A stretch of 64,000 bases of DNA from contig JAFVTU010000020.1 in NCBI GenBank assembly GCA_017503075.1, positions 62,001-126,000 of the forward strand, read 5' to 3'. The translations under genes and the position numbers were made by a program. This stretch comes from Paludibacteraceae bacterium (GTDB taxonomy: Bacteria > Bacteroidota > Bacteroidia > Bacteroidales > Paludibacteraceae). Numbering within the stretch: position 1 is the first letter of the stretch; every line of letters begins with the position of its first letter. The notes below the pieces were generated by a model that was not told the DNA's origin, ran no database searches, and saw only the letters and a list, made by a program, of their open reading frames with translations. Shown in pieces: positions 1 to 64,000 of the stretch.

Positions 1-2
1 AT

Positions 3-908
3 ACCAAACGCAATTTCTACGCTGTTTGGCTAGATACTCCTACTTCTGCTGAGCCTACTCATGTGATTGAAGTAAAGGGTAATGATACTATTATTAATTT
101 GATAACTTTGGCAGATACTAAGAAGTCGAAAATCAAAGAGCATCAGGTAGTTATACAACGTCGTACGGAAGCTAACTGCGGTACAACAACTGTTAAGGAA
201 TTCATTACCGATGGTAAGTTCCTTCAAGCGGAACCATTAAAAACTCGTCAAATCGAGTTCATAGGCGATAGCTATACTTGTGGCTATGGCGTAGATGCCC
301 CATCTCGTCGAGATCCTTTCAAAGACGAAACTGAGAATGCTTCACGTACCTATGCTAGTATCGTTGCGCGCTATTTCAATGCAGACTATTTCACCATTGC
401 TCACTCTGGTCGCGGTATCACTCGCAACGCAGGTTCGGGTGTTCCTTGGGAGGTCATGACTGATATCTATCAATATACCCTTGATCGCGACTCACTCTCA
501 CGTTGGAATGTAGCAAATTCTGATTTTCGCCCTGCCATGACGGTTATCTACTTGGGAGCCAATGACTTCTCATCGTCTATGGCACCAGCGTATAACAAGT
601 TTGAGAAGGATTATCTCCGCCTATTGGGCTATGTCAAGGCCAATTATGGTGAGAATCATCCTATCTTGTGCGTTTCTACCAAGGCGCATGACTATTTGTT
701 TACCTACGTAAAACAAGTGGTTAAGACTTGTGGGTTGAAGAATGTAGAGTATTTGGGCTATTTCCCTGCTCAACATCACGATACCGACGAGGACCTGGGT
801 GCGGGTTGGCATCCTAACTACAATGGTCAAAAGAAACTAGCTTTCTCTATCATACCATACATCGCTACCATGACTGGTTGGGGATTGCAGGATGCTATTG
901 TAGAATAA
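3..908 (+). CDS. CE2-like SGNH carbohydrate esterase, 5' end cut by window
   Basis: Secreted-type SGNH/GDSL esterase resembling carbohydrate esterase family 2, which removes acetyl groups from plant polysaccharides. The frame is open to the window edge: the bases before the first in-frame GTG (63) encode a stretch that aligns with residues before the same point in the next gene, so the start lies outside. Visible blocks are FIGDSYTCGYG (nucleophile Ser), IYLGANDFS and GWHPNYNGQ (catalytic His). It is a tandem paralogue of the next gene. The family is clear from motif order; substrate is inferred. Confidence 0.85.
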   Translation, partial: TKRNFYAVWLDTPTSAEPTHVIEVKGNDTIINLITLADTKKSKIKEHQVVIQRRTEANCGTTTVKEFITDGKFLQAEPLKTRQIEFIGDSYTCGYGVDAPSRRDPFKDETENASRTYASIVARYFNADYFTIAHSGRGITRNAGSGVPWEVMTDIYQYTLDRDSLSRWNVANSDFRPAMTVIYLGANDFSSSMAPAYNKFEKDYLRLLGYVKANYGENHPILCVSTKAHDYLFTYVKQVVKTCGLKNVEYLGYFPAQHHDTDEDLGAGWHPNYNGQKKLAFSIIPYIATMTGWGLQDAIVE

Positions 909-987
909 AAGTTTAAAGTTTATGGTTTAAGGTTTAAAGGCGGGGGTCCCTAGCCTTTAACCTCTAACCTTTAACCTCTCATCTAAT
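909..987. repeat. Class A heptamer words between tandem esterases
   Basis: Short runs of GTTTAAA/GTTTAAG words followed by CCTCTAA/CCTTTAA words fill the whole gap between the two esterase genes. The two word types are near reverse complements, so the gap could fold. Confidence 0.7.
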
Positions 988-2142
988 ATGAAAAAGTCAT
1001 TTTTCTTTCTCCTTAGCCTCATCACCTTATCGCCTCTTTGCCTTATGGCAGAGACCATGCCTGCTAGTGATGCGCGTGTGACCTACGTAGGTCGTACTCT
1101 TGTTGAAGGCACTGACGTGTCTTTCGACTGGACGGGCGTCTATTTCCGCCTTTCTTTCTCGGGCAAGTCATTGACTATGCGTGCCTCTGATACCAAGTGG
1201 GCGGAAAGTCCCGAATGGATGGCCAAGCGTCATAATTACTACAATGTCTGGATTGATGCTCCTATGAGTGCCGAACCTCATCGCATCATCGAAGTGGCTA
1301 GTGCGGACACCGTTATCGAACTGATCGACCTTGATTATCTCAAGGCATCCAAACTCAAACAGCATACTGTCATCGTACAAAAACGTACTGAGGGCGAGCA
1401 AGGCAAGATGACTGTCCATGAGTTTGCCACGGATGCCAAAGGCGCTTTCTACCAAGCTGAACCTATTCGTAAACGCCAATTGGAGTTTATCGGTGCCAGC
1501 TATGACTGTGGTTATGGCGTGGATGACATCAGCCGCTTGGCTAAGTTCACCCCAGAGACCGAGAACGCTTCGCGCTCCTTTTGTGCGATTATCTCGCGCT
1601 ATTTCGATGCGGATTATGTGGTAGTAGCGCACTCGGGTATGGGGGCTGCGCGCAACTATAACTCCAAGTTCGATGGCTATCATATGCCTGACCGCTATCT
1701 CCAGACTTTCGATATGGACTCTACTCAAGCTACTCGCTGGAATGCTGCGGAGTCGGATATCCGTCCTGCATTGACATGTATCTACTTGGGAGGTAATGAT
1801 TTCTCTGTCTCGATGCAACCATCCTACGAGAAGTTCCGCGATGGCTATTATCGCCTAATTCGCTCAATCAAAGATAATTACGGCGAGGATCATCCTGTGC
1901 TCTGCGTATCTAGTAAGGCACATAGTACCTTGCTTGATTATATGCGCGAGATGGTGAATACGTGCCCTATGTCGAATGTACATTTCATGGCGTGTTGTCC
2001 TGCTTTGCACTTGGGTACGGATGAGGATCTTGGTGCAGCTATGCACCCCAACTACCTGGGTCATCAGAAGTTCTCGTATGCCTATATTCCCTATGTGGCT
2101 ACGATTACAGGATGGGGGTTGCAAGATAATCCTGTAAAGTAA
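988..2142 (+). CDS. CE2-like SGNH carbohydrate esterase, full length
   Basis: A 384-residue secreted esterase of the CE2 type. Residues 1-21 are a signal peptide (MKKSFFFLLSLITL, hydrophobic, then MAE). Residues 25-145 fit the N-terminal jelly-roll domain of CE2 enzymes, and 165-384 the SGNH domain with IYLGGNDFS and AMHPNYLGH. The nucleophile block reads FIGASYDCGYG, so the Asp of GDS is Ala here although the Ser is kept; the upstream paralogue keeps GDS. In CE2 the Ser and His are the main catalytic residues, so activity is possible but uncertain. Likely acts on hemicellulose acetyl groups in the periplasm or at the surface (inference). Confidence 0.85.
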   Translation: MKKSFFFLLSLITLSPLCLMAETMPASDARVTYVGRTLVEGTDVSFDWTGVYFRLSFSGKSLTMRASDTKWAESPEWMAKRHNYYNVWIDAPMSAEPHRIIEVASADTVIELIDLDYLKASKLKQHTVIVQKRTEGEQGKMTVHEFATDAKGAFYQAEPIRKRQLEFIGASYDCGYGVDDISRLAKFTPETENASRSFCAIISRYFDADYVVVAHSGMGAARNYNSKFDGYHMPDRYLQTFDMDSTQATRWNAAESDIRPALTCIYLGGNDFSVSMQPSYEKFRDGYYRLIRSIKDNYGEDHPVLCVSSKAHSTLLDYMREMVNTCPMSNVHFMACCPALHLGTDEDLGAAMHPNYLGHQKFSYAYIPYVATITGWGLQDNPVK

Positions 2143-2224
2143 TCGTTTAAGGAATTAAGGTTTAAGGAGTTAAGGTTTCAACCCTACACACTAAACAGTA
2201 GCGGCTTTGCCGCGTTCACTAAAT

Positions 2225-2262
2225 AAAAAATCGCCGTTATGCTCGACATAGACGGCGATTTT
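2225..2262 (+). terminator. Terminator after the esterase pair
   Basis: Eleven-base stem AAAATCGCCGT with ACGGCGATTTT around a 14-base loop, A-rich before and T-rich after, so it may work in both directions. Confidence 0.7.
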
Positions 2263-2300
2263 CCCTTTATATCCCCCTTACCTGCCACCTATATGCATAT

Positions 2301-2388
2301 GGACTTCATAGGGACTTCATAGGAACTTCATCGGAACCTCATCGGAACTTCGCCGTATCTTTACCGTAAGATCACCGAGAGAACTAGG
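2301..2388. repeat. Class B 11-base tandem array upstream of fic
   Basis: Eight consecutive 11-base units. The first two are GGACTTCATAG; the next three are GAACTTCATCG-like; later units keep only the phase, with CCG or TCG at the same place (2331, 2342, 2353, 2364, 2375). It lies just before the promoter of the next gene. Confidence 0.75.
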
Positions 2389-2428
2389 GCAGATCGCCCG
2401 ATGAAACTCTAAACTTTCAACTAAAAAA

Positions 2429-2460
2429 TTTGCTCAATTCAAAATAATTCACTACCTTTG
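2429..2460 (+). promoter_or_regulatory. Bacteroidetes promoter for the Fic gene
   Basis: TTTG at 2429-2432 and TACCTTTG at 2453-2460 with a 20-base spacer, 17 bases before the start codon. The 55 bases around it are nearly repeated at 3509-3563. Confidence 0.8.
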
Positions 2461-2477
2461 CACTCGCTTAAAAAACA

Positions 2478-3356
2478 ATGATTAACAAAAAATCCATACG
2501 ATTCTACAACGACCATAAGGTACGCGCAATCTGGAGCGAGGAAGAAAACAAGTGGTATTTCTCCGCTACAGATATTATTGGTGCTATCAACGACGAGCAG
2601 GATTATGTGAAGGCGGGTAACTATTGGCGTTGGTTGAAAAAGAAGCTGGCATCTCTGGGCATTCAACCCGTGAGTGCCACTCACGACTTCAAATTCCAAG
2701 CTCCTGATGGCAAGATGCGCAAGTCGGACGTGCTGGATTTTGAAGGTGTTGAGATGGTGGCAAAAAACCTCCCGAACATGCGTGCCACCGCTTTTCTTGA
2801 CTGGTTCACTTTCTCCGACAACTCTATCGACGGACAGAGCCGCAAGAAGGCATATACATTGTTCGAGAGCGGCATACTGGATGATATGCAAGCGGGCACT
2901 ATCCAATCGTTGCGACAGATACACGCTTATCTTTTTGGCGGATTATATGATTTCGCTGGGCAGATACGCACCAAAACCATTTGGAAAGATGGCACTCTCT
3001 TTTGCCGTGCCGAGTACTTGCGCTATAATCTAGAGCAGATTGAGCAGATGCCTCAAACCACTTTCGATGAGATAGTGGATAAGTATGTAGAGATGAATAT
3101 TGCTCACCCTTTTATGGAAGGTAATGGCAGAAGCACTCGTTTGTGGTTGGATTTGATTTTCAAGTCGTCTATCAAACAATGTGTGGACTGGAGCCAAATA
3201 GATAAGAAGGCTTATTTGCAAGCCATGCGCCAGAGTACGACTGATAGTTCGGCTATCCGCGAATTGCTCCGCAGTGCAATGACCGACCAAATCAATGATC
3301 GCGAGATCTTTATGAAAGGAATTGACTACTCGTATTATTACGAGCAAGAAGATTAA
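2478..3356 (+). CDS. Fic family protein with BRO-N-like N-terminal domain
   Basis: A 292-residue protein. Residues 1-100 resemble a BRO-N/antirepressor-type domain (short strands, then KWYFSATDIIGAI and YWRWLKKKL). Residues 130-260 are a Fic domain with the loop HPFMEGNGRSTR, which holds the catalytic His and phosphate-binding loop of AMP-transferases. Fic enzymes move AMP or another nucleotide group onto a hydroxyl of a target protein. I see no clear (S/T)xxxE(G/N) inhibitory helix, so an inhibitor may be elsewhere. Its own promoter lies just upstream and no partner gene is adjacent. Target unknown. Confidence 0.85.
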   Translation: MINKKSIRFYNDHKVRAIWSEEENKWYFSATDIIGAINDEQDYVKAGNYWRWLKKKLASLGIQPVSATHDFKFQAPDGKMRKSDVLDFEGVEMVAKNLPNMRATAFLDWFTFSDNSIDGQSRKKAYTLFESGILDDMQAGTIQSLRQIHAYLFGGLYDFAGQIRTKTIWKDGTLFCRAEYLRYNLEQIEQMPQTTFDEIVDKYVEMNIAHPFMEGNGRSTRLWLDLIFKSSIKQCVDWSQIDKKAYLQAMRQSTTDSSAIRELLRSAMTDQINDREIFMKGIDYSYYYEQED

Positions 3357-3404
3357 CCACTACAGTTCTGCTGCCATCTCGTTGTACCCCCGCCCAAAAT
3401 CTCA

Positions 3405-3507
3405 CATCCCTAAACCTTAAACTGTAGCGCAGCGTTCACTAAACCCTAAACAATAGGCGCCTTGCGCCGTTCTCTAAACTGCGACATAGTCGCGCCTTTA
3501 AACCTTA
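3405..3507. repeat. Class A words with three GC hairpins
   Basis: CTAAACT-type words alternate with hairpins GCGCAGCG, GGCGCCTTGCGCC and GCGACATAGTCGC. No gene is visible here. Confidence 0.7.
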
Positions 3508-3531
3508 AACTCTAAACTTTCAACTAAAAAA

Positions 3532-3563
3532 TTTGCACGATTGCAAATTTTTCACTACCTTTG
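3532..3563 (+). promoter_or_regulatory. Bacteroidetes promoter before a long leader
   Basis: TTTG at 3532-3535 and TACCTTTG at 3556-3563, spacer 20. The start codon of the gene it serves is 245 bases downstream, so the mRNA has a long leader. Confidence 0.75.
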
Positions 3564-3569
3564 CAGCGC

Positions 3570-3808
3570 AAACCAAAAGTTTGCAGACATATTGTTATAA
3601 AAAGCGTTTGCTTTATTTGAGGATTCCTTTCATCTCTCGACAATTTGAAACTTCATTCCGAGAATAATGCGAAACGCTCACGTTTATACGTGGGCTTTCT
3701 GCATATATTGGATGAAGTGGGAGTCGAGACCCGAAGGAACCAATAGCAGTTGGCTCACGTTTTTGTATGTCTATATGTGAGCATACGATAAGATAACTTA
3801 AATACAAA
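3570..3808 (+). ncRNA. Long, probably structured leader of the DGR-like operon
   Basis: About 240 transcribed bases without a convincing reading frame. It contains CTCACGTTTATACGTGGG, which can form the stem CACG/CGTG, then GGGAGTCGAGACCC (GGG-GTC/GAC-CC type hairpin), and a later copy of GGCTCACGTTT. The repeated CTCACGTTT suggests alternative pairings. It could be a cis-regulatory RNA or a known Bacteroidales RNA motif; I cannot assign one. Confidence 0.4.
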
Positions 3809-4303
3809 ATGCTTATGCAAAAGATTACTATTTACTTCGCCCTGTTGCTCCTATGGGTATCAGCAGGAGTGTCTGCACAGCAGCCCGAATCGCTGCAAGT
3901 GCACAAGACGAGTGGCACGACACAATCGGTGTCATTAGTTAGTATTCAGCACATTACGTTTGAAGTAGATGTGTTGGTGTTGACCACGTCGGAAGGAACA
4001 TTCCGTCTTCCTTTGAACGATGTAGAATACATCGCTTTCGGTGAAGATGGTTCCGTAAGTACCGCAGTAGAGAATATCGAGTCAACTGCTACACGCCTTT
4101 TCAAAAATGGCAACCAACTCACGGTGGAGTGCGAATCTGCAATCAATCGCCTCTATTTGGTGGATATGACAGGCAAAGTGCTTGTCAATCAACAATGTAG
4201 TATGACAAATGAAACTACTGTCATGCTTCCTCAATCGAGTGTATTTGTCTTGTTTTTAGAAACCACCCAAGGCTATGTGGCACACAAAATTGTGAATAAC
4301 TAA
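3809..4303 (+). CDS. Secreted protein with C-terminal sorting-like domain
   Basis: A 164-residue exported protein. The ATG at 3809 or the in-frame ATG at 3815 could start it; both give a signal peptide (KITIYFALLLLWVSAGVSAQ). Two related short beta motifs follow (QHITFEVD and VEYIAFGED, typical of Bacteroidales secreted proteins). From about residue 100 there is a beta-rich end containing RLYLVDMTGKVLVNQ, like a type IX secretion C-terminal domain. It precedes the variable FGE-fold gene by 49 bases and likely shares its transcript. Function unknown. Confidence 0.75.
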   Translation: MLMQKITIYFALLLLWVSAGVSAQQPESLQVHKTSGTTQSVSLVSIQHITFEVDVLVLTTSEGTFRLPLNDVEYIAFGEDGSVSTAVENIESTATRLFKNGNQLTVECESAINRLYLVDMTGKVLVNQQCSMTNETTVMLPQSSVFVLFLETTQGYVAHKIVNN

Positions 4304-4307
4304 TACC

Positions 4308-4343
4308 CTTAAAACTTTTAAAACCTTTAAAACTCTTAAAACT
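4308..4343. repeat. Short TTAAAAC tandem words
   Basis: Four near-copies of TTAAAAC or TTTAAAAC at 10-base steps in the gap between the two secreted-protein genes. Confidence 0.55.
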
Positions 4344-4352
4344 TCATAACTT

Positions 4353-5234
4353 ATGAAAAAACTTTTCCTTTCTCTTTTGTCATTGGTAATGTCTATGACA
4401 ATGTTTGCACAAAGTAATGTGCGCAAGATGAACTTGATTTATGACGGTCAAGTAGTGTATTCTCGTGCTGTGAGTTTGATTGATAGTATCAAATTCGTTT
4501 GGAGCGATGGCTCTGGCGGCGGCGATGATATTACAGGTGGTACTCAAACCTTTACGGTCAATGGTGTTTCATTTACAATGGTCGGTGTGGAAGGTGGCAC
4601 ATTTATTATGGGTGCTACCTCAGAGCAAGGAACGAGTGATCCATGGGATGATGAATATCCAACTCACTCTGTCACTTTATCTGACTTCGCAATCGGCGAA
4701 ACAGAGGTAACACAAGAGTTGTGGCAAGCGGTGATGGGAAGTAATCCAAGTTCTTTCTCTGGCACAAATTTACCTGTTGAAGAAGTTAGTTGGAATGATT
4801 GCCAGACTTTTATCACAAAACTTAATCAATTGACAGGCAAGAACTTCCGTTTGCCTACCGAAGCGGAGTGGGAGTATGCTGCTCGCGGTGGCAATAAGAG
4901 TAAGGGGTATAAGTATGCAGGTAGCAACACGTTGAGCGATGTGGCTTGGTATGGAGATAATAGCAGCAGCAAGACACACCCAGTACAACAAAAACAAGCG
5001 AACGAACTGGGCTTGTATGATATGAGTGGCAATGTTTACGAGTGGTGTCAGGATTGGTTTGGCGGTTACAGCAGTAGCGCACAGACCAACCCAACAGGTC
5101 CTGTTAGTGGCTCTAGCCGCGTGAACCGTGGTGGTAGCTGGACCTACAGCGCGAGGTTCTGCCGTGTGTCGTTTCGCTTCAACAACACGCCTACGAACTT
5201 CAACAGCGGCCTCGGCTTGCGCCTTGCCCTATAG
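4353..5234 (+). CDS. Secreted FGE/SUMF1-fold protein, probable DGR target
   Basis: A 293-residue exported protein: signal peptide 1-19 (ending MFAQ), a short beta motif (IDSIKFVW), a glycine-rich linker at 52-62, then a formylglycine-generating-enzyme-like domain from 66 on (GGTFIMG, ETEVTQELWQAVMG, RLPTEAEWEYAARGG, DMSGNVYEWCQDW). Real FGE enzymes modify sulfatases; Bacteroidales use this C-type-lectin-like fold as a display scaffold in diversity-generating retroelements. The last 38 residues (RVNRGGSW onward) match the position and composition of such variable regions. Displayed ligand-binding role is inferred; an ordinary SUMF1-like lipoprotein is the alternative. Confidence 0.8.
   Translation: MKKLFLSLLSLVMSMTMFAQSNVRKMNLIYDGQVVYSRAVSLIDSIKFVWSDGSGGGDDITGGTQTFTVNGVSFTMVGVEGGTFIMGATSEQGTSDPWDDEYPTHSVTLSDFAIGETEVTQELWQAVMGSNPSSFSGTNLPVEEVSWNDCQTFITKLNQLTGKNFRLPTEAEWEYAARGGNKSKGYKYAGSNTLSDVAWYGDNSSSKTHPVQQKQANELGLYDMSGNVYEWCQDWFGGYSSSAQTNPTGPVSGSSRVNRGGSWTYSARFCRVSFRFNNTPTNFNSGLGLRLAL
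5119..5234 (+). other. Candidate DGR variable region (VR)
   Basis: The last 116 bases of the gene are richer in C and G than the rest. In this segment at least nine scattered codons (ACC, TAC, AGC, TTC, TTC, TTC, AGC, GGC, CTC) end in C and occupy places where family members usually have Asn. That is what adenine mutagenesis of AAC template codons gives (AAC to NNC). Three AAC codons remain. No template repeat is seen in the window. Confidence 0.6.
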
Positions 5235-5286
5235 TTCATCTCAAAATTAGCAATCCCAATCTGCTCTGAGCTCTAAGAATTTACGA

Positions 5287-5348
5287 GCCCTTTCTAAATG
5301 CGTGCAAGTAAGTGCGGGACGCACCAAACGGCACGCAGAAGAAAGGGC
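5287..5348 (+). other. Nested hairpin 53 bases after the candidate VR
   Basis: Three nested stems: GCCCTTTCT/AGAAAGGGC, GCGTGC/GCACGC and GTGCG/CGCAC. DGRs often need a hairpin just after the VR for retrohoming, but those are usually smaller and closer. It could also be part of a transcript end or an unrelated RNA. Confidence 0.45.
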
Positions 5349-5490
5349 GAGTTAAAATAATTGATAATCATGCCGGCAACAAGGTCGCAAAGAATGATGC
5401 GTTGCATCATTGGGCGACTTGTGCCTCCGCTCTTCCCAAAAACTCACTCAGTTTTTGGGAACCCTAAAAATCAGGCAAGACTTGCAATGA

Positions 5491-5589
5491 ATACGAGTAC
5501 TGCGATTTGAGAATAAGGATGTTTTTAAGTATTCTGAAGGAGTGTTGAATGAGATTAGAAATACAATAACTGAACTTAAGGAATTGTAA
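5491..5589 (+). pseudogene. C-terminal remnant of a DUF559-type endonuclease-like protein
   Basis: Thirty-two codons after an in-frame TGA read IRVLRFENKDVFKYSEGV and end ELKEL before TAA. This matches the C-terminus of DUF559 (Vsr-like fold) proteins, usually written RVIRFxNxEVxxNxExVL. No start codon and no N-terminal domain are present, so it is a relic. DUF559 genes are often embedded in intergenic repeats. Confidence 0.6.
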
Positions 5590-5659
5590 CAATCTTCCGA
5601 AACAGCCCCCTCCGGCTTATGTCTTCTTATGCAGACCCCTCCGCCCCACAAGGGGGCAC

Positions 5660-5688
5660 CTCCCCTAGCTTAGGGGAGGAGTTTTTTT
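5660..5688 (+). terminator. Strong intrinsic terminator
   Basis: CTCCCCTA and TAGGGGAG around a GCT loop, then seven T. The preceding GC-rich bases (CCCCCTCCGG, CAAGGGGGCACC) resemble a repeat common next to DUF559 genes in Bacteroidales. Confidence 0.75.
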
Positions 5689-5770
5689 AAGGAGTGTATC
5701 GTTATCTAGAGTGTGAGTGATGACATTTCCGTAATGGTCACTTGCAGTGTGAAAATTAGTAAATCCAGCA

Positions 5771-5819
5771 TGTGGCGGAATGGCGGAAGTGGCGGAAAAT
5801 TCTCCGCCATTCCGCCACA
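5771..5819. repeat. Perfect 17-base inverted repeat
   Basis: Arms 5771-5787 and 5803-5819 (TGTGGCGGAATGGCGGA and its complement) enclose 15 bases. Related TGGCGGA/TCCGCCA words occur inside and just after it. An overlapping 68-codon frame here is simply the palindrome and I do not call it a gene. Confidence 0.75.
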
Positions 5820-5978
5820 AATGTCACTTCCGCCATACTGCGTAATTAAGAATGGAACATTGATTTTCAGAGAGAAAAGATGTCAGAATGAATTTCTGCG
5901 GACTTTTGAGGAGGCCTAAAAATGTGTCCGAAGGAAGTCCGTGGGATGAGGGTAATAGGGCGATGAGGCGATAAGGTG

Positions 5979-6018
5979 AATCCGCATAATCGAATGAAAA
6001 AGAATCGATTATGCGGAT
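5979..6018. repeat. Perfect 15-base inverted repeat
   Basis: AATCCGCATAATCGA at 5979-5993 and its complement at 6004-6018, separated by 10 A-rich bases. It lacks a T run, so it may be an operator or repeat rather than a terminator. Confidence 0.7.
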
Positions 6019-6040
6019 TGTTGATATGGAAGTGGGCAGA

Positions 6041-6084
6041 ATAACATAGTTATCACATACAAATCACATAGTAATCACATAGTC
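6041..6084. repeat. Class B 11-base array, ATCACATA core
   Basis: Four 11-base units (ATAACATAGTT, ATCACATACAA, ATCACATAGTA, ATCACATAGTC) in exact phase, upstream of groES. Confidence 0.7.
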
Positions 6085-6137
6085 TTGGTCAGAGAGTTGA
6101 TATTCTTCTGCCAAAATGGCAGTCTTGTGGCAATAGG

Positions 6138-6145
6138 TAACTTTG
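6138..6145 (+). promoter_or_regulatory. Possible groESL promoter
   Basis: TAACTTTG fits the -7 box, but there is no TTTG at the proper upstream spacing and the start codon is 228 bases away, across repeats. I see no CIRCE operator. Confidence 0.35.
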
Positions 6146-6149
6146 GCAC

Positions 6150-6366
6150 GGAGTTTGTGGGTAAAGCAGCAGAGCTGCGAAAAATGGCACCTGTGGTGCG
6201 AAAATGACTAAAGTGAAAATGATGCCTGCGGCACGAACAATGGCTACGGAAATCAACTACGTGAAACCATTTTCGTAAGCGAAGCGAGCCAACAACGTGA
6301 AACAAAGTGAACCCCATTTCGTAAGCGCCAGCGAACCACTTTCGTGAGTAAAACGAACAAAAATAT
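6150..6366. repeat. Class A variant hairpins upstream of groES
   Basis: Small hairpins (GCAGAGCTGC, GCACCTGTGGTGC, CGTAAGCGAAGCG) alternate with words such as AAAATGA, ACGAACAA and CGTGAAAC. Similar words recur at 11160-11333. Confidence 0.6.
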
Positions 6367-6372
6367 CATATC

Positions 6373-6648
6373 ATGAGTAAAATTCAACCATTAGCAGACC
6401 GCGTGTTGGTAAAACCAATGGCGGCAGAAGAGAAGACTATCGGCGGTATCATTATCCCTGATAGCGCAAAAGAGAAACCACTCCGTGGCGAAGTAATCGC
6501 TGTAGGCGAGGGAACCAAAGATGAGAAAATGCTCCTCCAAGAGGGCGATACCGTACTCTACGGCAAATACGCTGGCACCGAACTCGAATACGAGGGCGAG
6601 AAGTACCTCATCATGCGCCAAAGCGATGTGTTGGCAATTTTGAAATAA
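6373..6648 (+). CDS. groES: Co-chaperonin GroES
   Basis: A 91-residue GroES, normal length. It forms the heptameric lid of the GroEL chamber in the cytoplasm. Recognisable blocks are [17 protein letters not shown], the mobile-loop segment [16 protein letters not shown] and [11 protein letters not shown]. GroEL follows 166 bases downstream on the same strand, so the two are probably co-transcribed, although the gap is unusually long and holds a structured leader. Confidence 0.98.
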
Positions 6649-6665
6649 GTAAATTAAATCAACTA

Positions 6666-6814
6666 TTATCCCCTCTTAGGCATGGAGGGCTCTCCTCACT
6701 CAACTCTCGAAAAAAACTAACGAGGACTTCGTGAGTCCGAATTAAGAGGAGGGATGGCGGTCGCCCAACGACGTCAACTGGCGTCGGTCATGCGACAAGC
6801 CCATGCCCGACGAT
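6666..6814 (+). promoter_or_regulatory. Structured leader of groEL shared with another gene
   Basis: From 6743 to the groEL start this segment is a near copy of the leader before the small gene starting at 56291 on the minus strand (AAGAGGAGGGATGGCGGTCG, CCCAACGACG, TCGGTC, CAAGCC, CCGACGATATGGCAAA). A further shared block (GGCATGGAGGGC) lies at about 6680. Hairpins GGACT/AGTCC and CGACG/CGTCG are possible. Its presence before two unrelated genes argues for a mobile or regulatory RNA element. Confidence 0.6.
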
Positions 6815-8443
6815 ATGGCAAAGAATATTTCCTATAATGTAGAGGCGCGTGATGCCTTGAAACGTGGCGTAGATCAATTGGCAAACGCCGTGAAAGTAAC
6901 CCTCGGCCCTAAAGGTCGTAACGTAATCATCGACAAGAAGTTTGGTGCTCCACATATCACCAAAGATGGTGTGAGTGTAGCCAAAGAGATAGAGTTGCAA
7001 GATGCAGCTGAGAACCTCGGCGCACAACTCGTGAAAGAGGTGGCTAGCAAGACTGGCGACCAAGCAGGTGACGGTACCACTACCGCTACTGTGCTCACAC
7101 AAGCCATCGTGAGCGTGGGACTGAAGAACGTAACCGCAGGTGCTAACCCTATGGACCTCAAGCGCGGTATGGACAAAGCCGTGAGCGCTATTGTAGCCCA
7201 TATCAAAGCACAAAGCGAGGAAGTAGGCAACGACTTCGATAAGATCGAGCAAGTGGCTACCGTGTCTGCTAACAACGATGCTGAGATTGGTAAACTCATT
7301 GCCGATGCGATGCGCAAGGTGAGCAAGGATGGTGTGATCACCATTGGCGAAGCCAAAGGTATGGACACTACTATCGATGTAGTACAAGGTATGCAGTTCG
7401 ATCGCGGCTATATCAGCCCCTACTTCGTGACCAACACCGAGACCATGGAGGTGGAGATGGACCGCCCATATATCCTGCTCTATGACAAGAAGATTAGCAA
7501 CCTCAAGGAGCTTCTGCCTGTCTTGGAGCCAGCCGTACAAAGCGGTCGTCCACTATTGGTAATCGCAGAGGACGTAGATAGCGAGGCACTTACTACCTTG
7601 GTAGTCAATCGTTTGCGCGCACAATTGAAGATTTGCGCCGTGAAAGCTCCTGGCTTTGGCGATCGCCGCAAAGAGATGTTGGAGGATATCGCTATCCTCA
7701 CAGGTGGTACCGTCATCAGCGAAGAGAAGGGTATCAAACTGGAGAGTGCTACCATCGACATGCTGGGTACAGCAGAAACGATTACTGTGAACAAAGATAA
7801 CACCACTATCGTGAACGGCGCAGGCGACAAAGAAGCTATCGCAGCTCGCGTGGGACAAATCAAGGCACAAATAGTAGCCACTAAGTCCACCTACGACAAA
7901 GAGAAACTCCAAGAGCGTCTTGCTAAACTCGCAGGCGGCGTAGCCCAACTGAACGTAGGTGCTGCTTCCGAGGTAGAGATGAAGGAGAAGAAAGACCGCG
8001 TGGACGACGCGCTCAGCGCAACCCGTGCAGCGATTGAAGAAGGTATCGTAGCCGGTGGTGGTGTGGCATATATCCGTGCGCAAGCTGCTTTGGAAGGTCT
8101 CAAAGGCGAGAACGAGGATGAGCAAACGGGTATTGAGATTATCCGTCGCGCAGTAGAAGAGCCATTGCGCCAAATCGTAGCCAACGCAGGCAAAGAGGGT
8201 GCTGTGGTAGTGGATAAAGTACGCCAAGGCGAAGCAGACTTCGGCTACAACGCACGCAAGGATGTGTATGAGAACCTGAAAGCCGCAGGCGTGGTGGACC
8301 CAGCCAAGGTAACCCGCGTAGCATTGGAGAATGCTGCTAGTATCGCAGGTATGTTCCTCACCACCGAGTGCGTGATTACCGATATCAAAGAAGAGCATCC
8401 TGCTCCAGCAATGCCAGCTGGCGGCATGGGAGGGATGATGTAA
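6815..8443 (+). CDS. groEL: Chaperonin GroEL
   Basis: A 542-residue group I chaperonin, ATP-driven protein folding ring. I use the ATG at 6815 ([13 protein letters not shown]), the universal GroEL N-terminus, instead of the in-frame ATG at 6803, whose extra codons belong to the shared leader. Seen: [14 protein letters not shown], the ATP site [10 protein letters not shown], and the C-terminal GGM repeat tail (GGMGGMM). C-ending codons dominate, as expected for a highly expressed gene. A terminator follows at 8561. Confidence 0.98.
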
Positions 8444-8451
8444 TTAGATCG

Positions 8452-8557
8452 CTTCGCTGTAGTTCGCTCGCGTTGCTCGCTGTAGAGTCTACAGGGCGTC
8501 AGCCCGATCTACAGCCCATTAGGGCGATCTACCATCTACAGGCGCTTGCGCCGATCT
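8452..8557. repeat. Class A array, GATCTAC word
   Basis: Words GATCTAC and CATCTAC separate hairpins GCTCGCGTTGCTCGC, GGGCGTCAGCCC, GCCCATTAGGGC and GGCGCTTGCGCC. The array lies between the groEL stop and its terminator, so it is transcribed as the 3' UTR. Confidence 0.75.
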
Positions 8558-8560
8558 ACA

Positions 8561-8590
8561 AAAAAATCGCACTTTCGGGTGCGATTTTTT
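8561..8590 (+). terminator. groEL terminator
   Basis: AAAAAATCGCAC and GTGCGATTTTTT around TTTCGG: a perfect 12-base stem ending in six T. Confidence 0.9.
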
Positions 8591-8599
8591 ATAGTAGTA

Positions 8600-8631
8600 T
8601 TTGTACAAATCGCAAAAAAGTAGTACCTTTG
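8600..8631 (+). promoter_or_regulatory. Promoter of the aminotransferase gene
   Basis: TTTG 8600-8603, 20-base spacer, TACCTTTG 8624-8631; start codon 40 bases further. Confidence 0.85.
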
Positions 8632-8670
8632 TGCCCGATTTGTTATACCAACTATATTAATCTATAATCT

Positions 8671-9876
8671 ATGATTATTTCCAACCGTATTGCTGCACTC
8701 GAAGAGTCAGCTACCTTGCAAGTGGCAGCGCTTTGCCAACAACTCCGTGCCGAGGGAGTAGATGTGATAGGTCTTTCACTAGGTGAACCTGATTTTCCTG
8801 CGCCCGCACATGTCAAGCAAGCGGCCATTGATGCTATCAACAACGATATCTCTCACTATGGTCCTACGCCAGGTTTTCCTGCCCTCCGTCAAGCTATTGC
8901 CGATACCCTCAACCGCGATATTCAGGCTTATCCTGTACGCCCATACAATGCCAACGAGATCGTGGTCTCTGTAGGTGCTAAGCAAGCACTCTGCAACGCC
9001 ATTGAGGCGCTGATCGGTCCTGGCGACGAGGTGATCATGCCTACACCATGCTGGGTGAGTTATGTGGAGATGGTGAAGATTGCGCAAGGCAAGAGCGTGA
9101 TTGTCAAGACTACGATGGACAACAATTTCTGCCTCACTGCTGAGCAACTTGAGGCTGCTATCACCCCTCAAACCAAACTGCTCATGCTCTGCTCACCAAA
9201 TAACCCTACGGGCTCTGTCTATACGCTTGATAATCTCAAAGCTTTGGTTGAGGTACTCAAGAAGCATCCACAGGTGAATGTCCTTGCTGACGAAATCTAC
9301 CAGCATATCCTTTATACCGGCAAACATGAGACCTTGGCGCAGTTCCCCGAACTCGAAGACCGCCTTATCATCATCAATGGTGTGAGCAAGGCGTACGCTA
9401 TGACGGGCTATCGTATTGGTTGGTTGGCTTGCCACGACAAGGAGCTCATTACTGCTGTCAAACGCCTTCAAGGTCAGACGATTAGCTGCGCTACTACTAT
9501 CGCGCAAAAAGCCGCTGAGGCTGCCTATACTGGCCCTCAGGAGTGTGTAGAAGAGATGCGCCAAGCTTTCCATCGCCGTCGCGATTTGATCGTGGGACTA
9601 GCTAAGGATATACCAGGCATGAAGGTGCTAGAGCCACAAGGAGCGTTCTATCTCTTCCCTGATGTGTCTGCCTTCTTTGGCAAGCAATACAATGGCCAAA
9701 CGATCCACAATGCCGACGAACTTGTGACCTACCTCCTTCAAGAGGCGCATGTGGCATGCGTATCAGGTAGTGCTTTTGGTGAAGACAACTGCATCCGCTT
9801 CTCCTATGCTACTAGCGAAGACCTCATCATCGAGGCCATGCGCCGCATGAAAGAGGCATTGGCCAAGTTGGTTTAA
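8671..9876 (+). CDS. PLP-dependent class I aminotransferase, aspartate-type
   Basis: A 401-residue fold-type I aminotransferase. It would transfer an amino group between an amino acid (aspartate, aromatic or alanine type) and a 2-oxo acid in the cytoplasm. Seen: the N-terminal LSLGEPDFPAP loop, the cofactor-binding segment SVGAKQALCNAI, CSPNNPTGSVY, the PLP Asp in VLADEIYQH, and the Schiff-base Lys in GVSKAYAMTGYRIGW. The C-terminal Arg for carboxylate binding is in DNCIRFSYA. It is monocistronic, with its own promoter and terminator. AspC-like by motif; exact substrate cannot be read. Confidence 0.92.
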   Translation: MIISNRIAALEESATLQVAALCQQLRAEGVDVIGLSLGEPDFPAPAHVKQAAIDAINNDISHYGPTPGFPALRQAIADTLNRDIQAYPVRPYNANEIVVSVGAKQALCNAIEALIGPGDEVIMPTPCWVSYVEMVKIAQGKSVIVKTTMDNNFCLTAEQLEAAITPQTKLLMLCSPNNPTGSVYTLDNLKALVEVLKKHPQVNVLADEIYQHILYTGKHETLAQFPELEDRLIIINGVSKAYAMTGYRIGWLACHDKELITAVKRLQGQTISCATTIAQKAAEAAYTGPQECVEEMRQAFHRRRDLIVGLAKDIPGMKVLEPQGAFYLFPDVSAFFGKQYNGQTIHNADELVTYLLQEAHVACVSGSAFGEDNCIRFSYATSEDLIIEAMRRMKEALAKLV

Positions 9877-9938
9877 TGAACGGCACGCAGTGCCTACAGG
9901 ACGCTTCGCTACAGCTTAGAGGCGAAAGACTATGATAC

Positions 9939-9969
9939 AAAAAAGAGTTGCATCTAGCAACTCTTTTTT
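9939..9969 (+). terminator. Terminator between convergent genes
   Basis: AAAAAAGAGTTGC with GCAACTCTTTTTT, a 13-base stem with A and T runs on either side; suitable for both converging genes. Confidence 0.85.
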
Positions 9970-9989
9970 CGTATTGTATCTATTCCCCG

Positions 9990-10096
9990 ATAGCCCGATG
10001 GCATTCTCTCGCCAATAGCCCATAGCCTATATCCCATAGCTCGCTTGCGAGCGTCCTATAGCCCGAAGGGCGTCCTCTAAACTGGCGCTCCGCGCC
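9990..10096. repeat. Class A array, CCCATAG/CCTATAG word
   Basis: Words such as GCCCATAG and CCTATAG alternate with hairpins GCTCGCTTGCGAGC, GCCCGAAGGGC and GGCGCTCCGCGCC. It overlaps the last codons of the transporter gene on the opposite strand. Confidence 0.75.
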
Positions 10097-11132
10097 TGCC
10101 TGCTCTCGACAGTTGTATCGAATTGAACAGGTTCTGCCAGATGATATATGCTGCGGGGGCTAGGGAAGCAATCGGCACTAGATAGGCTTGTGCCATCCAG
10201 ATGGCTAGGGTAGTGTTCTTCTGACCAAATGCTTGTCCTGCGGTGATACGGCTTACTTGTGCCATCGTGTAGTGGGCGGCATCAGGATTGATGAGCACAT
10301 CGTGATAATCCTCGCCTCTTGTGTTGGCGGGGAAGCATTGACCAATCCATTTACCCAGTCCAAATTGCAGCAGGCAGGTGATCAGAGAACCAATGCATAA
10401 AACACCGATGGTCCAATAGCTATACTCTTGATGGATAAGGGTGTAAGTTAAATCAGCCATCAGTATCACCAGTGTCACCACCCACACATAAAACGGCATC
10501 ACGGCCCATCTCTTGGACAGGGTAAAAGTCTTGCCAGTGCCCTTCTTGCGTTGATGCACATTGTATAGTATGCGCAGCAGCCAAGCCGCGATAAATGGAC
10601 CCAGCAGCAGTGGACTTATCTTGCGGAGAATCATCCAAAACGCGGGTACAAACTCTATTCCTGCGCTTGGGTTAACCATAGGGAAGAATAGCGGCACGAT
10701 TACTGCTGTAGCCACATTACTCAGCAATGTAAAAGAAGTCAAATTCTGAATACTACCTCCTAGCTTTCCTGCAATGATTGGTGCAGCAGTAGCGGTTGGC
10801 ATCAAGATACACAGCATTAATCCTTGTGCGATGATTTGCCAGTCGTTTTCACCTATTGCCCATTGCCCATAGCCCATAGCCAATATCCAATCGCCAATAG
10901 TCATTATCCCGTAGTATAGTCCTACGCCCAGCGCCAGCTGCACCACTAGCACCACCACATGCCATGTGCGCAAGCGGAGGTCCATAGGGTTGATCTTGCA
11001 AAATGTGAAGAACAGCATCAGGAAGATCAGCGGTGGCAACATCCATGTCAAATGTCGGAATAGCGGAAATCCCACTACTCCCACCAGCATGGCTAATGCC
11101 AATGCGTTTCTGTCCAAAAATGATTTTATCAT
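10077..11132 (-). CDS. BASS/SBF-family membrane transporter
   Basis: A 351-residue integral membrane protein of the bile acid:sodium symporter superfamily, with about nine to ten hydrophobic segments. Characteristic are a short PLIFLMLFFTFC helix near residue 35 and the signature PTATAAPIIAGKLGG near 110, typical of the crossover region of this fold. Two parts come from class A repeats: an in-frame insertion at about residues 76-94 (rich in Gly, Trp, Met) and the last ten residues, encoded by a GC hairpin module. Solute unknown; organic anions are transported by relatives. Confidence 0.8.
   Translation of the reverse strand: MIKSFLDRNALALAMLVGVVGFPLFRHLTWMLPPLIFLMLFFTFCKINPMDLRLRTWHVVVLVVQLALGVGLYYGIMTIGDWILAMGYGQWAIGENDWQIIAQGLMLCILMPTATAAPIIAGKLGGSIQNLTSFTLLSNVATAVIVPLFFPMVNPSAGIEFVPAFWMILRKISPLLLGPFIAAWLLRILYNVHQRKKGTGKTFTLSKRWAVMPFYVWVVTLVILMADLTYTLIHQEYSYWTIGVLCIGSLITCLLQFGLGKWIGQCFPANTRGEDYHDVLINPDAAHYTMAQVSRITAGQAFGQKNTTLAIWMAQAYLVPIASLAPAAYIIWQNLFNSIQLSRAGRRGAPV
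10851..10905. repeat. Class A heptamers inserted in the transporter gene
   Basis: Seven-base words CCCATTG, CCCATAG, CCCATAG, CCAATAT, CCAATCG and CCAATAG stand in direct succession inside the reading frame, read on the minus strand as Gly/Tyr/Trp/Met-rich residues without a stop. Confidence 0.8.
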
Positions 11133-11139
11133 ATTGTTT

Positions 11140-11333
11140 CGCTGTCGCTTTAGGTAATTGGCTCGCTTCGCTCACGAATGATGGTTCACTTTGTTCACGA
11201 ATGTTGGCTCGTTGCACTCACGTGAGCCGTAGGCGAGCCACTATTCGTAGCTTTGCTACCATTGTTCGTGCCTTTGGCACCACTATTCGTGAGCACGGCG
11301 TGCGAGCCATTATTTGTAGCTCTGCTACCGCTA
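11140..11333. repeat. Class A variant hairpin array
   Basis: Six hairpins (GGCTCGCTTCGCTC, GTTCACTTTGTTCAC, GTAGCTTTGCTAC, GTGCCTTTGGCAC, GTAGCTCTGCTAC and GAGCACGGCGTGC) are linked by ACGAATG, TTGGCTC and CCATTATTCG words. No gene seen. Confidence 0.7.
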
Positions 11334-12218
11334 TTATCTATTCACCGCCTTTACCCGATATCCTGCTTTGCGCAATTGTTCTAGCAATCCTTCATCTCCG
11401 CCTAAATAGATGGCATTGAGGGTGATAAATGCTTTGCCCTCCTTCAGGTACGGGCGTAATCGTTTCACCCATTGCTGGTTGCGCTGGCTATAGACCTTGT
11501 AATCCGAGAACGATAGCGAGGTCTGGTTATCGGGTGCTTTCACATAGTAGGCCATATCACTCAGGCGACCGTATAGATACATCTCCTTGATACGTTTCTC
11601 AAACTTCACTTCGTTTTCTGGATATTCCACCACTTTCATCAGTTCTTCGCATTGCCAATGAAATGGCTCTCGGTCAAACAGCATATACATCGTTTCGCCC
11701 ACGTCATCCAGTCCGTACACAGGTATATCCGTTTGTTGTGCCACTTTCTCAAAGAATGTTTCCATCGTCCGATTCTCGTCGTAATGCAGCCATCGTTTCA
11801 TCAGTTCATTGCGGTACATCTCGGTGAGGTACGATGGTTTCATTCGTCCTAATTTATCTAATCCCATGCCCAGATTGATGCGAAGTGCTTCGTCAATCTC
11901 CTGATACTGCTCATCGCTATAAAAATTGCGCAATCTCACCGAATCGGGTAGCAATGCGGCTTGTCGCAAAGCAGCCAGTGCTTCGTAGTCTTGCATGGCA
12001 AACTCGGTAATCACCTTGTTGCATTGGTTGTAGCATTTGAATACATTGGGTATAGTGTCCAGAAAGGTCATGTCCACCAGTCGATTGGTGGCTAGTATAT
12101 ACGACGGTGCTGCCGTCGCATTGCTTGATATGCGATACAGTACCTGCGCTTTCGTGGAACATGGAACCAGAAACCACGAACCCAAAATGATTACTATTAT
12201 CTGCCAAATTCTTTTCAT
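11334..12218 (-). CDS. TraB/GumN-like secreted protein lacking the family's His motifs
   Basis: A 294-residue exported protein (signal peptide 1-24, ending STKAQ). The overall pattern, with an N-terminal LYRISSN/SYIL strand and a C-terminal FITLNAIYLGGDEGLLEQL, matches TraB/GumN (TIKI-type) proteins, which are putative metalloproteases. The two GxxH motifs of the family are replaced: the first aligned site reads ATNRL and the second NAIYL. It is therefore probably not an active metallohydrolase. It shares the first residues MKRIWQI and 5' flank with the upstream TPR gene. Confidence 0.75.
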   Translation of the reverse strand: MKRIWQIIVIILGSWFLVPCSTKAQVLYRISSNATAAPSYILATNRLVDMTFLDTIPNVFKCYNQCNKVITEFAMQDYEALAALRQAALLPDSVRLRNFYSDEQYQEIDEALRINLGMGLDKLGRMKPSYLTEMYRNELMKRWLHYDENRTMETFFEKVAQQTDIPVYGLDDVGETMYMLFDREPFHWQCEELMKVVEYPENEVKFEKRIKEMYLYGRLSDMAYYVKAPDNQTSLSFSDYKVYSQRNQQWVKRLRPYLKEGKAFITLNAIYLGGDEGLLEQLRKAGYRVKAVNR

Positions 12219-12266
12219 ATCTCTAACCTTTCGCCTCTAACCTATAAACTAGCGGCTTCGCCGATC

Positions 12267-14261
12267 CTATTGAAACCTCGATATCAAGTTATATGCTTGA
12301 TAAATACCCAATTCGCCTGCTTTGCTCAAGTCAGCGATACCTTTCTCTACCTCGTTGATATAGATATATGTCAGTCCGCGGTTGAAGTATGCTTCTGCAA
12401 AGTCGCTATCCACCTCTATGGCTTGTGTGTAATAGGAAATTGCTGCCTTGAAGTCTTGTTGTAGGCAGAGCATATTGGCTTTGTTGTAGTAGGCAAAGGA
12501 GAAGTCTGGCTGATGATGGATCACATAGTCATAGTCGCGCATCATCAGTTCAAAGTCGGCACTCTCCATTGTTTCACCCATAGCGCGTTTGTATTCCAGC
12601 AGTTTGTATCGCCAGTTGGCTCGGCAGAAGTACGCAAAATATAGGTTACCATCCATCACAATTGCGCGTGTGATATCATCTAGAGCCGATGAGTAGTCCT
12701 GTACTAGGGCAAACTCTAGTGCGCGAGCGATATATGTGGCTGACAATCCATCTGTTGTACTAGTCCGTATTAGTAGGTCTATCTTGTTGGATAGTTGAGT
12801 GATCTGTGCAAAGTGTTGATTGACCATATCGGCTGTCAGAGTAATCTCTTTGGTGGAGAAGCGCAGCGCTGCGGGCAGGTACTGCTGACGATTGTACTTA
12901 TCGACACTTGCGTGTGAGTAATTGGTCTGTTTGAGTGATGTGGTATTGGTGGCGTAGTAGGATAATATAATATTGGGTTCGTTTACCACATCGGTATAGC
13001 GTTTTTGTATGCTTCCGCGTGTATCGCTCTCGTATTTAGTTTCTTCGTCATTCGCTTCTTGATTTTGTGCAGCCAGTGCCGAAAACTCTTTCCTTCTATC
13101 GTGTTGCTGTGGTTGGGATGCCGCTATTTGCATATCAGTTTTGAGGGATTGTATGCTATCTTTCTTCTGTTCAAGTTGATATGCTTGTTGTCGCAGTTGG
13201 AAGGCGGCTTTATCTTCTCCTAACGATGTCTGAGCTTGTGCCGCTAGGTAGTAGGCGGGTAGGAAGTATGGATAGCGTTGGATGATGGTTTGAAAATCAA
13301 CCAAAGCCTCTTCCCATTGTCGTAATTGCATCAGCACCATTCCTCGTTGGTAGTATATCTCTATTTGTTCGGGTGCTAGGGCGATAGCTTGAGTTAGGTC
13401 CTCCAGTGCGCGGTTGTAGTCGCCCAGTTCTTGTCGCATAACGCCTCGGTTGTAGTAGCATTGTGCATCTTTTGGTGCTAGTGTTACGGCTTTGTCATAA
13501 TCAGCCAGTGCACCACGATAGTTATGTTTGCGGTAGTAAATGATGGCTCTATTGATATAGTCTCCTGCCCATTTGCTACCATAGTCGATTGATCTGCACA
13601 GCGACTGCAGAGCTTCATCCTCCCTGTCTTGCATCAGTTGTACCAGTCCTAATGCTGACCAGTTGGCGGGGTTTTGCGAGTCATATTCGGTCGCTTTGGC
13701 AAAGGCGTTTAGTGCACAGATGGTGTCGTTGCTCCGTAGGCAGATACTACCTTTTTCAAAGTATAGTGCAGCCGATTGGGGCTCGCGGTGAATCAGGTGA
13801 TTGATATCTTGTAGTGCTCGTTCGAATAGTTTCATTTCGGCCAGCGCATCGGCGCGCATAGCGATATAGGTTTTGTTTTCAGGTGCAAACACCAGTGCTT
13901 CGCTGAAGTCTTTTTCGGCTTTCTCTGCTTGATTGGTTTGTCGATAGATGAATCCCCGGGTGTAATATGCTCCGGGTTGGAAGGGGTTGCGTGCGATGGC
14001 GGCGTTGCAGTCTTGTTCTGCGCCCACATAGTCGCCCAGTTGTATTTTGGCTATGGCACGTAGTAGATAGGGTTCGCTCAGGTAGGGTTTGAGTTTGATG
14101 ACTTGGTTAAAGTATTGTATGCTGAGCACGTAGTCGTCAAAGTACAGGGCATTGCGTCCAATCGCAGTGATGCGATCGGTATTCAGCTGTGCCTGTATGG
14201 AACCTACGGTCAGGCACCATACTCCAATACTGACTACTACTATCTGCCAAATTCTTTTCAT
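12267..14261 (-). CDS. Secreted TPR-repeat protein
   Basis: A 664-residue periplasmic protein. A signal peptide (1-24, ending IQAQ) precedes about ten tetratricopeptide repeats (residues 35-365), a charged linker with a Gln/Lys-rich part (365-430), and about three more repeats at 500-660 (for example YFAYFCRANWRYKL and AEAYFNRGLTYIYINEV). TPR arrays bind other proteins; several Bacteroidales members serve in secretion or peptidoglycan-linked complexes. It sits 48 bases upstream of the TraB-like gene with a similar signal peptide, and downstream of PBP1A. Partner unknown. Confidence 0.85.
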   Translation of the reverse strand: MKRIWQIVVVSIGVWCLTVGSIQAQLNTDRITAIGRNALYFDDYVLSIQYFNQVIKLKPYLSEPYLLRAIAKIQLGDYVGAEQDCNAAIARNPFQPGAYYTRGFIYRQTNQAEKAEKDFSEALVFAPENKTYIAMRADALAEMKLFERALQDINHLIHREPQSAALYFEKGSICLRSNDTICALNAFAKATEYDSQNPANWSALGLVQLMQDREDEALQSLCRSIDYGSKWAGDYINRAIIYYRKHNYRGALADYDKAVTLAPKDAQCYYNRGVMRQELGDYNRALEDLTQAIALAPEQIEIYYQRGMVLMQLRQWEEALVDFQTIIQRYPYFLPAYYLAAQAQTSLGEDKAAFQLRQQAYQLEQKKDSIQSLKTDMQIAASQPQQHDRRKEFSALAAQNQEANDEETKYESDTRGSIQKRYTDVVNEPNIILSYYATNTTSLKQTNYSHASVDKYNRQQYLPAALRFSTKEITLTADMVNQHFAQITQLSNKIDLLIRTSTTDGLSATYIARALEFALVQDYSSALDDITRAIVMDGNLYFAYFCRANWRYKLLEYKRAMGETMESADFELMMRDYDYVIHHQPDFSFAYYNKANMLCLQQDFKAAISYYTQAIEVDSDFAEAYFNRGLTYIYINEVEKGIADLSKAGELGIYQAYNLISRFQ

Positions 14262-14405
14262 ATCTCTCGCCTCTAACCTCTAACCTCTCACCTTTCACCT
14301 CTCACCTCTCGCCTTATCGCCTCATCGCCTCTTGCCTCATCGCCTCTTCGTCTCATAGCCAATAGCTCGCTAGCGAGCGTCCAATAGCCGCTCCGCGGCG
14401 TCCAC
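14262..14405. repeat. Class A array, CCTCTCG/CCTCTAA words
   Basis: About fifteen CCTCTAA, CCTCTCA, CCTTTCA and CCTCATCG words in tandem (7 bases, some 8), then CATAGCC words around hairpins GCTCGCTAGCGAGC and GCCGCTCCGCGGC. Confidence 0.8.
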
Positions 14406-14417
14406 TAAACACTCACC

Positions 14418-16709
14418 CTACTTACATCCGGCTTCTGCATCAAACCACTCGGGCACATCAAACTCCTCCTCCTTGTCGTATCCCAACTCTTCATCGGCAT
14501 ATACTTTTTGCATGTATATCGCCCATATTGGCAGTGCCATGTTCGCGCCTTGACCAGCTGACATATTATCAAAGTGTATAGATCGATCTTCGCCACCAAC
14601 CCACACACCGCTTACGAGCGATGGTGTGAATCCCACAAACCATCCATCGGAGTGGTTCTGCGAGGTACCTGTCTTGCCGCCCATAGGTGCTTTAAGACCA
14701 TACTTAAATCGTGCACGCACACCTGTACCGTGATCCATCACATTGCGCAGCATATAGATCATCTTGTAGGATGTCGTTTCGCTGATGATTTCGTGTGTCT
14801 TAGGGGTAAAACTAGCCAGCACATTTCCGTTGTTATCTTCGATGCGAGTCACTATCAGGGGATCCACGCGGATACCTTTATTGGGGAAGGTGGTATATGC
14901 ATCCACCATCTCTCTCACGCTCACTTCGCATGGACCTAGACACAAACTTACCACAGGGTCTAGTTGTCCCTCTATACCAAACGAACGCATCATCTTTACT
15001 AGTTGCTCTGGTGTGAAGAGCGACATGAGATAGGCGGTAATCCAGTTGCTAGATTTCTCTAGTCCCCAGTTGAGCGTCACCATCTCTCCTTGGTTGGCGT
15101 GGTGATCATCGCGTGGTGTCCATGCTTCGCCCTGTGCGTCGTATAGTGTGATCGAGTCGTTCACCGTGCTGTCGCATGGCCACATACCCTCGTCCATGGC
15201 TAGGGTGAAGAGGTAGGGCTTGATGGTCGAACCCACCTGACGTCTTCCGCTGCTCACCATGTCGTATTGGAAGTTGGCGAAGTTCGGACCGCCCACATAG
15301 GCTTTCACGGCACCTGTGTGCGCATCCATCGACATAAATCCGCAACGCAAGTAGTGCTTGTTCCAGCGGATAGAGTCCATTGGCGTCATCGTTGTATCGA
15401 TCATACCGTCGTATGAGAATACTTGCATGGTCACAGATGTTGCAAACACTTGTTGTATCTCTTTTTCTGACAACCCACTCTTCTTTAGTGCGCGATAGCG
15501 ATCGGTCTGACGCATCGATCGGTTCATAATGGCATCTATTTCTTCTGTAGTCAGTTCCTGTGCAAAGGGTGCGTATGATTTTCTGCGTTTTTCCTTGAAG
15601 AAACTCTTCTGCAGGTCTTGCATATGTTCCATCACGGCTTCTTCGGCATACTGTTGCATACGTGAGTCTAGGGTGGTGTAGATGCGCAAGCCATCTTGGT
15701 ATAGGTCGTATGGTGTGCCATCGGGCTTGTGATTCTTTTGGCAGAAGCCGTAGAGTGGGTTTTCGTTCCATTGACGTTTGTCAATTTCATATTGTAGCAT
15801 ATTCCACTCTGAGTAGTTGCTTCTCTTGGGTTCTTTGGCGGTCAATACTTGGCGTAGATGTTCACGGAAGTAGGGGGCTATACCTTGCTTATGATCCACC
15901 GACTGGTATTTGAGCTCAATTGGCAATGCTTGTAGCGAGTCGCATACTTGCTCGGTGATGTATTCGTATTTACACATTTGGCTGAGCACAGTATTGCGGC
16001 GGTTCAAGGCATTTTCTAGACGACGACGGGGGTTGTATAGCGATGGGTTCTTACACATACCCACCAGCATAGCAGCTTCCTCTATCTTCAGGTCGGCGGG
16101 TGTGGTACTGAAATATACTTGTGCTGCGGATTTGATGCCCACAGCGTTGTAGAGGAAGTCAAATTGGTTCAGGTACATCGTCAGTATTTCCTCCTTGCTG
16201 TACAGTCGCTCTAGTTTGGTAGCTATGACCCACTCAATGGGTTTCTGCAGGGCACGCTCAAAAATGTTGTTGGCGCGTGGCGACCATAACTGCTTGGCCA
16301 ATTGTTGGGTCAGTGTACTACCACCTCCGGCCTTGCCAAGCTTGATAATGGCACGCATCAGCGACTTCAGATCCACACCTGTGTGGTCATAGAATCGTAT
16401 ATCTTCAGTGGCTATCAATGCATCAATCATGTAAGGTGAGATATCGGAGTATTCTACACTCACGCGATTCTCATTGCGATAGTATCGCCCTAACAATTGC
16501 ATATCAGAGGATATGATTTCTGTGGCAAACTTGTTTTTAGGGTTTTGCAGTTCATCTAGTGGGGGTAGGTATCCCAGCATACCTTGTGTGATCATCCAGA
16601 AAATTACTACTATGGCTATTATGCCAGCCACCAATATACCCCACAACCATAGCATCCACTTGGTTGTCAACGACATGTTGTGTTGTGTTACTTTGTTAGA
16701 TTTTTTCAT
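14418..16709 (-). CDS. Bifunctional penicillin-binding protein 1A
   Basis: A 763-residue class A PBP that polymerises and cross-links peptidoglycan. I start at the ATG at 16709 (MKKSNKVTQHNMS), since the longer frame runs through the promoter. A transmembrane helix is at 20-42. Glycosyltransferase (GT51) blocks: ATEDIRFYDHTGVD and GGSTLTQQLAKQLW. Transpeptidase: STIKP (Ser nucleophile), SSN in EKSSNWITA, and KTGTSQNHSDGWFVG. Length and motif spacing are normal for PBP1A (MrcA/PonA type). Downstream genes on the same strand encode the TPR and TraB-like proteins. Confidence 0.95.
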   Translation of the reverse strand: MKKSNKVTQHNMSLTTKWMLWLWGILVAGIIAIVVIFWMITQGMLGYLPPLDELQNPKNKFATEIISSDMQLLGRYYRNENRVSVEYSDISPYMIDALIATEDIRFYDHTGVDLKSLMRAIIKLGKAGGGSTLTQQLAKQLWSPRANNIFERALQKPIEWVIATKLERLYSKEEILTMYLNQFDFLYNAVGIKSAAQVYFSTTPADLKIEEAAMLVGMCKNPSLYNPRRRLENALNRRNTVLSQMCKYEYITEQVCDSLQALPIELKYQSVDHKQGIAPYFREHLRQVLTAKEPKRSNYSEWNMLQYEIDKRQWNENPLYGFCQKNHKPDGTPYDLYQDGLRIYTTLDSRMQQYAEEAVMEHMQDLQKSFFKEKRRKSYAPFAQELTTEEIDAIMNRSMRQTDRYRALKKSGLSEKEIQQVFATSVTMQVFSYDGMIDTTMTPMDSIRWNKHYLRCGFMSMDAHTGAVKAYVGGPNFANFQYDMVSSGRRQVGSTIKPYLFTLAMDEGMWPCDSTVNDSITLYDAQGEAWTPRDDHHANQGEMVTLNWGLEKSSNWITAYLMSLFTPEQLVKMMRSFGIEGQLDPVVSLCLGPCEVSVREMVDAYTTFPNKGIRVDPLIVTRIEDNNGNVLASFTPKTHEIISETTSYKMIYMLRNVMDHGTGVRARFKYGLKAPMGGKTGTSQNHSDGWFVGFTPSLVSGVWVGGEDRSIHFDNMSAGQGANMALPIWAIYMQKVYADEELGYDKEEEFDVPEWFDAEAGCK

Positions 16710-16747
16710 ATTTTGTTTTGGTTTTATGCATATAATGTTTGAACTTG

Positions 16748-16755
16748 CAAAATTA
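16748..16755 (-). promoter_or_regulatory. -7 box of the PBP1A gene
   Basis: TAATTTTG on the minus strand, 38 bases before the chosen start. A TTG lies upstream at a suitable distance, but the T-rich context makes the exact -33 element unclear. Confidence 0.6.
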
Positions 16756-16799
16756 CAATAAATTTTGCATATACGCAAGAAAAATTGCAAAAACTTGAT

Positions 16800-17160
16800 T
16801 TTTTCTCGCCTCTAACCTCTCACCTTTCACCTCTTACCTATATCCTATAGCGCCACCAGCGCGTCCCATAGGCATCATTGATGCCGTCCCATACTCCAGC
16901 ACGCTCGCATTTTTTGTCGTACCTTCGGACGCCGCCTTGGCTTTGCCAATTCCCCCGAAAGTACGTTCGCAAGATGCAGCCCATACTCCAGTTCGCTCGC
17001 ATTTTTTTGAAAAATACGGCTTCGCCTTATGAATATGCCAATCACTCTTCACTCTCATAAGCAAGCTTCTGTCATGAATGTGAATGGCATATTCAATAGA
17101 TAAATCTATTTTATTTTTCAAAAAAGTGCTCGCTTTGCTTGCGTATGTGTATTTTTTGTC
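16800..17160. repeat. Class A words and duplicated promoter region
   Basis: CCTCTAA/CCTTTCA words, hairpins at 16850-16885 (GCGCCACCAGCGC and GGCATCATTGATGCC), then two copies of CCCATACTCCAG at 16888 and 16981. From 17096 on (AGATAAATCTATTTT) the sequence is similar to 18401-18473. No gene is visible. Confidence 0.55.
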
Positions 17161-17161
17161 G

Positions 17162-17169
17162 TACCTTTG
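17162..17169 (+). promoter_or_regulatory. -7 box directly upstream of hemW
   Basis: TACCTTTG ends only nine bases before the ATG at 17179, so the transcript would be nearly leaderless. Confidence 0.75.
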
Positions 17170-17178
17170 TCGCACATT

Positions 17179-18369
17179 ATGGCAGGCATCTACATACACA
17201 TACCCTTTTGCAAATCGCGATGCAAGTACTGTGATTTCTTCTCCACCACCCGGTTGGAGCAGCGCACTCTGTATGTGCAAGCCCTTTTAGCCGAGTGGCG
17301 TGATCGCCAGCATGAGCTTCGCGAACCCATCACCACCATCTACCTCGGCGGTGGCACCCCCAGCCAAATGCCCGTGGCGAGCCTGAGGATGATCCTGGAG
17401 TGTTTAGTGGACGGCGCAAAGCGCCTACAGTTTAGTGGACGCTCGCAGGGCAAGCTACAGGTTGCTAGCAATCACCATCCTACACAACCCTATACCACAC
17501 TACACCACACTACACCATCCCCCGATGAATTCGGGGATATTGAGCTCACCCTCGAGGCCAACCCTGGGGATATCACTTCTGAGCGAGTGGCTGCGTGGCG
17601 CCAGCTAGGTATCAATCGCCTCAGTATTGGCGTACAAAGTTTTGATGATAATTTGCTGCGATTGATAGGGCGAAGACATACGGCTTCTCAGGCACGCGAA
17701 GCAATTCGCACGGCGCAAAACGCGGGCTTTGATAATATCTCTATTGACCTCATGTATGCCCTCCCTTCTCAGACCATGGAGCAGTGGCGTCACGATGTGG
17801 CGGAGGTGCTCCGATTAGGGGTGCAACATGTGTCGTGTTATGGGCTGATTTACGAGGAAGGTACAGCTATGACTAATCTGCTAGCAACCAATCAGATACA
17901 AGCCGTGGATGAGGACACCGAAATGCGGATGTACGACTACCTTATTGAGCAACTTTCTACCCATGGATTTGAGCACTACGAGGTGAGCAATTTTGCTCTC
18001 CCAGGACGGCATTCTCGCCACAATTCTAGCTACTGGTGCGACACCCCATACCTTGGCCTCGGCGCGGGAGCTCACAGCTATGATGGACATGCCCGACAAT
18101 GGAACATCTGCGACCTTGATCTGTATATCCGCCAAGCCCTCTCCCATCAGTTGCAACCCGAGCGCGAGGTGTTGAGCGACGAGGAGCGCCACACTGAACG
18201 TGTGATGTTGGGCTTACGCACCAGCCGTGGGGTTAGCCAGCAGGATATCGACATGCATCGTGCTCAAGCGCTGATCGAGTCGGGATTGCTCATCATGCGC
18301 GGTGACCGCATCTGCGCTACTACGGAGGGATATCATATCCTCAACCGCCTCATCGAACAACTCTTGTAG
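17179..18369 (+). CDS. hemW: HemW-like radical SAM protein with repeat insertion
   Basis: A 396-residue radical SAM protein. The N-terminus IHIPFCKSRCKYCDFFS carries the 4Fe-4S CxxxCxxC. Also seen are YLGGGTPSQM, LTLEANPGD and GVQSFDDNLLRLIGR, all typical of HemW (formerly annotated as HemN-like coproporphyrinogen dehydrogenase), which handles heme. I start at 17179 because the upstream in-frame TTG overlaps the promoter. Residues about 75-118 have no counterpart in the family and are encoded by class A hairpins and TACACCA words. Whether the insert is tolerated in the protein is not known. Confidence 0.88.
   Translation: MAGIYIHIPFCKSRCKYCDFFSTTRLEQRTLYVQALLAEWRDRQHELREPITTIYLGGGTPSQMPVASLRMILECLVDGAKRLQFSGRSQGKLQVASNHHPTQPYTTLHHTTPSPDEFGDIELTLEANPGDITSERVAAWRQLGINRLSIGVQSFDDNLLRLIGRRHTASQAREAIRTAQNAGFDNISIDLMYALPSQTMEQWRHDVAEVLRLGVQHVSCYGLIYEEGTAMTNLLATNQIQAVDEDTEMRMYDYLIEQLSTHGFEHYEVSNFALPGRHSRHNSSYWCDTPYLGLGAGAHSYDGHARQWNICDLDLYIRQALSHQLQPEREVLSDEERHTERVMLGLRTSRGVSQQDIDMHRAQALIESGLLIMRGDRICATTEGYHILNRLIEQLL
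17401..17537. repeat. Class A insertion inside hemW
   Basis: Hairpins GGCGCAAAGCGCC, GCTCGCAGGGCAAGC and CCCCGAT/ATTCGGGG, linked by TTTAGTGGAC, CTACAG and TACACCACAC words, run through the gene in frame without a stop, between the GGGTP and LEANPGD motifs. Confidence 0.8.
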
Positions 18370-18465
18370 TTCGTGCAGACCTATCAAATATCGTTTGAGA
18401 TAGATAAAATCTATCTATTTTTCAACAAAATGCGTATTACGCTTGCGTATGTGCATTTTTTTTTG

Positions 18466-18473
18466 TACCTTTG
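18466..18473 (+). promoter_or_regulatory. -7 box of an orphan transcript
   Basis: TACCTTTG, preceded by 65 bases resembling the hemW promoter region. The first recognised gene is 700 bases downstream. Confidence 0.6.
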
Positions 18474-18479
18474 CGGCGT

Positions 18480-18720
18480 GGAAAAATATTACCGAATAGG
18501 ATGGCCGTCAAGGTACATTCGTAATGGACGAGGCGATGGTTGTTTCTAAAGTGGAAAGAACCACTCAATATAGATCCATTGAGGGTATAATTCAATGAGA
18601 TGCAATGCAGGTTTCTGCGCATAGGTGGAACGAATGGTGGGTATTGGAAGGTGTATAATGTGAAATAGGACGGCATCGGGGATGCCTACAAGACGCCTCT
18701 TTGAGGCTATAGGACATTGC
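18480..18720 (+). ncRNA. Possible untranslated RNA
   Basis: From the promoter onward there is no credible gene; a GTG at 18478 gives only 23 codons. The segment has possible stems (AGTGG/CCACT at 18559, CAATATAGATCCATTG, GCAGGTTTCTGC) and ends in class A hairpins GGCATCGGGGATGCC and GCCTCTTTGAGGC. It may be a small RNA or a decayed gene. Confidence 0.35.
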
Positions 18721-18795
18721 GTAGTTGACGCTGATTTTATTATTAACGAAAATGGTTGTTAATTATAGTTGTCAATTGATGTCAATTCAAGAATT

Positions 18796-19012
18796 GTTTT
18801 TAGAACAAAAATACGGGCTTTATCAGCCCTACAAAAATAAATATAAATCAAGAAATAATGATGGAACTAATCTTATCAATTTAAGAAAATAATTTAGTTT
18901 TGGCTCACTAATGCAATAGGTTGCATTCTTATGAGCAAAAACTAAATATGGCAACTAGATTTTTGAATATTTTTGTAGCGAGTGTAACGAAGCGTATTTT
19001 TGTTTAAAATAA
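18796..19012. repeat. Class C elements, two opposed copies
   Basis: At 18796 AACAAAAATACG, hairpin GGGCTTTATCAGCCC, CTACAAAAATA. At 18973 the opposite orientation: TATTTTTGTAG, a short hairpin, CGTATTTTTGTT. Between them is a palindrome, GCTCACTAATGCAATAGG with TTGCATTCTTATGAGC. No gene in this stretch. Confidence 0.65.
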
Positions 19013-19029
19013 AAAGAATTTAACCCTAG

Positions 19030-19068
19030 AATTGACGATAATTGACGTCATAATTGTCACTAATTGTC
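19030..19068. repeat. Four-site AATTGAC array, spacing 10/12/10
   Basis: AATTGAC at 19030 and 19040, AATTGTC at 19052 and 19062. The same spacing occurs at 55802, 57086 and 58472. Confidence 0.75.
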
Positions 19069-19106
19069 TTTAAAAGAAAAAAATGAATATTAATCAATTC
19101 GGCAGT

Positions 19107-19170
19107 CTACAGTGAGCGTAGCGAACGATCTACCATCTACAGCGTAGCGATCTACAGGCGTAGCCGATCT
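19107..19170. repeat. Class A array, GATCTAC word
   Basis: GATCTAC and CATCTAC words around hairpins GAGCGTAGCGAAC, GCGTAGC and GGCGTAGCC, ending 11 bases before the next start codon. Confidence 0.7.
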
Positions 19171-19181
19171 AAATAAGAATT

Positions 19182-20471
19182 ATGGCAACAGCAATCGAAT
19201 TCAACCACGTAGGCAAACAATACCGCCTGGGCCTCGTATCCACAGGCACCCTCAGCCATGACCTCAACCGCTGGTGGCAAACCGCCATCTTGCGCAAAGA
19301 GGACCCATACCTCAAGATTGGCTCGGTCAACGACCGTGCTACCAAAGCGGACTCCGACTATGTATGGGCACTCCGCGATATTGACTTCAAGGTCGAGCAA
19401 GGCGACGTCGTCGGCATCATCGGCAAGAACGGCGCAGGCAAGAGCACGCTCCTCAAGCTTCTCAGTAAGGTCACTGGTCCCACAGTGGGCACTATCCGTG
19501 CCCGCGGTCGTATCGCCAGCCTCTTGGAGGTCGGTACGGGCTTCCACCAAGAGATGACGGGCCGTGAGAATATCTTCATGAACGGTGCTATCTTGGGTAT
19601 GACCAAACAGGAGATCGCCGCTAAGCTAGACGAGATCGTGGATTTCTCTGGCTGCGAACGCTATCTGGACACCCCTGTTAAGCGCTATAGCTCAGGTATG
19701 ATGGTGCGCTTGGGCTTCGCTGTGGCTGCGCACTTAGATCCCGAGATTCTTGTGGTGGACGAAGTCCTCGCCGTCGGCGACGCCGAGTTCCAAAAGAAAG
19801 CCATCGGCAAGATGCAAGACGTAAGTCAAGGAGAAGGGCGTACTGTTTTGTTTGTGAGCCATAATATGACCAGTGTGAAACAATTGTGTAAGTCCGGTAT
19901 CTTGTTGAAGAATGGAAGTGTATCTTTTATGGGAACAGCAGGTGAGACAATAGAGAAATATATGGCGTTCAACATGGAAGATATAGATAAACCACTTATA
20001 GAAAGAACTGATCGTATTGGCAATGGACGTATTCGTTTTACAAATGTAATCTTTAAAAATATCAATGATGTTGTCGTTTCTGAGACTTTTGTAAATCAAT
20101 ATTTGAAAATAGAAATACATTTTGATATAAAAGACAAATCGATAAATCCCCAAGATGTAATTCTTGCATGTAATTTAACTGATGCATATGGTAATATCAT
20201 TACAACATGGGTTTCTGACGAGTTGTTGCATACATTTGCGAATTTTGAAAATGGTATAATTACATTAGAGGTTCCAACTATTAATCTTCGTCCTCAGATT
20301 TACAATGTTTGGTTGCAGATTTCGGTAGGCTCTACTAATGAAAAAGATTTTTGCGATAAGATTCATCCTGCTGCACAATTAACAGTATTGAATGATGCAG
20401 TGTATACCCCAGGAGTTAACTTAAAAGAATGTAGAGGACATCAAGTTTTGATTCCTGCAAAATTTGATTAA
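19182..20471 (+). CDS. wzt: Polysaccharide ABC exporter ATPase, Wzt type
   Basis: A 429-residue ATPase of an ABC exporter for O-antigen or teichoic-type glycans. Walker A GIIGKNGAGKSTLLK (about 85), signature YSSGMMVRLGF (about 173), Walker B ILVVDEVLAVGD (about 190), His switch LFVSHNM. Residues 265-429 form the extra C-terminal beta domain that in Wzt binds the glycan end. No Wzm permease is in the window. The first 640 bases are GC-rich with C-ending codons; from about 19830 the gene turns AT-rich like the sugar genes behind it, so the gene looks mosaic. Confidence 0.92.
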   Translation: MATAIEFNHVGKQYRLGLVSTGTLSHDLNRWWQTAILRKEDPYLKIGSVNDRATKADSDYVWALRDIDFKVEQGDVVGIIGKNGAGKSTLLKLLSKVTGPTVGTIRARGRIASLLEVGTGFHQEMTGRENIFMNGAILGMTKQEIAAKLDEIVDFSGCERYLDTPVKRYSSGMMVRLGFAVAAHLDPEILVVDEVLAVGDAEFQKKAIGKMQDVSQGEGRTVLFVSHNMTSVKQLCKSGILLKNGSVSFMGTAGETIEKYMAFNMEDIDKPLIERTDRIGNGRIRFTNVIFKNINDVVVSETFVNQYLKIEIHFDIKDKSINPQDVILACNLTDAYGNIITTWVSDELLHTFANFENGIITLEVPTINLRPQIYNVWLQISVGSTNEKDFCDKIHPAAQLTVLNDAVYTPGVNLKECRGHQVLIPAKFD

Positions 20472-20475
20472 GAAT

Positions 20476-21249
20476 ATGAAAGCAGTTATTTTAGCCGGTG
20501 GATACGGCACTCGCATTAGCGAAGAAAGCCATCTTAAGCCAAAGCCAATGATAGAGATTGGCGGGAAGCCAATCTTATGGCATATCATGAAATGGTATAG
20601 CCGCTTTGGTATCAATGAGTTTATTATCTGTGCTGGATATAAACAAGATGTTATAAAGGAATGGTTTGCTAACTATTTCATTCATACTTCAGATATTACA
20701 TTTGATTTTACGAATGGACGAGATATTATTGTGCATAGCAAGCATGCTGAACCTTGGAAAGTGACTGTAGTGGATACTGGACTTAATACTATGACAGGCG
20801 GACGAATAAAGCGGATTAAAGACTATGTCGGAAACGAACCTTTCTGCATGACATATGGAGATGGCGTGAGTGATGTGGATATTGATGCTCTAATTGCTTT
20901 CCATAAAAAGAATGGTCACATTGCTACTTTGACGGGTATTATTCCTGAGGGACGTTTTGGTATAATGGATTTGCAAGGAGATATTATCCAATCTTTCCGT
21001 GAGAAGAGCAAGGAAGATACCGGATGGATTAATAGTGGATTCATGGTTCTTGAACCTCAAATCTTTGAATATCTGAGCGGAGATGAATGCATCTTTGAAC
21101 GCGAACCATTAGAACGCTTAGCACAAGAAGGGCAATTGGATTGCTATAAACACGAAGGTTTCTGGCAGTGTATGGATACACTTCGCGATAAAGAAAAATT
21201 AGAAAAACTATGGACAAGTGGAAACGCTCCCTGGGCTGCAAAATTCTGA
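20476..21249 (+). CDS. rfbF: Glucose-1-phosphate cytidylyltransferase
   Basis: A 257-residue nucleotidyltransferase that makes CDP-glucose from CTP and glucose-1-phosphate, the first step to CDP-linked deoxy sugars. The N-terminus MKAVILAGGYGTRISEES holds the GxGTR loop; PMIEIGGKPILWHI, FCMTYGDGVSDVD and EGFWQCMDTLRDKE are typical of RfbF. I start at the ATG at 20476, four bases after the wzt stop; an upstream in-frame TTG overlaps wzt. It pairs with the next gene. Confidence 0.96.
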   Translation: MKAVILAGGYGTRISEESHLKPKPMIEIGGKPILWHIMKWYSRFGINEFIICAGYKQDVIKEWFANYFIHTSDITFDFTNGRDIIVHSKHAEPWKVTVVDTGLNTMTGGRIKRIKDYVGNEPFCMTYGDGVSDVDIDALIAFHKKNGHIATLTGIIPEGRFGIMDLQGDIIQSFREKSKEDTGWINSGFMVLEPQIFEYLSGDECIFEREPLERLAQEGQLDCYKHEGFWQCMDTLRDKEKLEKLWTSGNAPWAAKF

Positions 21250-21285
21250 TGTCTGATAACTGACATCTAAATAAAATTTGAAAAA

Positions 21286-22359
21286 ATGGATTTTGAGAAA
21301 TTTTATAGCGGCAAACGCGTTTTGATCACCGGTCATACGGGTTTCAAAGGTTCGTGGTTGGCTATATGGCTGTACGAGTTAGGAGCAGAAGTAGTTGGTG
21401 TAGGACTAGAACCTTATTCCGATAAAGACAATTATGTCCTTTCTAGTATCGGCAAGAAGATTAAAGCCGACTTGCGTGCAGACATCCGCGATGGAGAGTC
21501 TATGAAACGCATCTTCAATGAGTACCAGCCGGAGATAGTATTCCATCTGGCGGCACAACCTTTAGTGCGTCTTAGTTATGACGAACCCGTTGATACATGG
21601 CAGACGAATGTGATGGGAACTATCAATGTAATGGAGGCTTTTCGTCAGTGCCCATCTGCAAAAGTGGCGGTGATGATTACTACCGATAAATGCTATGAGA
21701 ACCGCGAAACGAACCACGCCTATGCAGAGGACGAACCAATGGGTGGTTATGATCCATATAGTAGCAGTAAAGGTGCTTGCGAGATTGCTATCAGCAGCTG
21801 GCGCAGGTCGTTCTTGAATCCGGCGGAGTATGCGAAGTATGGCAAATCTATCGCTTCCGTGCGCGCAGGTAATGTAATAGGTGGTGGCGACTGGGCAAAG
21901 GATAGAATTATCCCGGATTGCATTCGTGCTATTGAAGCTAGGCAACCTATTGCTATCCGTAACCGTCATGCAGTCCGCCCATGGCAGCATGTGTTAGAAC
22001 CGTTGAGTGGCTATATGTTACTCGCCCAAAAGATGTGGGAGAAGCCGACGGAGTATTGCGAGGGTTGGAACTTCGGTCCAAAGATGGATGCCGTAGTGCC
22101 TGTTTGGGATGTGGCTACGATGCTTACCAAAGAAATGGGGAAAGGCGAACTTCTTGACCAAAAAGACCTCAATGCACCGCATGAGGCAAACCTGTTGATG
22201 TTGGATATAACCAAAGCCCAAACCCGTCTTAGTTGGCAACCAAGATTGAGTACCGCTGATGCTATCGCACTTACGGCTGATTGGTATAAACGATATCAGA
22301 GTGAGGATGTGTATCAGTTATGTGTGGAGGAGATTAAATCTTTTTCCACCAATCGATGA
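21286..22359 (+). CDS. rfbG: CDP-glucose 4,6-dehydratase
   Basis: A 357-residue extended SDR enzyme that turns CDP-glucose into CDP-4-keto-6-deoxyglucose, using tightly bound NAD. Seen: ITGHTGFKGSWLAIW (NAD loop), ITTDKCYENRE, active-site YSSSKGACE (Tyr and Lys), and AVRPWQHVLEP. The last codons (TNR and TGA) fall in an 11-base repeat array. RfbH, the usual next enzyme, is not found in the window, so the ketosugar probably feeds a different branch. Confidence 0.96.
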   Translation: MDFEKFYSGKRVLITGHTGFKGSWLAIWLYELGAEVVGVGLEPYSDKDNYVLSSIGKKIKADLRADIRDGESMKRIFNEYQPEIVFHLAAQPLVRLSYDEPVDTWQTNVMGTINVMEAFRQCPSAKVAVMITTDKCYENRETNHAYAEDEPMGGYDPYSSSKGACEIAISSWRRSFLNPAEYAKYGKSIASVRAGNVIGGGDWAKDRIIPDCIRAIEARQPIAIRNRHAVRPWQHVLEPLSGYMLLAQKMWEKPTEYCEGWNFGPKMDAVVPVWDVATMLTKEMGKGELLDQKDLNAPHEANLLMLDITKAQTRLSWQPRLSTADAIALTADWYKRYQSEDVYQLCVEEIKSFSTNR

Positions 22360-22380
22360 CCGACTCACAACCGAGAGACA
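22348..22380. repeat. Class B 11-base array overlapping the rfbG stop
   Basis: Units ACCAATCGATG, ACCGACTCACA and ACCGAGAGACA in exact 11-base phase. The first supplies the last codons and the TGA. Confidence 0.8.
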
Positions 22381-22392
22381 AATAATTAGAAA

Positions 22393-23604
22393 ATGAGAGA
22401 AGAAAACGAAATATCCGAGCAACCGCACATCGTGAAATCTCACGACATACGCATTGATACAGATTACGCGGAATGGATTGCCGAGTTGAAACATCGGTAT
22501 CGTTCGGCGCAAGTGAAGGCTTCTGTGCGTGTAAATGCAGAGAAGTTGCTCTTCAATTGGGAACTGGGACGCGATTTAGTGCAAAAGAAAGCCGAAGAGC
22601 GTTGGGGCGCAGGTGTGGTGGAGCAAGTGAGCCTTGATCTCCAGCGTGAGTTCCCGAATGCAGAAGGTTTCTCGACTACGAATCTATGGTATATGAAACA
22701 GTGGTATCTGTTTTATTATCAGGTGGATACAAAACTCCAACAAGTTGTTGGAGAAATTTCAAGTTCAAAACTACAACAAACTGTTGCAGAAATTGATTCT
22801 CAAAAACTCCAGCAACCCGTTGGAGAATTTCCGTCTTCTTTTGCATACGTTCCATGGGGACATCATATTGCTATTATTTCCAAATGCAAATCAGTTGATG
22901 AAGCGCTCTTCTATGTAGGAAAGACGATAGAGCAGGGTATGAGTCGTGCGGCATTGGTGAACTGCATCAAAGCTAATCTATATGAGCATCAAGGAAAGAT
23001 TCTCAATAACTTCGCCGAGCACATGCCCGCATTGCAGAGCAAATTGGCGCAAGAAGTACTCAAGGAGAATTATGACTTTGGCTTTGCAACCATGAAGCAT
23101 GAGATTTACGATGAGCAGGAGTTAGAAGAAGCATTGAGCAAAAGTGTAACGGATCTTTTGTTGGAACTCGGAACCGGCTTTGCGTTTATAGGAAGACAGA
23201 AAGAACTGATTGCCGGAGATACTACACGCAAGATTGATTTGCTTTTCTATCATATCCGTTTGCGTTGCTATGTAGTGTGCGAACTGAAAGCCAAAGCGTT
23301 TGAACCGGAGTTTGCCGGAAAACTGAATTTTTACGTCAATGCAGTAGATGACTTGTTGAAAGCAGAGGATGATAATCCGACGATAGGCTTGCTCATTTGT
23401 TCGGATATGAATAAAGCCGATGTACAATGGTCGTTCCGTGGCATCAGTACTCCGATGGGAGTGGCAACATATAATAATGTACGCATCAAGGACATGCTTC
23501 CGACGCAAGAGCAACTGAAGGAACGCATGGAACTCTTACAAAAAGAAATGCGCGAAACAAAACGACTGATGAAAGCAAATAACCGACTCACCACCGACCG
23601 ATGA
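22393..23604 (+). CDS. DUF1016/YhcG-type PD-(D/E)XK nuclease-like protein
   Basis: A 403-residue protein of the YhcG family. The N-terminal DUF1016 part has NWELGRDLVQKKAEERWG and EFPNAEGFSTTNLWYMKQW; the C-terminal nuclease-like part has FIGRQKELIAGDTTRKIDLLF followed by CYVVCELKAK, which fits D-xn-ExK. The family is frequent in mobile and defence contexts, with a role in DNA processing that is poorly known. Residues 114-152 hold three copies of KLQQxVxE. It interrupts the sugar genes, and its last codons (TTDR) come from the next 11-base array. Confidence 0.85.
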   Translation: MREENEISEQPHIVKSHDIRIDTDYAEWIAELKHRYRSAQVKASVRVNAEKLLFNWELGRDLVQKKAEERWGAGVVEQVSLDLQREFPNAEGFSTTNLWYMKQWYLFYYQVDTKLQQVVGEISSSKLQQTVAEIDSQKLQQPVGEFPSSFAYVPWGHHIAIISKCKSVDEALFYVGKTIEQGMSRAALVNCIKANLYEHQGKILNNFAEHMPALQSKLAQEVLKENYDFGFATMKHEIYDEQELEEALSKSVTDLLLELGTGFAFIGRQKELIAGDTTRKIDLLFYHIRLRCYVVCELKAKAFEPEFAGKLNFYVNAVDDLLKAEDDNPTIGLLICSDMNKADVQWSFRGISTPMGVATYNNVRIKDMLPTQEQLKERMELLQKEMRETKRLMKANNRLTTDR

Positions 23605-23636
23605 CTGGGAGATGACCGGGAGACAAACACGACTTG
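23582..23636. repeat. Class B 11-base array overlapping the nuclease stop
   Basis: ACCGACTCACC, ACCGACCGATG, ACTGGGAGATG and ACCGGGAGACA, with CCG at 23583, 23594 and 23616. The CDS stop is in unit two. Confidence 0.8.
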
Positions 23637-23674
23637 TTTTCAAGATAGAGACGAGACAAACAAGATAAAATATT

Positions 23675-23992
23675 ATGGAAAAGTTAATAGAATATTTAGT
23701 TAAAGCAAACTTATTGCTGGATAGCAGGACGCGCGAATATGTGGAAGTGGTATCTCACAATAAGGCACTAATGGATGCCTTCTCTATTATGCAACGTCGC
23801 TCGTTTTATTTGAATGTATTGTATCTTGTGCAAAGTGGCAGAATGACGTTTGCGAATATAGAGGATAAGATGGATTGTATCCGCATCTGCCAAGATGGAA
23901 TTAGTAAATGTGATATAGAAATGAACGGTTTGCGCAATCAAGTAATAGGAGATGCTTTGCTCTCGCTTATAACACAACCATATGCGAGGTGA
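23675..23992 (+). CDS. Small helical protein of unknown function
   Basis: A 105-residue protein, mostly helical (LIEYLVKANLLLDSR, QRRSFYLNVLYLV, CIRICQDGISKCDIEM), without signal peptide or membrane segment. I do not recognise the family. It lies between the DUF1016 nuclease and the AAA ATPase, separated from both by 11-base arrays, so it may be part of a defence-type module or a solitary cargo gene. Confidence 0.65.
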   Translation: MEKLIEYLVKANLLLDSRTREYVEVVSHNKALMDAFSIMQRRSFYLNVLYLVQSGRMTFANIEDKMDCIRICQDGISKCDIEMNGLRNQVIGDALLSLITQPYAR

Positions 23993-24004
23993 AATTATAA
24001 AATT

Positions 24005-24048
24005 ACCGACCGATGAGCGGAAGAATACCGAGAGACAAACAAGGCTCG
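24005..24048. repeat. Class B 11-base array before the AAA gene
   Basis: ACCGACCGATG, AGCGGAAGAAT, ACCGAGAGACA and AACAAGGCTCG; CCG/GCG at 24006, 24017 and 24028. Confidence 0.75.
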
Positions 24049-24121
24049 CTTACGGGTGGGGCGGAAAAGGAATAGATTGATATACGAAGTCAAATCATTT
24101 ATTAATAGTAGAGGTAAGGTT

Positions 24122-26416
24122 ATGATAGAAAAAATACACATGCAAGGGATTGCAACATATGATGCCACAGGAGTGGATATTGATACGAACAAGAAGATAA
24201 ATTACATCTTCGGCTACAACGGTAGTGGGAAATCTACTATCGCTAGGTTCTTGTATAACCTTACGTTAACGGGAGAGGAAAAGAGTCCTGATTATGATCG
24301 GTGCAATCAGTCAGGATATGACTCAACTACGCAAACCATATTAGTGTATAATGAAGACTTTCGACAAAAAAATTTCATTGTAAAGGACGAACAGAAGGGT
24401 ATTTTTTCTTTGAATCAAACAAATGCAGAGGTTGATAAACAGATAGACGCTGCTAATGAGGAAAGAAGGGAATTAGTGAATAGTCTTCTTAGAGTAAAAG
24501 GTATAGGTGCAAAGATTATTTCTCAGCAAGAGGTATGGCAAAAGAAAGCAGAAGAGAATGTCTTTGCTCAAAGGCAGACATTCATATCAAACAGACAGGC
24601 GTCGCTTCCATATGGTGGAAGTAAAAAGAATTTCTACCAAGCGATTCGTGAGTTATTGCCACAAGCTGGGTCGGCAAAACCATTACCGACACTTATGGCG
24701 GAGTATCATCGCGTATTTGAAAACATGATACAACAGATTCCCTATACAATCGATATTCAAGCCATACAACAACTCGTTGATAGTGAAACTGGCATATCAG
24801 CACAGTTGAATGAGGTAATAGTTGGGAATAACGATGTAGATATTGCCGCATTGATAGAGCAACTGCATATATCCTCATGGGTAGATGAGGGAAGAGAATA
24901 CATGGCGCAATCAGGCAATAAATGCCCATTTTGTCAACATGAGTTTGATAATAAAGCAGAATTGCAGAGTAAATTTGAGTTGTTTTTCGATGCGACTTAT
25001 GCTGTAAAATTAGAAGAAATACGGGAAAAGTCAGAGGCATACCGGCAAGGATTAGATGAACAGATTGAGGTTTTAAAAAAGATAGTCGCGATTTTTAATC
25101 CTCAAAATGCGATATCTTCTTTAATTACTGACTTAACTCAGTTTAAAGATCGATTTGAGGAAACAATTCGAGAAAAACAAAGTAGACCGAATGAAAGAAA
25201 ATCGATAGGGTCGTTGTCTCAATTTGTAAATCGTTTTTCGGAAATAAAGACGCAAATAGATAACAATAATCAAGATTATAGAGATCTTGCTTCGCTAAAA
25301 AGTCAGTGGATACAAGATGCGCAAATATATATAGCAGCTAATAGTAAGAGTATAATCGAAAAGCAAGATAGAATCAATGAAAAGTGTGCAATGATGGCTG
25401 ACGCGAATAATGTGCGTCAAATTTCGCTTCAATCACGAGTTGACTACCTTACGCAGCGCATAAGCGCGCTTCGTAAGTTGACGGTAAATACAACTGAAGC
25501 GGTTGATAATATACGAAAAATTCTTAAACGTAGTGGGTTTGACGGGTTTGAGATAAAGGAGAAAGCGACTCCTAGTTCGGCTGTTCCTACTTATTATCTA
25601 AAACGTAATGGGGCTACGTCCGCCTCAAACGTGTATAGTACGCTAAGTGAGGGTGAAAAGACATTTATATCATTTCTATATTTCCATCAATTGTGTCTTG
25701 GCACGGACGATTTAACTATTGGTGCATCTAGGAAGAAAATTATTGTGATAGATGATCCGGTGTCGAGTTTGGATAGTAAAGTGCTATTTGTTATAACCAC
25801 TCTGATACATCAGTTAGCTAAGTATAAATACGAGAAAGGGCACCCCAATGCAGAGAAACAGGAATTTGCCAATCCAACTATAGAGCAATTATTTATTTTA
25901 ACTCATAATTATTACTTTTATAAAGAAGTGTCATTTAGTCGTAGACCGATAAACACAAGTGTTAAACATCATGTATTGGAGAAAATTAATAATGTTACTA
26001 ATGTGACATCTTCCGAGAATTGTACTATTAAGAATGATTATACAATGATGTGGGACAATCTCAAAAAATGCAAGGCTTCTGCTAGTTTAGATAAGAGTCA
26101 AAATGTGATGATAGCTAATACGATGCGTCGTGTTATAGATACATATATGGAGTTTACGGGATGCAAACGTGGAGAGGCGACTACTGCCACATGGACCGCA
26201 TTGAATTCATACACAGACGGTTCACCCGAACAGATTGTAGCATCTGCTTTCATATCTTTTGTTAATGATGAAAGTCACGCTGTTACAGTTTTTGATGATA
26301 TGTATTATACTAGCCTAATTAATCAAGAGCCATTGGTAATCTTTACTGTATTTAAATCTCTCTTCGAGAACATAGGTAAAGAACATTATGAGATGATGAT
26401 GAATGAAACATATTAA
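24122..26416 (+). CDS. AAA_13-like ATPase with CxxC hook
   Basis: A 764-residue SMC/Rad50-like ATPase. I start at MIEKIHMQGIATYD (24122), because the longer frame begins in the repeat array. Walker A IFGYNGSGKSTIARF (about 35), coiled-coil segments, CPFCQHEF near 268 (possible zinc hook), a second coiled coil to about 470, signature LSEGEKTFISFLYF (about 510) and Walker B IIVIDDPVSSLDSK (about 542). This architecture is shared by AAA_13 proteins, including the anticodon nucleases PrrC and RloC. I cannot confirm a nuclease triad in the C-terminal 200 residues (it has FVNDESHAVTVFDD). A defence role is likely but inferred. Confidence 0.8.
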   Translation: MIEKIHMQGIATYDATGVDIDTNKKINYIFGYNGSGKSTIARFLYNLTLTGEEKSPDYDRCNQSGYDSTTQTILVYNEDFRQKNFIVKDEQKGIFSLNQTNAEVDKQIDAANEERRELVNSLLRVKGIGAKIISQQEVWQKKAEENVFAQRQTFISNRQASLPYGGSKKNFYQAIRELLPQAGSAKPLPTLMAEYHRVFENMIQQIPYTIDIQAIQQLVDSETGISAQLNEVIVGNNDVDIAALIEQLHISSWVDEGREYMAQSGNKCPFCQHEFDNKAELQSKFELFFDATYAVKLEEIREKSEAYRQGLDEQIEVLKKIVAIFNPQNAISSLITDLTQFKDRFEETIREKQSRPNERKSIGSLSQFVNRFSEIKTQIDNNNQDYRDLASLKSQWIQDAQIYIAANSKSIIEKQDRINEKCAMMADANNVRQISLQSRVDYLTQRISALRKLTVNTTEAVDNIRKILKRSGFDGFEIKEKATPSSAVPTYYLKRNGATSASNVYSTLSEGEKTFISFLYFHQLCLGTDDLTIGASRKKIIVIDDPVSSLDSKVLFVITTLIHQLAKYKYEKGHPNAEKQEFANPTIEQLFILTHNYYFYKEVSFSRRPINTSVKHHVLEKINNVTNVTSSENCTIKNDYTMMWDNLKKCKASASLDKSQNVMIANTMRRVIDTYMEFTGCKRGEATTATWTALNSYTDGSPEQIVASAFISFVNDESHAVTVFDDMYYTSLINQEPLVIFTVFKSLFENIGKEHYEMMMNETY

Positions 26417-26485
26417 AATGGTTTGCGTGATTTTATACAATTGTGAACACTAGAAATTTGGAGGAGATTTTTAGAGATAAAATCC

Positions 26486-26518
26486 TTATCCTCTCGTATC
26501 TGTCCCGTATGTCTCTCG
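26486..26518. repeat. Class B 11-base array after the AAA gene
   Basis: Units TTATCCTCTCG, TATCTGTCCCG and TATGTCTCTCG keep TCG/CCG at 11-base steps. The complement reads ACGAGAGACAT, close to the ACCGAGAGACA unit, so it is inverted relative to the arrays in front of the gene. Confidence 0.65.
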
Positions 26519-26581
26519 TAAGAGTAGTTAATTGTTTAAATATTAAATTATACCTAATAATATAAAGAAAATTATAAATAA

Positions 26582-27631
26582 ATGGATAATACCCCCAAAA
26601 TATTGCTTTTAGATGCCACTCTCCGTGATGGTGGGCAGGGATTAGAGGATGGATATAAAAACCAATTCTACGATTCTCGATTTGGAAGTGAACTTATATC
26701 AGATACAGTTGCAAAATTAGTGTCTAGCGATATTGATATTGTAGAATTGGGTGCTATCGGGCCATCTATCGATGATAGATCTATGTTTTCTATATACCAG
26801 AATATTGAGGATTTGTCGAAGACATTGCCTATAAATAGAAGTCCGAAGCAAATGTACGTAGGCCTATATGTTGGTCCGGATACGGATATTGACCATATCC
26901 CAGACTGGAATCCATCTTTAGTAGAAGGTGTACGTGTCATTTTACGTTATTCGGAACTGAAAAAGTCGATTGATTATTGTGCCGCACTGGCTAAAAAAGG
27001 CTATAAAGTATTTGTTCAGCCTATGTTAACTATGCGGTATACAAACGATGAACTTGATTATATATTAGAGTCGTCCAATGAGATGGGAGCGTACGCTGTC
27101 TATTTTGTTGATAGCTATGGTTATATGACACAAGATGATGTTGATAGGTTGTTTGATTATTATGATCAACATTTGAACTCAGATATTTGTATGGGTTTTC
27201 ACGCTCATAATAATATGAATATGGCGTATTCAAATGTATTGCATTTTATTCAAAAGAACACTCAACGAACACTAATTATAGATTCTTGTATTCAAGGAAT
27301 CGGGCAAGGGGCTGGTAATTTGCAAACAGAACTTATTTTACCTTATTTGAATGAGAAAATAGGCAAGGCATATAACTACGATGCAGTGCTAGAATTATGC
27401 GAAATATATGAGAAACGATTCTTGCACGACAATGAATGGGGCTATTCTATAACACGTTTATTGCCAGCAATTCATCACGCAGCGTATAAATATGGACCGA
27501 TGTTGTATAAACGTTATGGTATGAGTTATCCAGAGATAAATGAGTTCTTAAAATGGATGCCCCAATTGGATAAGCAACGTTACACAGACTCCCGAACGCA
27601 AGAATTGTTAAATGAGTTTAAACAGAGATGA
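26582..27631 (+). CDS. HMGL-like/DmpG-like aldolase
   Basis: A 349-residue TIM-barrel enzyme of the DRE-TIM (HMG-CoA lyase/4-hydroxy-2-oxovalerate aldolase) superfamily. It has LLDATLRDGGQ (metal and catalytic Arg/Asp), YFVDSYGYMTQDDV, and GFHAHNNMNMAYSN (metal His pair), followed by GIGQGAGNLQTELIL. Such enzymes make or cut bonds next to a carbonyl, usually using pyruvate or acetyl units. Its stop overlaps the start of the TPP enzyme by four bases, so the two are coupled; a joint role in attaching a carbon branch to a nucleotide sugar is my inference. Confidence 0.88.
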   Translation: MDNTPKILLLDATLRDGGQGLEDGYKNQFYDSRFGSELISDTVAKLVSSDIDIVELGAIGPSIDDRSMFSIYQNIEDLSKTLPINRSPKQMYVGLYVGPDTDIDHIPDWNPSLVEGVRVILRYSELKKSIDYCAALAKKGYKVFVQPMLTMRYTNDELDYILESSNEMGAYAVYFVDSYGYMTQDDVDRLFDYYDQHLNSDICMGFHAHNNMNMAYSNVLHFIQKNTQRTLIIDSCIQGIGQGAGNLQTELILPYLNEKIGKAYNYDAVLELCEIYEKRFLHDNEWGYSITRLLPAIHHAAYKYGPMLYKRYGMSYPEINEFLKWMPQLDKQRYTDSRTQELLNEFKQR

Positions 27632-29274
27632 CTGTAATAGAATACATAGTCAATTCGTTACAAAAGCATGGTGTAACTGATGTGTTTGGAATCCCTGGGG
27701 GAGTGATTCTGGATTTGTTGTATGCTTTTGATGCAGCTCAACCTCAACTAACACCCCATCTGATGTACCATGAGCAAGATGCCGGATTTGCTGCTTGCGG
27801 ATATGCACAAGCAAATGGTAGGTTGGGTGTCGCATATGCAACAAAGGGTCCTGGATTCACAAACCTTATTACACCAATAGCAGAAGCTTATTATGAATCT
27901 TTACCAGTGCTATTTATCACAGCTCATTCTTCTGATATTGTAGAAGGTATGCGTGCGATGACAGACCAAGAGATGGATACGTGTGCAATGGTAGAGAAAG
28001 TTACGAAATGTGCAATGCGATTGGATAATGCTGAAACATTTGTAGAGGATTATGAAAAAGCTATACGAATGTGCTTGAATGGCAGAAAAGGACCGGTGTT
28101 ATTGGATATATCGACACTCTTGTGGAGACAGGAAATAGAGACTAGCGAGATTCTACAAGAAGAGAATACAATCATGGATGATATAGACTATGCAGAAATA
28201 GCGCGTATTATAAGCGCGGCAAAGCGACCGGTTATTTTAACTGGTGATGGTATTGTACAGGCATCTGCGCTAATTGAATTCAGTACATTGGTATCAAAGA
28301 TGGATATACCGGTTATTTCCAGTCGTGCAACGCATTACTTGTTAGCAAGAGATTTACACTATATGGGATATATAGGTAGTCATGGAATGAGAAGTGCAAA
28401 TTTTGTGTTGGCAAAGGCTGATTTGATAATCGCCATAGGAAATAGGATGCATTACCCTGTCCAATCCAAAACCTACCAAGAAGTGATGAATAATAAGGAG
28501 GTGTTGCGATTCGATATTGATCCTTCTGAATTTAAGAGAAATATACCTAATTCTCAAACTTATATGATAGATGCCAAAGAATTGATGTCGAACATGATAA
28601 ATGAAGCATACAATTACGGTAATCATGCGGAATGGAATAAGGTATGTCACAATATAAAGGAAAAACTTAATAATGTTGATTGTGAAACTCCAATACCAGA
28701 GATATCATCTATACTGCGCTCTGCACCATTGGATAGTGTCATTACGTGCGATGTTGGCAATCTGGAGTTTCTCGTATCACGAGCATCTGTATGGTCTAAT
28801 AGTCAACATAGAATCTGTTATAGCAAAGCTTTTGGCGCATTAGGTAACGCATTGGGAAAAGCAATAGGAGTTTATTATACCACTCGGAAACCTGTCCTTT
28901 GCTTTGTCGGAGATCAAGGATTGCAGATGAATAGTCAGGAACTACAGTATGTTTCTCAGCATCAATTGCCGATAACGATTGTAGTTCTGAATAACGAGAA
29001 GTCAGGCATGATACATGATAGAGAGAAGGCGCGATACGACCACCCTGTTCATACATGCAAGGAGAGTGGCTATGGATGTCCAAATTGGAAAGATATTGCA
29101 TGTGCATATGGTATGTCATATGGTCAATTAACAAGTATTGATTTTACCGTACCAACTATTGTGGAGTTGTGTTATGAGCAAGAACAAATACCGTGCATCC
29201 CTCAAGGTATGGAATGTCAGAATATGTCTCCGCTCTTACATGAAGATATGTATAATCAGATAAATTTGCTATAA
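27628..29274 (+). CDS. TPP-dependent enzyme, acetolactate-synthase type
   Basis: A 548-residue thiamine diphosphate enzyme. The N-terminal part has FGIPGGVILDLLYAF and the activating Glu in MYHEQDAGFAA; the middle domain RPVILTGDGIVQ; the C-terminal cofactor site is CFVGDQGLQMNSQELQ, then NNEKSGM. GDQ stands for the usual GDG, with the metal Asp kept. Relatives such as YerE add an acetyl unit from pyruvate to a CDP-4-ketosugar. With rfbF and rfbG upstream that reaction is plausible here, but acetolactate synthase or sulfopyruvate decarboxylase-type activity cannot be excluded. Confidence 0.88.
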   Translation: MTVIEYIVNSLQKHGVTDVFGIPGGVILDLLYAFDAAQPQLTPHLMYHEQDAGFAACGYAQANGRLGVAYATKGPGFTNLITPIAEAYYESLPVLFITAHSSDIVEGMRAMTDQEMDTCAMVEKVTKCAMRLDNAETFVEDYEKAIRMCLNGRKGPVLLDISTLLWRQEIETSEILQEENTIMDDIDYAEIARIISAAKRPVILTGDGIVQASALIEFSTLVSKMDIPVISSRATHYLLARDLHYMGYIGSHGMRSANFVLAKADLIIAIGNRMHYPVQSKTYQEVMNNKEVLRFDIDPSEFKRNIPNSQTYMIDAKELMSNMINEAYNYGNHAEWNKVCHNIKEKLNNVDCETPIPEISSILRSAPLDSVITCDVGNLEFLVSRASVWSNSQHRICYSKAFGALGNALGKAIGVYYTTRKPVLCFVGDQGLQMNSQELQYVSQHQLPITIVVLNNEKSGMIHDREKARYDHPVHTCKESGYGCPNWKDIACAYGMSYGQLTSIDFTVPTIVELCYEQEQIPCIPQGMECQNMSPLLHEDMYNQINLL

Positions 29275-29279
29275 ATAGT

Positions 29280-30266
29280 ATGTTCAGAGGAAAAACAATT
29301 TTAGTAACAGGTGCATCTGGGCTTATCGGATACAATCTCATTACGAGATTGATGCAAGAGAAAAACGTGTCCATATATGCGGTCGGGCGTAGTGTATCCA
29401 GATTGGAACAGACTTTCGATGAGTTCGCGGGTGCCGACAATTTACATCTTAATGAATATGGAAATGTTATAACGCATTTGGACGAGTTCCCGAAATTTGA
29501 CTATATCTTTCATGCAGCAGGACCAATGGAACCGGAAATTGTGGTTAATAGGCCTGTAGATGTGATAGTTCCTAATATCATCGACTTGCATACTATCTTA
29601 GAATATGCGGTTCGTATGAAACAATGTGGTCATGATTGTAGGGTTCTTATATTTTCTTCAATAACAGTATACCAAAATAACACCGATCAAGATATTTCTG
29701 TTTCTGAGAACGATACAGATTGTGGAGAAGCTTTGGATGAACCGAAGGTGAGTTATTCGGAGTCCAAACGAATGTGCGAAGTATTATCAAAAGCTTACGT
29801 AAAGCAATATGGAATAGATGCTGTAATTGCCCGGTTTAGTACAGTATATGGTCCAACTATGAATATTCCAAATACTGCTTTTTATAATTTCATTCAAAAA
29901 GCGCAAAAGGGCGAGGATATTGTGTTGAATGGAGTAGGATTACCTCGACGTGATAATATTTATGTAGATGATGCTATTAATGGACTATTGACAATAGCAG
30001 AAAAAGGAATAACAGGAGAGGCATATAATATTTCATCCAATCAAGAGTTTGGAAATTTTATAGCAGTGGATGATATTGCCAAAACTATACAGATAGTAGC
30101 AGAAAAGGAGTATGGGAAACATATATCAGTAACAGTGCCATCTTTTGATAAACGACAGCCTGGGTTATTCTTAGATAATTCAAAGTTGAAGAAATTAGGA
30201 TGGAATTTAAAGTATTCGATAATTGATGGTGTCGAATTGACAATGAGATATTTTTCAAAAAAATGA
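29280..30266 (+). CDS. NAD-dependent epimerase/dehydratase or reductase
   Basis: A 328-residue extended SDR. Cofactor loop VTGASGLIGYNLI, then SSITVYQ and the catalytic YSESKRMCE (Tyr, Lys); later PRRDNIYVDDAI is the typical substrate-side motif. It would reduce or epimerise the nucleotide sugar produced by the two enzymes before it. Spacing of five bases and a four-base overlap with the next gene show one transcript. Confidence 0.9.
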   Translation: MFRGKTILVTGASGLIGYNLITRLMQEKNVSIYAVGRSVSRLEQTFDEFAGADNLHLNEYGNVITHLDEFPKFDYIFHAAGPMEPEIVVNRPVDVIVPNIIDLHTILEYAVRMKQCGHDCRVLIFSSITVYQNNTDQDISVSENDTDCGEALDEPKVSYSESKRMCEVLSKAYVKQYGIDAVIARFSTVYGPTMNIPNTAFYNFIQKAQKGEDIVLNGVGLPRRDNIYVDDAINGLLTIAEKGITGEAYNISSNQEFGNFIAVDDIAKTIQIVAEKEYGKHISVTVPSFDKRQPGLFLDNSKLKKLGWNLKYSIIDGVELTMRYFSKK

Positions 30267-31267
30267 GAGAAGAGCAACCTATATTATCCATGTGTATCCC
30301 GACATATAATAGGGCAAATGATTTAAATCACAATCTTACCCTAATAGAGTCTTATTTAGAAAAAGCCGGCTTATTTGATAAGGTCTGTCTTGTTATTAGC
30401 AATAATTGCTCAACAGACGAGACTGATGTCGTTATAAAACACTATGAGGATGAAGGAAAAATATGTATCCATTATTATAAACAAGAGCATAATATTGGCG
30501 CTGGTCCAAATCAAGTATATGCTGTAGAAAAAGCCTCAACTCCTTGGGTAATGCTCCTTGGAGATGATGATTATCTTGAACCATGGTATATCGTAGAGTG
30601 CTTAAAACAAATAGATGAACATCCTAAATTAGGCTGTATTATTCCGAATTATATTGATTATTATCCGGCAACGGGTGAGTATGGACACCTGCGTGAGGAG
30701 AATTGTGAAACCCAATATTACAACGCAGGTTTTGAAACCTGTATGCAAAATGCTTGGCGTGCACACCAGTTATCCGGTTTATGTTTTAGACGCGAGAATG
30801 TAATTGAGGAATTCCGAAAAAGAGGAATGAATAATCTATACCCTCAGATTTTCTTCGTCTCTTATAATGCATTGAGATACGATGTACTTCATTGGGGACA
30901 AAAATGTTTGTGCGTGTCTGGAGTCCCGCAAACGAAGAAAGATTGGGGCTATGGCGATGATGGACTCGTGAATGATATTTTTGACAACTTCAAGCATCTC
31001 GGAGTCTCAAAAAAGCAAAGAGCAGTTCTTGAATCACATTTCTTAAAGGTGGATAAAAGATATTTTTTGGCGACAAAAGATACGAATTTATGTATAGAGA
31101 ATATCTTATCTGGCAAGAATGTTTCTTATTTAGGCCGATATTATATTGCGAAGCAGATATTGCATGAGCAGTGCTATACAGGCAAGCGTTTGCGATTTAT
31201 GTTCTATATGTTAGCACGTGTCGAATTGCTCCGCAAACTCTTAACAGGCAAACCCATTCAATTGTAA
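30263..31267 (+). CDS. Family 2 glycosyltransferase
   Basis: A 334-residue GT-A glycosyltransferase, cytoplasmic face of the membrane. Starts with LSMCIPTYNRANDL; nucleotide-sugar site VISNNCSTDET and metal motif LLGDDDYLEPW. It would add one sugar of the repeat unit, possibly the one made by the preceding genes. No membrane helix. Start overlaps the previous stop. Confidence 0.92.
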   Translation: MREEQPILSMCIPTYNRANDLNHNLTLIESYLEKAGLFDKVCLVISNNCSTDETDVVIKHYEDEGKICIHYYKQEHNIGAGPNQVYAVEKASTPWVMLLGDDDYLEPWYIVECLKQIDEHPKLGCIIPNYIDYYPATGEYGHLREENCETQYYNAGFETCMQNAWRAHQLSGLCFRRENVIEEFRKRGMNNLYPQIFFVSYNALRYDVLHWGQKCLCVSGVPQTKKDWGYGDDGLVNDIFDNFKHLGVSKKQRAVLESHFLKVDKRYFLATKDTNLCIENILSGKNVSYLGRYYIAKQILHEQCYTGKRLRFMFYMLARVELLRKLLTGKPIQL

Positions 31268-31295
31268 AATCTGCTTGAATAATTTTCGAAGAATA

Positions 31296-32363
31296 ATGAA
31301 TAAATTAGAAACGTTAATACAAGAGGGAAAAGAACTCTATGCAGATATTGTCTATGTAGAGCCTCCTGAGAATGTCTTTAGGACATATGATGTGTATGAG
31401 ATTGTAGATAAAGAGCGTTATTTTTTGTGGCTAAATCAGTCCAAAAATCTACTTAATAAGTATTTCCATGAGAATCCATTAACTAATGATTTTGTTGAGT
31501 TATCAAAAAAGATAACTCCGGATACGCATCTTCAAATGGTAGCCATATTAGAGATACTACGAGAAGAATATGAAGAAAAACCAGATGTAAGTGAGGTCCT
31601 TCAAAAATTAGAGCAGTTGGAAGATGCTTATACTCATATCAAGGACAACGAAAGTGGTGGAATGCAGTTTTATGCCATACAGCATTTCCATGAGTGGTAC
31701 GAGTATGCAATAAAAGTGTTCTATAATGCTATTGGCGAAAGCGATCCTGATTTTCAGCATTTTAAATCTGTAGATATTTCGGGGAATAGTTATGTACTAT
31801 CTCACGTGTATGATTTTATTCATGCTAGTTATGTGGTTTTAAAAGAAAAATTAAAGAATCCTCCTAAGTCAACAAAGTCTATTCAGTTTGTGTTGCCTAA
31901 AAATACGAATATACAATATGTTGATAAGAAGAGTATCTTTATAAGCTATTCTCATCAAGATAAGAAATACTTAGAGTGGCTGCAAAAACACCTAAAGGCA
32001 TTTCAGAGACAAAATCGTCAAATTGAAGTATGGGATGATACCAAGATTAAAGCTGGAGACAAGTGGAAAAAAGAAATCGAATCTGCTTTAGAGAAAGCTT
32101 CTGTGGCATTTTTGTTGGTGTCGAAAGATTTTTTGGCTTCGGATTTTGTGATGGATGAAGAAATTCCAAAGTTACTCCAGAAATGTTCAGAGGAAGGAAC
32201 ATTATTTATCCCGATAATATTGACACCTTGTTTGTTTGAAGATTCTCCTTTGGGCGATTTTCAAGCAATCAATACTCCCGATACACCATTGTCTTCCATG
32301 AGCGAAACAGAGGTAGATCAAGTCTTTGTTAATTTCTTGAAGCAGTTGAAAGATATTTTCTGA
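31296..32363 (+). CDS. TIR-domain protein
   Basis: A 355-residue protein with an all-helical N-terminal part (1-200) of unknown family and a C-terminal TIR domain from about 212: KSIFISYSHQDKKYLEWL, IEVWDDTKIKAGDKW, VAFLLVSKDFLASDFVMDEE. The Glu in DEE sits where the NADase glutamate of bacterial TIR proteins lies. Such proteins deplete NAD or make cyclic ADP-ribose signals in phage defence. I start at the ATG at 31296; an upstream TTG is possible. It follows a glycosyltransferase and precedes an ATPase/TOPRIM pair with which it may cooperate. Confidence 0.85.
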   Translation: MNKLETLIQEGKELYADIVYVEPPENVFRTYDVYEIVDKERYFLWLNQSKNLLNKYFHENPLTNDFVELSKKITPDTHLQMVAILEILREEYEEKPDVSEVLQKLEQLEDAYTHIKDNESGGMQFYAIQHFHEWYEYAIKVFYNAIGESDPDFQHFKSVDISGNSYVLSHVYDFIHASYVVLKEKLKNPPKSTKSIQFVLPKNTNIQYVDKKSIFISYSHQDKKYLEWLQKHLKAFQRQNRQIEVWDDTKIKAGDKWKKEIESALEKASVAFLLVSKDFLASDFVMDEEIPKLLQKCSEEGTLFIPIILTPCLFEDSPLGDFQAINTPDTPLSSMSETEVDQVFVNFLKQLKDIF

Positions 32364-32423
32364 GTTCTATGCTTTTAATTAGTTCAATAGAATATGTGCT
32401 TATCTAGTAAATGAAATTATAAA

Positions 32424-33953
32424 ATGAAAACAATTCGCATTAAAAACTTACGTGGTTTAAAAGATACCGGAGATATTGAGTTGAAACCGATTACGATGTT
32501 AGTTGGTGCTAATAGTTCCGGTAAAAGTACCTTTTTACGTACCTTCCCTTTGTTTAAGCAAGGAATAGGCGTAAATAAACAGGGACCTATCTTGTGGTAC
32601 GGTAACGATGTTGATTTTGGCTCGTATGAAGAGGCTTTGATGAAAGATGCTAATATGATGCAGTTTTCCTTCAAGTGGGATAATCTACAGTATGATAAAC
32701 GTTATTATGGGATGCCTAACGTTTTTGAAAACGGATTAAATATTGATTGTAGTTTTGATTTGGCATCTTCTGGATATAATTCATATGTGAGGAATATATA
32801 CCTCAAAGTAAATCAATCCAAAGTAAAGTTACACTTTTCTGTTCAGAATCAAATAGAAATATTTGTTGATGGTGTAAGGATAGATTCATTGTTTTCATAT
32901 GCATACAAACAATATTATGGAGCTATTCTGCCTATAATTAATATAAGGCCTAATTTAGGGAGAATGGAAGAAAATGATGACGAATCCTATTCTCTATTTT
33001 ATTATGATACTTATCTGCATAAAGTTTTGCCATCTGTTGAAATTCTATCTGAATTGATGAGCGACACTGAATACGATGCAGAGATACAGGATCCTTTCTG
33101 CTCATCGGATGATGTGCTAAATCAAATCTTAGATATTTGTAATATTTCTTTATCTGATGAACAACGCGTCTCTGTACTTCGGAGCCAATCATGGTTGGCA
33201 TTCAGATATGGGATGGTAGCATACTATTTGGATGATGTTTTATCCGCTATTGATAAAGCCCTCCAATCCGAGTTTAATAGTTGTGTGTATATCAAACCAT
33301 TTAGAGCGTATGCCGAGAGGTACTATCGTATTCAAAATTTAGCGGTGCGGAATTTAGACTCTGATGGCCATAATATGGCGATGATATTTGACAATATGTC
33401 TCGCCAACGAAATGGCCTAAAAGACTTTAATGAGTGGACTGAACATCATTTTAAATTCTTGGTTAAGGTACATAGGTCGCGTGGGCATGTTTCTCTATTA
33501 ATAAAAGAGAATGATGCTGCGGATTATTGTAATATCACCGATAAAGGTTTTGGCTACTCCCAAGTCTTGCCGATTATATTATCTCTATGGCAAGTACTAA
33601 AATCCATGGAAAAAGGTTCATCTAATCAAGGTAGTAAGTCTAAAATAATTGCCTTTGAACAACCTGAGTTACATTTGCACCCAAAATTACAAGCAATGAT
33701 AATGGATGTAATAATAACCATTAGCAATAGTGCGAGAGAGTATGATTTTGATTTGAAATTCATTATAGAAACACATAGCTCTGTGATGATCAATCGATTA
33801 GGCTTGCGTATTGCAGGAGATAACTCACTTCGTGATAAGGCAGTTGTTTTGGTGTTCAATGAAAGATCGCAAGAGAATCCGTCAATATCTACATACGACA
33901 ATGCAGGGTATTTGCAGAATTGGCCACTTGGATTTTTTGAACCTGATTTGTAA
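32424..33953 (+). CDS. AAA ATPase, OLD/AriA-like
   Basis: A 509-residue ABC-type ATPase of the OLD/AAA_15/AAA_21 group. N-terminus IRIKNLRGLKDTGDIELKP and Walker A MLVGANSSGKSTFLRT (about 30); signature region GFGYSQVLPIILSLW (about 380); Walker B IIAFEQPELHLHPKLQAM (about 410); then FIIETHSSVMINRLG. It ends five bases before a TOPRIM-like gene, the arrangement of the two-gene PARIS system (AriA/AriB) and related defence pairs. Overall membership in PARIS is an inference. Confidence 0.85.
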   Translation: MKTIRIKNLRGLKDTGDIELKPITMLVGANSSGKSTFLRTFPLFKQGIGVNKQGPILWYGNDVDFGSYEEALMKDANMMQFSFKWDNLQYDKRYYGMPNVFENGLNIDCSFDLASSGYNSYVRNIYLKVNQSKVKLHFSVQNQIEIFVDGVRIDSLFSYAYKQYYGAILPIINIRPNLGRMEENDDESYSLFYYDTYLHKVLPSVEILSELMSDTEYDAEIQDPFCSSDDVLNQILDICNISLSDEQRVSVLRSQSWLAFRYGMVAYYLDDVLSAIDKALQSEFNSCVYIKPFRAYAERYYRIQNLAVRNLDSDGHNMAMIFDNMSRQRNGLKDFNEWTEHHFKFLVKVHRSRGHVSLLIKENDAADYCNITDKGFGYSQVLPIILSLWQVLKSMEKGSSNQGSKSKIIAFEQPELHLHPKLQAMIMDVIITISNSAREYDFDLKFIIETHSSVMINRLGLRIAGDNSLRDKAVVLVFNERSQENPSISTYDNAGYLQNWPLGFFEPDL

Positions 33954-33957
33954 TTGC

Positions 33958-35145
33958 ATGTATATTAAAATAACAAAAAATATAGTTGATGCTGCAATTG
34001 CAGGAGATGAAATTGCATTAAATCTTTTGCGTGACATGGATTTCGCATGCCACCATGGGAAACATATGTTCTTAGGAGATTATGAGACACTTGTTTTAAT
34101 AAAAGAGCAGTTCCCAATTCGTTTTCCTTCATTGTCAAAGTTATTTGCACATCTATCAACAATAGGAGCTATCGTTAATACGTTAATATGGCATGTAGAG
34201 TTCTCCTTGGATGATAAAGAATCATATGTAAAGGAAGAAGAAGGTCAATACACGATAGTCATCTCTCGAAACGAGATTTCACACTTCCAAGCGTTTAATG
34301 AATGTCACGTTCTTGTAGAAAATCTCGAAGATATTCAAATGTATCAACATATATTAGATTTTTACAAAAAAGACAATGGAATATCAAAGATTAGAACTAT
34401 TTATTATCCAATATTGGGTGGAGGTAGTACTACAGCGATGGTGCTAAAACAAGAGATGGAAACACGGCAATCTTTAGTCTTATGCATAGTGGATAGTGAT
34501 AAGCCATTTGCTTCTGCTCAAATGAAGGAGACCGCTAAAAAGGTGAAAGAGGCTTACGATAATAGCAAATACAAATATAATACCAAGTTTTACATATTGG
34601 ATAAAGTAATGGAGGTGGAAAATTTAATCCCCTTTTGTATCTTTGAAAAATATTGTACTCCTTCTGAAAATGACGGATCAAAAAAAGAACTATATGAAAA
34701 ATTAAAAATCATCAAGAGTGTCCGTGATTACGATGAGAAATACTTAGATTTCTTTGACTTTAAGAAAGGAATGTGCTCTTCTCATTTGGTTGACGAATCA
34801 CTGGAGAATACGAATCGAGAGATTATAGAGCGTGTCTCTTCGGAACTACAAATGCCGATACTCCCTAATAGTGATCGTTATAAGAGATTATTGGAATTAT
34901 TAAGTGCTCCTGAATTGAATTTAGGTCAGCAAGCAAAAGAGAAAATTATTAATAAGTGGTGCATGGAAACGGAGTCGTATATATCAGGATTGGGTAAGGA
35001 GATCTTGTCGAATGTGCTAAAAAGTTGTAGCGAAAATCTCAGCAAAGTAGAAAAAGGAGATTTGTCTAATACGCAATATGCGTTGTACACCGAAATAGGA
35101 ACTCTGATGTTTAATTGGACTTGTGCAATTAAGCCAAACGAATAA
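33958..35145 (+). CDS. TOPRIM-like partner of the AAA ATPase
   Basis: A 395-residue protein, start at MYIKITKNIVDAAI just after the ATPase stop (the longer frame overlaps the ATPase gene). Residues 115-185 show the TOPRIM-like order: ECHVLVENLED (acidic strand), YPILGGGSTTAM (glycine-rich), LCIVDSDKPF (DxD-like). DUF4435/AriB and OLD nucleases use this layout to cut nucleic acid. The remainder is helical and not recognised. Direct 3' position to the ATPase supports a joint effector. Confidence 0.7.
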   Translation: MYIKITKNIVDAAIAGDEIALNLLRDMDFACHHGKHMFLGDYETLVLIKEQFPIRFPSLSKLFAHLSTIGAIVNTLIWHVEFSLDDKESYVKEEEGQYTIVISRNEISHFQAFNECHVLVENLEDIQMYQHILDFYKKDNGISKIRTIYYPILGGGSTTAMVLKQEMETRQSLVLCIVDSDKPFASAQMKETAKKVKEAYDNSKYKYNTKFYILDKVMEVENLIPFCIFEKYCTPSENDGSKKELYEKLKIIKSVRDYDEKYLDFFDFKKGMCSSHLVDESLENTNREIIERVSSELQMPILPNSDRYKRLLELLSAPELNLGQQAKEKIINKWCMETESYISGLGKEILSNVLKSCSENLSKVEKGDLSNTQYALYTEIGTLMFNWTCAIKPNE

Positions 35146-35187
35146 AGTGATATTATAGTTCTGAGACATAATGTCAAAAAAGTGCCC

Positions 35188-35513
35188 ATGTTGATTAAAA
35201 GTGAAGATATTTTCCAGAAGATGATGATTACCCAAGTCAATTACAATGCGATTTAGTAGAGGAGTATGGAGATGATAACATTGATACGGAGATAAGGTGC
35301 GTAATTCACAATAGAAGAAGTTTCTCAACGCGTTCTCCTTTTGATGGAGGCGTCGTAGAACGAAACCATATTGCAACATTGCAAAAATATCGTGAGAGAG
35401 CAATGTCGCGATCACCGCGTTTTGTAAAAATTCTAGATATTGCAATTCGGAGTTTCGGATACTCTGCTAAACGCAATGATTTTGAAGGCAAGATGAATAA
35501 CTTTGATTTTTAG
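35188..35513 (+). pseudogene. Frameshifted small gene of unknown family
   Basis: ATG 35188 opens with MLIKSEDIF and stops at 35256, while a shifted frame (35205-35513) continues with PEDDDYPSQLQCDLVEEYG and ends KMNNFDF. The two fit together by a -1 shift at about 35211 in a T-rich stretch. The joined product would have about 108 residues with a basic middle part (RNHIATLQKYRERAM). I do not recognise it; a decayed gene or a programmed shift are both possible. Confidence 0.5.
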
Positions 35514-35518
35514 CATAT

Positions 35519-35548
35519 TTTGATAAAAACAAAGTTTTTGTAACTTTG
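35519..35548 (+). promoter_or_regulatory. Promoter of a small RNA
   Basis: TTTG 35519-35522, 18-base spacer, TAACTTTG 35541-35548, directly followed by the RNA below. Confidence 0.75.
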
Positions 35549-35675
35549 TGGTAGAGAGTGGCTGACACCTATGCGAATTTTCCCTGTCATCATTGAATCA
35601 ATCTCGAGCCATTCCCGCTCCAATATCGAACCCGGAACGTTCTTCCGATGAAACGGAAGGAGTTTCCTCTACCAA
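35549..35675 (+). ncRNA. Candidate structured small RNA
   Basis: The predicted transcript starts GUGGUAGAG; GGTAGAG (35550) pairs with CTCTACC (35667), closing about 124 bases. Inside are CTTCCG/CGGAAG with a six-base loop (35642) and CTGACA/TGTCA. There is no reading frame. A terminator follows at 35752. It could be 6S-like, another housekeeping RNA, or part of a longer leader. Confidence 0.5.
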
Positions 35676-35751
35676 AAGATGAATAAAAAAATACATCATT
35701 AAGCGAACTTAGTTCGCGTCACCATTCATCAATCCACCATTAGAAAATAGT

Positions 35752-35809
35752 CAAATATTCGAGTTTAGATTGGAAATCTAATTTTATTATCGAATATTTG
35801 GCTTTTTTC
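35752..35809 (+). terminator. Terminator of the small RNA
   Basis: CAAATATTCGA with TCGAATATTTG, an inner TTAGATT/AATCTAA hairpin, then six T. A second small hairpin GCGAACTTAGTTCGC is at 35703. Confidence 0.75.
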
Positions 35810-35832
35810 TTGTGTATTTAAAATTTTTTTTG

Positions 35833-35840
35833 TACTTTTG
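35833..35840 (+). promoter_or_regulatory. -7 box for the downstream glycan genes
   Basis: TACTTTTG; the leader to the start codon at 35973 is about 125 bases and includes a 13-codon frame at 35916 (MKNNDQSTTSSVF) that might be a leader peptide. Confidence 0.65.
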
Positions 35841-35972
35841 CACGCAAAAGTATACGTAATATATATAAGCAACGTTATATACACTGCCATAGTAGTGCGG
35901 AAAGGAAAAAAAAATAATGAAGAACAATGACCAATCAACCACTTCATCGGTATTTTAATAAAATATTATTTT

Positions 35973-37022
35973 ATGACACCTATCCTCTCTATATTAGTCA
36001 TCTCCCATAATCAGCGCGAATTGTTGCGTCGTTGTCTTGATAGTATACTGGCTATGCATATAGAATTTCCATATGAAATAATTATTAGTGATGATCGTTC
36101 TACTGATGGTTCTTTTGAATTAGCCAAACAATATGCAATGGGTCTTGAAAATGGTACATTGAAAAGTAATAACCTCTTACGTATTCTTGCACTACAATGT
36201 AATTCCGATGAATGTAATCCTGCGTATAATTCAGAGAGAAGCGGCTATAACCGTTGTAATGCATATCCATATGCTATTGGAAAATACATTGCGCATGTAG
36301 ATGCAGATGATTACTTTTTGCCCAATGCAGTTGTGTATAATAGACAAATAGAGGCGTTGGAATCTCATCCAGAATGCGCACTCGCAATGAGTAACCATTT
36401 GTATATCTATGATGGAAAACCTATTTCGCAGGCTGAAAAAGTGTATCCAAAGGTTGTGCCGCAAGATGGTGAAATTGTTTCTGCTCATGATTTTATCGCT
36501 CATGATTATTTTCATCTAAATCAAGCTTTTATCCAACGTAGAAATCCGAATATAGATCCTGTTAAATTATATGGCAAGAAATATGTAGATTCCATCATTA
36601 CGTATCACCATCTTCAATTTGGACCGATTATATACGTAGATGCATGTGATTATGTGTATGTTCAATACAAGCAGTCTGTGACTGGTCAGATGGAAGGTCA
36701 GAATAGAGACCAATCTATAATGTGGTGCTTGTATTTACATGTGCCTTCGTTGATTCCTACATGGAGTAGTGATATGTTTAGGGAAGGCTACGCATCCATT
36801 CGGGAAGTATTCAGAATGGCTAAGGCTAACTACATGTTACAATCTCAAAACTATAAGGCAATGCATAGTTTAAACATATGGATATATGAGTGTTTTGGAC
36901 ATTCTATAACTGTTTATGATAAAATACGCCTCAAGATATGTATGATTTGGCAACGGATTCAAAAACGATATGGTTGGTATGGAAACCTAGGTTGTTGGAT
37001 TATGTGGAAATTGTTAAAATAG
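35973..37022 (+). CDS. Family 2 glycosyltransferase
   Basis: A 349-residue GT-A enzyme: LSILVISHNQRELLRRC, then IIISDDRSTDGS and HVDADDYFLPN (DAD-type metal site). C-terminal basic helical tail (RLKICMIWQRIQKRYG) could contact the membrane. First gene of a new transcript after the small RNA. Donor and acceptor unknown. Confidence 0.92.
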   Translation: MTPILSILVISHNQRELLRRCLDSILAMHIEFPYEIIISDDRSTDGSFELAKQYAMGLENGTLKSNNLLRILALQCNSDECNPAYNSERSGYNRCNAYPYAIGKYIAHVDADDYFLPNAVVYNRQIEALESHPECALAMSNHLYIYDGKPISQAEKVYPKVVPQDGEIVSAHDFIAHDYFHLNQAFIQRRNPNIDPVKLYGKKYVDSIITYHHLQFGPIIYVDACDYVYVQYKQSVTGQMEGQNRDQSIMWCLYLHVPSLIPTWSSDMFREGYASIREVFRMAKANYMLQSQNYKAMHSLNIWIYECFGHSITVYDKIRLKICMIWQRIQKRYGWYGNLGCWIMWKLLK

Positions 37023-37029
37023 TGAAAAT

Positions 37030-37920
37030 ATGATTTCTGTTTTAATTTGTACATATAACCAAGAAAAGTACATTGCTCAGGCAATTGAGAGTATCTTAAT
37101 GCAGAAATGTGATGAAGCATTTGAGATATTGATTGGCGATGATTGTAGTACGGATAGTACAGGAACTATTGTGGATGAGTATCAAACTCGTTATCCAAAT
37201 ATAGTACGTGTGATTCGTCCAATGGAAAATGTAGGAACTTCATTAAATTTCTTAAACTTATTTAAAAATGCGAGAGGTGAGTATATTTCTATATGTGATG
37301 GTGATGACTATTGGTTAAGAAATGATGTGCTGCAGAAACAATGTGGTATATTAAAAACTAATCAGGAAGTTGGATTAGTATGTGCTAAGGCCAAATGTTA
37401 TATTCAAGAACTTGGTACTTATAATGGAGAGCTTGGTGACATGTGTGCAGAGAATTTAATGACAATGCTTGCAACTAATCGCGATGTGGCTGCTCCTACT
37501 GTTGCCTATAGAAAGGATTTGATGTGTCAGTGTATTAGCGAAAGTGCTTGGTATTTTGAGCATAATTATTTTTACGATACGATTATCGCATATTGGTTTG
37601 CATATAATAGTCAAATCAAGTTTATTAATGAAGAATTAGCGGCATATCGTGTTCTTCCCAATAGTGCATGTCATGATACAGATGCAGAAAAAGTAGCTTT
37701 GTATTCAAAACGTTACTTTATGGTAAAGTGGTATTTTGTGATGACGCATCCTGATCTATGCAATCTAAAAATGTTTGATATATTGCGGCAAGATTATGAT
37801 CAACGCACAGAAGAAATTCGATATCTTACAGAAAGAAAAATCCGAAAGACAATGTCGTACACAATAGGAAGCATTATATTGTCACCGGTAAAAAAACTGT
37901 TTAATATTTTCAAAAAATAA
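37030..37920 (+). CDS. Family 2 glycosyltransferase
   Basis: A 296-residue GT-A enzyme: ISVLICTYNQEKYIAQAI, LIGDDCSTDST, SICDGDDYWL (DGDD metal site). Seven bases after the previous gene and two bases before the ketoisomerase gene, so one operon. AT-rich like its neighbours. Confidence 0.92.
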   Translation: MISVLICTYNQEKYIAQAIESILMQKCDEAFEILIGDDCSTDSTGTIVDEYQTRYPNIVRVIRPMENVGTSLNFLNLFKNARGEYISICDGDDYWLRNDVLQKQCGILKTNQEVGLVCAKAKCYIQELGTYNGELGDMCAENLMTMLATNRDVAAPTVAYRKDLMCQCISESAWYFEHNYFYDTIIAYWFAYNSQIKFINEELAAYRVLPNSACHDTDAEKVALYSKRYFMVKWYFVMTHPDLCNLKMFDILRQDYDQRTEEIRYLTERKIRKTMSYTIGSIILSPVKKLFNIFKK

Positions 37921-37921
37921 T

Positions 37922-38335
37922 ATGAAACATACAACTGTTAATAATTGCCGAATCGTGGATCTACGTAAGATTCATGATGTGCGTGGAAATTTGACACCAA
38001 TTGAAGGTGGAGTGGATGTGCCATTTGATATCAAACGGGTATATTATCTCTATGATGTGCCGGGTGGTGAAAGTCGTGGTGCGCATGCACATAAAGAGTT
38101 GTATCAACTAATTGTAGCGGCAAGTGGATCGTTTACTGTTATGTTGGATGATGGCACTGAAAAAAAGTCATTTAATCTTAACCGTTCGTATTATGGCTTG
38201 CTTGTAGTACCTGGCATTTGGCGTGATTTGGATGATTTTTCGACTGGTGCCGTGCTCCTATGTCTGGCAAGTGAGCACTACGATGTTGCAGATTACATTC
38301 GAGATTATGATGAATTTTTGAAATATAAGAAATGA
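37922..38335 (+). CDS. Nucleotide-sugar 3,4-ketoisomerase, FdtA/WxcM type
   Basis: A 137-residue cupin. Family motif RGAHAHKELYQL carries the catalytic His pair; VRGNLTPIEGG and VPGIWRDLDDF also fit. FdtA-type enzymes shift the keto group of dTDP-4-keto-6-deoxyglucose to C3, before a DegT aminotransferase adds an amino group. A DegT gene is present at 40927. RmlA/RmlB, which would supply the substrate, are not in the window. Stop overlaps the next start. Confidence 0.9.
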   Translation: MKHTTVNNCRIVDLRKIHDVRGNLTPIEGGVDVPFDIKRVYYLYDVPGGESRGAHAHKELYQLIVAASGSFTVMLDDGTEKKSFNLNRSYYGLLVVPGIWRDLDDFSTGAVLLCLASEHYDVADYIRDYDEFLKYKK

Positions 38336-39558
38336 ATAAACCAGTTGTTTTATTGGGAGGCAACGTTTTAAATACAGGAATAGTTGACTATTGTCGCCAA
38401 CATGGATATTCTGTAATTGTTGTTGATTGGTCGCCGAATGCTTCGCTCAAAGGTGATCTATTCTTTTGCATTGATGTGAAAGATTTTCGTTCTATAATTG
38501 AATCTTTAGAAAATCATGGGATTTATTCTATTTTGGGTGCTTATTCTTCAATAGATTTAGCAGTACCATCCGTAAATGCTATTAATGCCCATTATGGCTT
38601 AAAAGCTATGGATAAAGAGGCATTATCGCATGCATTAAGAAAATCTGTAATGACTCAAATATGGAGTGAGTATGATTTGTTAAATCGTTTTTCTAAAGTT
38701 TACGCTTCGTTCGAATATGATATTGTTGAGTTGAATGTACGAATGAATCTAATATTTAAGCCTAATGTATCATCTAGTTCTCGTGGAATAACTATTCTTC
38801 CTAAAGAATCTTCTCTAGAAGATATAGAATCAGCTTATAATAAAGCTCAAGAAGAATCGTTTGATAAGAATGTAATTGTTGAAGAATTTATTCAGGGGCA
38901 AGAATTTACATGCGAAATGTTAGGTGATGCTATGGGAAATGTATCAGTATATGCCATTTCTGTAAAGTATCATACCCAAAATACAGAAAAAAATAAAATT
39001 GCAATAAAATTACATTATAATAGTAGCTCATATCCGGATGATTTGTATGAGCGCATAGCTGAGTTTGGAAAAAGTTGTTACAAAACTTTGGGTTTTCATG
39101 CTTCTTTAGGTCATTTGGAACTGATTTTAAAAGAAGATGGTTTTCTCTCACCTATTGAGATAGGGGCTAGATCAAGTGGATTCATTACAAATCCTTTGGT
39201 ATCTAAAGCGAGTGGAAAGGATTTCTTTGGAGATTATTTGTCAGTGTTGCATGGTAAAACTATTACGGGAGAGGATTATATTAATGGTGAGCAATCTTCT
39301 ATGTATTTCTTCTATGATATGCCTCATAATACACGCTGCAAGAAACCAAGTTGTTTAGTGAATTTTTTATCAAATGATATAGATTCTTTATATTCTAATC
39401 GTAACAAGATTCAAACGAAAGATTTTGTATATGCTAATATCGCAAACGATAATGAGCGTATAGGATATGAGATTCTTACTGGAAATCGTGACATACTTAC
39501 CATCCAGCATGTAGAGAAAGCTGAACAAGAATTTATAAATTATAATACCAATGATTGA
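38332..39558 (+). CDS. ATP-grasp ligase
   Basis: A 408-residue ATP-grasp enzyme. N-terminal VVLLGGNVLNTGIVDYCRQ is the pre-ATP fold; the ATP domain shows LIFKPNVSSSSRGI, NVIVEEFIQGQEFTCEM and LSPIEIGARSSGF. These enzymes join a carboxylate to an amine through acylphosphate. In this position it may attach an amino acid or other acid to the amino sugar. Overlaps neighbours at both ends. Substrate unknown. Confidence 0.88.
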   Translation: MNKPVVLLGGNVLNTGIVDYCRQHGYSVIVVDWSPNASLKGDLFFCIDVKDFRSIIESLENHGIYSILGAYSSIDLAVPSVNAINAHYGLKAMDKEALSHALRKSVMTQIWSEYDLLNRFSKVYASFEYDIVELNVRMNLIFKPNVSSSSRGITILPKESSLEDIESAYNKAQEESFDKNVIVEEFIQGQEFTCEMLGDAMGNVSVYAISVKYHTQNTEKNKIAIKLHYNSSSYPDDLYERIAEFGKSCYKTLGFHASLGHLELILKEDGFLSPIEIGARSSGFITNPLVSKASGKDFFGDYLSVLHGKTITGEDYINGEQSSMYFFYDMPHNTRCKKPSCLVNFLSNDIDSLYSNRNKIQTKDFVYANIANDNERIGYEILTGNRDILTIQHVEKAEQEFINYNTND

Positions 39559-40222
39559 CTTTTACGATACGCATGCACATTGCATAAAAAATCAGCAAGG
39601 GGGAATTCTTATTGGTTTAGAGGGTAGTCCTATCTTTGATGGCACATTGAATAATTGTGATGTAGAAAGATTGACTAAAGAAAATCCAAATTATCTACCT
39701 GCGTATTATATTACAAAAGATTTTAATGTGGTACCCGATGAAACTATATTAAAATACCATCCACGTCGGGAAGGTTATTCTGCTAATGAAGTTATTGATG
39801 ACTTGTTGAAACGTAATTGCAAATTGTGTATTATTGATACTTTGAATTATCCTAATTGGCGACCATTAGATTATTTGAAAATAGTAAATAAGTTTCCAAC
39901 TATTTTCTTTTTGTTGCCTCATATGGGGGGATATGATATCTTGGAGTTTCTTAAAATATTTGATTTTAATAAGAATGTCTATGCTGACTTTTCAATGACA
40001 CAAGAATATTTTGGATGGTGTGGAGAGCGAAGCAGATTAGATATAGTGGCTAACGCAATTGATTATTGTATAAATTCGGATAAATTGAGTAAAAGAATTC
40101 TATTTGGATCAGATGAACCATTTTTCTCACAAGAAATTGCATTCAAAAAATATAAAGATTCTTTGTATGCGAACGATATATTAGTAAATAATTTTGAGAA
40201 TTTATTGAGTAAAGTTATATAA
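39551..40222 (+). CDS. Amidohydrolase-like metal-dependent hydrolase
   Basis: A 223-residue TIM-barrel-like protein: N-terminal DFYDTHAHC (HxH metal motif), LLPHMGGYDILEFL (metal His) and ILFGSDEPFFSQE (metal Asp). This is the order of amidohydrolase_2 (decarboxylase/hydrolase) proteins, though it is shorter than the usual 280-300. Eight-base overlap with the ATP-grasp gene. Presumably modifies a small precursor for the glycan; reaction unknown. Confidence 0.82.
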   Translation: MIDFYDTHAHCIKNQQGGILIGLEGSPIFDGTLNNCDVERLTKENPNYLPAYYITKDFNVVPDETILKYHPRREGYSANEVIDDLLKRNCKLCIIDTLNYPNWRPLDYLKIVNKFPTIFFLLPHMGGYDILEFLKIFDFNKNVYADFSMTQEYFGWCGERSRLDIVANAIDYCINSDKLSKRILFGSDEPFFSQEIAFKKYKDSLYANDILVNNFENLLSKVI

Positions 40223-40223
40223 T

Positions 40224-40925
40224 ATGAATAATTTGATTAATAAAGCTGTTAACCTAATAGAAGCCAATAGAATTTCATCTACTGAAGTTGCAGATGTGCT
40301 AGGAAAAAAAGGACAAATTGATAATGTGTATCCACTTAATCGGTCACACTTTAAAGTAGGTGAGGTGGTGTTTGTGTATGCGATAAATAATTCTAACTAT
40401 GAGTTACACAAACAAATAGCAGAATTAGATCTAACGGATAAGATACTATTTGTGTATAATGTGAATTGCGATAGAGCAATTTTTGGAGACCTGGTGACAA
40501 AGTATATAATGTTATATAAGCGTGCAAAAGCTATAGTTGTAACAGGAAAGTTACGTGATGCTCATACTTTGATAAAGGAGAGCTATCCTATTTGGTGTGA
40601 AACTGTAAGTCCAATAGGTTGTGTGAATTATATCAACGGAGAGGACATTAATGTTGATTTATATAATGAGTTGTATGAACAGTATAATGGAGCAATAATG
40701 GTATGCGATGATTCTGGAGTTGTTATGATTCCTAAAACTGAACTTAATGAGCATTTGTTGAAGAAATTAGAATTTATCGAATTTCAGGAAGATATTTGGT
40801 TCTATTGCTTAGACACTCTCAAGATGTCCACTTTTGAGATTGTTTGTCAAAAAAAATATCTGACAGAAAATCTATTAGATAAGCGGTTATTAGAGAAATT
40901 AGAAGAATTTCAAAGTGGTAAATAA
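40224..40925 (+). CDS. RraA-like/HMG-aldolase-fold protein
   Basis: A 233-residue protein. [39 protein letters not shown] and [11 protein letters not shown]-like sequence (here [12 protein letters not shown]) reproduce the pattern of the RraA/4-hydroxy-4-methyl-2-oxoglutarate aldolase family, including the Arg-Asp of the active site (LRD). RraA itself inhibits RNase E, but many family members are pyruvate aldolases; in a sugar operon the latter is more likely. Divergent, so the assignment is moderate. Confidence 0.7.
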
Positions 40926-40926
40926 T

Positions 40927-42072
40927 ATGAATATCTCTTTTCTTTCGTTACATGATGTAACGGCTAAATACAAAGAAGAAATCCATGAGACAGTGCTACG
41001 CGTGGTGGATAGTGGTTGGTACTTGCAAGGCAAGGAGAACGAGCAGTTTGAGAAACATTATGCCGAGTATATCGGCTCAAAGCATTGCATTGGTTGTGCC
41101 AATGGTCTAGATGCGCTCATCTGGATATTCCGTGCGTATATCGAACTAGGCGTGATGAAGCCCGGTGACGAAGTCATCGTACCTGCCAATACTTATATAG
41201 CTACTATTCTTGCGATTACGGAGAATGGCCTTGTACCAGTACTTGTGGAGCCACGCAAGGATACATTGCAGATCGATGATTCACTCATCGAAGAACGAAT
41301 CACTGAGCGGACAAAGGCAATATGTATTGTGCATCTCTATGGTCGAAATGCTTGCACAAATCATATTTTAGATTTGTGCAATAAGTATAATTTGAAATTA
41401 GTGGAGGATAATGCCCAGGCCCACGGTTGCCGTTTTAATGGTAAACGTACAGGAAGTTTAGGCTCCGCTGCTGGTCATAGTTTCTATCCCGGCAAAAACC
41501 TCGGTGCATTGGGTGATGGTGGTGCTGTGACGACGGATGATGATGAGTTAGCTGCTACTATTCGTGCGTTAGCGAATTATGGTAGTCAGAAGAAGTATGT
41601 GTTCAAATACACTGGCCGCAATAGCCGTTTGGATGAGATACAAGCCGCGGTGTTGGATGTAAAGTTGCGCCACTTGGATAAAGATTTAAAAGCCCGTCAA
41701 GCGATTGCGGATTACTACTATGACCATATAGACAATCCGCTGATTACATTGCCTAAGCGCTTACATCATGAGAATAATGTGTATCACTTGTTCCCAATTC
41801 TTGTAGGAGGCGAAAGGCTAGAGGCGAGAGGCGAGAGGCGAGACGAACTCCAAAAGTATTTGGAGGAGAATGGGGTAGGAACTGTGATTCATTATCCGAT
41901 TGCACCACATAAGCAAGAGTGCTATGTCCATGAGGTCTGGAATACTCCACAACTCTCGTTGCCTATTACAGAAATGTTGGCTGATTGTGAGTTGAGTCTG
42001 CCAATTAGTCCTACGATGACAATGGATGAGGCAGCGGAGGTGGTGAGATTGATTAATGAATGGACGGTTTAG
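40927..42072 (+). CDS. DegT/DnrJ/EryC1 sugar aminotransferase, FdtB-like
   Basis: A 381-residue PLP enzyme that aminates a keto nucleotide sugar, with glutamate as donor. Start at [10 protein letters not shown], one base after the previous stop. Seen: [32 protein letters not shown], the Schiff-base Lys in [16 protein letters not shown], and [12 protein letters not shown]. With FdtA this gives a 3-amino-3,6-dideoxyhexose. Residues about 296-307 ([11 protein letters not shown]) come from a class A heptamer insertion. The first 400 bases and the end are more GC-rich than the genes before it. Confidence 0.93.
41811..41848. repeat. Class A heptamers inserted in the aminotransferase
   Basis: GAGGCGA repeated three times in tandem, preceded by GGCGAAAGGCTA, all in frame. 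It replaces a surface loop in which family members have a variable short turn. Confidence 0.75.
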
Positions 42073-42105
42073 TGGACACTTCGCTATTGTTTAGAGTTGA
42101 GGGAT

Positions 42106-43650
42106 ATGAAGTTGAAATTATCTGAAATACAACGTGTATATGCTGCATTGAAACAAAAAGCGCAGGAATACTATCAACGAGGGGAGTATGTAGCTTCTTG
42201 GTTGGTAGTGCGTGAGGCTGTGGATGTGATACAGCAATTCAGTTGGGAGTATTGCGACGACGAACTGGAAGTACTGCTGGAACAATTGTCTAAGCAGTTT
42301 ATTGCTGATGTACCAACGAATTACCAAGGCGATGATAATCGTGTGGTGGTGGTAGATGACTGGTGCACCTCGTATGTGCTGGTGATGCAGTACATAGATG
42401 CATTGGTGGCAGCTGGTAAGGAGATATTGTATATCACTTCTAAGGACATTGAGGCAAGCAGTTATAAGAATATTATTCCAACCATCAAAGATTATCCTAA
42501 ACTCACATATTGCATCCTGCCAGCGGGTAAGCAAACGATAGAGAAATGGAGTAGGGAGATATATGAAAAGATACTAGATTTTGCTCCAGCCAAGATAGTT
42601 GCGCATATTGGTTGTGTGTCTGCTTTCTTGCCAGCATTATACAGAATGCCAGAGGAGATGCTAGTTTATCGAAGTAACTTGGACGATCAAGTATTTTGGT
42701 TGGGTAAAGGTGCGATAGACTATTGCCTAGAGTTTCGTCCGTTTGGCGTGGCTGTATCGCAAGATAGACGAGGTTTGAAAGAGGCGCAACAGTTGTATGT
42801 GCCATTTTATCCAATCAAAGATGGTAATCCATTTGAGGGCTTTCCTGACTTGCCAGAAGGTGCTGTGACTATCTTCTCGGGTGGAGATTTCTATAAGACA
42901 CTTGACCCTGATTATACCTATTGGAATCTTGTAAAGCAAGTGTTACAAGATAATCCGCAAGCCGTGATGCTGTATGCCATAAAGAACAGAATGGGTAAGA
43001 CAGGCGAGTTTTTGGACGCATTTGTGCGGGATAACCATTTGGAGAAGCAGTTTATTTATATAGGTTTCCGTTCGGATATATCGGAGGTATTTGCGCATGC
43101 AGATATTTTTATGGGTACATGCCCTGTATGTGGCTCTTTGACCTCGCAGTTGGCGGCTATTAATCATAAACCAATACTGCAATACTATTTGCCAGATACC
43201 TATGATGATGAGACGGAGCAAGCGGTATGTTATAATGCACCAGGACAGCAAATCTCGTTCTCTGAGCCAAAGGCGTTCTTGGCAGAGGCGAAGCGATTGA
43301 TTAATGATGTGGAGTATCGCAAGCAACGAGGTGAGGAAATGTATGCAGCGACATTGAAGCCTGAGCAGTTTAATAAGATATTCATTGATGCTATTACCAC
43401 GCATGTGGCTCCTTGCCCACGCAAAGAGGTGGATTATAAGGAGGTCTTTACCCGTTGGTGGTGGTTGGAGGAGATGGGCTTTAAGGATAATTTGAGTTTC
43501 TTGTATAGCAAGATGAAAGCATATAGCTTGTCGGTGTGCTCTGTGAGTTGGAAGTTCCACTATCGTAGGTACGTAGAGACGAAGTTGTTGAGTTGGAAGT
43601 GGTGGAAATATAGGATAAAGAGGTTATTAGGCGATGAGGTGAAAGGTTAG
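42106..43650 (+). CDS. GT-B type glycosyltransferase
   Basis: A 514-residue protein, start at MKLKLSEIQRVY. Residues 1-65 are helical; 75-260 form an N-terminal Rossmann-like domain (VVVVDDWCTSYVLVM); 260-420 resemble a GT-B nucleotide-binding domain (AVTIFSGGDFYKT, FIYIGFRSDISEVFAHADI, GTCPVCGSLTSQLAA, with a late Glu). Similar two-domain transferases occur in Bacteroidales glycan loci. The C-terminal 80 residues are Trp/Lys rich (WKWWKYRIKRLLG), perhaps membrane-associating. Last codons overlap a GAGGTGA word run. Confidence 0.8.
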   Translation: MKLKLSEIQRVYAALKQKAQEYYQRGEYVASWLVVREAVDVIQQFSWEYCDDELEVLLEQLSKQFIADVPTNYQGDDNRVVVVDDWCTSYVLVMQYIDALVAAGKEILYITSKDIEASSYKNIIPTIKDYPKLTYCILPAGKQTIEKWSREIYEKILDFAPAKIVAHIGCVSAFLPALYRMPEEMLVYRSNLDDQVFWLGKGAIDYCLEFRPFGVAVSQDRRGLKEAQQLYVPFYPIKDGNPFEGFPDLPEGAVTIFSGGDFYKTLDPDYTYWNLVKQVLQDNPQAVMLYAIKNRMGKTGEFLDAFVRDNHLEKQFIYIGFRSDISEVFAHADIFMGTCPVCGSLTSQLAAINHKPILQYYLPDTYDDETEQAVCYNAPGQQISFSEPKAFLAEAKRLINDVEYRKQRGEEMYAATLKPEQFNKIFIDAITTHVAPCPRKEVDYKEVFTRWWWLEEMGFKDNLSFLYSKMKAYSLSVCSVSWKFHYRRYVETKLLSWKWWKYRIKRLLGDEVKG

Positions 43651-43657
43651 AGGTGAA

Positions 43658-44734
43658 ATGAAAACAAAACTAGTATATGTATTGACTTGCGCTCCTGAGG
43701 CAACGTATATTGAGCAGGCATTGATCTCGATATGGTCGGCTCGCTATCATAATCCCGATGCGCATATAGTGTTGTTGGTGGATGATAAGACCAATGAGCT
43801 GCTTGTGGGCAAACGGGCAGAGGTGTTGGAGTATATCACGGAGAAGGTGGTTATCCCATTTGAAGATACCAATGCCACTATGATGTATCGCTCGCGCTGG
43901 ATTAAGACGCAAGTGAGACAATTGGTAAAGGGTGATTTGTTGTTCATCGATTGTGATACGATTGTAATGTGTGACTTGTCGCATATAGAGCATGTTGATG
44001 CGGATATTGCTATGGGGCGTGATGAGAACATTGACCTAGATAATGAAGATTCATTAGCAATAAAATCTATAATAGATAACTGTAAGATATTAGATGTCGA
44101 TATAGTCAAAGAGAAATATTATTTCAATAGTGGTGTAATGTATGTGAAGGATACTATTGTTACACATAAACTCTATGAATTATGGCATGAATTTTGGAAA
44201 AATGGTGTATCTATTGGGCTTAGTATAGATCAGCCTGCTTTTGCGAAAGCAAACATAAATATGCACCACCCTGTTGTTTTATTAGAAGATAGATGGAATT
44301 GCATAATTCCGACTCAGATTGAAGAAATATATAGTGCATATATTCTCCATTTTTGGCATAGTGTATCATTCTTGTATTCTCAGAAAGTGATGAATTATAT
44401 ACATCAAAATGGTTTAACAGATTTTGCAAAGTACTATATATTGCATCCTACAGAAACATTTTTGCCTTCAGATAATCATGTGTACCATTACAAATTGAAG
44501 GATTATATACGTTTTTATCGCTTGCTTGAGCGTACATTAAAATCTTATGCCAATCATATAGATAAATCTTTTACGGATTTTATATTACATATGCGCGGTT
44601 CAAGTATCATCGCAAATTGTTTGCGTGCTAAATTATACCGCATTGCTTCATTATTGATAGTTTTTGCAAAGATGTATAGGGTAAAACTTTCACCCAAGTA
44701 TGTACATTACACGAATTTTTATGCAAAGAAATGA
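43658..44734 (+). CDS. Family 8-like glycosyltransferase
   Basis: A 358-residue GT-A transferase: LVYVLTCAPEATYIEQAL, LLFIDCDTIVMCDL (DxD) and YFNSGVMYVKDTIV are GT8-like; the third metal/His contact is in LHFWHSV. To about 44035 the gene uses GC-richer codons, after that it is clearly AT-rich, so this gene also looks mosaic. Fourteen-base overlap with the next gene. Confidence 0.85.
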   Translation: MKTKLVYVLTCAPEATYIEQALISIWSARYHNPDAHIVLLVDDKTNELLVGKRAEVLEYITEKVVIPFEDTNATMMYRSRWIKTQVRQLVKGDLLFIDCDTIVMCDLSHIEHVDADIAMGRDENIDLDNEDSLAIKSIIDNCKILDVDIVKEKYYFNSGVMYVKDTIVTHKLYELWHEFWKNGVSIGLSIDQPAFAKANINMHHPVVLLEDRWNCIIPTQIEEIYSAYILHFWHSVSFLYSQKVMNYIHQNGLTDFAKYYILHPTETFLPSDNHVYHYKLKDYIRFYRLLERTLKSYANHIDKSFTDFILHMRGSSIIANCLRAKLYRIASLLIVFAKMYRVKLSPKYVHYTNFYAKK

Positions 44735-45413
44735 TACAATATTTCAAAAACTCCAGCGCAAATGGATGAAGTTGCGTTTGCAACCCATTCGCGTGTTTTG
44801 TTTGCACCATGTGTGCCAACACTTTGATTCTGATACAATGTATGCGTGCGATTGGATGGCATTAGATGAGTTTAAGCAGAAGATAATTGCTTTGCGCAAC
44901 CAAGGGTATCAGTTTATCTCACTAACGGCTGCTTATGAGCATTTGAAAAAAGATTACTTCCGTCGAAAGAAATATGCGGTACTGACTTTTGATGATGGAT
45001 ATAAATCGTTGAAAGAAATTTTACCATGGCTTGAGGAACAAAAAATACCCGCCACTTTGTTTATCAATGGCAAGTATTTAGATGGTAAATCATACCGCGA
45101 AACTCCTAAAGAACAGTATTTAACATATGACGAATTATTTGCCTTAACTAGTCCATTGATAGAGATAGGTCATCATGGATGGGAGCATAAATCGGCCAAG
45201 AAAATGTCTCATGAGGAACTAGTTGATTCACTGCAAAAGAATATAGAAATCTTATCTTCTCATCCACGATATATTCCATTATGGGCTTATACGTATGGAA
45301 TACACAATCAAAACTCTGATTTCACCTTGTTTAATAATGGAATGACCTTAGTATTGGTCAACGGTGGCAGAAATTATAAGTGGATCGGGGCGATAGATCG
45401 AGAATTGTTGTAA
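44721..45413 (+). CDS. Polysaccharide deacetylase family protein
   Basis: A 230-residue NodB-fold protein. AVLTFDDGYKSLKEI holds the DD metal motif, IEIGHHGWEHKS the HxxxH-like pair. Such enzymes remove N- or O-acetyl groups from glycans. ATG at 44721 chosen; an in-frame ATG at 44700 would overlap the previous gene more. There is no signal peptide, so it might act on a cytoplasmic lipid-linked intermediate. Confidence 0.88.
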   Translation: MQRNDTIFQKLQRKWMKLRLQPIRVFCLHHVCQHFDSDTMYACDWMALDEFKQKIIALRNQGYQFISLTAAYEHLKKDYFRRKKYAVLTFDDGYKSLKEILPWLEEQKIPATLFINGKYLDGKSYRETPKEQYLTYDELFALTSPLIEIGHHGWEHKSAKKMSHEELVDSLQKNIEILSSHPRYIPLWAYTYGIHNQNSDFTLFNNGMTLVLVNGGRNYKWIGAIDRELL

Positions 45414-45453
45414 AATGAATCCCATGCTCTTCAACTCGTTTGAATAATAATCC

Positions 45454-46686
45454 ATGTCTTCACGCTGTAAACATATCTTTCATTTTCTCCTCGTCGCGAT
45501 GGTGCTGATGAGCGTTACTTCGTGTGCTCGTTGGCGTGAGGCGAAGGAGGTGGTGGCAGAGGCGGAGAGGCTGCTGGAGGAGGGAGAGATTATGCAGGAT
45601 ACAGCGGTGTTGGCGGAGGTAATCAACATATTGGATAACCTGATAGTACGTAAGATATTTAAAGATGAACTGGCCAAAACTTACTATCTGATGGGGCGGA
45701 ATATGGATGATTATTGCCATGATTTTGCTGCGGCTGCTGATTATTATATTGAAGCAGATCGTTTGCAAACAACAGACCTTGTGCTTCGTGGTCGTATAAA
45801 TTCGTGCATGGGATTCCTTTGTAAACAAGATAGTTGCTTTACGGAGGCATTAGAGTTTTATCTGCGCTCTAGTTGTGCTTTCAAAGAGAGTGGAAACGAG
45901 TGGTATTATGCACATAATCTGCTGAATGTAGCAGAGCAACATGTGTGTCTTTGTGAATATGCAAAAGCGGATAGCGTGTTGCAAATAGCGGGTAGTTATG
46001 ATATTGATAGTGCATATCATGCGAGAATGGTGGATGTGAAAGCACTTGCATTGTATAATCAACAAATATATGACTCCGCATTGGTTATGCTTCTTAGTAT
46101 CAAAGACTATCCACGTAATATAGAGGCGAGGTGCTATAGTTATATGAAAACAATGCATTGCTATGAGTCTCTCAATCAACTGGATAATGCTATTATTTAT
46201 GCCGAATATATAATTAGTAATTCGAAAAATCCAGCATATCGTTCAAATGCATACTTTTATTTAATGACTAATGCAAAGTGGCATAATGATATCAATAGTT
46301 TATCTATCTATTCTCATGCTCGTGAGGATGAAGATCGAAAACTTCAACATGATACTGAATTGTGTTCGCAGGCGATCATAAAACTACAAACATATTTAGA
46401 GGCAACGAATTATACAAAACTTATTATATCAATAGTTGCTGCGCTATTTGTTGTATTAAGTACCGGAATTTGGTTAGTTTATAAATGTTATCGTGGTGTA
46501 CTACAGAAGCACGCTAAAGAAAAACAGGATAGGCGCGATTTGTTAGTACGAAGAATATATGATCATTCCATCTATTTCACGTCCAATAAGGTATGGCAAG
46601 ATTATAAGAAGTTGCGCGAATTTGCTAATAGTCATTTTGATAATATGTTCTATAAGTTGGAAGATGCCTATCATCTTAGTGAGTAG
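45454..46686 (+). CDS. TPR/HTH-type regulator, N-terminal part, ends at in-frame TAG
   Basis: A 410-residue lipoprotein-like regulator: lipobox SVTSC at 20-24, TPR-like helical repeats 30-310, a transmembrane helix about 330-352 (LIISIVAALFVVLSTGIW), then a cytoplasmic linker. Homologous Bacteroidales regulators end in a LuxR-like helix-turn-helix. Here the sequence stops with HLSE and TAG, yet the same frame continues with that domain (see next entry). As written, the protein has lost DNA binding. The DUF3244-like gene downstream is the usual neighbour of such regulators. Confidence 0.8.
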   Translation: MSSRCKHIFHFLLVAMVLMSVTSCARWREAKEVVAEAERLLEEGEIMQDTAVLAEVINILDNLIVRKIFKDELAKTYYLMGRNMDDYCHDFAAAADYYIEADRLQTTDLVLRGRINSCMGFLCKQDSCFTEALEFYLRSSCAFKESGNEWYYAHNLLNVAEQHVCLCEYAKADSVLQIAGSYDIDSAYHARMVDVKALALYNQQIYDSALVMLLSIKDYPRNIEARCYSYMKTMHCYESLNQLDNAIIYAEYIISNSKNPAYRSNAYFYLMTNAKWHNDINSLSIYSHAREDEDRKLQHDTELCSQAIIKLQTYLEATNYTKLIISIVAALFVVLSTGIWLVYKCYRGVLQKHAKEKQDRRDLLVRRIYDHSIYFTSNKVWQDYKKLREFANSHFDNMFYKLEDAYHLSE

Positions 46687-46689
46687 GAG

Positions 46690-46854
46690 ATGAAGATATG
46701 TTTGATGGTATTATTAGAGTATTCGAACAAACAAATGGCTGAGATCTTGTTTGTGCAACCGAATACCATCAGCAAAGCCAAAAGTAAAATCGCAAAGCAA
46801 CTAAACACTTCTTCTACCGAATTACGCGCATCTTTGCTTGATATCTTAGTGTAA
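46690..46854 (+). CDS. Detached HTH domain of the TPR regulator
   Basis: Immediately after the TAG, in the same frame, the sequence gives MKICLMVLLEYSNKQMAEIL, then a recognition-helix-like VQPNTISKAKSKIAKQL and stops after 54 residues. It can start at ATG 46690, three bases after the TAG. Conservation of this domain suggests recent mutation, TAG read-through or separate translation. Confidence 0.6.
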   Translation: MKICLMVLLEYSNKQMAEILFVQPNTISKAKSKIAKQLNTSSTELRASLLDILV

Positions 46855-46945
46855 GTGATTCGTGTTTTTTAATTATTTTACTTGTAATCCATTGCATTTA
46901 TTGGTAATCAGTGGGTTATGTACTTCGTTTTTCCATATACTAATC

Positions 46946-46976
46946 TTTGGTATATGGGAAAATAGTTGTACCTTTG
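46946..46976 (+). promoter_or_regulatory. Promoter of the DUF3244-like gene
   Basis: TTTG 46946-46949, spacer 19, TACCTTTG 46969-46976; start codon 39 bases after. Confidence 0.85.
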
Positions 46977-47014
46977 CAGCTGATAAAACACAACTATTTT
47001 AAATCATTTACAAC

Positions 47015-47389
47015 ATGAAAAAGACAATCTTTTCTATTGCTATGTGCCTGATAGGCATGTGCAGCGCGTACGCAGTCAGTATGCCTGGTACTCCAATTGT
47101 ATTTGTGGATATATATGGCGTGATGCCATGTGATGACGGTCAAAATGGTAATATGGGTGGTAGTCCTGATCCTACTCGTGTGGTTGGTGGTATTGACATG
47201 GATGAGTTACATATCGCTATCGGTGGTGGTATAGGTAGTGTTGTGATTGTAAATCCTATTGATGATGAGATCGTGGCAGAAGAAGTGTTCACAGGACAGA
47301 CTTCTATAACCATACCAGAATCAGGTGCATATACAGCATATGTGACCGTAGGAGGTACTACTTATGCTGGTGATTTTGTAGTAGAATAA
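47015..47389 (+). CDS. Small secreted DUF3244-like protein
   Basis: A 124-residue exported protein: signal peptide 1-22 (MKKTIFSIAMCLIGMCSAYA), then a single beta-sandwich with ELHIAIGGGIGSVVIVNP and GAYTAYVTVGGTTYAGDF, the pattern of DUF3244. Such proteins are commonly paired with TPR/HTH regulators, as here. Gly-rich middle (residues 40-80). Function unknown. Confidence 0.75.
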   Translation: MKKTIFSIAMCLIGMCSAYAVSMPGTPIVFVDIYGVMPCDDGQNGNMGGSPDPTRVVGGIDMDELHIAIGGGIGSVVIVNPIDDEIVAEEVFTGQTSITIPESGAYTAYVTVGGTTYAGDFVVE

Positions 47390-47401
47390 TGTAATCGATT
47401 T

Positions 47402-47462
47402 TTTCCTCTCCCTCGCATGCTATATATTATATAAGGTAGTAGTGCGGGGGAGGGGTTGTTGT
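47402..47462 (+). terminator. GC-rich terminator-like hairpin
   Basis: CCTCTCCCTCGCA and TGCGGGGGAGGGG pair across a 28-base AT-rich loop, followed by TTGTTGTT. Confidence 0.6.
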
Positions 47463-47470
47463 TAATCAAT

Positions 47471-47680
47471 ATGAATCTTCAACGTATTCAAGATCAATTG
47501 ATGCAAAGGGTGTGTTCCGAGCATCATTCTCCTCCGCAAATTACAATTGGTGGTAATCAATTACTGATTAGGTGTTGCTGCGAAACATTTCGCAGGCAAC
47601 TTCTGCGAGAATATGAGTCGCTGATGTATCAAGCGATAAATGAAGATATGCGTAAAGAAATTAAGAGGATTTTGAGGTAG
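47471..47680 (+). CDS. Short hypothetical protein
   Basis: From ATG 47471, 69 residues (MNLQRIQDQLMQRVCSEHHS, then QITIGGNQLLIRCCCETFRRQL). The amphipathic pattern and lysine/arginine end look protein-like, but no family is recognised and it lies between remnants. May be a relic. Confidence 0.4.
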   Translation: MNLQRIQDQLMQRVCSEHHSPPQITIGGNQLLIRCCCETFRRQLLREYESLMYQAINEDMRKEIKRILR

Positions 47681-47681
47681 G

Positions 47682-47846
47682 GAGTCAGAAAAGATTTTGT
47701 ATTTAATTAGTGAGAATCCTCGTATTACTACACGTAAATTAGTGGATATTATTGGAATTCATGAGCGAAATGTGGCACGAAATCTTAAAACATTACAAGA
47801 ACGAGGTTTTCTTCGCCGCATAGGTGGTCGTAAAGAGGGCTATTGA
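47682..47846 (+). pseudogene. Remnant winged-HTH domain
   Basis: An open frame without start codon encodes KILYLISENPRITTRKLV, GIHERNVARNLKTLQERGF and RIGGRKEGY, the usual C-terminal winged helix of Fic or AlbA_2-domain regulators. The rest of the gene is missing. Confidence 0.6.
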
Positions 47847-47877
47847 CAAGTTGTAACACAATAGTTGTACTTTAATA

Positions 47878-47932
47878 ACCGACTCAACACCGAGAAATGA
47901 CCGAGAGAAAGGCGAGAGAAAGGCGAGAAATG
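47878..47932. repeat. Class B 11-base array before the STAND gene
   Basis: Five units in perfect 11-base phase: ACCGACTCAAC, ACCGAGAAATG, ACCGAGAGAAA, GGCGAGAGAAA, GGCGAGAAATG. Same family as the arrays around the nuclease and AAA genes 24 kb upstream. Confidence 0.85.
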
Positions 47933-47991
47933 TTGATATAGAAATAACTCTAGATTGATAACCATGTTCATAGATATAAGATATAAACTAT

Positions 47992-50900
47992 ATGACAATT
48001 AGAATTTTTCATATTTCGGATTTTCACTTGACAAGAAAATCTATTCAAGATTGGGAAGACTATCAAAGAGATAGTTTTATTCAGTTTGTTAATGAGAATA
48101 GAACTGCAGAGAATTTTATCGTATGTACAGGGGATATGCTTGACAAAGCAGGTGACGACTTGGGAGGAATACAAGAGGGATTGAAAAAATTCAAGAAAAT
48201 TGTTATTGATCCTATCATTCAACAAACTCAAATTTCTATTGAACGCTTTATTATTGCACCAGGAAACCATGATATTGATCGAAAAGCAGATAAAGAATAT
48301 ACTATAACTGGACTGAGAACAGAGATAAAAAAAGGAGGAGTTGATAAAATTAATAAGTATGTTAGGCAGTTACTTGAAGAAAAGGGAGAACCCGCCAAAC
48401 GTGTGACTGCATATTATGAGTTTATTTGTGAATTGTATAAAGGTCTATCAAATATTAAAACTTCATATCTTGGTACCGTTTACAATTACAATATAAAAGG
48501 GATTGATATATCTTTTTCATCATTTAATACGGTTTGGAATTGTAATGATGACAGAGACCGTGAAGAGGGCATTGCGATTGGTGAACCGCAATATCAGAAC
48601 TGCGAGAAAGCAATTCCAGATAATGCTGTCAAAATTGCCGTCATGCATCATCCATTGGATTGGTTGAAGTATGAGAGACAAACTATTCAAGCATGGATAC
48701 GTAAGGATTACAATTTATTGCTAATGGGTCATATACACGAAAACGATACGTTACTTACGATGAATCCTGCGGGAAATCTCATAATAAATTTTGCACCTAG
48801 TTTTACAGCTGATTTTCGTGAAAACTCTAAAACATACGCTAATGGATTTACATTAATAGATTATAACATAGATAATAAGCGATTACATTTCTCATATCAG
48901 AAATATAATCATCAAAATCGAATGTATGAATTGAATCATGAATATTCTGAGAATGGTGAGTTTATTGCCCAAATTACAAATGGAATGTCGGAAGACATAA
49001 ATCTTTTAATAGAGCGTTGTTTAAACGAATTACAGTCAAACTATGTACCCACGATTAATAGTAATATTATTCCACAAAAAGCAAACGCTATTAAAACATT
49101 GAATGAGGCTTTTGTAATGCCCCCTTTAAAAAAGAATGGCGATTATGATGGAGTTGAGGATTATACATTAGATTCTATTTTAACAGCTCGGTCAAATATT
49201 GTCCTTTTGGGACAACATGAGAGTGGAAAAACAACAATGTTAAAAAAACTTCTGCTTGATTATATTGAACATGCAGATGTATTTGGGGTAGTTCCTGTCT
49301 ATTATGATTTTAATGTGTTCTTGAATCAAGATATAGAGACTATTATCAAAAATTTTCTCTCTTGTAACACTCAGGAAGTGGAAATGCTCATAAAAAATGG
49401 GAAGATAGTATTACTGGTTGATAATTATAACCCTTCGGAGGAAAAAAGAGATCAAGTTAAACGTCTATATAGATTCCAAACTAATAATATAATTCGCATT
49501 ATTGCCACAACGAACTATGAAATAAATGATGTAATTCCTGATTTTTTTATCGAAAATAATGAAATTGCATTTGAGACTTACTTTATTCATCAGTTTAGGT
49601 CTTCAAATATACGAGATTTGATTACTAAGTGGTCGCCTGATCTTCAAATGCAAGAACGAAATCAAAAAATAGAGGATTTAGTTAATCGTTTTTGTTCGTT
49701 TGCATTGCCATGCACAGCAATGTCAATATCTCTTTATCTATGGAGCACTGAGAATACAAATAGAGAACCTGTAAACACAGCAATATTATTAGATATATAT
49801 CTTGAAATAATTCTTGAACGTATGTCCATCGATAATATATATGTAAAAACATTTGATTACGATAACAAAACAGGGTTGCTTGCATATTTAGCGCAGTCTA
49901 TTCATGATGAAATTGGAAAAAATACTGCATATACACTTACATACGGAAATTACATAACGAAAATAGAGGAATATATTATTACTGTTGGATATAAGGGGAT
50001 TGATGCGAATAAGCTGGGTGAATATTTTATTGAGCGTAAAATATTTGTGAAGCATGAAGGTCAAATTGAATTTGCGCATGCTTGCTTTTATTACTTTTTC
50101 TTAGCAAAGCGGATGGTGAAGTTTCCAAAATTTCGACAGTCCATTATAAAAAAAGATCAGTATTTTAAATATGATCGTGTTATTGAGTACTATGGTGGAC
50201 TTGTACGTACTGATAAGGAACTACTATCATTCTTATACGAAGAATTTACCAATATTTTTTCAGAAGTCAACTTTATTTATAATGAGGTGGACATGGATAA
50301 GTGTTTTACTAATATCATAAAAGGTCAAAATGGTTATGTTCCAATTATTCAAAAAGTCACGCCCAAAAAAATCATTGAAAATAAACCAACAGGAAAAGAA
50401 ACAGAAGAGAAAGTATTAGCTATCGCAGATGAAAGAATATCGCGGATCAAAGATGCGTTTTACGAACCGAAACGAGTCTCGCCAGATGCCCTAATATGGA
50501 TGCTAAGCAGAGCATTGCGTAATTTAGATGGTGTAGAAGATGTAGAATTAAAGCAAAATGTATATAATTCTCTTGTGAGGAATTCGCTAATCTTTACCGT
50601 GATTAATAAGGATTATTTTGCTCATTATGCTAATTCGCACAATGGAAATCTTCCGCCAATGTATAGCAATGTGAGAAATGTAGGCGAATTTTTGCGATTC
50701 ATGCCATTTAATTTACAAACTAATTTGGCTGAAATAATAGCAACTAGAAAACTAGTTGGCTTCTTTGAGAAAAAATTTAAGAATGATCTTAAGGGTACAA
50801 CTAGTGATGTGGAAAAGTATTTTTCACTTGGTATGATGTGGGATAGTACTGGCTTAGAGAATAAGAAGCACTTAAAGTCTTTTCTTCGTAAGGTTAGAAA

Positions 50901-51114
50901 TAATTCGTCGCAAGATTATTTGTTCTGTAAATTGTTATATTATTTTAATACAAAAGTAGCTTTAGGATCAGAACCAGAGGATGAGTATATTGATCTTCTT
51001 GTAGACTTGAGAGTTAAACAAAAATTAATTAAAGTTTTTGAAAAAAATACATTAAAAAAGCAATTGAAGGAAACACGGAATAAACGAATAATTGAAGAAA
51101 AGAAAAAACAGTAA
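47992..51114 (+). CDS. Metallophosphatase-STAND NTPase fusion, candidate defence protein
   Basis: A 1040-residue protein. Residues 1-320 form a calcineurin-like phosphoesterase with all five blocks: HISDFHLTR, VCTGDMLDK, IAPGNHDIDR, MHHPLDW and GHIHEND. Residues 385-700 form a STAND/NACHT-like NTPase: Walker A LLGQHESGKTTMLKK (about 410), Walker B KIVLLVDNYN (about 475), a sensor-like IIRIIATTNYE. The remainder is a helical region of unknown type where STAND proteins carry sensors. Fusions of an effector to a STAND NTPase are typical of Avs/bNACHT antiphage proteins; a metallophosphatase effector could cut nucleotides, DNA or RNA. No operon partner. Defence role is inferred. Confidence 0.82.
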   Translation: MTIRIFHISDFHLTRKSIQDWEDYQRDSFIQFVNENRTAENFIVCTGDMLDKAGDDLGGIQEGLKKFKKIVIDPIIQQTQISIERFIIAPGNHDIDRKADKEYTITGLRTEIKKGGVDKINKYVRQLLEEKGEPAKRVTAYYEFICELYKGLSNIKTSYLGTVYNYNIKGIDISFSSFNTVWNCNDDRDREEGIAIGEPQYQNCEKAIPDNAVKIAVMHHPLDWLKYERQTIQAWIRKDYNLLLMGHIHENDTLLTMNPAGNLIINFAPSFTADFRENSKTYANGFTLIDYNIDNKRLHFSYQKYNHQNRMYELNHEYSENGEFIAQITNGMSEDINLLIERCLNELQSNYVPTINSNIIPQKANAIKTLNEAFVMPPLKKNGDYDGVEDYTLDSILTARSNIVLLGQHESGKTTMLKKLLLDYIEHADVFGVVPVYYDFNVFLNQDIETIIKNFLSCNTQEVEMLIKNGKIVLLVDNYNPSEEKRDQVKRLYRFQTNNIIRIIATTNYEINDVIPDFFIENNEIAFETYFIHQFRSSNIRDLITKWSPDLQMQERNQKIEDLVNRFCSFALPCTAMSISLYLWSTENTNREPVNTAILLDIYLEIILERMSIDNIYVKTFDYDNKTGLLAYLAQSIHDEIGKNTAYTLTYGNYITKIEEYIITVGYKGIDANKLGEYFIERKIFVKHEGQIEFAHACFYYFFLAKRMVKFPKFRQSIIKKDQYFKYDRVIEYYGGLVRTDKELLSFLYEEFTNIFSEVNFIYNEVDMDKCFTNIIKGQNGYVPIIQKVTPKKIIENKPTGKETEEKVLAIADERISRIKDAFYEPKRVSPDALIWMLSRALRNLDGVEDVELKQNVYNSLVRNSLIFTVINKDYFAHYANSHNGNLPPMYSNVRNVGEFLRFMPFNLQTNLAEIIATRKLVGFFEKKFKNDLKGTTSDVEKYFSLGMMWDSTGLENKKHLKSFLRKVRNNSSQDYLFCKLLYYFNTKVALGSEPEDEYIDLLVDLRVKQKLIKVFEKNTLKKQLKETRNKRIIEEKKKQ

Positions 51115-51258
51115 CATTCTAAACGAGTATAATTTATAAAATCAATAGAACAAAAATACAAATGTTTTCTATCCTTCTCTTTATTTTACAACTATACCCC
51201 ATATATTATCTCACTTACTTACAAACGAAGAATATTTGAACTAGTAATATATTCGAAT

Positions 51259-51363
51259 ATGACCCTAGGAATCATGCAACCATATTTTATGCCGTATATC
51301 GGTTATTGGCTGTTGATAACTTTTTCTTTTTGGAAAACTTTTGCTCTTGGGATTATTTTATAA
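51259..51363 (+). pseudogene. Truncated WbqC-family gene
   Basis: ATG 51259 opens MTLGIMQPYFMPYIGYW, the highly conserved N-terminus of WbqC-like proteins found in glycan loci, but homology ends after about 18 residues and the frame stops at codon 35, next to a class C element. A remnant of a polysaccharide gene. Confidence 0.65.
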
Positions 51364-51467
51364 CAAAAATACGGGCTCAAAGCCCTACAAAAATATATAA
51401 AAATCAGAGGTCATCTTTGTTTCGGGTTGGAAGAATGCGCTGGGCGCATTAGCAACCCTAAACAAAA
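51364..51467. repeat. Class C element plus GGGTTGG hairpin
   Basis: AACAAAAATACG, hairpin GGGCTCAAAGCCC, CTACAAAAATA; then TTTGTTTCGGGTTGG, hairpin AATGCGCTGGGCGCATT, GCAACCCTAAACAAA. The second half is also found at 58521-58567 with a different inner hairpin. Confidence 0.75.
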
Positions 51468-51541
51468 GAAGGTGTCAACTGGGATGTAAATACCTAATTA
51501 AAAAGAAAAGTGATATGTTTTATTAAAAATTGAAGATAGGA

Positions 51542-52948
51542 ATGAGTTATTATAGTATGTATTATGGAGTAAAGCATTCGGCATTTGTAGATGCAGGAGT
51601 GTTTGATGGGCAGATTGGTCAAGATGTCAACATGCACATCAATCCTTTGTTGTTGCGTAACTGCGAAGAGCCTGAGTTCAAAAATGCTTATGATGAATTT
51701 CTCAATTATTTTCATAGGATTATTATTCTAGCTAAGTTAGTAAAAGAGTTTTCTACAAAAGATAGATGCTTCAAACAAATTCTTAAACTGTTTCAATTTA
51801 AGGAAATTCATAATACAGGATTAGGGTATTCAAAATATGGGACCCATGGGACTGGTATCAGCGGAGCATTATCCTATCAATTGGCAAAAAATGCCGTGGA
51901 AATCGTGCGACTAGGAATCGAGGATCCTGCTATATTTACTTTATTACCTATCTTTGAGGAAGGTATTGGGGCTGATAGAATAAGTGATATGACAATAACA
52001 ATCTTGAAGAAGAACTTTATCGCATATTCTGTACGTGTTGCGCAAGAATTGGGATTAGAGACTGCATCCTTTTGGACTGAGGCAAAAACAAAATTGGTAA
52101 ATCTTCCTGTATATAAAAAACAATTTATATTCTTAATTCCTGCTGCAATACTGTCTAATTTGCCAATGGCATCAGACCCATCGGAAGTTGATGAGGTAAG
52201 CGCGTATAATCGTAACTTACGCACTATAATATGTGAGGCTATTGGTCTTTCTGTAAGAGAATTCGTAGTGATGGGTAAGAAAAATTTGAGAGCAACCTTG
52301 CTTTCAGATGTAGATCGTTTGAATGGTATACTGCAAAATGTAGCTGGAACACGATTTGTACCATACGATTTTTCGGCTGATAGAGGGCTTGTCTATCTGC
52401 CAATATTTGTCAAGGAGAAGTATATATTACCTAATGAACTGCATTTGCCTGTAGCAGATGAAAATAATATTCTAGATATTGTATCAAGAATATGTGAACG
52501 TTTTAAAGAATTAATAGAAAATAATCGCATGAGCACAATGCTATTCTATAAAGGGGAAGCCCAAAACGAGAGTTTTGTGCAACGATTATTTTACTTTTTG
52601 GCTGTTTCTTATTGTGAGGCAAATGATATTGATATTAATAGGGAATCAGATCCAGGATGTGGAGAAATAGATTTTAAGTTTTCTAATGGTGCACATAAAA
52701 AGGTAATAATTGAAATTAAACTATCTTCGAACAAGAAACAAATACACGGATTGAGAACACAACTGCCAATATATATGGAAACAGAGAAAGCTCAGGATGG
52801 CATATTAATGATAGTGCGAATGTCGCCGAAAGATGACAAACTAATTGAGCGTGTTATAGAAGAGCACAATAGCATTCCAGAATGTATAACTAAACCAAAG
52901 TTGTTAGTCATAGATGGAGTACCAAGACCTAGTGCAAGTAAAGCATAG
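51542..52948 (+). CDS. PD-(D/E)XK-type protein of unknown family
   Basis: A 468-residue protein, start at MSYYSMYYGVKHSAFVDAG (ATG 51542 with AGATAGGA before it). Residues 1-340 are mixed and not recognised (VFDGQIGQDVNMHINPLLL near the start). Residues 345-455 look like a PD-(D/E)XK nuclease core: SFVQRLFYFLAVSYC, CGEIDFKF and KVIIEIKLSSNKKQ, then GLRTQLPIYMETE with a conserved Gln. Such a layout occurs in restriction and defence nucleases. It has its own terminator and stands alone behind the STAND gene. Confidence 0.7.
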   Translation: MSYYSMYYGVKHSAFVDAGVFDGQIGQDVNMHINPLLLRNCEEPEFKNAYDEFLNYFHRIIILAKLVKEFSTKDRCFKQILKLFQFKEIHNTGLGYSKYGTHGTGISGALSYQLAKNAVEIVRLGIEDPAIFTLLPIFEEGIGADRISDMTITILKKNFIAYSVRVAQELGLETASFWTEAKTKLVNLPVYKKQFIFLIPAAILSNLPMASDPSEVDEVSAYNRNLRTIICEAIGLSVREFVVMGKKNLRATLLSDVDRLNGILQNVAGTRFVPYDFSADRGLVYLPIFVKEKYILPNELHLPVADENNILDIVSRICERFKELIENNRMSTMLFYKGEAQNESFVQRLFYFLAVSYCEANDIDINRESDPGCGEIDFKFSNGAHKKVIIEIKLSSNKKQIHGLRTQLPIYMETEKAQDGILMIVRMSPKDDKLIERVIEEHNSIPECITKPKLLVIDGVPRPSASKA

Positions 52949-52958
52949 AGAAAAAAAT

Positions 52959-52981
52959 AAAGGCGGCTGTGACCGCCTTTT
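52959..52981 (+). terminator. Terminator of the PD-(D/E)XK gene
   Basis: AAAGGCGG, CTGTGA loop, CCGCCTTTT. The stem GGCGG-CCGCC recurs at 58577. Confidence 0.8.
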
Positions 52982-53060
52982 GTTATAATAATTCTCGGAA
53001 TAATTTGGAGAGTTCGGGAAAAAGTGGTAATTTTGCGGGAAAATAGATAGAGGAAAACGA

Positions 53061-53418
53061 AATAATAGTGGTATGTGCAAATTCTGCACATACCACTATT
53101 ATTAGTTGATTATAAGTGAATTTGTAGAAAATGTGGTAAAATTCTTGGTAGGTGCAAAAAATGCACCACCCAAGAAACATGGAATCAGAGTATATTGTAT
53201 AGGGCAAAAATACTATTAAATATAATTGCAATTATACTGTAACAACTAAGTTTTTTAAGAAAAAGCAAGAAAAATAAGACAAAATGAGGAAATAATCACA
53301 AAATTTCCTCATTTTGCTTGGTAGGGCATAGCATCTGCCCGTGCAAGCAGAGGGCCTTGCCTGTCTTTACTATCCCGAAATTTCTACTATTTCCGATAGT
53401 TTCCATTTTGGAAATAGT
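53061..53418. repeat. Series of five palindromes upstream of fic
   Basis: Perfect 19-base arms AATAATAGTGGTATGTGCA (53061/53085); 13 of 15 paired at 53142/53162; perfect 14-base CAAAATGAGGAAAT (53280/53303); CTTG-GGGCA/TGCCC-CAAG at 53317-53347; ACTATTTCC/GGAAATAGT (53386/53410). No gene lies in the 700 bases between 52981 and 53653. Confidence 0.75.
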
Positions 53419-53551
53419 CGTACTCGCATCTAAATTACCTGATTCATATATCAAATATTTATACAGATGGATAGACGTTCCATGAAAGTACATGGGCAAA
53501 AAGTACATCTATTCTTGAAGTATTTGTCTGAATTCTAGATAAAAACCTACT

Positions 53552-53619
53552 AAATTCTGCTAATTTTGCATAAATTAGCAGAATTTGTTTGTTTTTTTGA
53601 TTTTTTTGTTGTACCTTTG
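53552..53619 (+). promoter_or_regulatory. Operator-like palindrome and promoter of fic
   Basis: AAATTCTGCTAATTT (53552) and its complement (53572) form a palindrome directly in front of TTTG 53588-53591; spacer 20; TACCTTTG 53612-53619. The same palindrome follows the gene, so binding by the Fic protein's own HTH domain is plausible. Confidence 0.7.
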
Positions 53620-53652
53620 CGGCGTGAAAATGTAATTTATTAATATGTTGCT

Positions 53653-54954
53653 ATGGAAATTCCTCCAAAAATCAATAAGGATGTCTTATATAAGGTAATG
53701 TCGGGTGAGGTAACCAATGAGGCTACCGAATTGGTGAGACAAATCAATGACAAGTATGAATATTGGGATAAGGTAAAGTATAAACCGCTACCAGAAGGAT
53801 ATTCACCTCAAATGCTATGGTCTCATGTTCGGGTCATCAGATTGTTAGAGTCGCGAACCATATGGAGCAAATACAATATCAAACTATATGTGACAAATGC
53901 AATGCAGCGTATGTGTCATGAGTTTGATATGATGTTTGGTGGATTTTTGGAAGCAAATACGCCGACTCCAGAAAACGAGAAACTTCATTATATTGCGAGT
54001 TCTCTAATGGAAGAAGCCATATTCTCTAGTCAAATGGAAGGGGCTGCAACAACTCGAGCGGTAGCCAAAGATATGCTGAAAAAGGGATTGTCTCCTCAAA
54101 ACAAATCGCAACAAATGATTCATAATAACTTTCAAACGATTCAGTATATTACAGAACATAAGCATGAACCTCTTACAAAAGAAAGTATCCAATTGTTGCA
54201 TAATTTAATGACTACTAAAACATTAAAAAATGCTTCAGATGCAGGACGCTTTAGAACCGAGAATGATGATGTTGTTGTAGAGAATCAAATTACAGGAGAA
54301 GTAGTACATACACCTCCACCAGCAGCAGAAATACCTGATTTTATAGATGAATTATGCACTTTCTTTAACGGAACAAACGATGGTATGTTTGTTCATCCTA
54401 TTATCCGTGGAATTATTATTCACTACATGATTGCTTATGTTCATCCATTTGTTGATGGAAATGGCAGAACTGCTCGTGCACTATTCTATTGGTATATGTT
54501 GAAGGAAAATTATTGGCTCACGGAATATATGTCAATTTCTAGGGTTATAGCTAGATCAAAGCGGAGTTATGAGGATGCGTTTATGTATTCCGAAATAGAC
54601 GGGAATGATATAGGGTATTTCGTCGCGTATAATCTACGTGTGTTAGAATTGTCATTTAGACAACTCAAGGTTTATATTGAACGCAAACAAAAAGAAAAGC
54701 AAGCGGCTAATGTGTTTTTGAAAGTAGGTAATATTAATGAACGACAAGCACTTATTATTCAATATTTTATGGATAATCCAAATGCTATGGTTACAGTAAA
54801 GGAAATGCAAGATCGATTCACCGTAGCCACAATGACCGCACGTCAAGATTTAATGAATCTGGTACAGAAAGGATATTTATCAGAAATCCCATTAAATAGA
54901 ATTAAGAAAGGATATATAAAAGGTGATAGATTTAATGAGTTAATCTCAAAATGA
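53653..54954 (+). CDS. Fic family AMP-transferase, class II
   Basis: A 433-residue Fic protein. N-terminal helical domain with the inhibitory helix motif in IFSSQMEGAATTRA (SxxxEG, about 118-123), so the enzyme is self-inhibited. Fic core with HPFVDGNGRTARALFYW (His and phosphate loop, about 270). C-terminal winged HTH (ALIIQYFMDNPNAMVTVKEM, TARQDLMNLVQKGYL). Such proteins attach AMP to targets and often regulate their own expression. The gene stands between two identical palindromes. Different subgroup from the Fic gene at 2478. Confidence 0.93.
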   Translation: MEIPPKINKDVLYKVMSGEVTNEATELVRQINDKYEYWDKVKYKPLPEGYSPQMLWSHVRVIRLLESRTIWSKYNIKLYVTNAMQRMCHEFDMMFGGFLEANTPTPENEKLHYIASSLMEEAIFSSQMEGAATTRAVAKDMLKKGLSPQNKSQQMIHNNFQTIQYITEHKHEPLTKESIQLLHNLMTTKTLKNASDAGRFRTENDDVVVENQITGEVVHTPPPAAEIPDFIDELCTFFNGTNDGMFVHPIIRGIIIHYMIAYVHPFVDGNGRTARALFYWYMLKENYWLTEYMSISRVIARSKRSYEDAFMYSEIDGNDIGYFVAYNLRVLELSFRQLKVYIERKQKEKQAANVFLKVGNINERQALIIQYFMDNPNAMVTVKEMQDRFTVATMTARQDLMNLVQKGYLSEIPLNRIKKGYIKGDRFNELISK

Positions 54955-54957
54955 CAT

Positions 54958-54998
54958 GCCAAATTCTGCTAATTTCGCACAAATTAGCAGAATTTGGC
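54958..54998. repeat. Second copy of the fic palindrome
   Basis: GCCAAATTCTGCTAATTT with its perfect complement around CGCAC; 18-base arms, four bases after the fic stop. Its core equals the upstream palindrome. There is no T run. Confidence 0.85.
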
Positions 54999-55028
54999 AA
55001 TAGTACGCAATATGGCTTCTAATGTGGA

Positions 55029-55064
55029 AAATTAAGCACGCTCAAGCGTGCTTAATTTGCTTTT
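55029..55064 (+). terminator. Terminator after fic
   Basis: AAATTAAGCACGC and GCGTGCTTAATTT around TCAA, then GCTTTT. Confidence 0.8.
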
Positions 55065-55185
55065 AGGTTGTAATATTCAGATTTTCAATGTGATATAATG
55101 GGAAATTAATTTGCGATTAGGCGCCAGAAGCGCAGATTGATAACTTTTTTCTGCAAAAATAGTTGGAAAAGATGTATGAAATGTA

Positions 55186-55293
55186 GTAATTTTGTAGGCG
55201 GGAATCCAAGGCGAATGACCGCTTTTTTTTGTGGCAGAGCTGCCCCAGATAAACAAAAAAATGCAGAAAAAATCACTTTTCTGCATTTTTTTT
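55186..55293 (+). other. Tiny promoter-terminator unit
   Basis: TAATTTTG at 55186, then about 60 bases without a frame, and a perfect terminator (AAAATGCAGAAAA with TTTTCTGCATTTT plus more T) at 55255-55293. A short RNA may be made here. Confidence 0.4.
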
Positions 55294-55337
55294 GTATTTT
55301 CCTTGCCATACTGACAAGTTTTAGCAGTATGCTGCAG

Positions 55338-55345
55338 TACCTTTG
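55338..55345 (+). promoter_or_regulatory. Orphan -7 box
   Basis: TACCTTTG pointing into class A repeats and toward the 3' ends of minus-strand genes; no forward gene follows. Confidence 0.5.
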
Positions 55346-55365
55346 CAGCGAAATAGGAAAAATGG

Positions 55366-55440
55366 CGCCTGGCTAGGAAAACTAGTAGCACTAGCCGTAC
55401 TAGCAGGGCGTCCATTACCCAGCGCCAGCGGCGCTAGTGT
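55366..55440. repeat. Class A variant, CTAG words
   Basis: GGCGCC, then CTAGG, ACTAGTAG, CACTAGCCGTACTAG and GCGCCAGCGGCGC hairpins; reaches the stop codon of the lipoprotein gene. Confidence 0.6.
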
Positions 55441-55649
55441 TTCTGAGCGTTATACGACTCGATGGTTTTCGACTGGATGATGATGGCGGTATCGCCGCGG
55501 GTCAGCGAACGACTCTCGGTAGTGATCGTGCGTGTCACATTGCACGAGGTCAGCCCCAAGGCCATCGCGATGGCGGTAACAATCGACACCGCCAGGTACT
55601 TGAGCGCCTTCATAAGGCGCTGTTTTTGTTGCTCGGTTAATGGTTTCAT
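55434..55649 (-). CDS. Small lipoprotein of Bacteroidales mobile blocks
   Basis: A 71-residue protein. Start at MKPLTEQQKQRLMKALKYL (55649), since the longer frame has no credible N-terminus. Hydrophobic helix 15-32 ending in lipobox LGLTSC, then NVTRTITTESRSLTRGDTAI, a conserved tail of small Bacteroidales lipoproteins found near HU-like and VapE/VirE-like genes. Function unknown; lysis or surface role has been guessed for similar ones. Confidence 0.7.
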   Translation of the reverse strand: MKPLTEQQKQRLMKALKYLAVSIVTAIAMALGLTSCNVTRTITTESRSLTRGDTAIIIQSKTIESYNAQKH

Positions 55650-55801
55650 ATGTGTTAAGGGTTGTTTTAGATTAAAGGTTAGAGGCATGGCGACTATGGC
55701 GCAGTATACCAGTTGACACTTGCTGTCATTATCCATTTTGTTTTGCTCTCCAAATGCGGCATAGCAGCATTTCATTAGAGCAAAAGCAAAACTTATCCTT
55801 G

Positions 55802-55840
55802 AATTGACACTAATTGACAACCAAATTGACCTAAATTGTC
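55802..55840. repeat. Four-site AATTGAC array
   Basis: AATTGAC at 55802, 55812 and 55824, AATTGTC at 55834: spacing 10/12/10, as at 19030. Confidence 0.75.
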
Positions 55841-55973
55841 GTTAAACAATAACTCCTTGAGCGCGCAATAGTTGTTGGTTTATGTTGTTTTTTTTGTTGT
55901 AAAAACACTCCCCCGCCTTTCGCCTCTCGCCTAAACAGTAGCGCCATCGGCGCGTCCTAGCCGCTACGCGGCC

Positions 55974-56291
55974 TTACTCCTCGCCGTAGGCGTCCCACTC
56001 TTGTTTGAAGACATATCCCCAGAAGGTTGGGTACTTCTTCTGCGCGGCGAAGCCCGCTTGGTCTTGTGCCACTTTGTTAGGGTCAATCATACGCAGACGG
56101 GTGGACTTGCATACAGCCGCGAACTTCTCGCGATGTAAGATTTCGTTGGCACCTGGTGGGGTACTGCGCTCACCATAGACGGTGGTGTAGTTACGTTTAC
56201 TTGCCTTGCGGTGTGCAAAGCCTACTTTGTGTTGTTTTGAGATTCGTCCGTGAACCTTGTCCACAGGGAATACATATTCTACTTTTGCCAT
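55974..56291 (-). CDS. Small basic protein, paralogue 1 of 3
   Basis: A 105-residue basic protein: MAKVEYVFPVDKVHGRISKQ, RNYTTVYGERS, ANEILHREKFAAVC and C-terminal FWGYVFKQEWDAYG. It aligns along its length with the next gene upstream (VDKVHGRIS/IDKMSGKFH, NEILHREKFA/NQVANREKFA, WGYVFKQEW/QGYIFAMER). This small family is frequent in Bacteroidales mobile regions; function unknown, perhaps DNA or RNA binding. Start at 56291; its leader copies that of groEL. Confidence 0.75.
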   Translation of the reverse strand: MAKVEYVFPVDKVHGRISKQHKVGFAHRKASKRNYTTVYGERSTPPGANEILHREKFAAVCKSTRLRMIDPNKVAQDQAGFAAQKKYPTFWGYVFKQEWDAYGEE

Positions 56292-56366
56292 ATCGTCGGT
56301 ATTGGCTTGCCACAAGACCGACGAAAGATCGTCGTTGGGCGACCGCCATCCCTCCTCTTAAATCAA
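56292..56366 (-). promoter_or_regulatory. Structured leader, second copy of the groEL leader
   Basis: On the minus strand: AAGAGGAGGGATGGCGGTCG, CCCAACGACG, hairpin CGACGATCTTTCGTCG, GGTCTTGTGGCAAGCC, then CCGACGATATGGCAAA into the start. An AAATCAAAAT/ATTTTGATTT hairpin precedes it where groEL has GGACT/AGTCC. Confidence 0.65.
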
Positions 56367-56519
56367 AATCGCCTGGCAATTTTGATTTAGTTAGCGCCAT
56401 CGTTCATTACATCTCGCACGCTGACTGATGACTACATCATCATTATAGTGCTCGATACATTCACTCTGTTGCCATGGGACGGTTTCCCGCCTGTCAGGGG
56501 ACTGCTAGGATTTAAATAG

Positions 56520-56710
56520 GAGGCCCTCCATACCGGGAGGGGGTTAAGGGTTTAGTGTTTAGAGTTTAGTGTTTAGTGTTTTGTCGGCTTCGCCGAGGTG
56601 GTGTGCCCTTCGGGCAGGTTGTGTCGGCTTCGCCGAAGTTACTGCTCTGCGAGCCATCACCCACGCGCAGCGTGCATCACCTCCCTTCGGGACATCACCT
56701 CGCCAACGGC
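56520..56710. repeat. GGCATGGAGG block and class A words
   Basis: CCCTCCATACCGGGAGGG (related blocks at 6680 and 57490), then GTTTAGT heptamers four times, and hairpins TCGGCTTCGCCGA (twice), GCCCTTCGGGC, GCGCAGCGTGC and CCCTTCGGG joined by GGTTGTG and CATCACC words. Confidence 0.7.
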
Positions 56711-56712
56711 GA

Positions 56713-57015
56713 CTACACCAGCTTCTTGCGTTCCATGGCGAAGATATATCCTTGCAGGGATTTGTACTTGCCTGGGTTCTTCTTGAACGCTGCTGCGTAC
56801 TCGGCAATCTGCTCCTCGGTGAGCGTAGCCACATTCGCGCGGGCAGTAGCGAACTTCTCGCGGTTAGCGACTTGGTTCTCAGTAGGTTCGACGGTGATCT
56901 CACCTACCAGACCGGTGTACTGGGTGCCGTACTTCTCTGCGGCGTAGTACTTGGATTTGCTGTGGAACTTACCCGACATCTTGTCGATAAGCTCCATGGG
57001 TTTGAATTTACTCAT
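56713..57015 (-). CDS. Small basic protein, paralogue 2 of 3
   Basis: A 100-residue protein: MSKFKPMELIDKMSGKFHSK, YAAEKYGTQYTGLVGEI, TENQVANREKFATARANVA, and C-terminal SLQGYIFAMERKKL. Start at 57015 because the longer frame adds an unlikely Cys-rich head. It is a paralogue of the gene at 55974 and resembles small proteins common in Bacteroides mobile elements. High C-ending codon use. Unknown function. Confidence 0.75.
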   Translation of the reverse strand: MSKFKPMELIDKMSGKFHSKSKYYAAEKYGTQYTGLVGEITVEPTENQVANREKFATARANVATLTEEQIAEYAAAFKKNPGKYKSLQGYIFAMERKKLV

Positions 57016-57059
57016 TCGTGTTCGGCAATCGAACGAGAGTAAAATTAAACAAAAATTAT

Positions 57060-57327
57060 CTAAAAAAATCAAGGATCCTTTTTAAGACAATTCACGTCAA
57101 TTAAAGCGACAATTATTGACAATTATTTTTTTTGAAACAAAAATACGCAGTGCTCGCGTTCGGCAACATAGTCGCATTGACTGTTAACTCTGTCAACATT
57201 AGAGGACATGTGCCTCCGCTCTCCCCACTCGCTCACGAAGCTCGCGGGGACCCCTAATGAGCTACAAAAATACTTAAAAATCAAGGACTTGTTTTAAAGA
57301 CAATTGGCGTCAATTTTGTTGTCAATT
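57060..57327. repeat. Composite class C repeat, nearly two full units
   Basis: AAAATCAAGGA, GACAATT sites at 57086/57096/57108/57118, AACAAAAATACG at 57133, a set of hairpins, CTACAAAAATACTTAAAAATC at 57262 and again AAGGACTTG and GACAATT/GTCAATT sites at 57299/57309/57321. The element thus ends where a new copy starts. No gene. Confidence 0.75.
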
Positions 57328-57329
57328 AT

Positions 57330-57700
57330 TCTTATCTCGCCATACGGCTCAAACGATCTGCTCATTCGCTTTACTCATTCAGCCGTACGTCAATTAAAGA
57401 TTTACCTTTTGTTCTTGCCCAAATGAATGCAACGCGTTGCATTGGTGGGCAGAACAAATGATTGTTTCTTACTCAGGTTCGGGAAACCTCCATGCCGTGG
57501 GAGGGGTTAAAGGGTTAAGGTTTAGTGTTTAGGGTGTAGTGTTTAGAGGTTAGACCGCTTCGCTGTTAGAAGTTAGACCGTTCTTATCTCGCATTCGCTC
57601 GAACGATTTTTCCGCTTGCGCTCACTGTTAGAAGTTAGACTCTAGAAATCTAACAACGCAGTGGTCTAACAGCGCTTTAGCGCGGTCTAACAACACACCC
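57330..57700. repeat. Hairpins and class A GTTAGAC/GTCTAAC words
   Basis: A long imperfect hairpin at 57410-57460 (TTGCCCAAATGAATGC with GCATTGGTGGGCAGAA), the block ACCTCCATGCCGTGGGAGGG at 57485, GTTTAGT words, then GTTAGAA/GTTAGAC and GTCTAAC words around hairpins such as GCGCTTTAGCGC. No gene seen. Confidence 0.7.
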
Positions 57701-57711
57701 CTATTATACCG

Positions 57712-57736
57712 AAAAAGGGACTTTTGTTAAGTCCCT
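57712..57736 (-). terminator. Sigma factor gene terminator
   Basis: Read on the minus strand: AGGGACTT, AACAA-type loop, AAGTCCCT, TTTTT; 30 bases after the stop codon. Confidence 0.75.
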
Positions 57737-57765
57737 AGGTGCATTTTTTTTGCATTTTTTTGTTG

Positions 57766-58434
57766 TTATCTGCTTAGGATCACTCCAGTGTCGTGCATCC
57801 TCTTCAAAGCGCGATCGCGCAATTGGCAGACGCGTACCTTGGAAATACGCAGCATCTTAGCCACCTCGCTGACAGTATAACTGCGGCGCAGATCCATCCC
57901 GTATAGCAATTTGATTACCTTCCGTTCACGCTCAGGCAGACGGCTCAATATCTGACACACCTGCCTCTGCCGCTCCTCGTGCTCTATCTTAGCGTCGATA
58001 TGCTGGATGGTTTGACTGCCTAATAGGGTGGGGCGGTCCGCAATGGTGTCGCTCAGGAGCAGGTATTCGTGGCTGTCGGTGATCTCCATATCCAGACTGA
58101 CGAGGTCATCTGGCTCATGGTTGAGGAAGCGTTGTATGTGCTTGTTGATCCAGTAGAACGCTAGCGTAGAGAGGCGATTGCCTTTTGCGGGGTCGAACAT
58201 ATCCACGGCTTTAATTAGGCCGATATTACCTTCCTGGATGAGGTCTAGGAATTCTACCTGAGGGCGCAGGTACTGTCTAGCGATGTTGACGACCATCAGC
58301 AGGTGGGCGTGGATGAGCTGTTCGCGTGCCTCGGCGTCGCCTTGGCGAGCACGAGTGGCTAGGGTAAGTTCTTCTTGGGGGGATAGTTGTGGATAGCGAC
58401 TGATGTCGCGTAGGTAGGATTGTAGGATGTTCAT
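57766..58434 (-). CDS. Short sigma-70 family factor
   Basis: A 222-residue sigma factor of the primary/group 2 type without region 1.1. Region 1.2 MNILQSYLRDISRYPQLSPQ; region 2 LTLATRARQGDAEAREQLI and DLIQEGNIGLIKAVDMFDP, then LSTLAFYWINKHIQRFL (promoter melting); region 3 is short; region 4 ILSRLPERERKVIKLLYGMD and VAKMLRISKVRVCQLRDRAL. It lies in a block of small mobile-type genes rather than with dnaG/rpsU, so it may serve that element or alternative promoters. Confidence 0.9.
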   Translation of the reverse strand: MNILQSYLRDISRYPQLSPQEELTLATRARQGDAEAREQLIHAHLLMVVNIARQYLRPQVEFLDLIQEGNIGLIKAVDMFDPAKGNRLSTLAFYWINKHIQRFLNHEPDDLVSLDMEITDSHEYLLLSDTIADRPTLLGSQTIQHIDAKIEHEERQRQVCQILSRLPERERKVIKLLYGMDLRRSYTVSEVAKMLRISKVRVCQLRDRALKRMHDTGVILSR

Positions 58435-58471
58435 GGTGTAGGGTGTAAAGTCGGGGGAGTTTTTATTTTAA

Positions 58472-58567
58472 GACAATTATTGTCAATAAAAACGTCAATT
58501 AGTGACAATTCGAGGGGATATTTTGTTTGGGTTGGAAGAGCGACACGTCGCTGGCAACCCCAAACAA
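58472..58567. repeat. GACAATT array and GGGTTGG hairpin
   Basis: GACAATT 58472, GTCAATA 58482, GTCAATT 58494, GACAATT 58504 (10/12/10). At 58521 TTTGTTTGGGTTGG, inner hairpin GCGACACGTCGC, GCAACCCCAAACAAA, equal in plan to 51416-51467. Confidence 0.75.
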
Positions 58568-58576
58568 AATAGATTA

Positions 58577-58596
58577 TGGCGGGTGACCGCCTTTTT
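58577..58596 (+). terminator. Terminator-like hairpin
   Basis: GGCGG, GTGA, CCGCC and six T on the plus strand. No forward gene ends here; it probably belongs to the repeat block. Confidence 0.5.
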
Positions 58597-58614
58597 TATG
58601 GAGGAAGGTTGGTT

Positions 58615-58730
58615 TAATGGAGCAGCGGAGCTGCTGGTGTAAGGTGTAGAGTGTAGGGTGTAAAGTGTAGAGGCGGGGGGACGCCGTACCCTTGCGCAAA
58701 GGTAGCGCAAGGGTAGCGGAAGGGCGGGGG
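58615..58730. repeat. Class A words, GTGTAGA type
   Basis: Hairpin GCAGCGGAGCTGC, then GTGTAAGGTGTAGAGTGTAG-type words at 7-base steps, then two copies of GCGCAAGGGTAGC. Confidence 0.65.
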
Positions 58731-58916
58731 CTACACCTCCTTATACATGATGTTAAACACATACCCATACAGCGTCAGTTCTTCGCCTTCTACGGATAAT
58801 GGTCGTGGGTAGAGCGACTCCCATTGCTGCATAAATACGCGGGTGAGGACTGGGTTTTTCAGGACTAGCCATGCAGCGTGCGCTGCCATAGCAAAACGAA
58901 TTTGTGATTGATTCAT
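58731..58916 (-). CDS. Small protein, shortened paralogue 3 of 3
   Basis: A 61-residue protein: MNQSQIRFAMAAHAAWLVLK, VLTRVFMQQWESLYPRPL and C-terminal LTLYGYVFNIMYKEV. The end matches the GYVF/GYIF motif that closes the two paralogues downstream, so it is probably the same family with a reduced N-terminal half. Lies between the sigma factor and the VapE-like gene. Function unknown. Confidence 0.6.
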   Translation of the reverse strand: MNQSQIRFAMAAHAAWLVLKNPVLTRVFMQQWESLYPRPLSVEGEELTLYGYVFNIMYKEV

Positions 58917-59020
58917 AATAGTTTTGTTTTAGTATAAATTGTTGTAGATAATTCTGGTCATCCCATCTTGTCAACTTGTCATCTATTTGTTAAAACTCAC
59001 ACGGGCGCGGGCGTGAATTT

Positions 59021-60502
59021 TTAATAAATGTCGCTAGGTTGACAAGATGCATAGTTGTTGTCAATCTTTTTGGCGAGCGTGATCTCGTCTGTATCACGCT
59101 TATATACCATCCATCCTCGTACGGTACTTCCGGATAAATAGACTTGTTTTTTTTCAAATCCTTTTTTGGTCATCAACATCCCTAACTGCCTAGTATTCAT
59201 CGGCTTCTTAATACCTCCAAAGGTTACTAGCCTTTCTGATATCTCTGCGGTGGTCATAAACTCGCCTTTGCCTTCGGCTGGGATGTCAAAGAGGATAGGT
59301 AGCAGTTGCTCCTCGTTGTCCTGTGCTCGGAACTCCTCGTTATGTTTCTCTAGTTCCTCAATCTCCTGCATATCAAACCAATAGGCAAACCAACCTTGCT
59401 CCACTAGGTGTTTAGCTTGCGCATAGAGATACTCGTATGGCAATGTCGTGTGAAAGGGATTTTGGATGCTCTCCACCTCGAATGGCAGCCATCGGCGGTT
59501 GCCCGTGATATCGGTGAGGAACTCGCGATTATTCGTGCTGGCGCAGAAACTGGCTAGACGCATGCGGCGCTCCTTGAGGCGCCCGTAGGCGGCCCGCTCA
59601 TTGACATCGGTAGAGGTCAGCAGCGACTTGACGATATTCATCTCCCTGCCGCAGATGGCATCTAGCTCGTCGATATTGAGCATAGCGTTCTCGCATAGGC
59701 GCAGTCGGTCGTCCTTGCTGATCTGGCCGCTGAGTGGCAGTTTGCTGCTGTAGGCGCGCAGTTCGGGTGGCATGAGGTGGTCAAGCCAAGTGGTTTTGAA
59801 GATACCTTGCCGCCCTACTAGGACTAGCACGGTATGGTTGACCACCTCGTCGTTCATCCACGATGCGACCATGGCGACGAACCATTTCTTGAAGCAGGCG
59901 CGCCACAATGCGTCAGCATTGCTGCCGCTGGACGCCCCGTTGGGGCTATTGGACGGCGTTCCGCCTATTGGACGCCCACTTTGTGAGCTATAGGACGCTT
60001 CGCTATGGGTTTCATTATCCAATAGGCACTCTGTGCCGTCCCATAGCTCGCTTTGCGAGCGTCCCATAGCGGCATTGCCGCGTCCAATATCCTGTGCGCT
60101 ATCGCGCACACGCACTTGCTGCGCCACAATGTCAATCCAGTCGGGTTGGTCGGGAGTGTATTCGGGTAGTTGATCTAGCCAATCGCGGATAGGGTGTACG
60201 GAGGTGATAAGGTCCGATTTGAGGGCAGTCCATATCTCGGTGACGGAGATATTCACGCCCGTTTCTTGTACGCACTGACAGACCATGGTATTGATGTCCT
60301 TGTCGGTGAGGTTGCGCCAAGTATCGTTGCCTCTAAACTCTAAACTGTAGCCGCTTGCGGCGTCCTCTAAACTCTCCAAATTTCTGATTTGGAGGCAATC
60401 CGTCACCATATCATGGCGTAGGCTATCGTACTGCAAATAATTTTGTTCCAGCCACTCACATGCAATTTGCTGGCGTAATTCTTTTTTATCTTGTTTGTTC
60501 AT
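59021..60502 (-). CDS. VapE/VirE-like ATPase with two repeat insertions
   Basis: A 493-residue protein. Residues 200-400 are the VapE domain (primase-associated helicase fold): VLVLVGRQGIFKTTWLDHL (Walker A-like), AMLNIDELDAI (Walker B), FCASTNNREFLTDITGNRRWLPFEV (sensor). Residues 60-135 resemble the preceding helical part. The C-terminus (KPMNTRQLGMLMTKKGFEKK) is a winged helix. Typical of phage and mobile-element replication. Residues about 38-56 and 138-192 are class A repeat inserts, in frame and stop-free; the core blocks are intact. Upstream on the same strand are two unknown genes. Confidence 0.85.
   Translation of the reverse strand: MNKQDKKELRQQIACEWLEQNYLQYDSLRHDMVTDCLQIRNLESLEDAASGYSLEFRGNDTWRNLTDKDINTMVCQCVQETGVNISVTEIWTALKSDLITSVHPIRDWLDQLPEYTPDQPDWIDIVAQQVRVRDSAQDIGRGNAAMGRSQSELWDGTECLLDNETHSEASYSSQSGRPIGGTPSNSPNGASSGSNADALWRACFKKWFVAMVASWMNDEVVNHTVLVLVGRQGIFKTTWLDHLMPPELRAYSSKLPLSGQISKDDRLRLCENAMLNIDELDAICGREMNIVKSLLTSTDVNERAAYGRLKERRMRLASFCASTNNREFLTDITGNRRWLPFEVESIQNPFHTTLPYEYLYAQAKHLVEQGWFAYWFDMQEIEELEKHNEEFRAQDNEEQLLPILFDIPAEGKGEFMTTAEISERLVTFGGIKKPMNTRQLGMLMTKKGFEKKQVYLSGSTVRGWMVYKRDTDEITLAKKIDNNYASCQPSDIY
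59926..60093. repeat. Class A insertion of seven hairpins in the VapE-like gene
   Basis: Hairpins GCCCCGTTGGGGC, GGCGTTCCGCC, GCCCACTTTGTGAGC, GCTTCGC, GGCACTCTGTGCC, GCTCGCTTTGCGAGC and GCGGCATTGCCGC, joined first by CTATTGGAC and then by the complementary GTCCCATAG. The orientation flips in the middle, so the array is itself a large inverted structure. Length 168 bases, a multiple of three. Confidence 0.85.
60331..60390. repeat. Second class A insertion in the VapE-like gene
   Basis: CTCTAAA words twice, hairpin GCCGCTTGCGGC, CTCTAAA again, then CTCCAAATTTCTGATTTGGA; in frame near the N-terminus. Confidence 0.8.
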
Positions 60503-60616
60503 AATCTTTTTATATTCAATATGTTATAATCTAAAACTGTGCCAAATCTACAGGCGTTGAAATGTAGCATGACAGGCAATACCTGTGGTGTACAGGTGTT
60601 GCTTTCTGCCAAATTG

Positions 60617-61015
60617 TCACTGGTGCAAGAGGATGGCTTGCGTGACTAATCGAGTGAGATGATGGTATAGCGCTTGCCATTTGCGCACCGCATATTGGGG
60701 TGCTTTTTTGCTTTGCCACGGATGGTGTGCATCCGCTAGCCTTCGTGCTACGACACTGAGTTGTTCGGCTCTAGGCGCTGCGTGGTAGAGGGTGACATTA
60801 CTCAGTATCCAGTTCTCAAAAGCGGTGTATGGTGGGCGTACCCCCTTGTGGATGATCTCTTGCTCAAAGAGCACATGTATGACGATCAGCCAATCGATAT
60901 CCTCGGTGATGATGAAGTAACGGTTCTCCTTCATGCATAGCCACTGCACATGTGTGAGCAGGTCCTTGAGTTGCTCCTCGCTGATGCGATTTATTTGCAA
61001 TACTCGCCGTATCAT
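60617..61015 (-). CDS. Unknown protein upstream of the VapE-like gene
   Basis: A 132-residue protein, MIRRVLQINRISEEQLKDLL with later RYFIITEDIDWLIVIHVLFE and NWILSNVTLYHAAPRAEQL. No signal peptide or known domain. Start overlaps the previous gene's stop by four bases (ATG/TGA), so it is translationally coupled to it. Probably part of the same replication-type cassette; relatives are often annotated only as hypothetical. Some arginine and histidine richness at the C-terminus. Confidence 0.65.
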   Translation of the reverse strand: MIRRVLQINRISEEQLKDLLTHVQWLCMKENRYFIITEDIDWLIVIHVLFEQEIIHKGVRPPYTAFENWILSNVTLYHAAPRAEQLSVVARRLADAHHPWQSKKAPQYAVRKWQALYHHLTRLVTQAILLHQ

Positions 61016-61506
61016 AGCTTACCTCCTTTCGTGGTGATCCACACTTGGGCTTGGTGGCCCAGACTGCGGTCGAGGTGGTAGTGATAGAAACTCAGGCACT
61101 CGGATGGGTTGAAACCCTGTAGGGTGCTGAGGTAGGCGCCTACGACGGTGTCGCATTGTTCTACTTGCAGCAGCTGACTACCTAGGTCACGCTGGATGAT
61201 ATGTAGCGCCCGCTTGGCGATAGCTAGGTCATGGCATAGGATGATGAGTAGGATCACCTCGCCTGTCGCTTCGCGCTGTGTAGTGTGGTGTAGTGTGGTA
61301 TAGGATGGTATAGTGTGGTGTAGTGTGGTGTAGTGTGGTGTAGGGTTGTTTTCCTCGCCTTTACACCTTACACCATACACTTTACACTGCGGCATAGCCG
61401 CCTCTAAACTGTAGCTCGCCTTGCGAGTGTTCTCTAAACAGCGCTGCAAGCGCTTGTCTTTCGCTTCTCGCCTTTTGCCTGTAACCTTTAAACTAAAATT
61501 TTTCAT
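61012..61506 (-). CDS. Unknown protein whose first half is repeat-derived
   Basis: A 164-residue frame. Residues 81-164 look like a genuine protein (VILLIILCHDLAIAKRALHI, GAYLSTLQGFNPSECLSFY). Residues 1-80 are encoded by class A words and hairpins (KDKRLQRCLENTRK, TPHYTTLHHTIPSYTTLHH). The original start may have been lost when repeats inserted, or a start inside the repeat is used (MPQCKVYG at residue 39). Coupled to the next gene. Function unknown. Confidence 0.55.
   Translation of the reverse strand: MKNFSLKVTGKRREAKDKRLQRCLENTRKASYSLEAAMPQCKVYGVRCKGEENNPTPHYTTLHHTIPSYTTLHHTTQREATGEVILLIILCHDLAIAKRALHIIQRDLGSQLLQVEQCDTVVGAYLSTLQGFNPSECLSFYHYHLDRSLGHQAQVWITTKGGKL
61266..61497. repeat. Class A GTGTAGT array entering a reading frame
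   Basis: GTGTAGTGTGGTGTAGT-type words (7 and 10 base steps) repeated about eight times, then ACACCTTACACCATACAC words, hairpins GCGGCATAGCCGC, GCTCGCCTTGCGAG and GCGCTGCAAGCGC, and CCTTTTG/CTTCTCG words. Confidence 0.8.
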
Positions 61507-61723
61507 AATTTGGAATGTTTAGCGAAAATTTTGATACCCTTTCTTGTTTGAACGGACTGAGGTATCATGCTGTCGACCACTCAAACAATTATTATACAGC
61601 TAAATTCTCAAAATTACGATGTTCGCCTTTGTCATTTGAGCCCTTCTCAAATCGTGAAAGGCGATGCGAAATTACTGCTATTTTAGTAATTGTGCAAATG
61701 AAATACGGTGATTAAATCGCTGA

Positions 61724-61805
61724 TATACAGACTATTTGTTGGTATACAGGTTATATACAACATGTATACACAATCATATACACTTCCATATACACAAGAT
61801 ATACA
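61724..61805. repeat. Seven TATACA sites at about 11-base steps
   Basis: TATACA begins at 61724, 61743, 61754, 61765, 61777, 61789 and 61800 (steps 19, 11, 11, 12, 12, 11), thus on one helix face. It lies between the replication-type cassette and a separate operon and could be an iteron-like or operator site. The rest of 61507-61723 shows no gene, only an inverted CGCCTTTGTCATTTGAG with CTCAAATCGTGAAAGGCG. Confidence 0.75.
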
Positions 61806-61814
61806 GAAGTGCAT

Positions 61815-61848
61815 AAAAAAAACACCTTTAGTGGTTGACTAAAGGTGA
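61815..61848 (-). terminator. Terminator overlapping the operon's last stop codon
   Basis: Minus strand: CACCTTTAGT, CAACC, ACTAAAGGTG and eight T. The TAA of the last gene lies inside the second arm. Confidence 0.85.
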
Positions 61849-62382
61849 AGATATTATGGGAATAGAATTTGAAATGCTATTTGCCTTGAGGTCATTTATA
61901 AAGGGAGTATAGGAATGTTCGTTGTAAATACCATTTTCGGCCATCATCTTGTAAATGTAGAACCATTGACTGCCACCGTTGAATTCTTCTACCTTCTTGA
62001 GTGCTGCATAAATTAGTTTAAGTTTTTTGATTCGTGTATCTGTATTTTCAAATGGTTTTTCTAAGCATTGATTATGAGGTTGTTGAGGACGCGTTCCTAG
62101 ATAATCATGTGGTTGTAATTCTTCTCCAACCATTTGCTCTATACTATCTTCGTCTTGGTGTGCAACAGCTAACATGGCTTCAAAAAGTGTAGTACCCCCG
62201 ATAAAGTTAAGAATAGTAACCATATGGTCATAGTACGGATGTTCATTGAGATGCTCTGCATCTACTTTCTTTGCTAGTGACAACATGATTAGCACATCAA
62301 ATAGGATCATTGTAGCTGTGCGTGTTTTCTGTTGATCGGTACGCTTATTAACTCCATCAAAGGAGTCATATTTGCGTTTCAA
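61828..62382 (-). CDS. Unknown protein, third gene of a three-gene operon
   Basis: A 184-residue soluble protein with a helical middle (TATMILFDVLIMLSLAKKV, YYDHMVTILNFIGGTTLFE) and an end rich in polar residues. I recognise no domain. It follows the 63-residue gene by 24 bases and ends in the terminator hairpin. AT-rich compared with the cassette to its left. Context suggests one functional unit with the two genes before it. Confidence 0.75.
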   Translation of the reverse strand: MKRKYDSFDGVNKRTDQQKTRTATMILFDVLIMLSLAKKVDAEHLNEHPYYDHMVTILNFIGGTTLFEAMLAVAHQDEDSIEQMVGEELQPHDYLGTRPQQPHNQCLEKPFENTDTRIKKLKLIYAALKKVEEFNGGSQWFYIYKMMAENGIYNEHSYTPFINDLKANSISNSIPIISSPLVNH

Positions 62383-62406
62383 TTGATTGAAGATTGTCTG
62401 AACTTT

Positions 62407-62598
62407 CTATTTTCGGTTGGGCGCTTTCTTAATTTCATTAACCAGTATCAGTGCTTCGTTCCAAACTTCCTCTGGTGAAAGGTCCTCAAACTGGTCGCCT
62501 ACCGCTTCGATGGCATTGTAGCAAATAGTATATTCTTGCACTGCATCATACTGTCCACGCAACTCGGACTTTTTTTCTTCAGAGAGTCGTTGATACAT
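62407..62598 (-). CDS. Unknown small protein, second gene of the operon
   Basis: A 63-residue acidic, helical protein (MYQRLSEEKKSELRGQYDAV, LSPEEVWNEALILVNEIK). Five bases after the first gene. Its size and charge would suit an antitoxin, inhibitor or adaptor, but this is only inference. Confidence 0.7.
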   Translation of the reverse strand: MYQRLSEEKKSELRGQYDAVQEYTICYNAIEAVGDQFEDLSPEEVWNEALILVNEIKKAPNRK

Positions 62599-62603
62599 AG
62601 GAG

Positions 62604-63548
62604 TTATGCTTTTGTATGAGTTTTGATTTGGTCAATAAAAGATGTAAATGCGTCAAAGTTTTTGTCAAATAACTCTGGATTATTTTTAAGCATCGCACGG
62701 AATGTATCGTCTGACATTTGTTTGAATACATATTTATCTTTTACTTTCACGACATGCAATCTAGATCTAATACCTTTCACTTTAATTACAATATCTTCTC
62801 CTTCTAGCGCACAAACCTCTACATAGTTGTTTAATTCTTCATTATTTTTGTCAATAAGGAGCGGACTCCCATCGGGAGATGAGAATGTGGTGGTCGCACG
62901 GGCTTTCATAGACTTGGCAGCTTGATTGACGTTTCCGATAAGTTCAGTAGACCAAGGGTGATTAGGTGCAGCAAAATGGAATGCAACTTCTTGAATACCA
63001 CTAGCGTTATGTTTTTTGATTATATCCCAAAATGCATCAGGAGTATATTGGTTTTTTATTTCAATAGTTACATGATGTGGGTGAAAACGATCTCGCAAAC
63101 TAGTCTCTAAAATGGTCGCAACATTGTCTGGTGAAGGGAAAGCAGCGTTCTTTTCGATGGCAATAAATTCGCGTCCAAATCTATTATCAATTAGTACATG
63201 ACACCAGGGTGCATCTTGTTCCCTGATTTTTTTGAAATCAATGTGTCGTGTTAGTTTTTTATATGGATTTGATACCATTAGTAGTATTAATCCTGCTTTT
63301 TCCCAAACAACTCGGACTCCGTATTTTGTTTTGTATTTGATTTGTTTGTTATCTGGAGTTCTTTGAGTTTCTACTAGAAAGCATTCAAATTCGCGTCCAC
63401 CATTAAGATGTTCATGAAAGATAGATTGAAGGAAGTCTTGTTTATCTTTGAGCGTGGGTAGTGGTTCGTGCTGATCTTCTTGACCTAGAAACATGCCAAT
63501 GTTTTCTACATCCCGGAATTTGTAAGTGTAAATTGCGAATATTGCCAT
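62604..63548 (-). CDS. Unknown protein, first gene of the operon
   Basis: A 314-residue soluble protein. The start MAIFAIYTYKFRDVENIGMF is a beta strand; YGVRVVWEKAGLILLMVSNP and APWCHVLIDNRFGREFIAIE follow, then HHVTIEIKNQYTPDAFWDII and a beta-rich middle. No domain recognised; it may be a sensor or effector in a novel three-gene system. Own promoter 40 bases upstream, divergent from the glycosyltransferase gene. Confidence 0.75.
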   Translation of the reverse strand: MAIFAIYTYKFRDVENIGMFLGQEDQHEPLPTLKDKQDFLQSIFHEHLNGGREFECFLVETQRTPDNKQIKYKTKYGVRVVWEKAGLILLMVSNPYKKLTRHIDFKKIREQDAPWCHVLIDNRFGREFIAIEKNAAFPSPDNVATILETSLRDRFHPHHVTIEIKNQYTPDAFWDIIKKHNASGIQEVAFHFAAPNHPWSTELIGNVNQAAKSMKARATTTFSSPDGSPLLIDKNNEELNNYVEVCALEGEDIVIKVKGIRSRLHVVKVKDKYVFKQMSDDTFRAMLKNNPELFDKNFDAFTSFIDQIKTHTKA

Positions 63549-63587
63549 TAGAGTTTAGATTTTAAGGTTAATAATTTCTTTCACCCA

Positions 63588-63619
63588 CAAAGGTACTACA
63601 TTTTTTATATTTACACAAA
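63588..63619 (-). promoter_or_regulatory. Promoter of the three-gene operon
   Basis: Minus strand: TTTG (63616-63619), spacer 20, TACCTTTG (63588-63595). Confidence 0.85.
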
Positions 63620-63705
63620 TAATTTGCAAAAATATGTTGATTTTTTGTGATTTTCCTCAAAATCTGCGATAAAAGTACCCTTTTTCACACAAAATATCAA
63701 AGATA

Positions 63706-63737
63706 TTTGTGTATGTCGGAAAAAAGTAGTAACTTTG
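63706..63737 (+). promoter_or_regulatory. Promoter of the last glycosyltransferase gene
   Basis: TTTG 63706-63709, spacer 20, TAACTTTG 63730-63737; start codon 24 bases later. Confidence 0.85.
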
Positions 63738-63760
63738 CGCGATTAAGAACGAATATAAGA

Positions 63761-64000
63761 ATGACTGATATTTATTTTTCCATAGTAATTCCATTGTACA
63801 ACAAACAGAATGCGATTGCAGCGACGCTACAGTCGGTTTTGGCGCAGACATATACCAACTATGAGATAATCGTAGTAGATGATGGGTCTACGGATGACTC
63901 TGCTCGCATAGCGGAAGAGTACATCCGTGAGGTTAAAGGCGCGGAAAACTGCGAAGCAGAAACAACTGCCTCTCGCCTTTTGCCTCTCGCCTTTCGCCTT
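63761..64000 (+). CDS. Family 2 glycosyltransferase, 3' end beyond window
   Basis: ATG 63761 gives 80 codons open to the edge: [20 protein letters not shown], then [21 protein letters not shown], the nucleotide-sugar site of GT2 enzymes. After about residue 58 the sequence leaves the family pattern and becomes a run of CCTCTCG/CCTTTTG heptamers ([11 protein letters not shown]), so a class A insertion lies between the first and second strands' helices. Whether the domain continues beyond the window cannot be seen. Confidence 0.85.
63963..64000. repeat. Class A heptamers inserted in the glycosyltransferase
   Basis: CCTCTCG, CCTTTTG, CCTCTCG, CCTTTCG and CCTT in direct succession, in frame, to the window edge. 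Confidence 0.75.

Follow-up and report, generated by a model that had tools for sequence, protein, structure and literature searches.

The closest described systems are palindromic or tandem repeats that enter genes. The sections of PMC3733652 drawn on here describe Rickettsia palindromic elements (RPE) as palindromic repeats sitting in frame in genes of likely functional proteins, and the GTAG- and CGTC-tagged REPs as short, high-copy hairpins that are mostly intergenic and sometimes intragenic, many of the intragenic ones lying in DNA synthesis and repair genes. The same sections report REP clusters coding for 43-82 aa in Thauera and R. conorii, and CGTC REPs with stems of 8-9 bp starting with A-T, loops of 4-5, a CCA tail and a mostly head-to-head dimeric arrangement. 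In nematomorph mitochondria, perfect inverted repeats inside protein genes are gained and lost between species (extracts of PMC6649704). Borg elements contain fast-changing tandem repeats in ORFs, associated with disordered stretches and with a repeat hotspot in one protein (extracts of PMC9879509), and TAACTGA heptamer direct repeats also occur in five Bacteroidetes (extracts of PMC4679880).

Here we describe a VapE-like gene of a gut bacterium of the family Paludibacteraceae (Bacteroidales) that hosts two repeat inserts, within a window of 64,000 nucleotides (the whole stretch of DNA analysed). As with RPE, the inserts are in frame and stop-free within genes of likely functional proteins, a likeness in effect and compared by description. 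However, an RPE is one conserved palindrome, while here variable hairpins stand on constant heptamer-like linkers, in arrays; moreover, sibling species hold other repeat families at the same site, and the inserts are frozen, whereas RPE are said in the extracts of PMC6649704 to lose repeat identity over time. With REPs, as portrayed in PMC3733652, they share short high-copy hairpins, mostly between genes and some within (DNA synthesis and repair genes included). A GTCC (CGTCC if the last stem base is counted in) or A/GTAG sequence beside the hairpin resembles the REP tags, but here it is part of the linker and does not stand alone as a tag. Unlike the CGTC REPs, stems here are of 2-6 bp starting with G-C, loops are mostly of 3-4, arms vary, and arrays are long and mostly in one orientation; the palindrome that defines CGTC REPs (8-9 bp stem, A-T first, loop 4-5, CCA tail) is not the one seen here, and the RAYT-type Y1 transposase that marks GTAG REPs could not be established in eight array-carrying genomes. 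The nematomorph repeats are likewise coding palindromes, for which template switching is proposed as one possible mechanism, but both their arms code conserved residues according to the extracts of PMC6649704; here most arms lie within the inserts and junction hairpins alone reach conserved codons. Borg repeats also change quickly within reading frames, but those in the extracts of PMC9879509 are direct repeats of archaeal extrachromosomal elements that give perfect amino-acid repeats, whereas the hairpin module occurs only here, in no constant reading frame. The TAACTGA repeats are heptamer direct repeats too, but in the extracts of PMC4679880 a single invariant heptamer is repeated, located for the most part ahead of start codons, with no hairpins between units.

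Among open-licence PMC papers we recognised no description of these arrays, nor did we find there a system that unites constant linkers bearing variable hairpins with family replacement at fixed codon sites and frozen inserts. In-frame palindromes are already known from Rickettsia and REP-rich genomes; the combination appears new, in that we did not find it.

A VapE-like gene with two in-frame inserts

The host ORF was assigned to the VapE-like proteins by the Pfam domain PF05272, which covers residues 194-392 with 115.7 bits (E 2.7e-33), above the curated cut-off of 25. The PHROG profiles matching it are those of phage DNA helicase/primase, and the PDB holds a relative (7pds, E 5e-11, residues 201-364). 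A short sigma-70 family factor (222 aa, window 57766-58434) adjoins the gene on the same strand. The features are as follows.

59021-60502, minus strand: VapE-like helicase/primase-type gene, ORF of 493 aa, host of both inserts
59926-60110, no strand assigned: site 2 insert, array of seven hairpins on CTATNGGACG-type linkers plus a closing hairpin, coding about residues 131-192
59926-60009, plus strand: first half of site 2, linkers CTATNGG on the plus strand, four hairpins
60019-60092, minus strand: second half of site 2, inverted, linkers CTATNGG on the minus strand, three hairpins
60093-60110, no strand assigned: closing hairpin TGTGCGC-TATC-GCGCACA, N-terminal side of site 2
60329-60390, minus strand: site 1 insert, TTTAGAG linkers, one GGAC-hairpin-TA module, coding about residues 38-58
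60374-60394, no strand assigned: junction hairpin CTCCAAAT-cagaa-ATTTGGAG, its arms made of gene codons and the start of the site 1 insert

An earlier note on this DNA had claimed two in-frame, stop-free insertions, and indeed the reading frame runs uninterrupted through both sites. Its insert coordinates and its count of seven hairpins were right, and a closing eighth hairpin is added here. The hairpins lie at 59934-59946, 59955-59965, 59974-59988 and 59997-60003 in the first half and at 60025-60037, 60046-60060 and 60069-60081 in the second, six of the seven being perfect and that at 59974-59988 having one stem mismatch. The flip of linker orientation that the note had seen in mid-array is real, as on the plus strand the linkers read CTATNGG until 60009 and CCNATAG from 60019. 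Both inserts had also been placed in class A, which holds for site 2 and for the module GGAC-hairpin-TA common to both sites (60350-60361 is the internal hairpin of site 1), but not for the linkers of site 1, which are TTTAGAG. As both inserts precede the ATPase domain (194-392) in the protein, the intact Walker and sensor motifs remarked on in the note are expected and carry little information. The stretch GRQGIFKTT, which we take to be Walker-A-like, is present in the ORF.

Folded as coding-strand RNA, site 2 (59926-60120) reached -94.1 kcal/mol vs a shuffle mean of -66.4 (sd 4.2, z -6.6), with none of 200 shuffles as low, and its plus strand folded as DNA gave z -4.9; the fold of site 1 was only mildly unusual (z -2.1, 6/200 shuffles as low). 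An Rfam search of 55000-64000 at E up to 1 returned no family at the inserts, and its sole match (MIR8001 at 55255-55292) was below its gathering score.

Homologues are short or gapped at both sites

Aligning the homologues, the check suggested by the note, showed them short or gapped at both sites. A VapE match was present in 13 of 61 relatives searched, the own genome included, and the genus alignment comprised 15 sequences, namely the own gene, two paralogues of the own genome (contigs C11 and C20), which match either side of both sites, and twelve others. At site 1 the five shortest have 5-8 aa, our gene 22 and the C20 paralogue up to 48; at site 2 ten sequences have 6-8 aa and three have 16, against 43 in the C20 paralogue and 66 in our gene. 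Some of the longer homologue forms are other repeats, such as GAGGCGA-type heptamers. A second alignment of 22 sequences, chosen from 80 loci, gave the same picture for 21 phage/prophage homologues: 19 have a gap at site 2 and two have about 8 aa, and all 20 that reach the region of site 1 show a gap of ten or more columns. The blocks flanking both sites are conserved among homologues, and the conserved residues at the sites themselves that the note had named as counter-evidence did not appear in unrelated homologues. The best reading of these alignments is that the inserts occupy what would be permissive loops between conserved blocks.

Comparison of the VapE-like gene with that of a sibling genome (G014) gave dN 0.176 and dS 1.846, hence purifying selection, and on this ground the repeat-coded residues look tolerated, in support of what the note had proposed; the parallel that it drew with RPE is a fair one where effects are concerned. 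In addition, the VapE homologue of another genome (G009, contig C24, fetched stretch L013) was seen to carry a third repeat-like insert (GGNVGGTLGGTL) near the C-terminus. In what follows, G000 is the own genome, G-numbers denote genomes, C-numbers contigs within them and L-numbers fetched stretches.

Units combine a constant linker with a variable hairpin

Each unit consists of a heptamer-like linker (CTATNGG, TTTAGAG, GAGGCGA and others) and a hairpin module GGAC-[G..C]-TA, which is found behind CTATNGG and behind TTTAGAG linkers. GGAC precedes the hairpin (read as GTCC from the opposite strand, or CGTCC if the last stem base is counted in) and CTA follows it, both as part of the linker. Over the complete window, GGAC is followed by a hairpin 15 times vs 0-2 times in five shuffles. 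The 175 units contain 90 distinct hairpin cores, and 153 units form perfect end-to-end hairpins (stem 2 or more, loop 5 or less), the commonest cores having stems of 2-6 bp, G-C outermost and loops of 3-4. Complementarity of the inner pairs far exceeded that of arm-shuffled cores: 0.938 vs 0.586 for 11-mers, 0.852 vs 0.637 for 12-mers, 0.938 vs 0.574 for 13-mers, 0.875 vs 0.429 for 14-mers and 0.95 vs 0.638 for 15-mers, the observed value being matched in 1/2000 shuffles for 12-mers and 0/2000 for the other lengths. These results show that the hairpin arms vary, yet covary so as to stay complementary. A general excess of hairpins in coding sequence was considered and rejected, as the 45 ORFs of the window hold 98 hairpins vs 65-102 in ten synonymous shuffles.

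Within arrays hairpins separate the linkers, and many arrays are succeeded by plain heptamers (such as CTATAGG, TTATAGG and CGAGAGG). At its variable position the linker has T in 43/61 linkers of coding arrays vs 46/135 others (P 2.6e-6) and A in 7/61 vs 58/135 (P 7.6e-6), the linkers of one array not being independent of each other. That T is favoured for avoiding stops was rejected for the more frequent orientation, in which a stop does not depend on this base; the T excess itself stands. Counts of linker phase showed that, inside one array, identical linkers occur in more than one frame.

Several related structures were seen elsewhere in the window. The GAC-hairpin-TA module recurs at 10039-10074, 14365-14399, 16850-16885, 17413, 18672-18707 and 55941; an intergenic array of GTTAGA-type linkers and hairpins lies at 57500-57700; and a TACACCACAC array with hairpin clusters (61278-61460) is in frame in a candidate ORF of 164 aa (61012-61506). 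A tandem repeat of 36 bp containing a perfect palindrome lies within a long ORF at 22730-22831.

The arrays belong to a repeat system of one genus

The two-linker pattern CTATNGGACN{3,30}CTATNGGAC matched 21 times in the own genome and never when read backwards. Across the genus it was found in 14/101 genomes with 116 matches in total (summed from the table); the eight genomes in which it matches at least four times are called carriers, and in several genomes with a single match this lacks a hairpin and looks like chance. The reversed pattern matched 19 times, in 15 other genomes. In GTDB contigs, a three-linker pattern matched 38 stretches, which by eye are 18 hairpin arrays and 20 stretches like ordinary tandem repeats. 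All 18 arrays came from six assemblies, five of them labelled as ruminant-gut Paludibacteraceae and one as 'uncultured Bacteroidales'; G014 is among the six and is placed in the same genus as our genome. The inserts are part of a repeat system of one Paludibacteraceae genus. In Saprospiraceae Bin_29 (L083, L102, L107, L112) we observed CTATTGGACGTTGGA-type tandem repeats of similar letters, with no hairpins separating the linkers.

The complete 186-base array of site 2 was found once only, while pieces of one to three hairpins match many places, 43 in the own genome (40 of 67 candidates scored) and some in all eight carriers. Of 49 class A arrays, 18 sit within an open frame 200 aa or longer and the other 31 outside such frames. 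These 49 come from 33 stretches of G000 and G014, chosen as array-holding, and from window 58501-62000, and the lack of stops in the coding arrays is partly circular, as these were recognised through their open frame. Array-bearing genes include those of MurG, MurF, AroA, DnaE, RecJ and RecQ. Among ten proteins submitted to NCBIfam, RecJ, MurG, DNA polymerase III alpha, the RecQ family and MurF scored above cut-off, and AroA, an aldehyde dehydrogenase, a PhoB-type regulator, a TonB-dependent receptor and an NlpC/P60 protein below it; array-bearing AroA and MurG matched solved enzyme structures. In G014, yet another array (L119:3880-4105, contig C7) apparently contains the recJ stop codon in its first hairpin.

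Sibling species carry other inserts, or frozen ones, at the same sites

MurG was present in 37/37 genomes, with a single match in most genomes searched. Among 26 loci aligned out of 30 fetched, G000 alone has the class A array and G013 another insert. Among seven siblings the array is common to G000, G086 and G090, while G014 and G063 are short and without it, G096 has plain heptamers and G124 a short variant; G000 and G086, both with the array, differ by dN 0.031 and dS 0.303, so that here, too, selection is purifying while the insert is in place. In RecQ, the first site has CTATNGG-type arrays with unlike hairpins in G014 and G000, the second has in G000 another kind of repeat, with the frame broken in the assembly, and the third has GAGGCGA-type heptamers in G014 alone. 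The G000 recQ (L215, G000:C21:51465-53341) is split into frames of 353 and 297 aa at a TACACCACAC-type insert, for which phase variation, decay and assembly error are the alternatives. At three sites of AroA in eight siblings, different repeat families (class A arrays, GAGGCGA heptamers, CTACAG-linker hairpins, TTAAAAC, ATTCTTA and others) stand in for one another between conserved blocks, in frame.

At VapE site 2, the inserts of the nearest relatives of our gene (G014 and G096) are short or made of heptamers, and four genomes whose VapE belongs to another subgroup (G085, G086, G124 and G063, 54-57% identity) have inserts of like length with other linkers. Their forward-flip-reverse layout was read by eye, plain DNA alignment alone being silent on it. 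The match in G063 has one stop within the aligned stretch, and the comparison excludes G124_C35 (motif miss) and partial matches in G090.

Nine pairs of siblings whose inserts are of one kind differ at 10/288 third codon positions in the insert vs 235/720 in the flanking 40 codons. Eight of the nine had P below 0.05, and one pair showed no significant effect. A control pair with unlike inserts gave 16/22 vs 52/76, and 2/4 heptamer-only pairs had P below 0.05. The nine pairs were chosen for insert likeness, so this freezing is partly ascertainment; the scarcity of intermediates is not. Indeed, insert identity is bimodal over 211 pairs at six sites (regions of at least 36 bases), with 22 pairs at 0.9 or above, 164 below 0.5 and 25 between, and all 22 exceed the identity of their own flanks. 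Inside a clade an insert stays frozen, and between clades it gives way as a whole. The freezing extends to hairpin loops and linkers as much as to stems, for which reason recent lateral spread or homogenisation fits better than base-by-base functional constraint.

Junction hairpins at insert ends

Several inserts terminate in the reverse complement of the neighbouring gene sequence. The junction hairpin at VapE site 1 has 8 bp in our gene and a different 10 bp in G014, where the gene half differs too, and those at AroA site 3 have 12 bp. Complementarity between insert end and flank is clear at AroA site 3 right, VapE site 1 left and MurG right, and in some homologues also at VapE site 2 right. 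Junction hairpins with a score of 7 or more were found at 22/107 insert ends vs 27/1740 other positions of the same genes. When the own flank was compared with flanks swapped between homologues, the difference was not significant (22/107 vs 127/958, P 0.107), in sequences that are related and hence not independent. A general complementarity of insert ends and gene flanks was accordingly rejected, being not significant overall by a first measure and then by this stricter one. The junction hairpins may be the trace that fold-back synthesis would leave; own flanks pair no significantly better than swapped ones, so the support they lend to a fold-back step is weak.

Origin and maintenance of the inserts

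Taken together, the comparisons make it likely that the inserts consist of repeat DNA placed in loops where a working protein tolerates it, most probably translated as a flexible, dispensable peptide. As one claim, this reading takes in the repeat system of the genus and three steps of a mechanism. The arms would be made and kept complementary through fold-back DNA synthesis (template switching), arrays would grow and trade units with other arrays via short shared linkers, and selection would retain those that hold the frame and sit in tolerant loops. Template switching reportedly makes hairpins, according to one study, and in one study it is said to change proteins. Going further, and tentatively, one hairpin-writing process of fold-back and linker exchange could repeatedly rewrite the same loops, with linker families as interchangeable dialects and inserts that spread or homogenise as a unit; spread as a unit would leave the insert more alike between species than the surrounding gene. 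This possibility is based on the like layout of VapE site 2 in G000, G085, G086, G124 and G063, as read by eye, on linkers that have nothing in common (CTATNGGACG, CTGTAGATCG and CTGTNAGACCG).

A transposon-like palindromic element of REP, RPE or MITE type, moved in trans by a transposase so that arrays are tandem insertions, seems to us unlikely. Hairpin order is modestly non-random, some types succeeding each other above chance as transposition might have it (F followed by P 6 times vs 1.9 expected, 12/2000 shuffles as high, uncorrected, twelve pairs), and AroA sites 2 and 3 of G000 carry similar arrays. Against it, the full site 2 array was found once while its small pieces are scattered, and an unsystematic look saw no constant ends or target duplications. 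For the RAYT-type transposase domain Y1_Tnp (PF01797), the eight carriers yielded a single match, weak and partial, in G000 (25.1 bits against a cut-off of 23); G014, the richest in arrays, was among those that yielded none, and two of the carriers are only 62% complete. A RAYT/Y1 transposase as driver was rejected on this result. We doubt rather more that the inserts are selected for, with peptides, mRNA hairpins or repeat-number frame switching (phase variation) serving the cell. The nearly unchanged third codon positions of shared inserts, the use of the same loops by many species and the two frames of the G000 RecQ at its TACACCACAC-type insert would suit such a role, but linkers read in differing frames within one array give no constant peptide, the inserts of different species at a given site are unrelated (the 164/211 pairs under 0.5 identity), and loops and linkers are frozen as much as stems.

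Mitochondrial bypassing elements are cut out or skipped, either in mRNA or during translation. A similar fate for the present inserts is very improbable: their folds are very stable and comparable elements are mentioned in the extracts of PMC6649704, but the inserts compared in VapE, AroA and MurG leave the frame open, while skipped elements need neither frame nor freedom from stops. Hardly credible, finally, is a decaying gene copy or an assembly artefact, for which an assembly contamination of 5.49% and the three VapE-like copies could speak; purifying selection is strong, the same arrays occur at orthologous sites of separate genomes, and MurG, a gene matched once in most genomes searched, carries an array. 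Repeat DNA carried in tolerant loops of working proteins is the reading that we prefer.

Significance

Until now in-frame palindromes were reported chiefly from Rickettsia and certain genomes rich in REPs; those described here are common in one genus of gut Bacteroidales and sit in housekeeping genes. Close relatives with other inserts, or none, at the same codon form natural with/without pairs, which bear on how repeats enter genes, how perfect hairpins are kept up and on inserts as a possible source of new protein loops.
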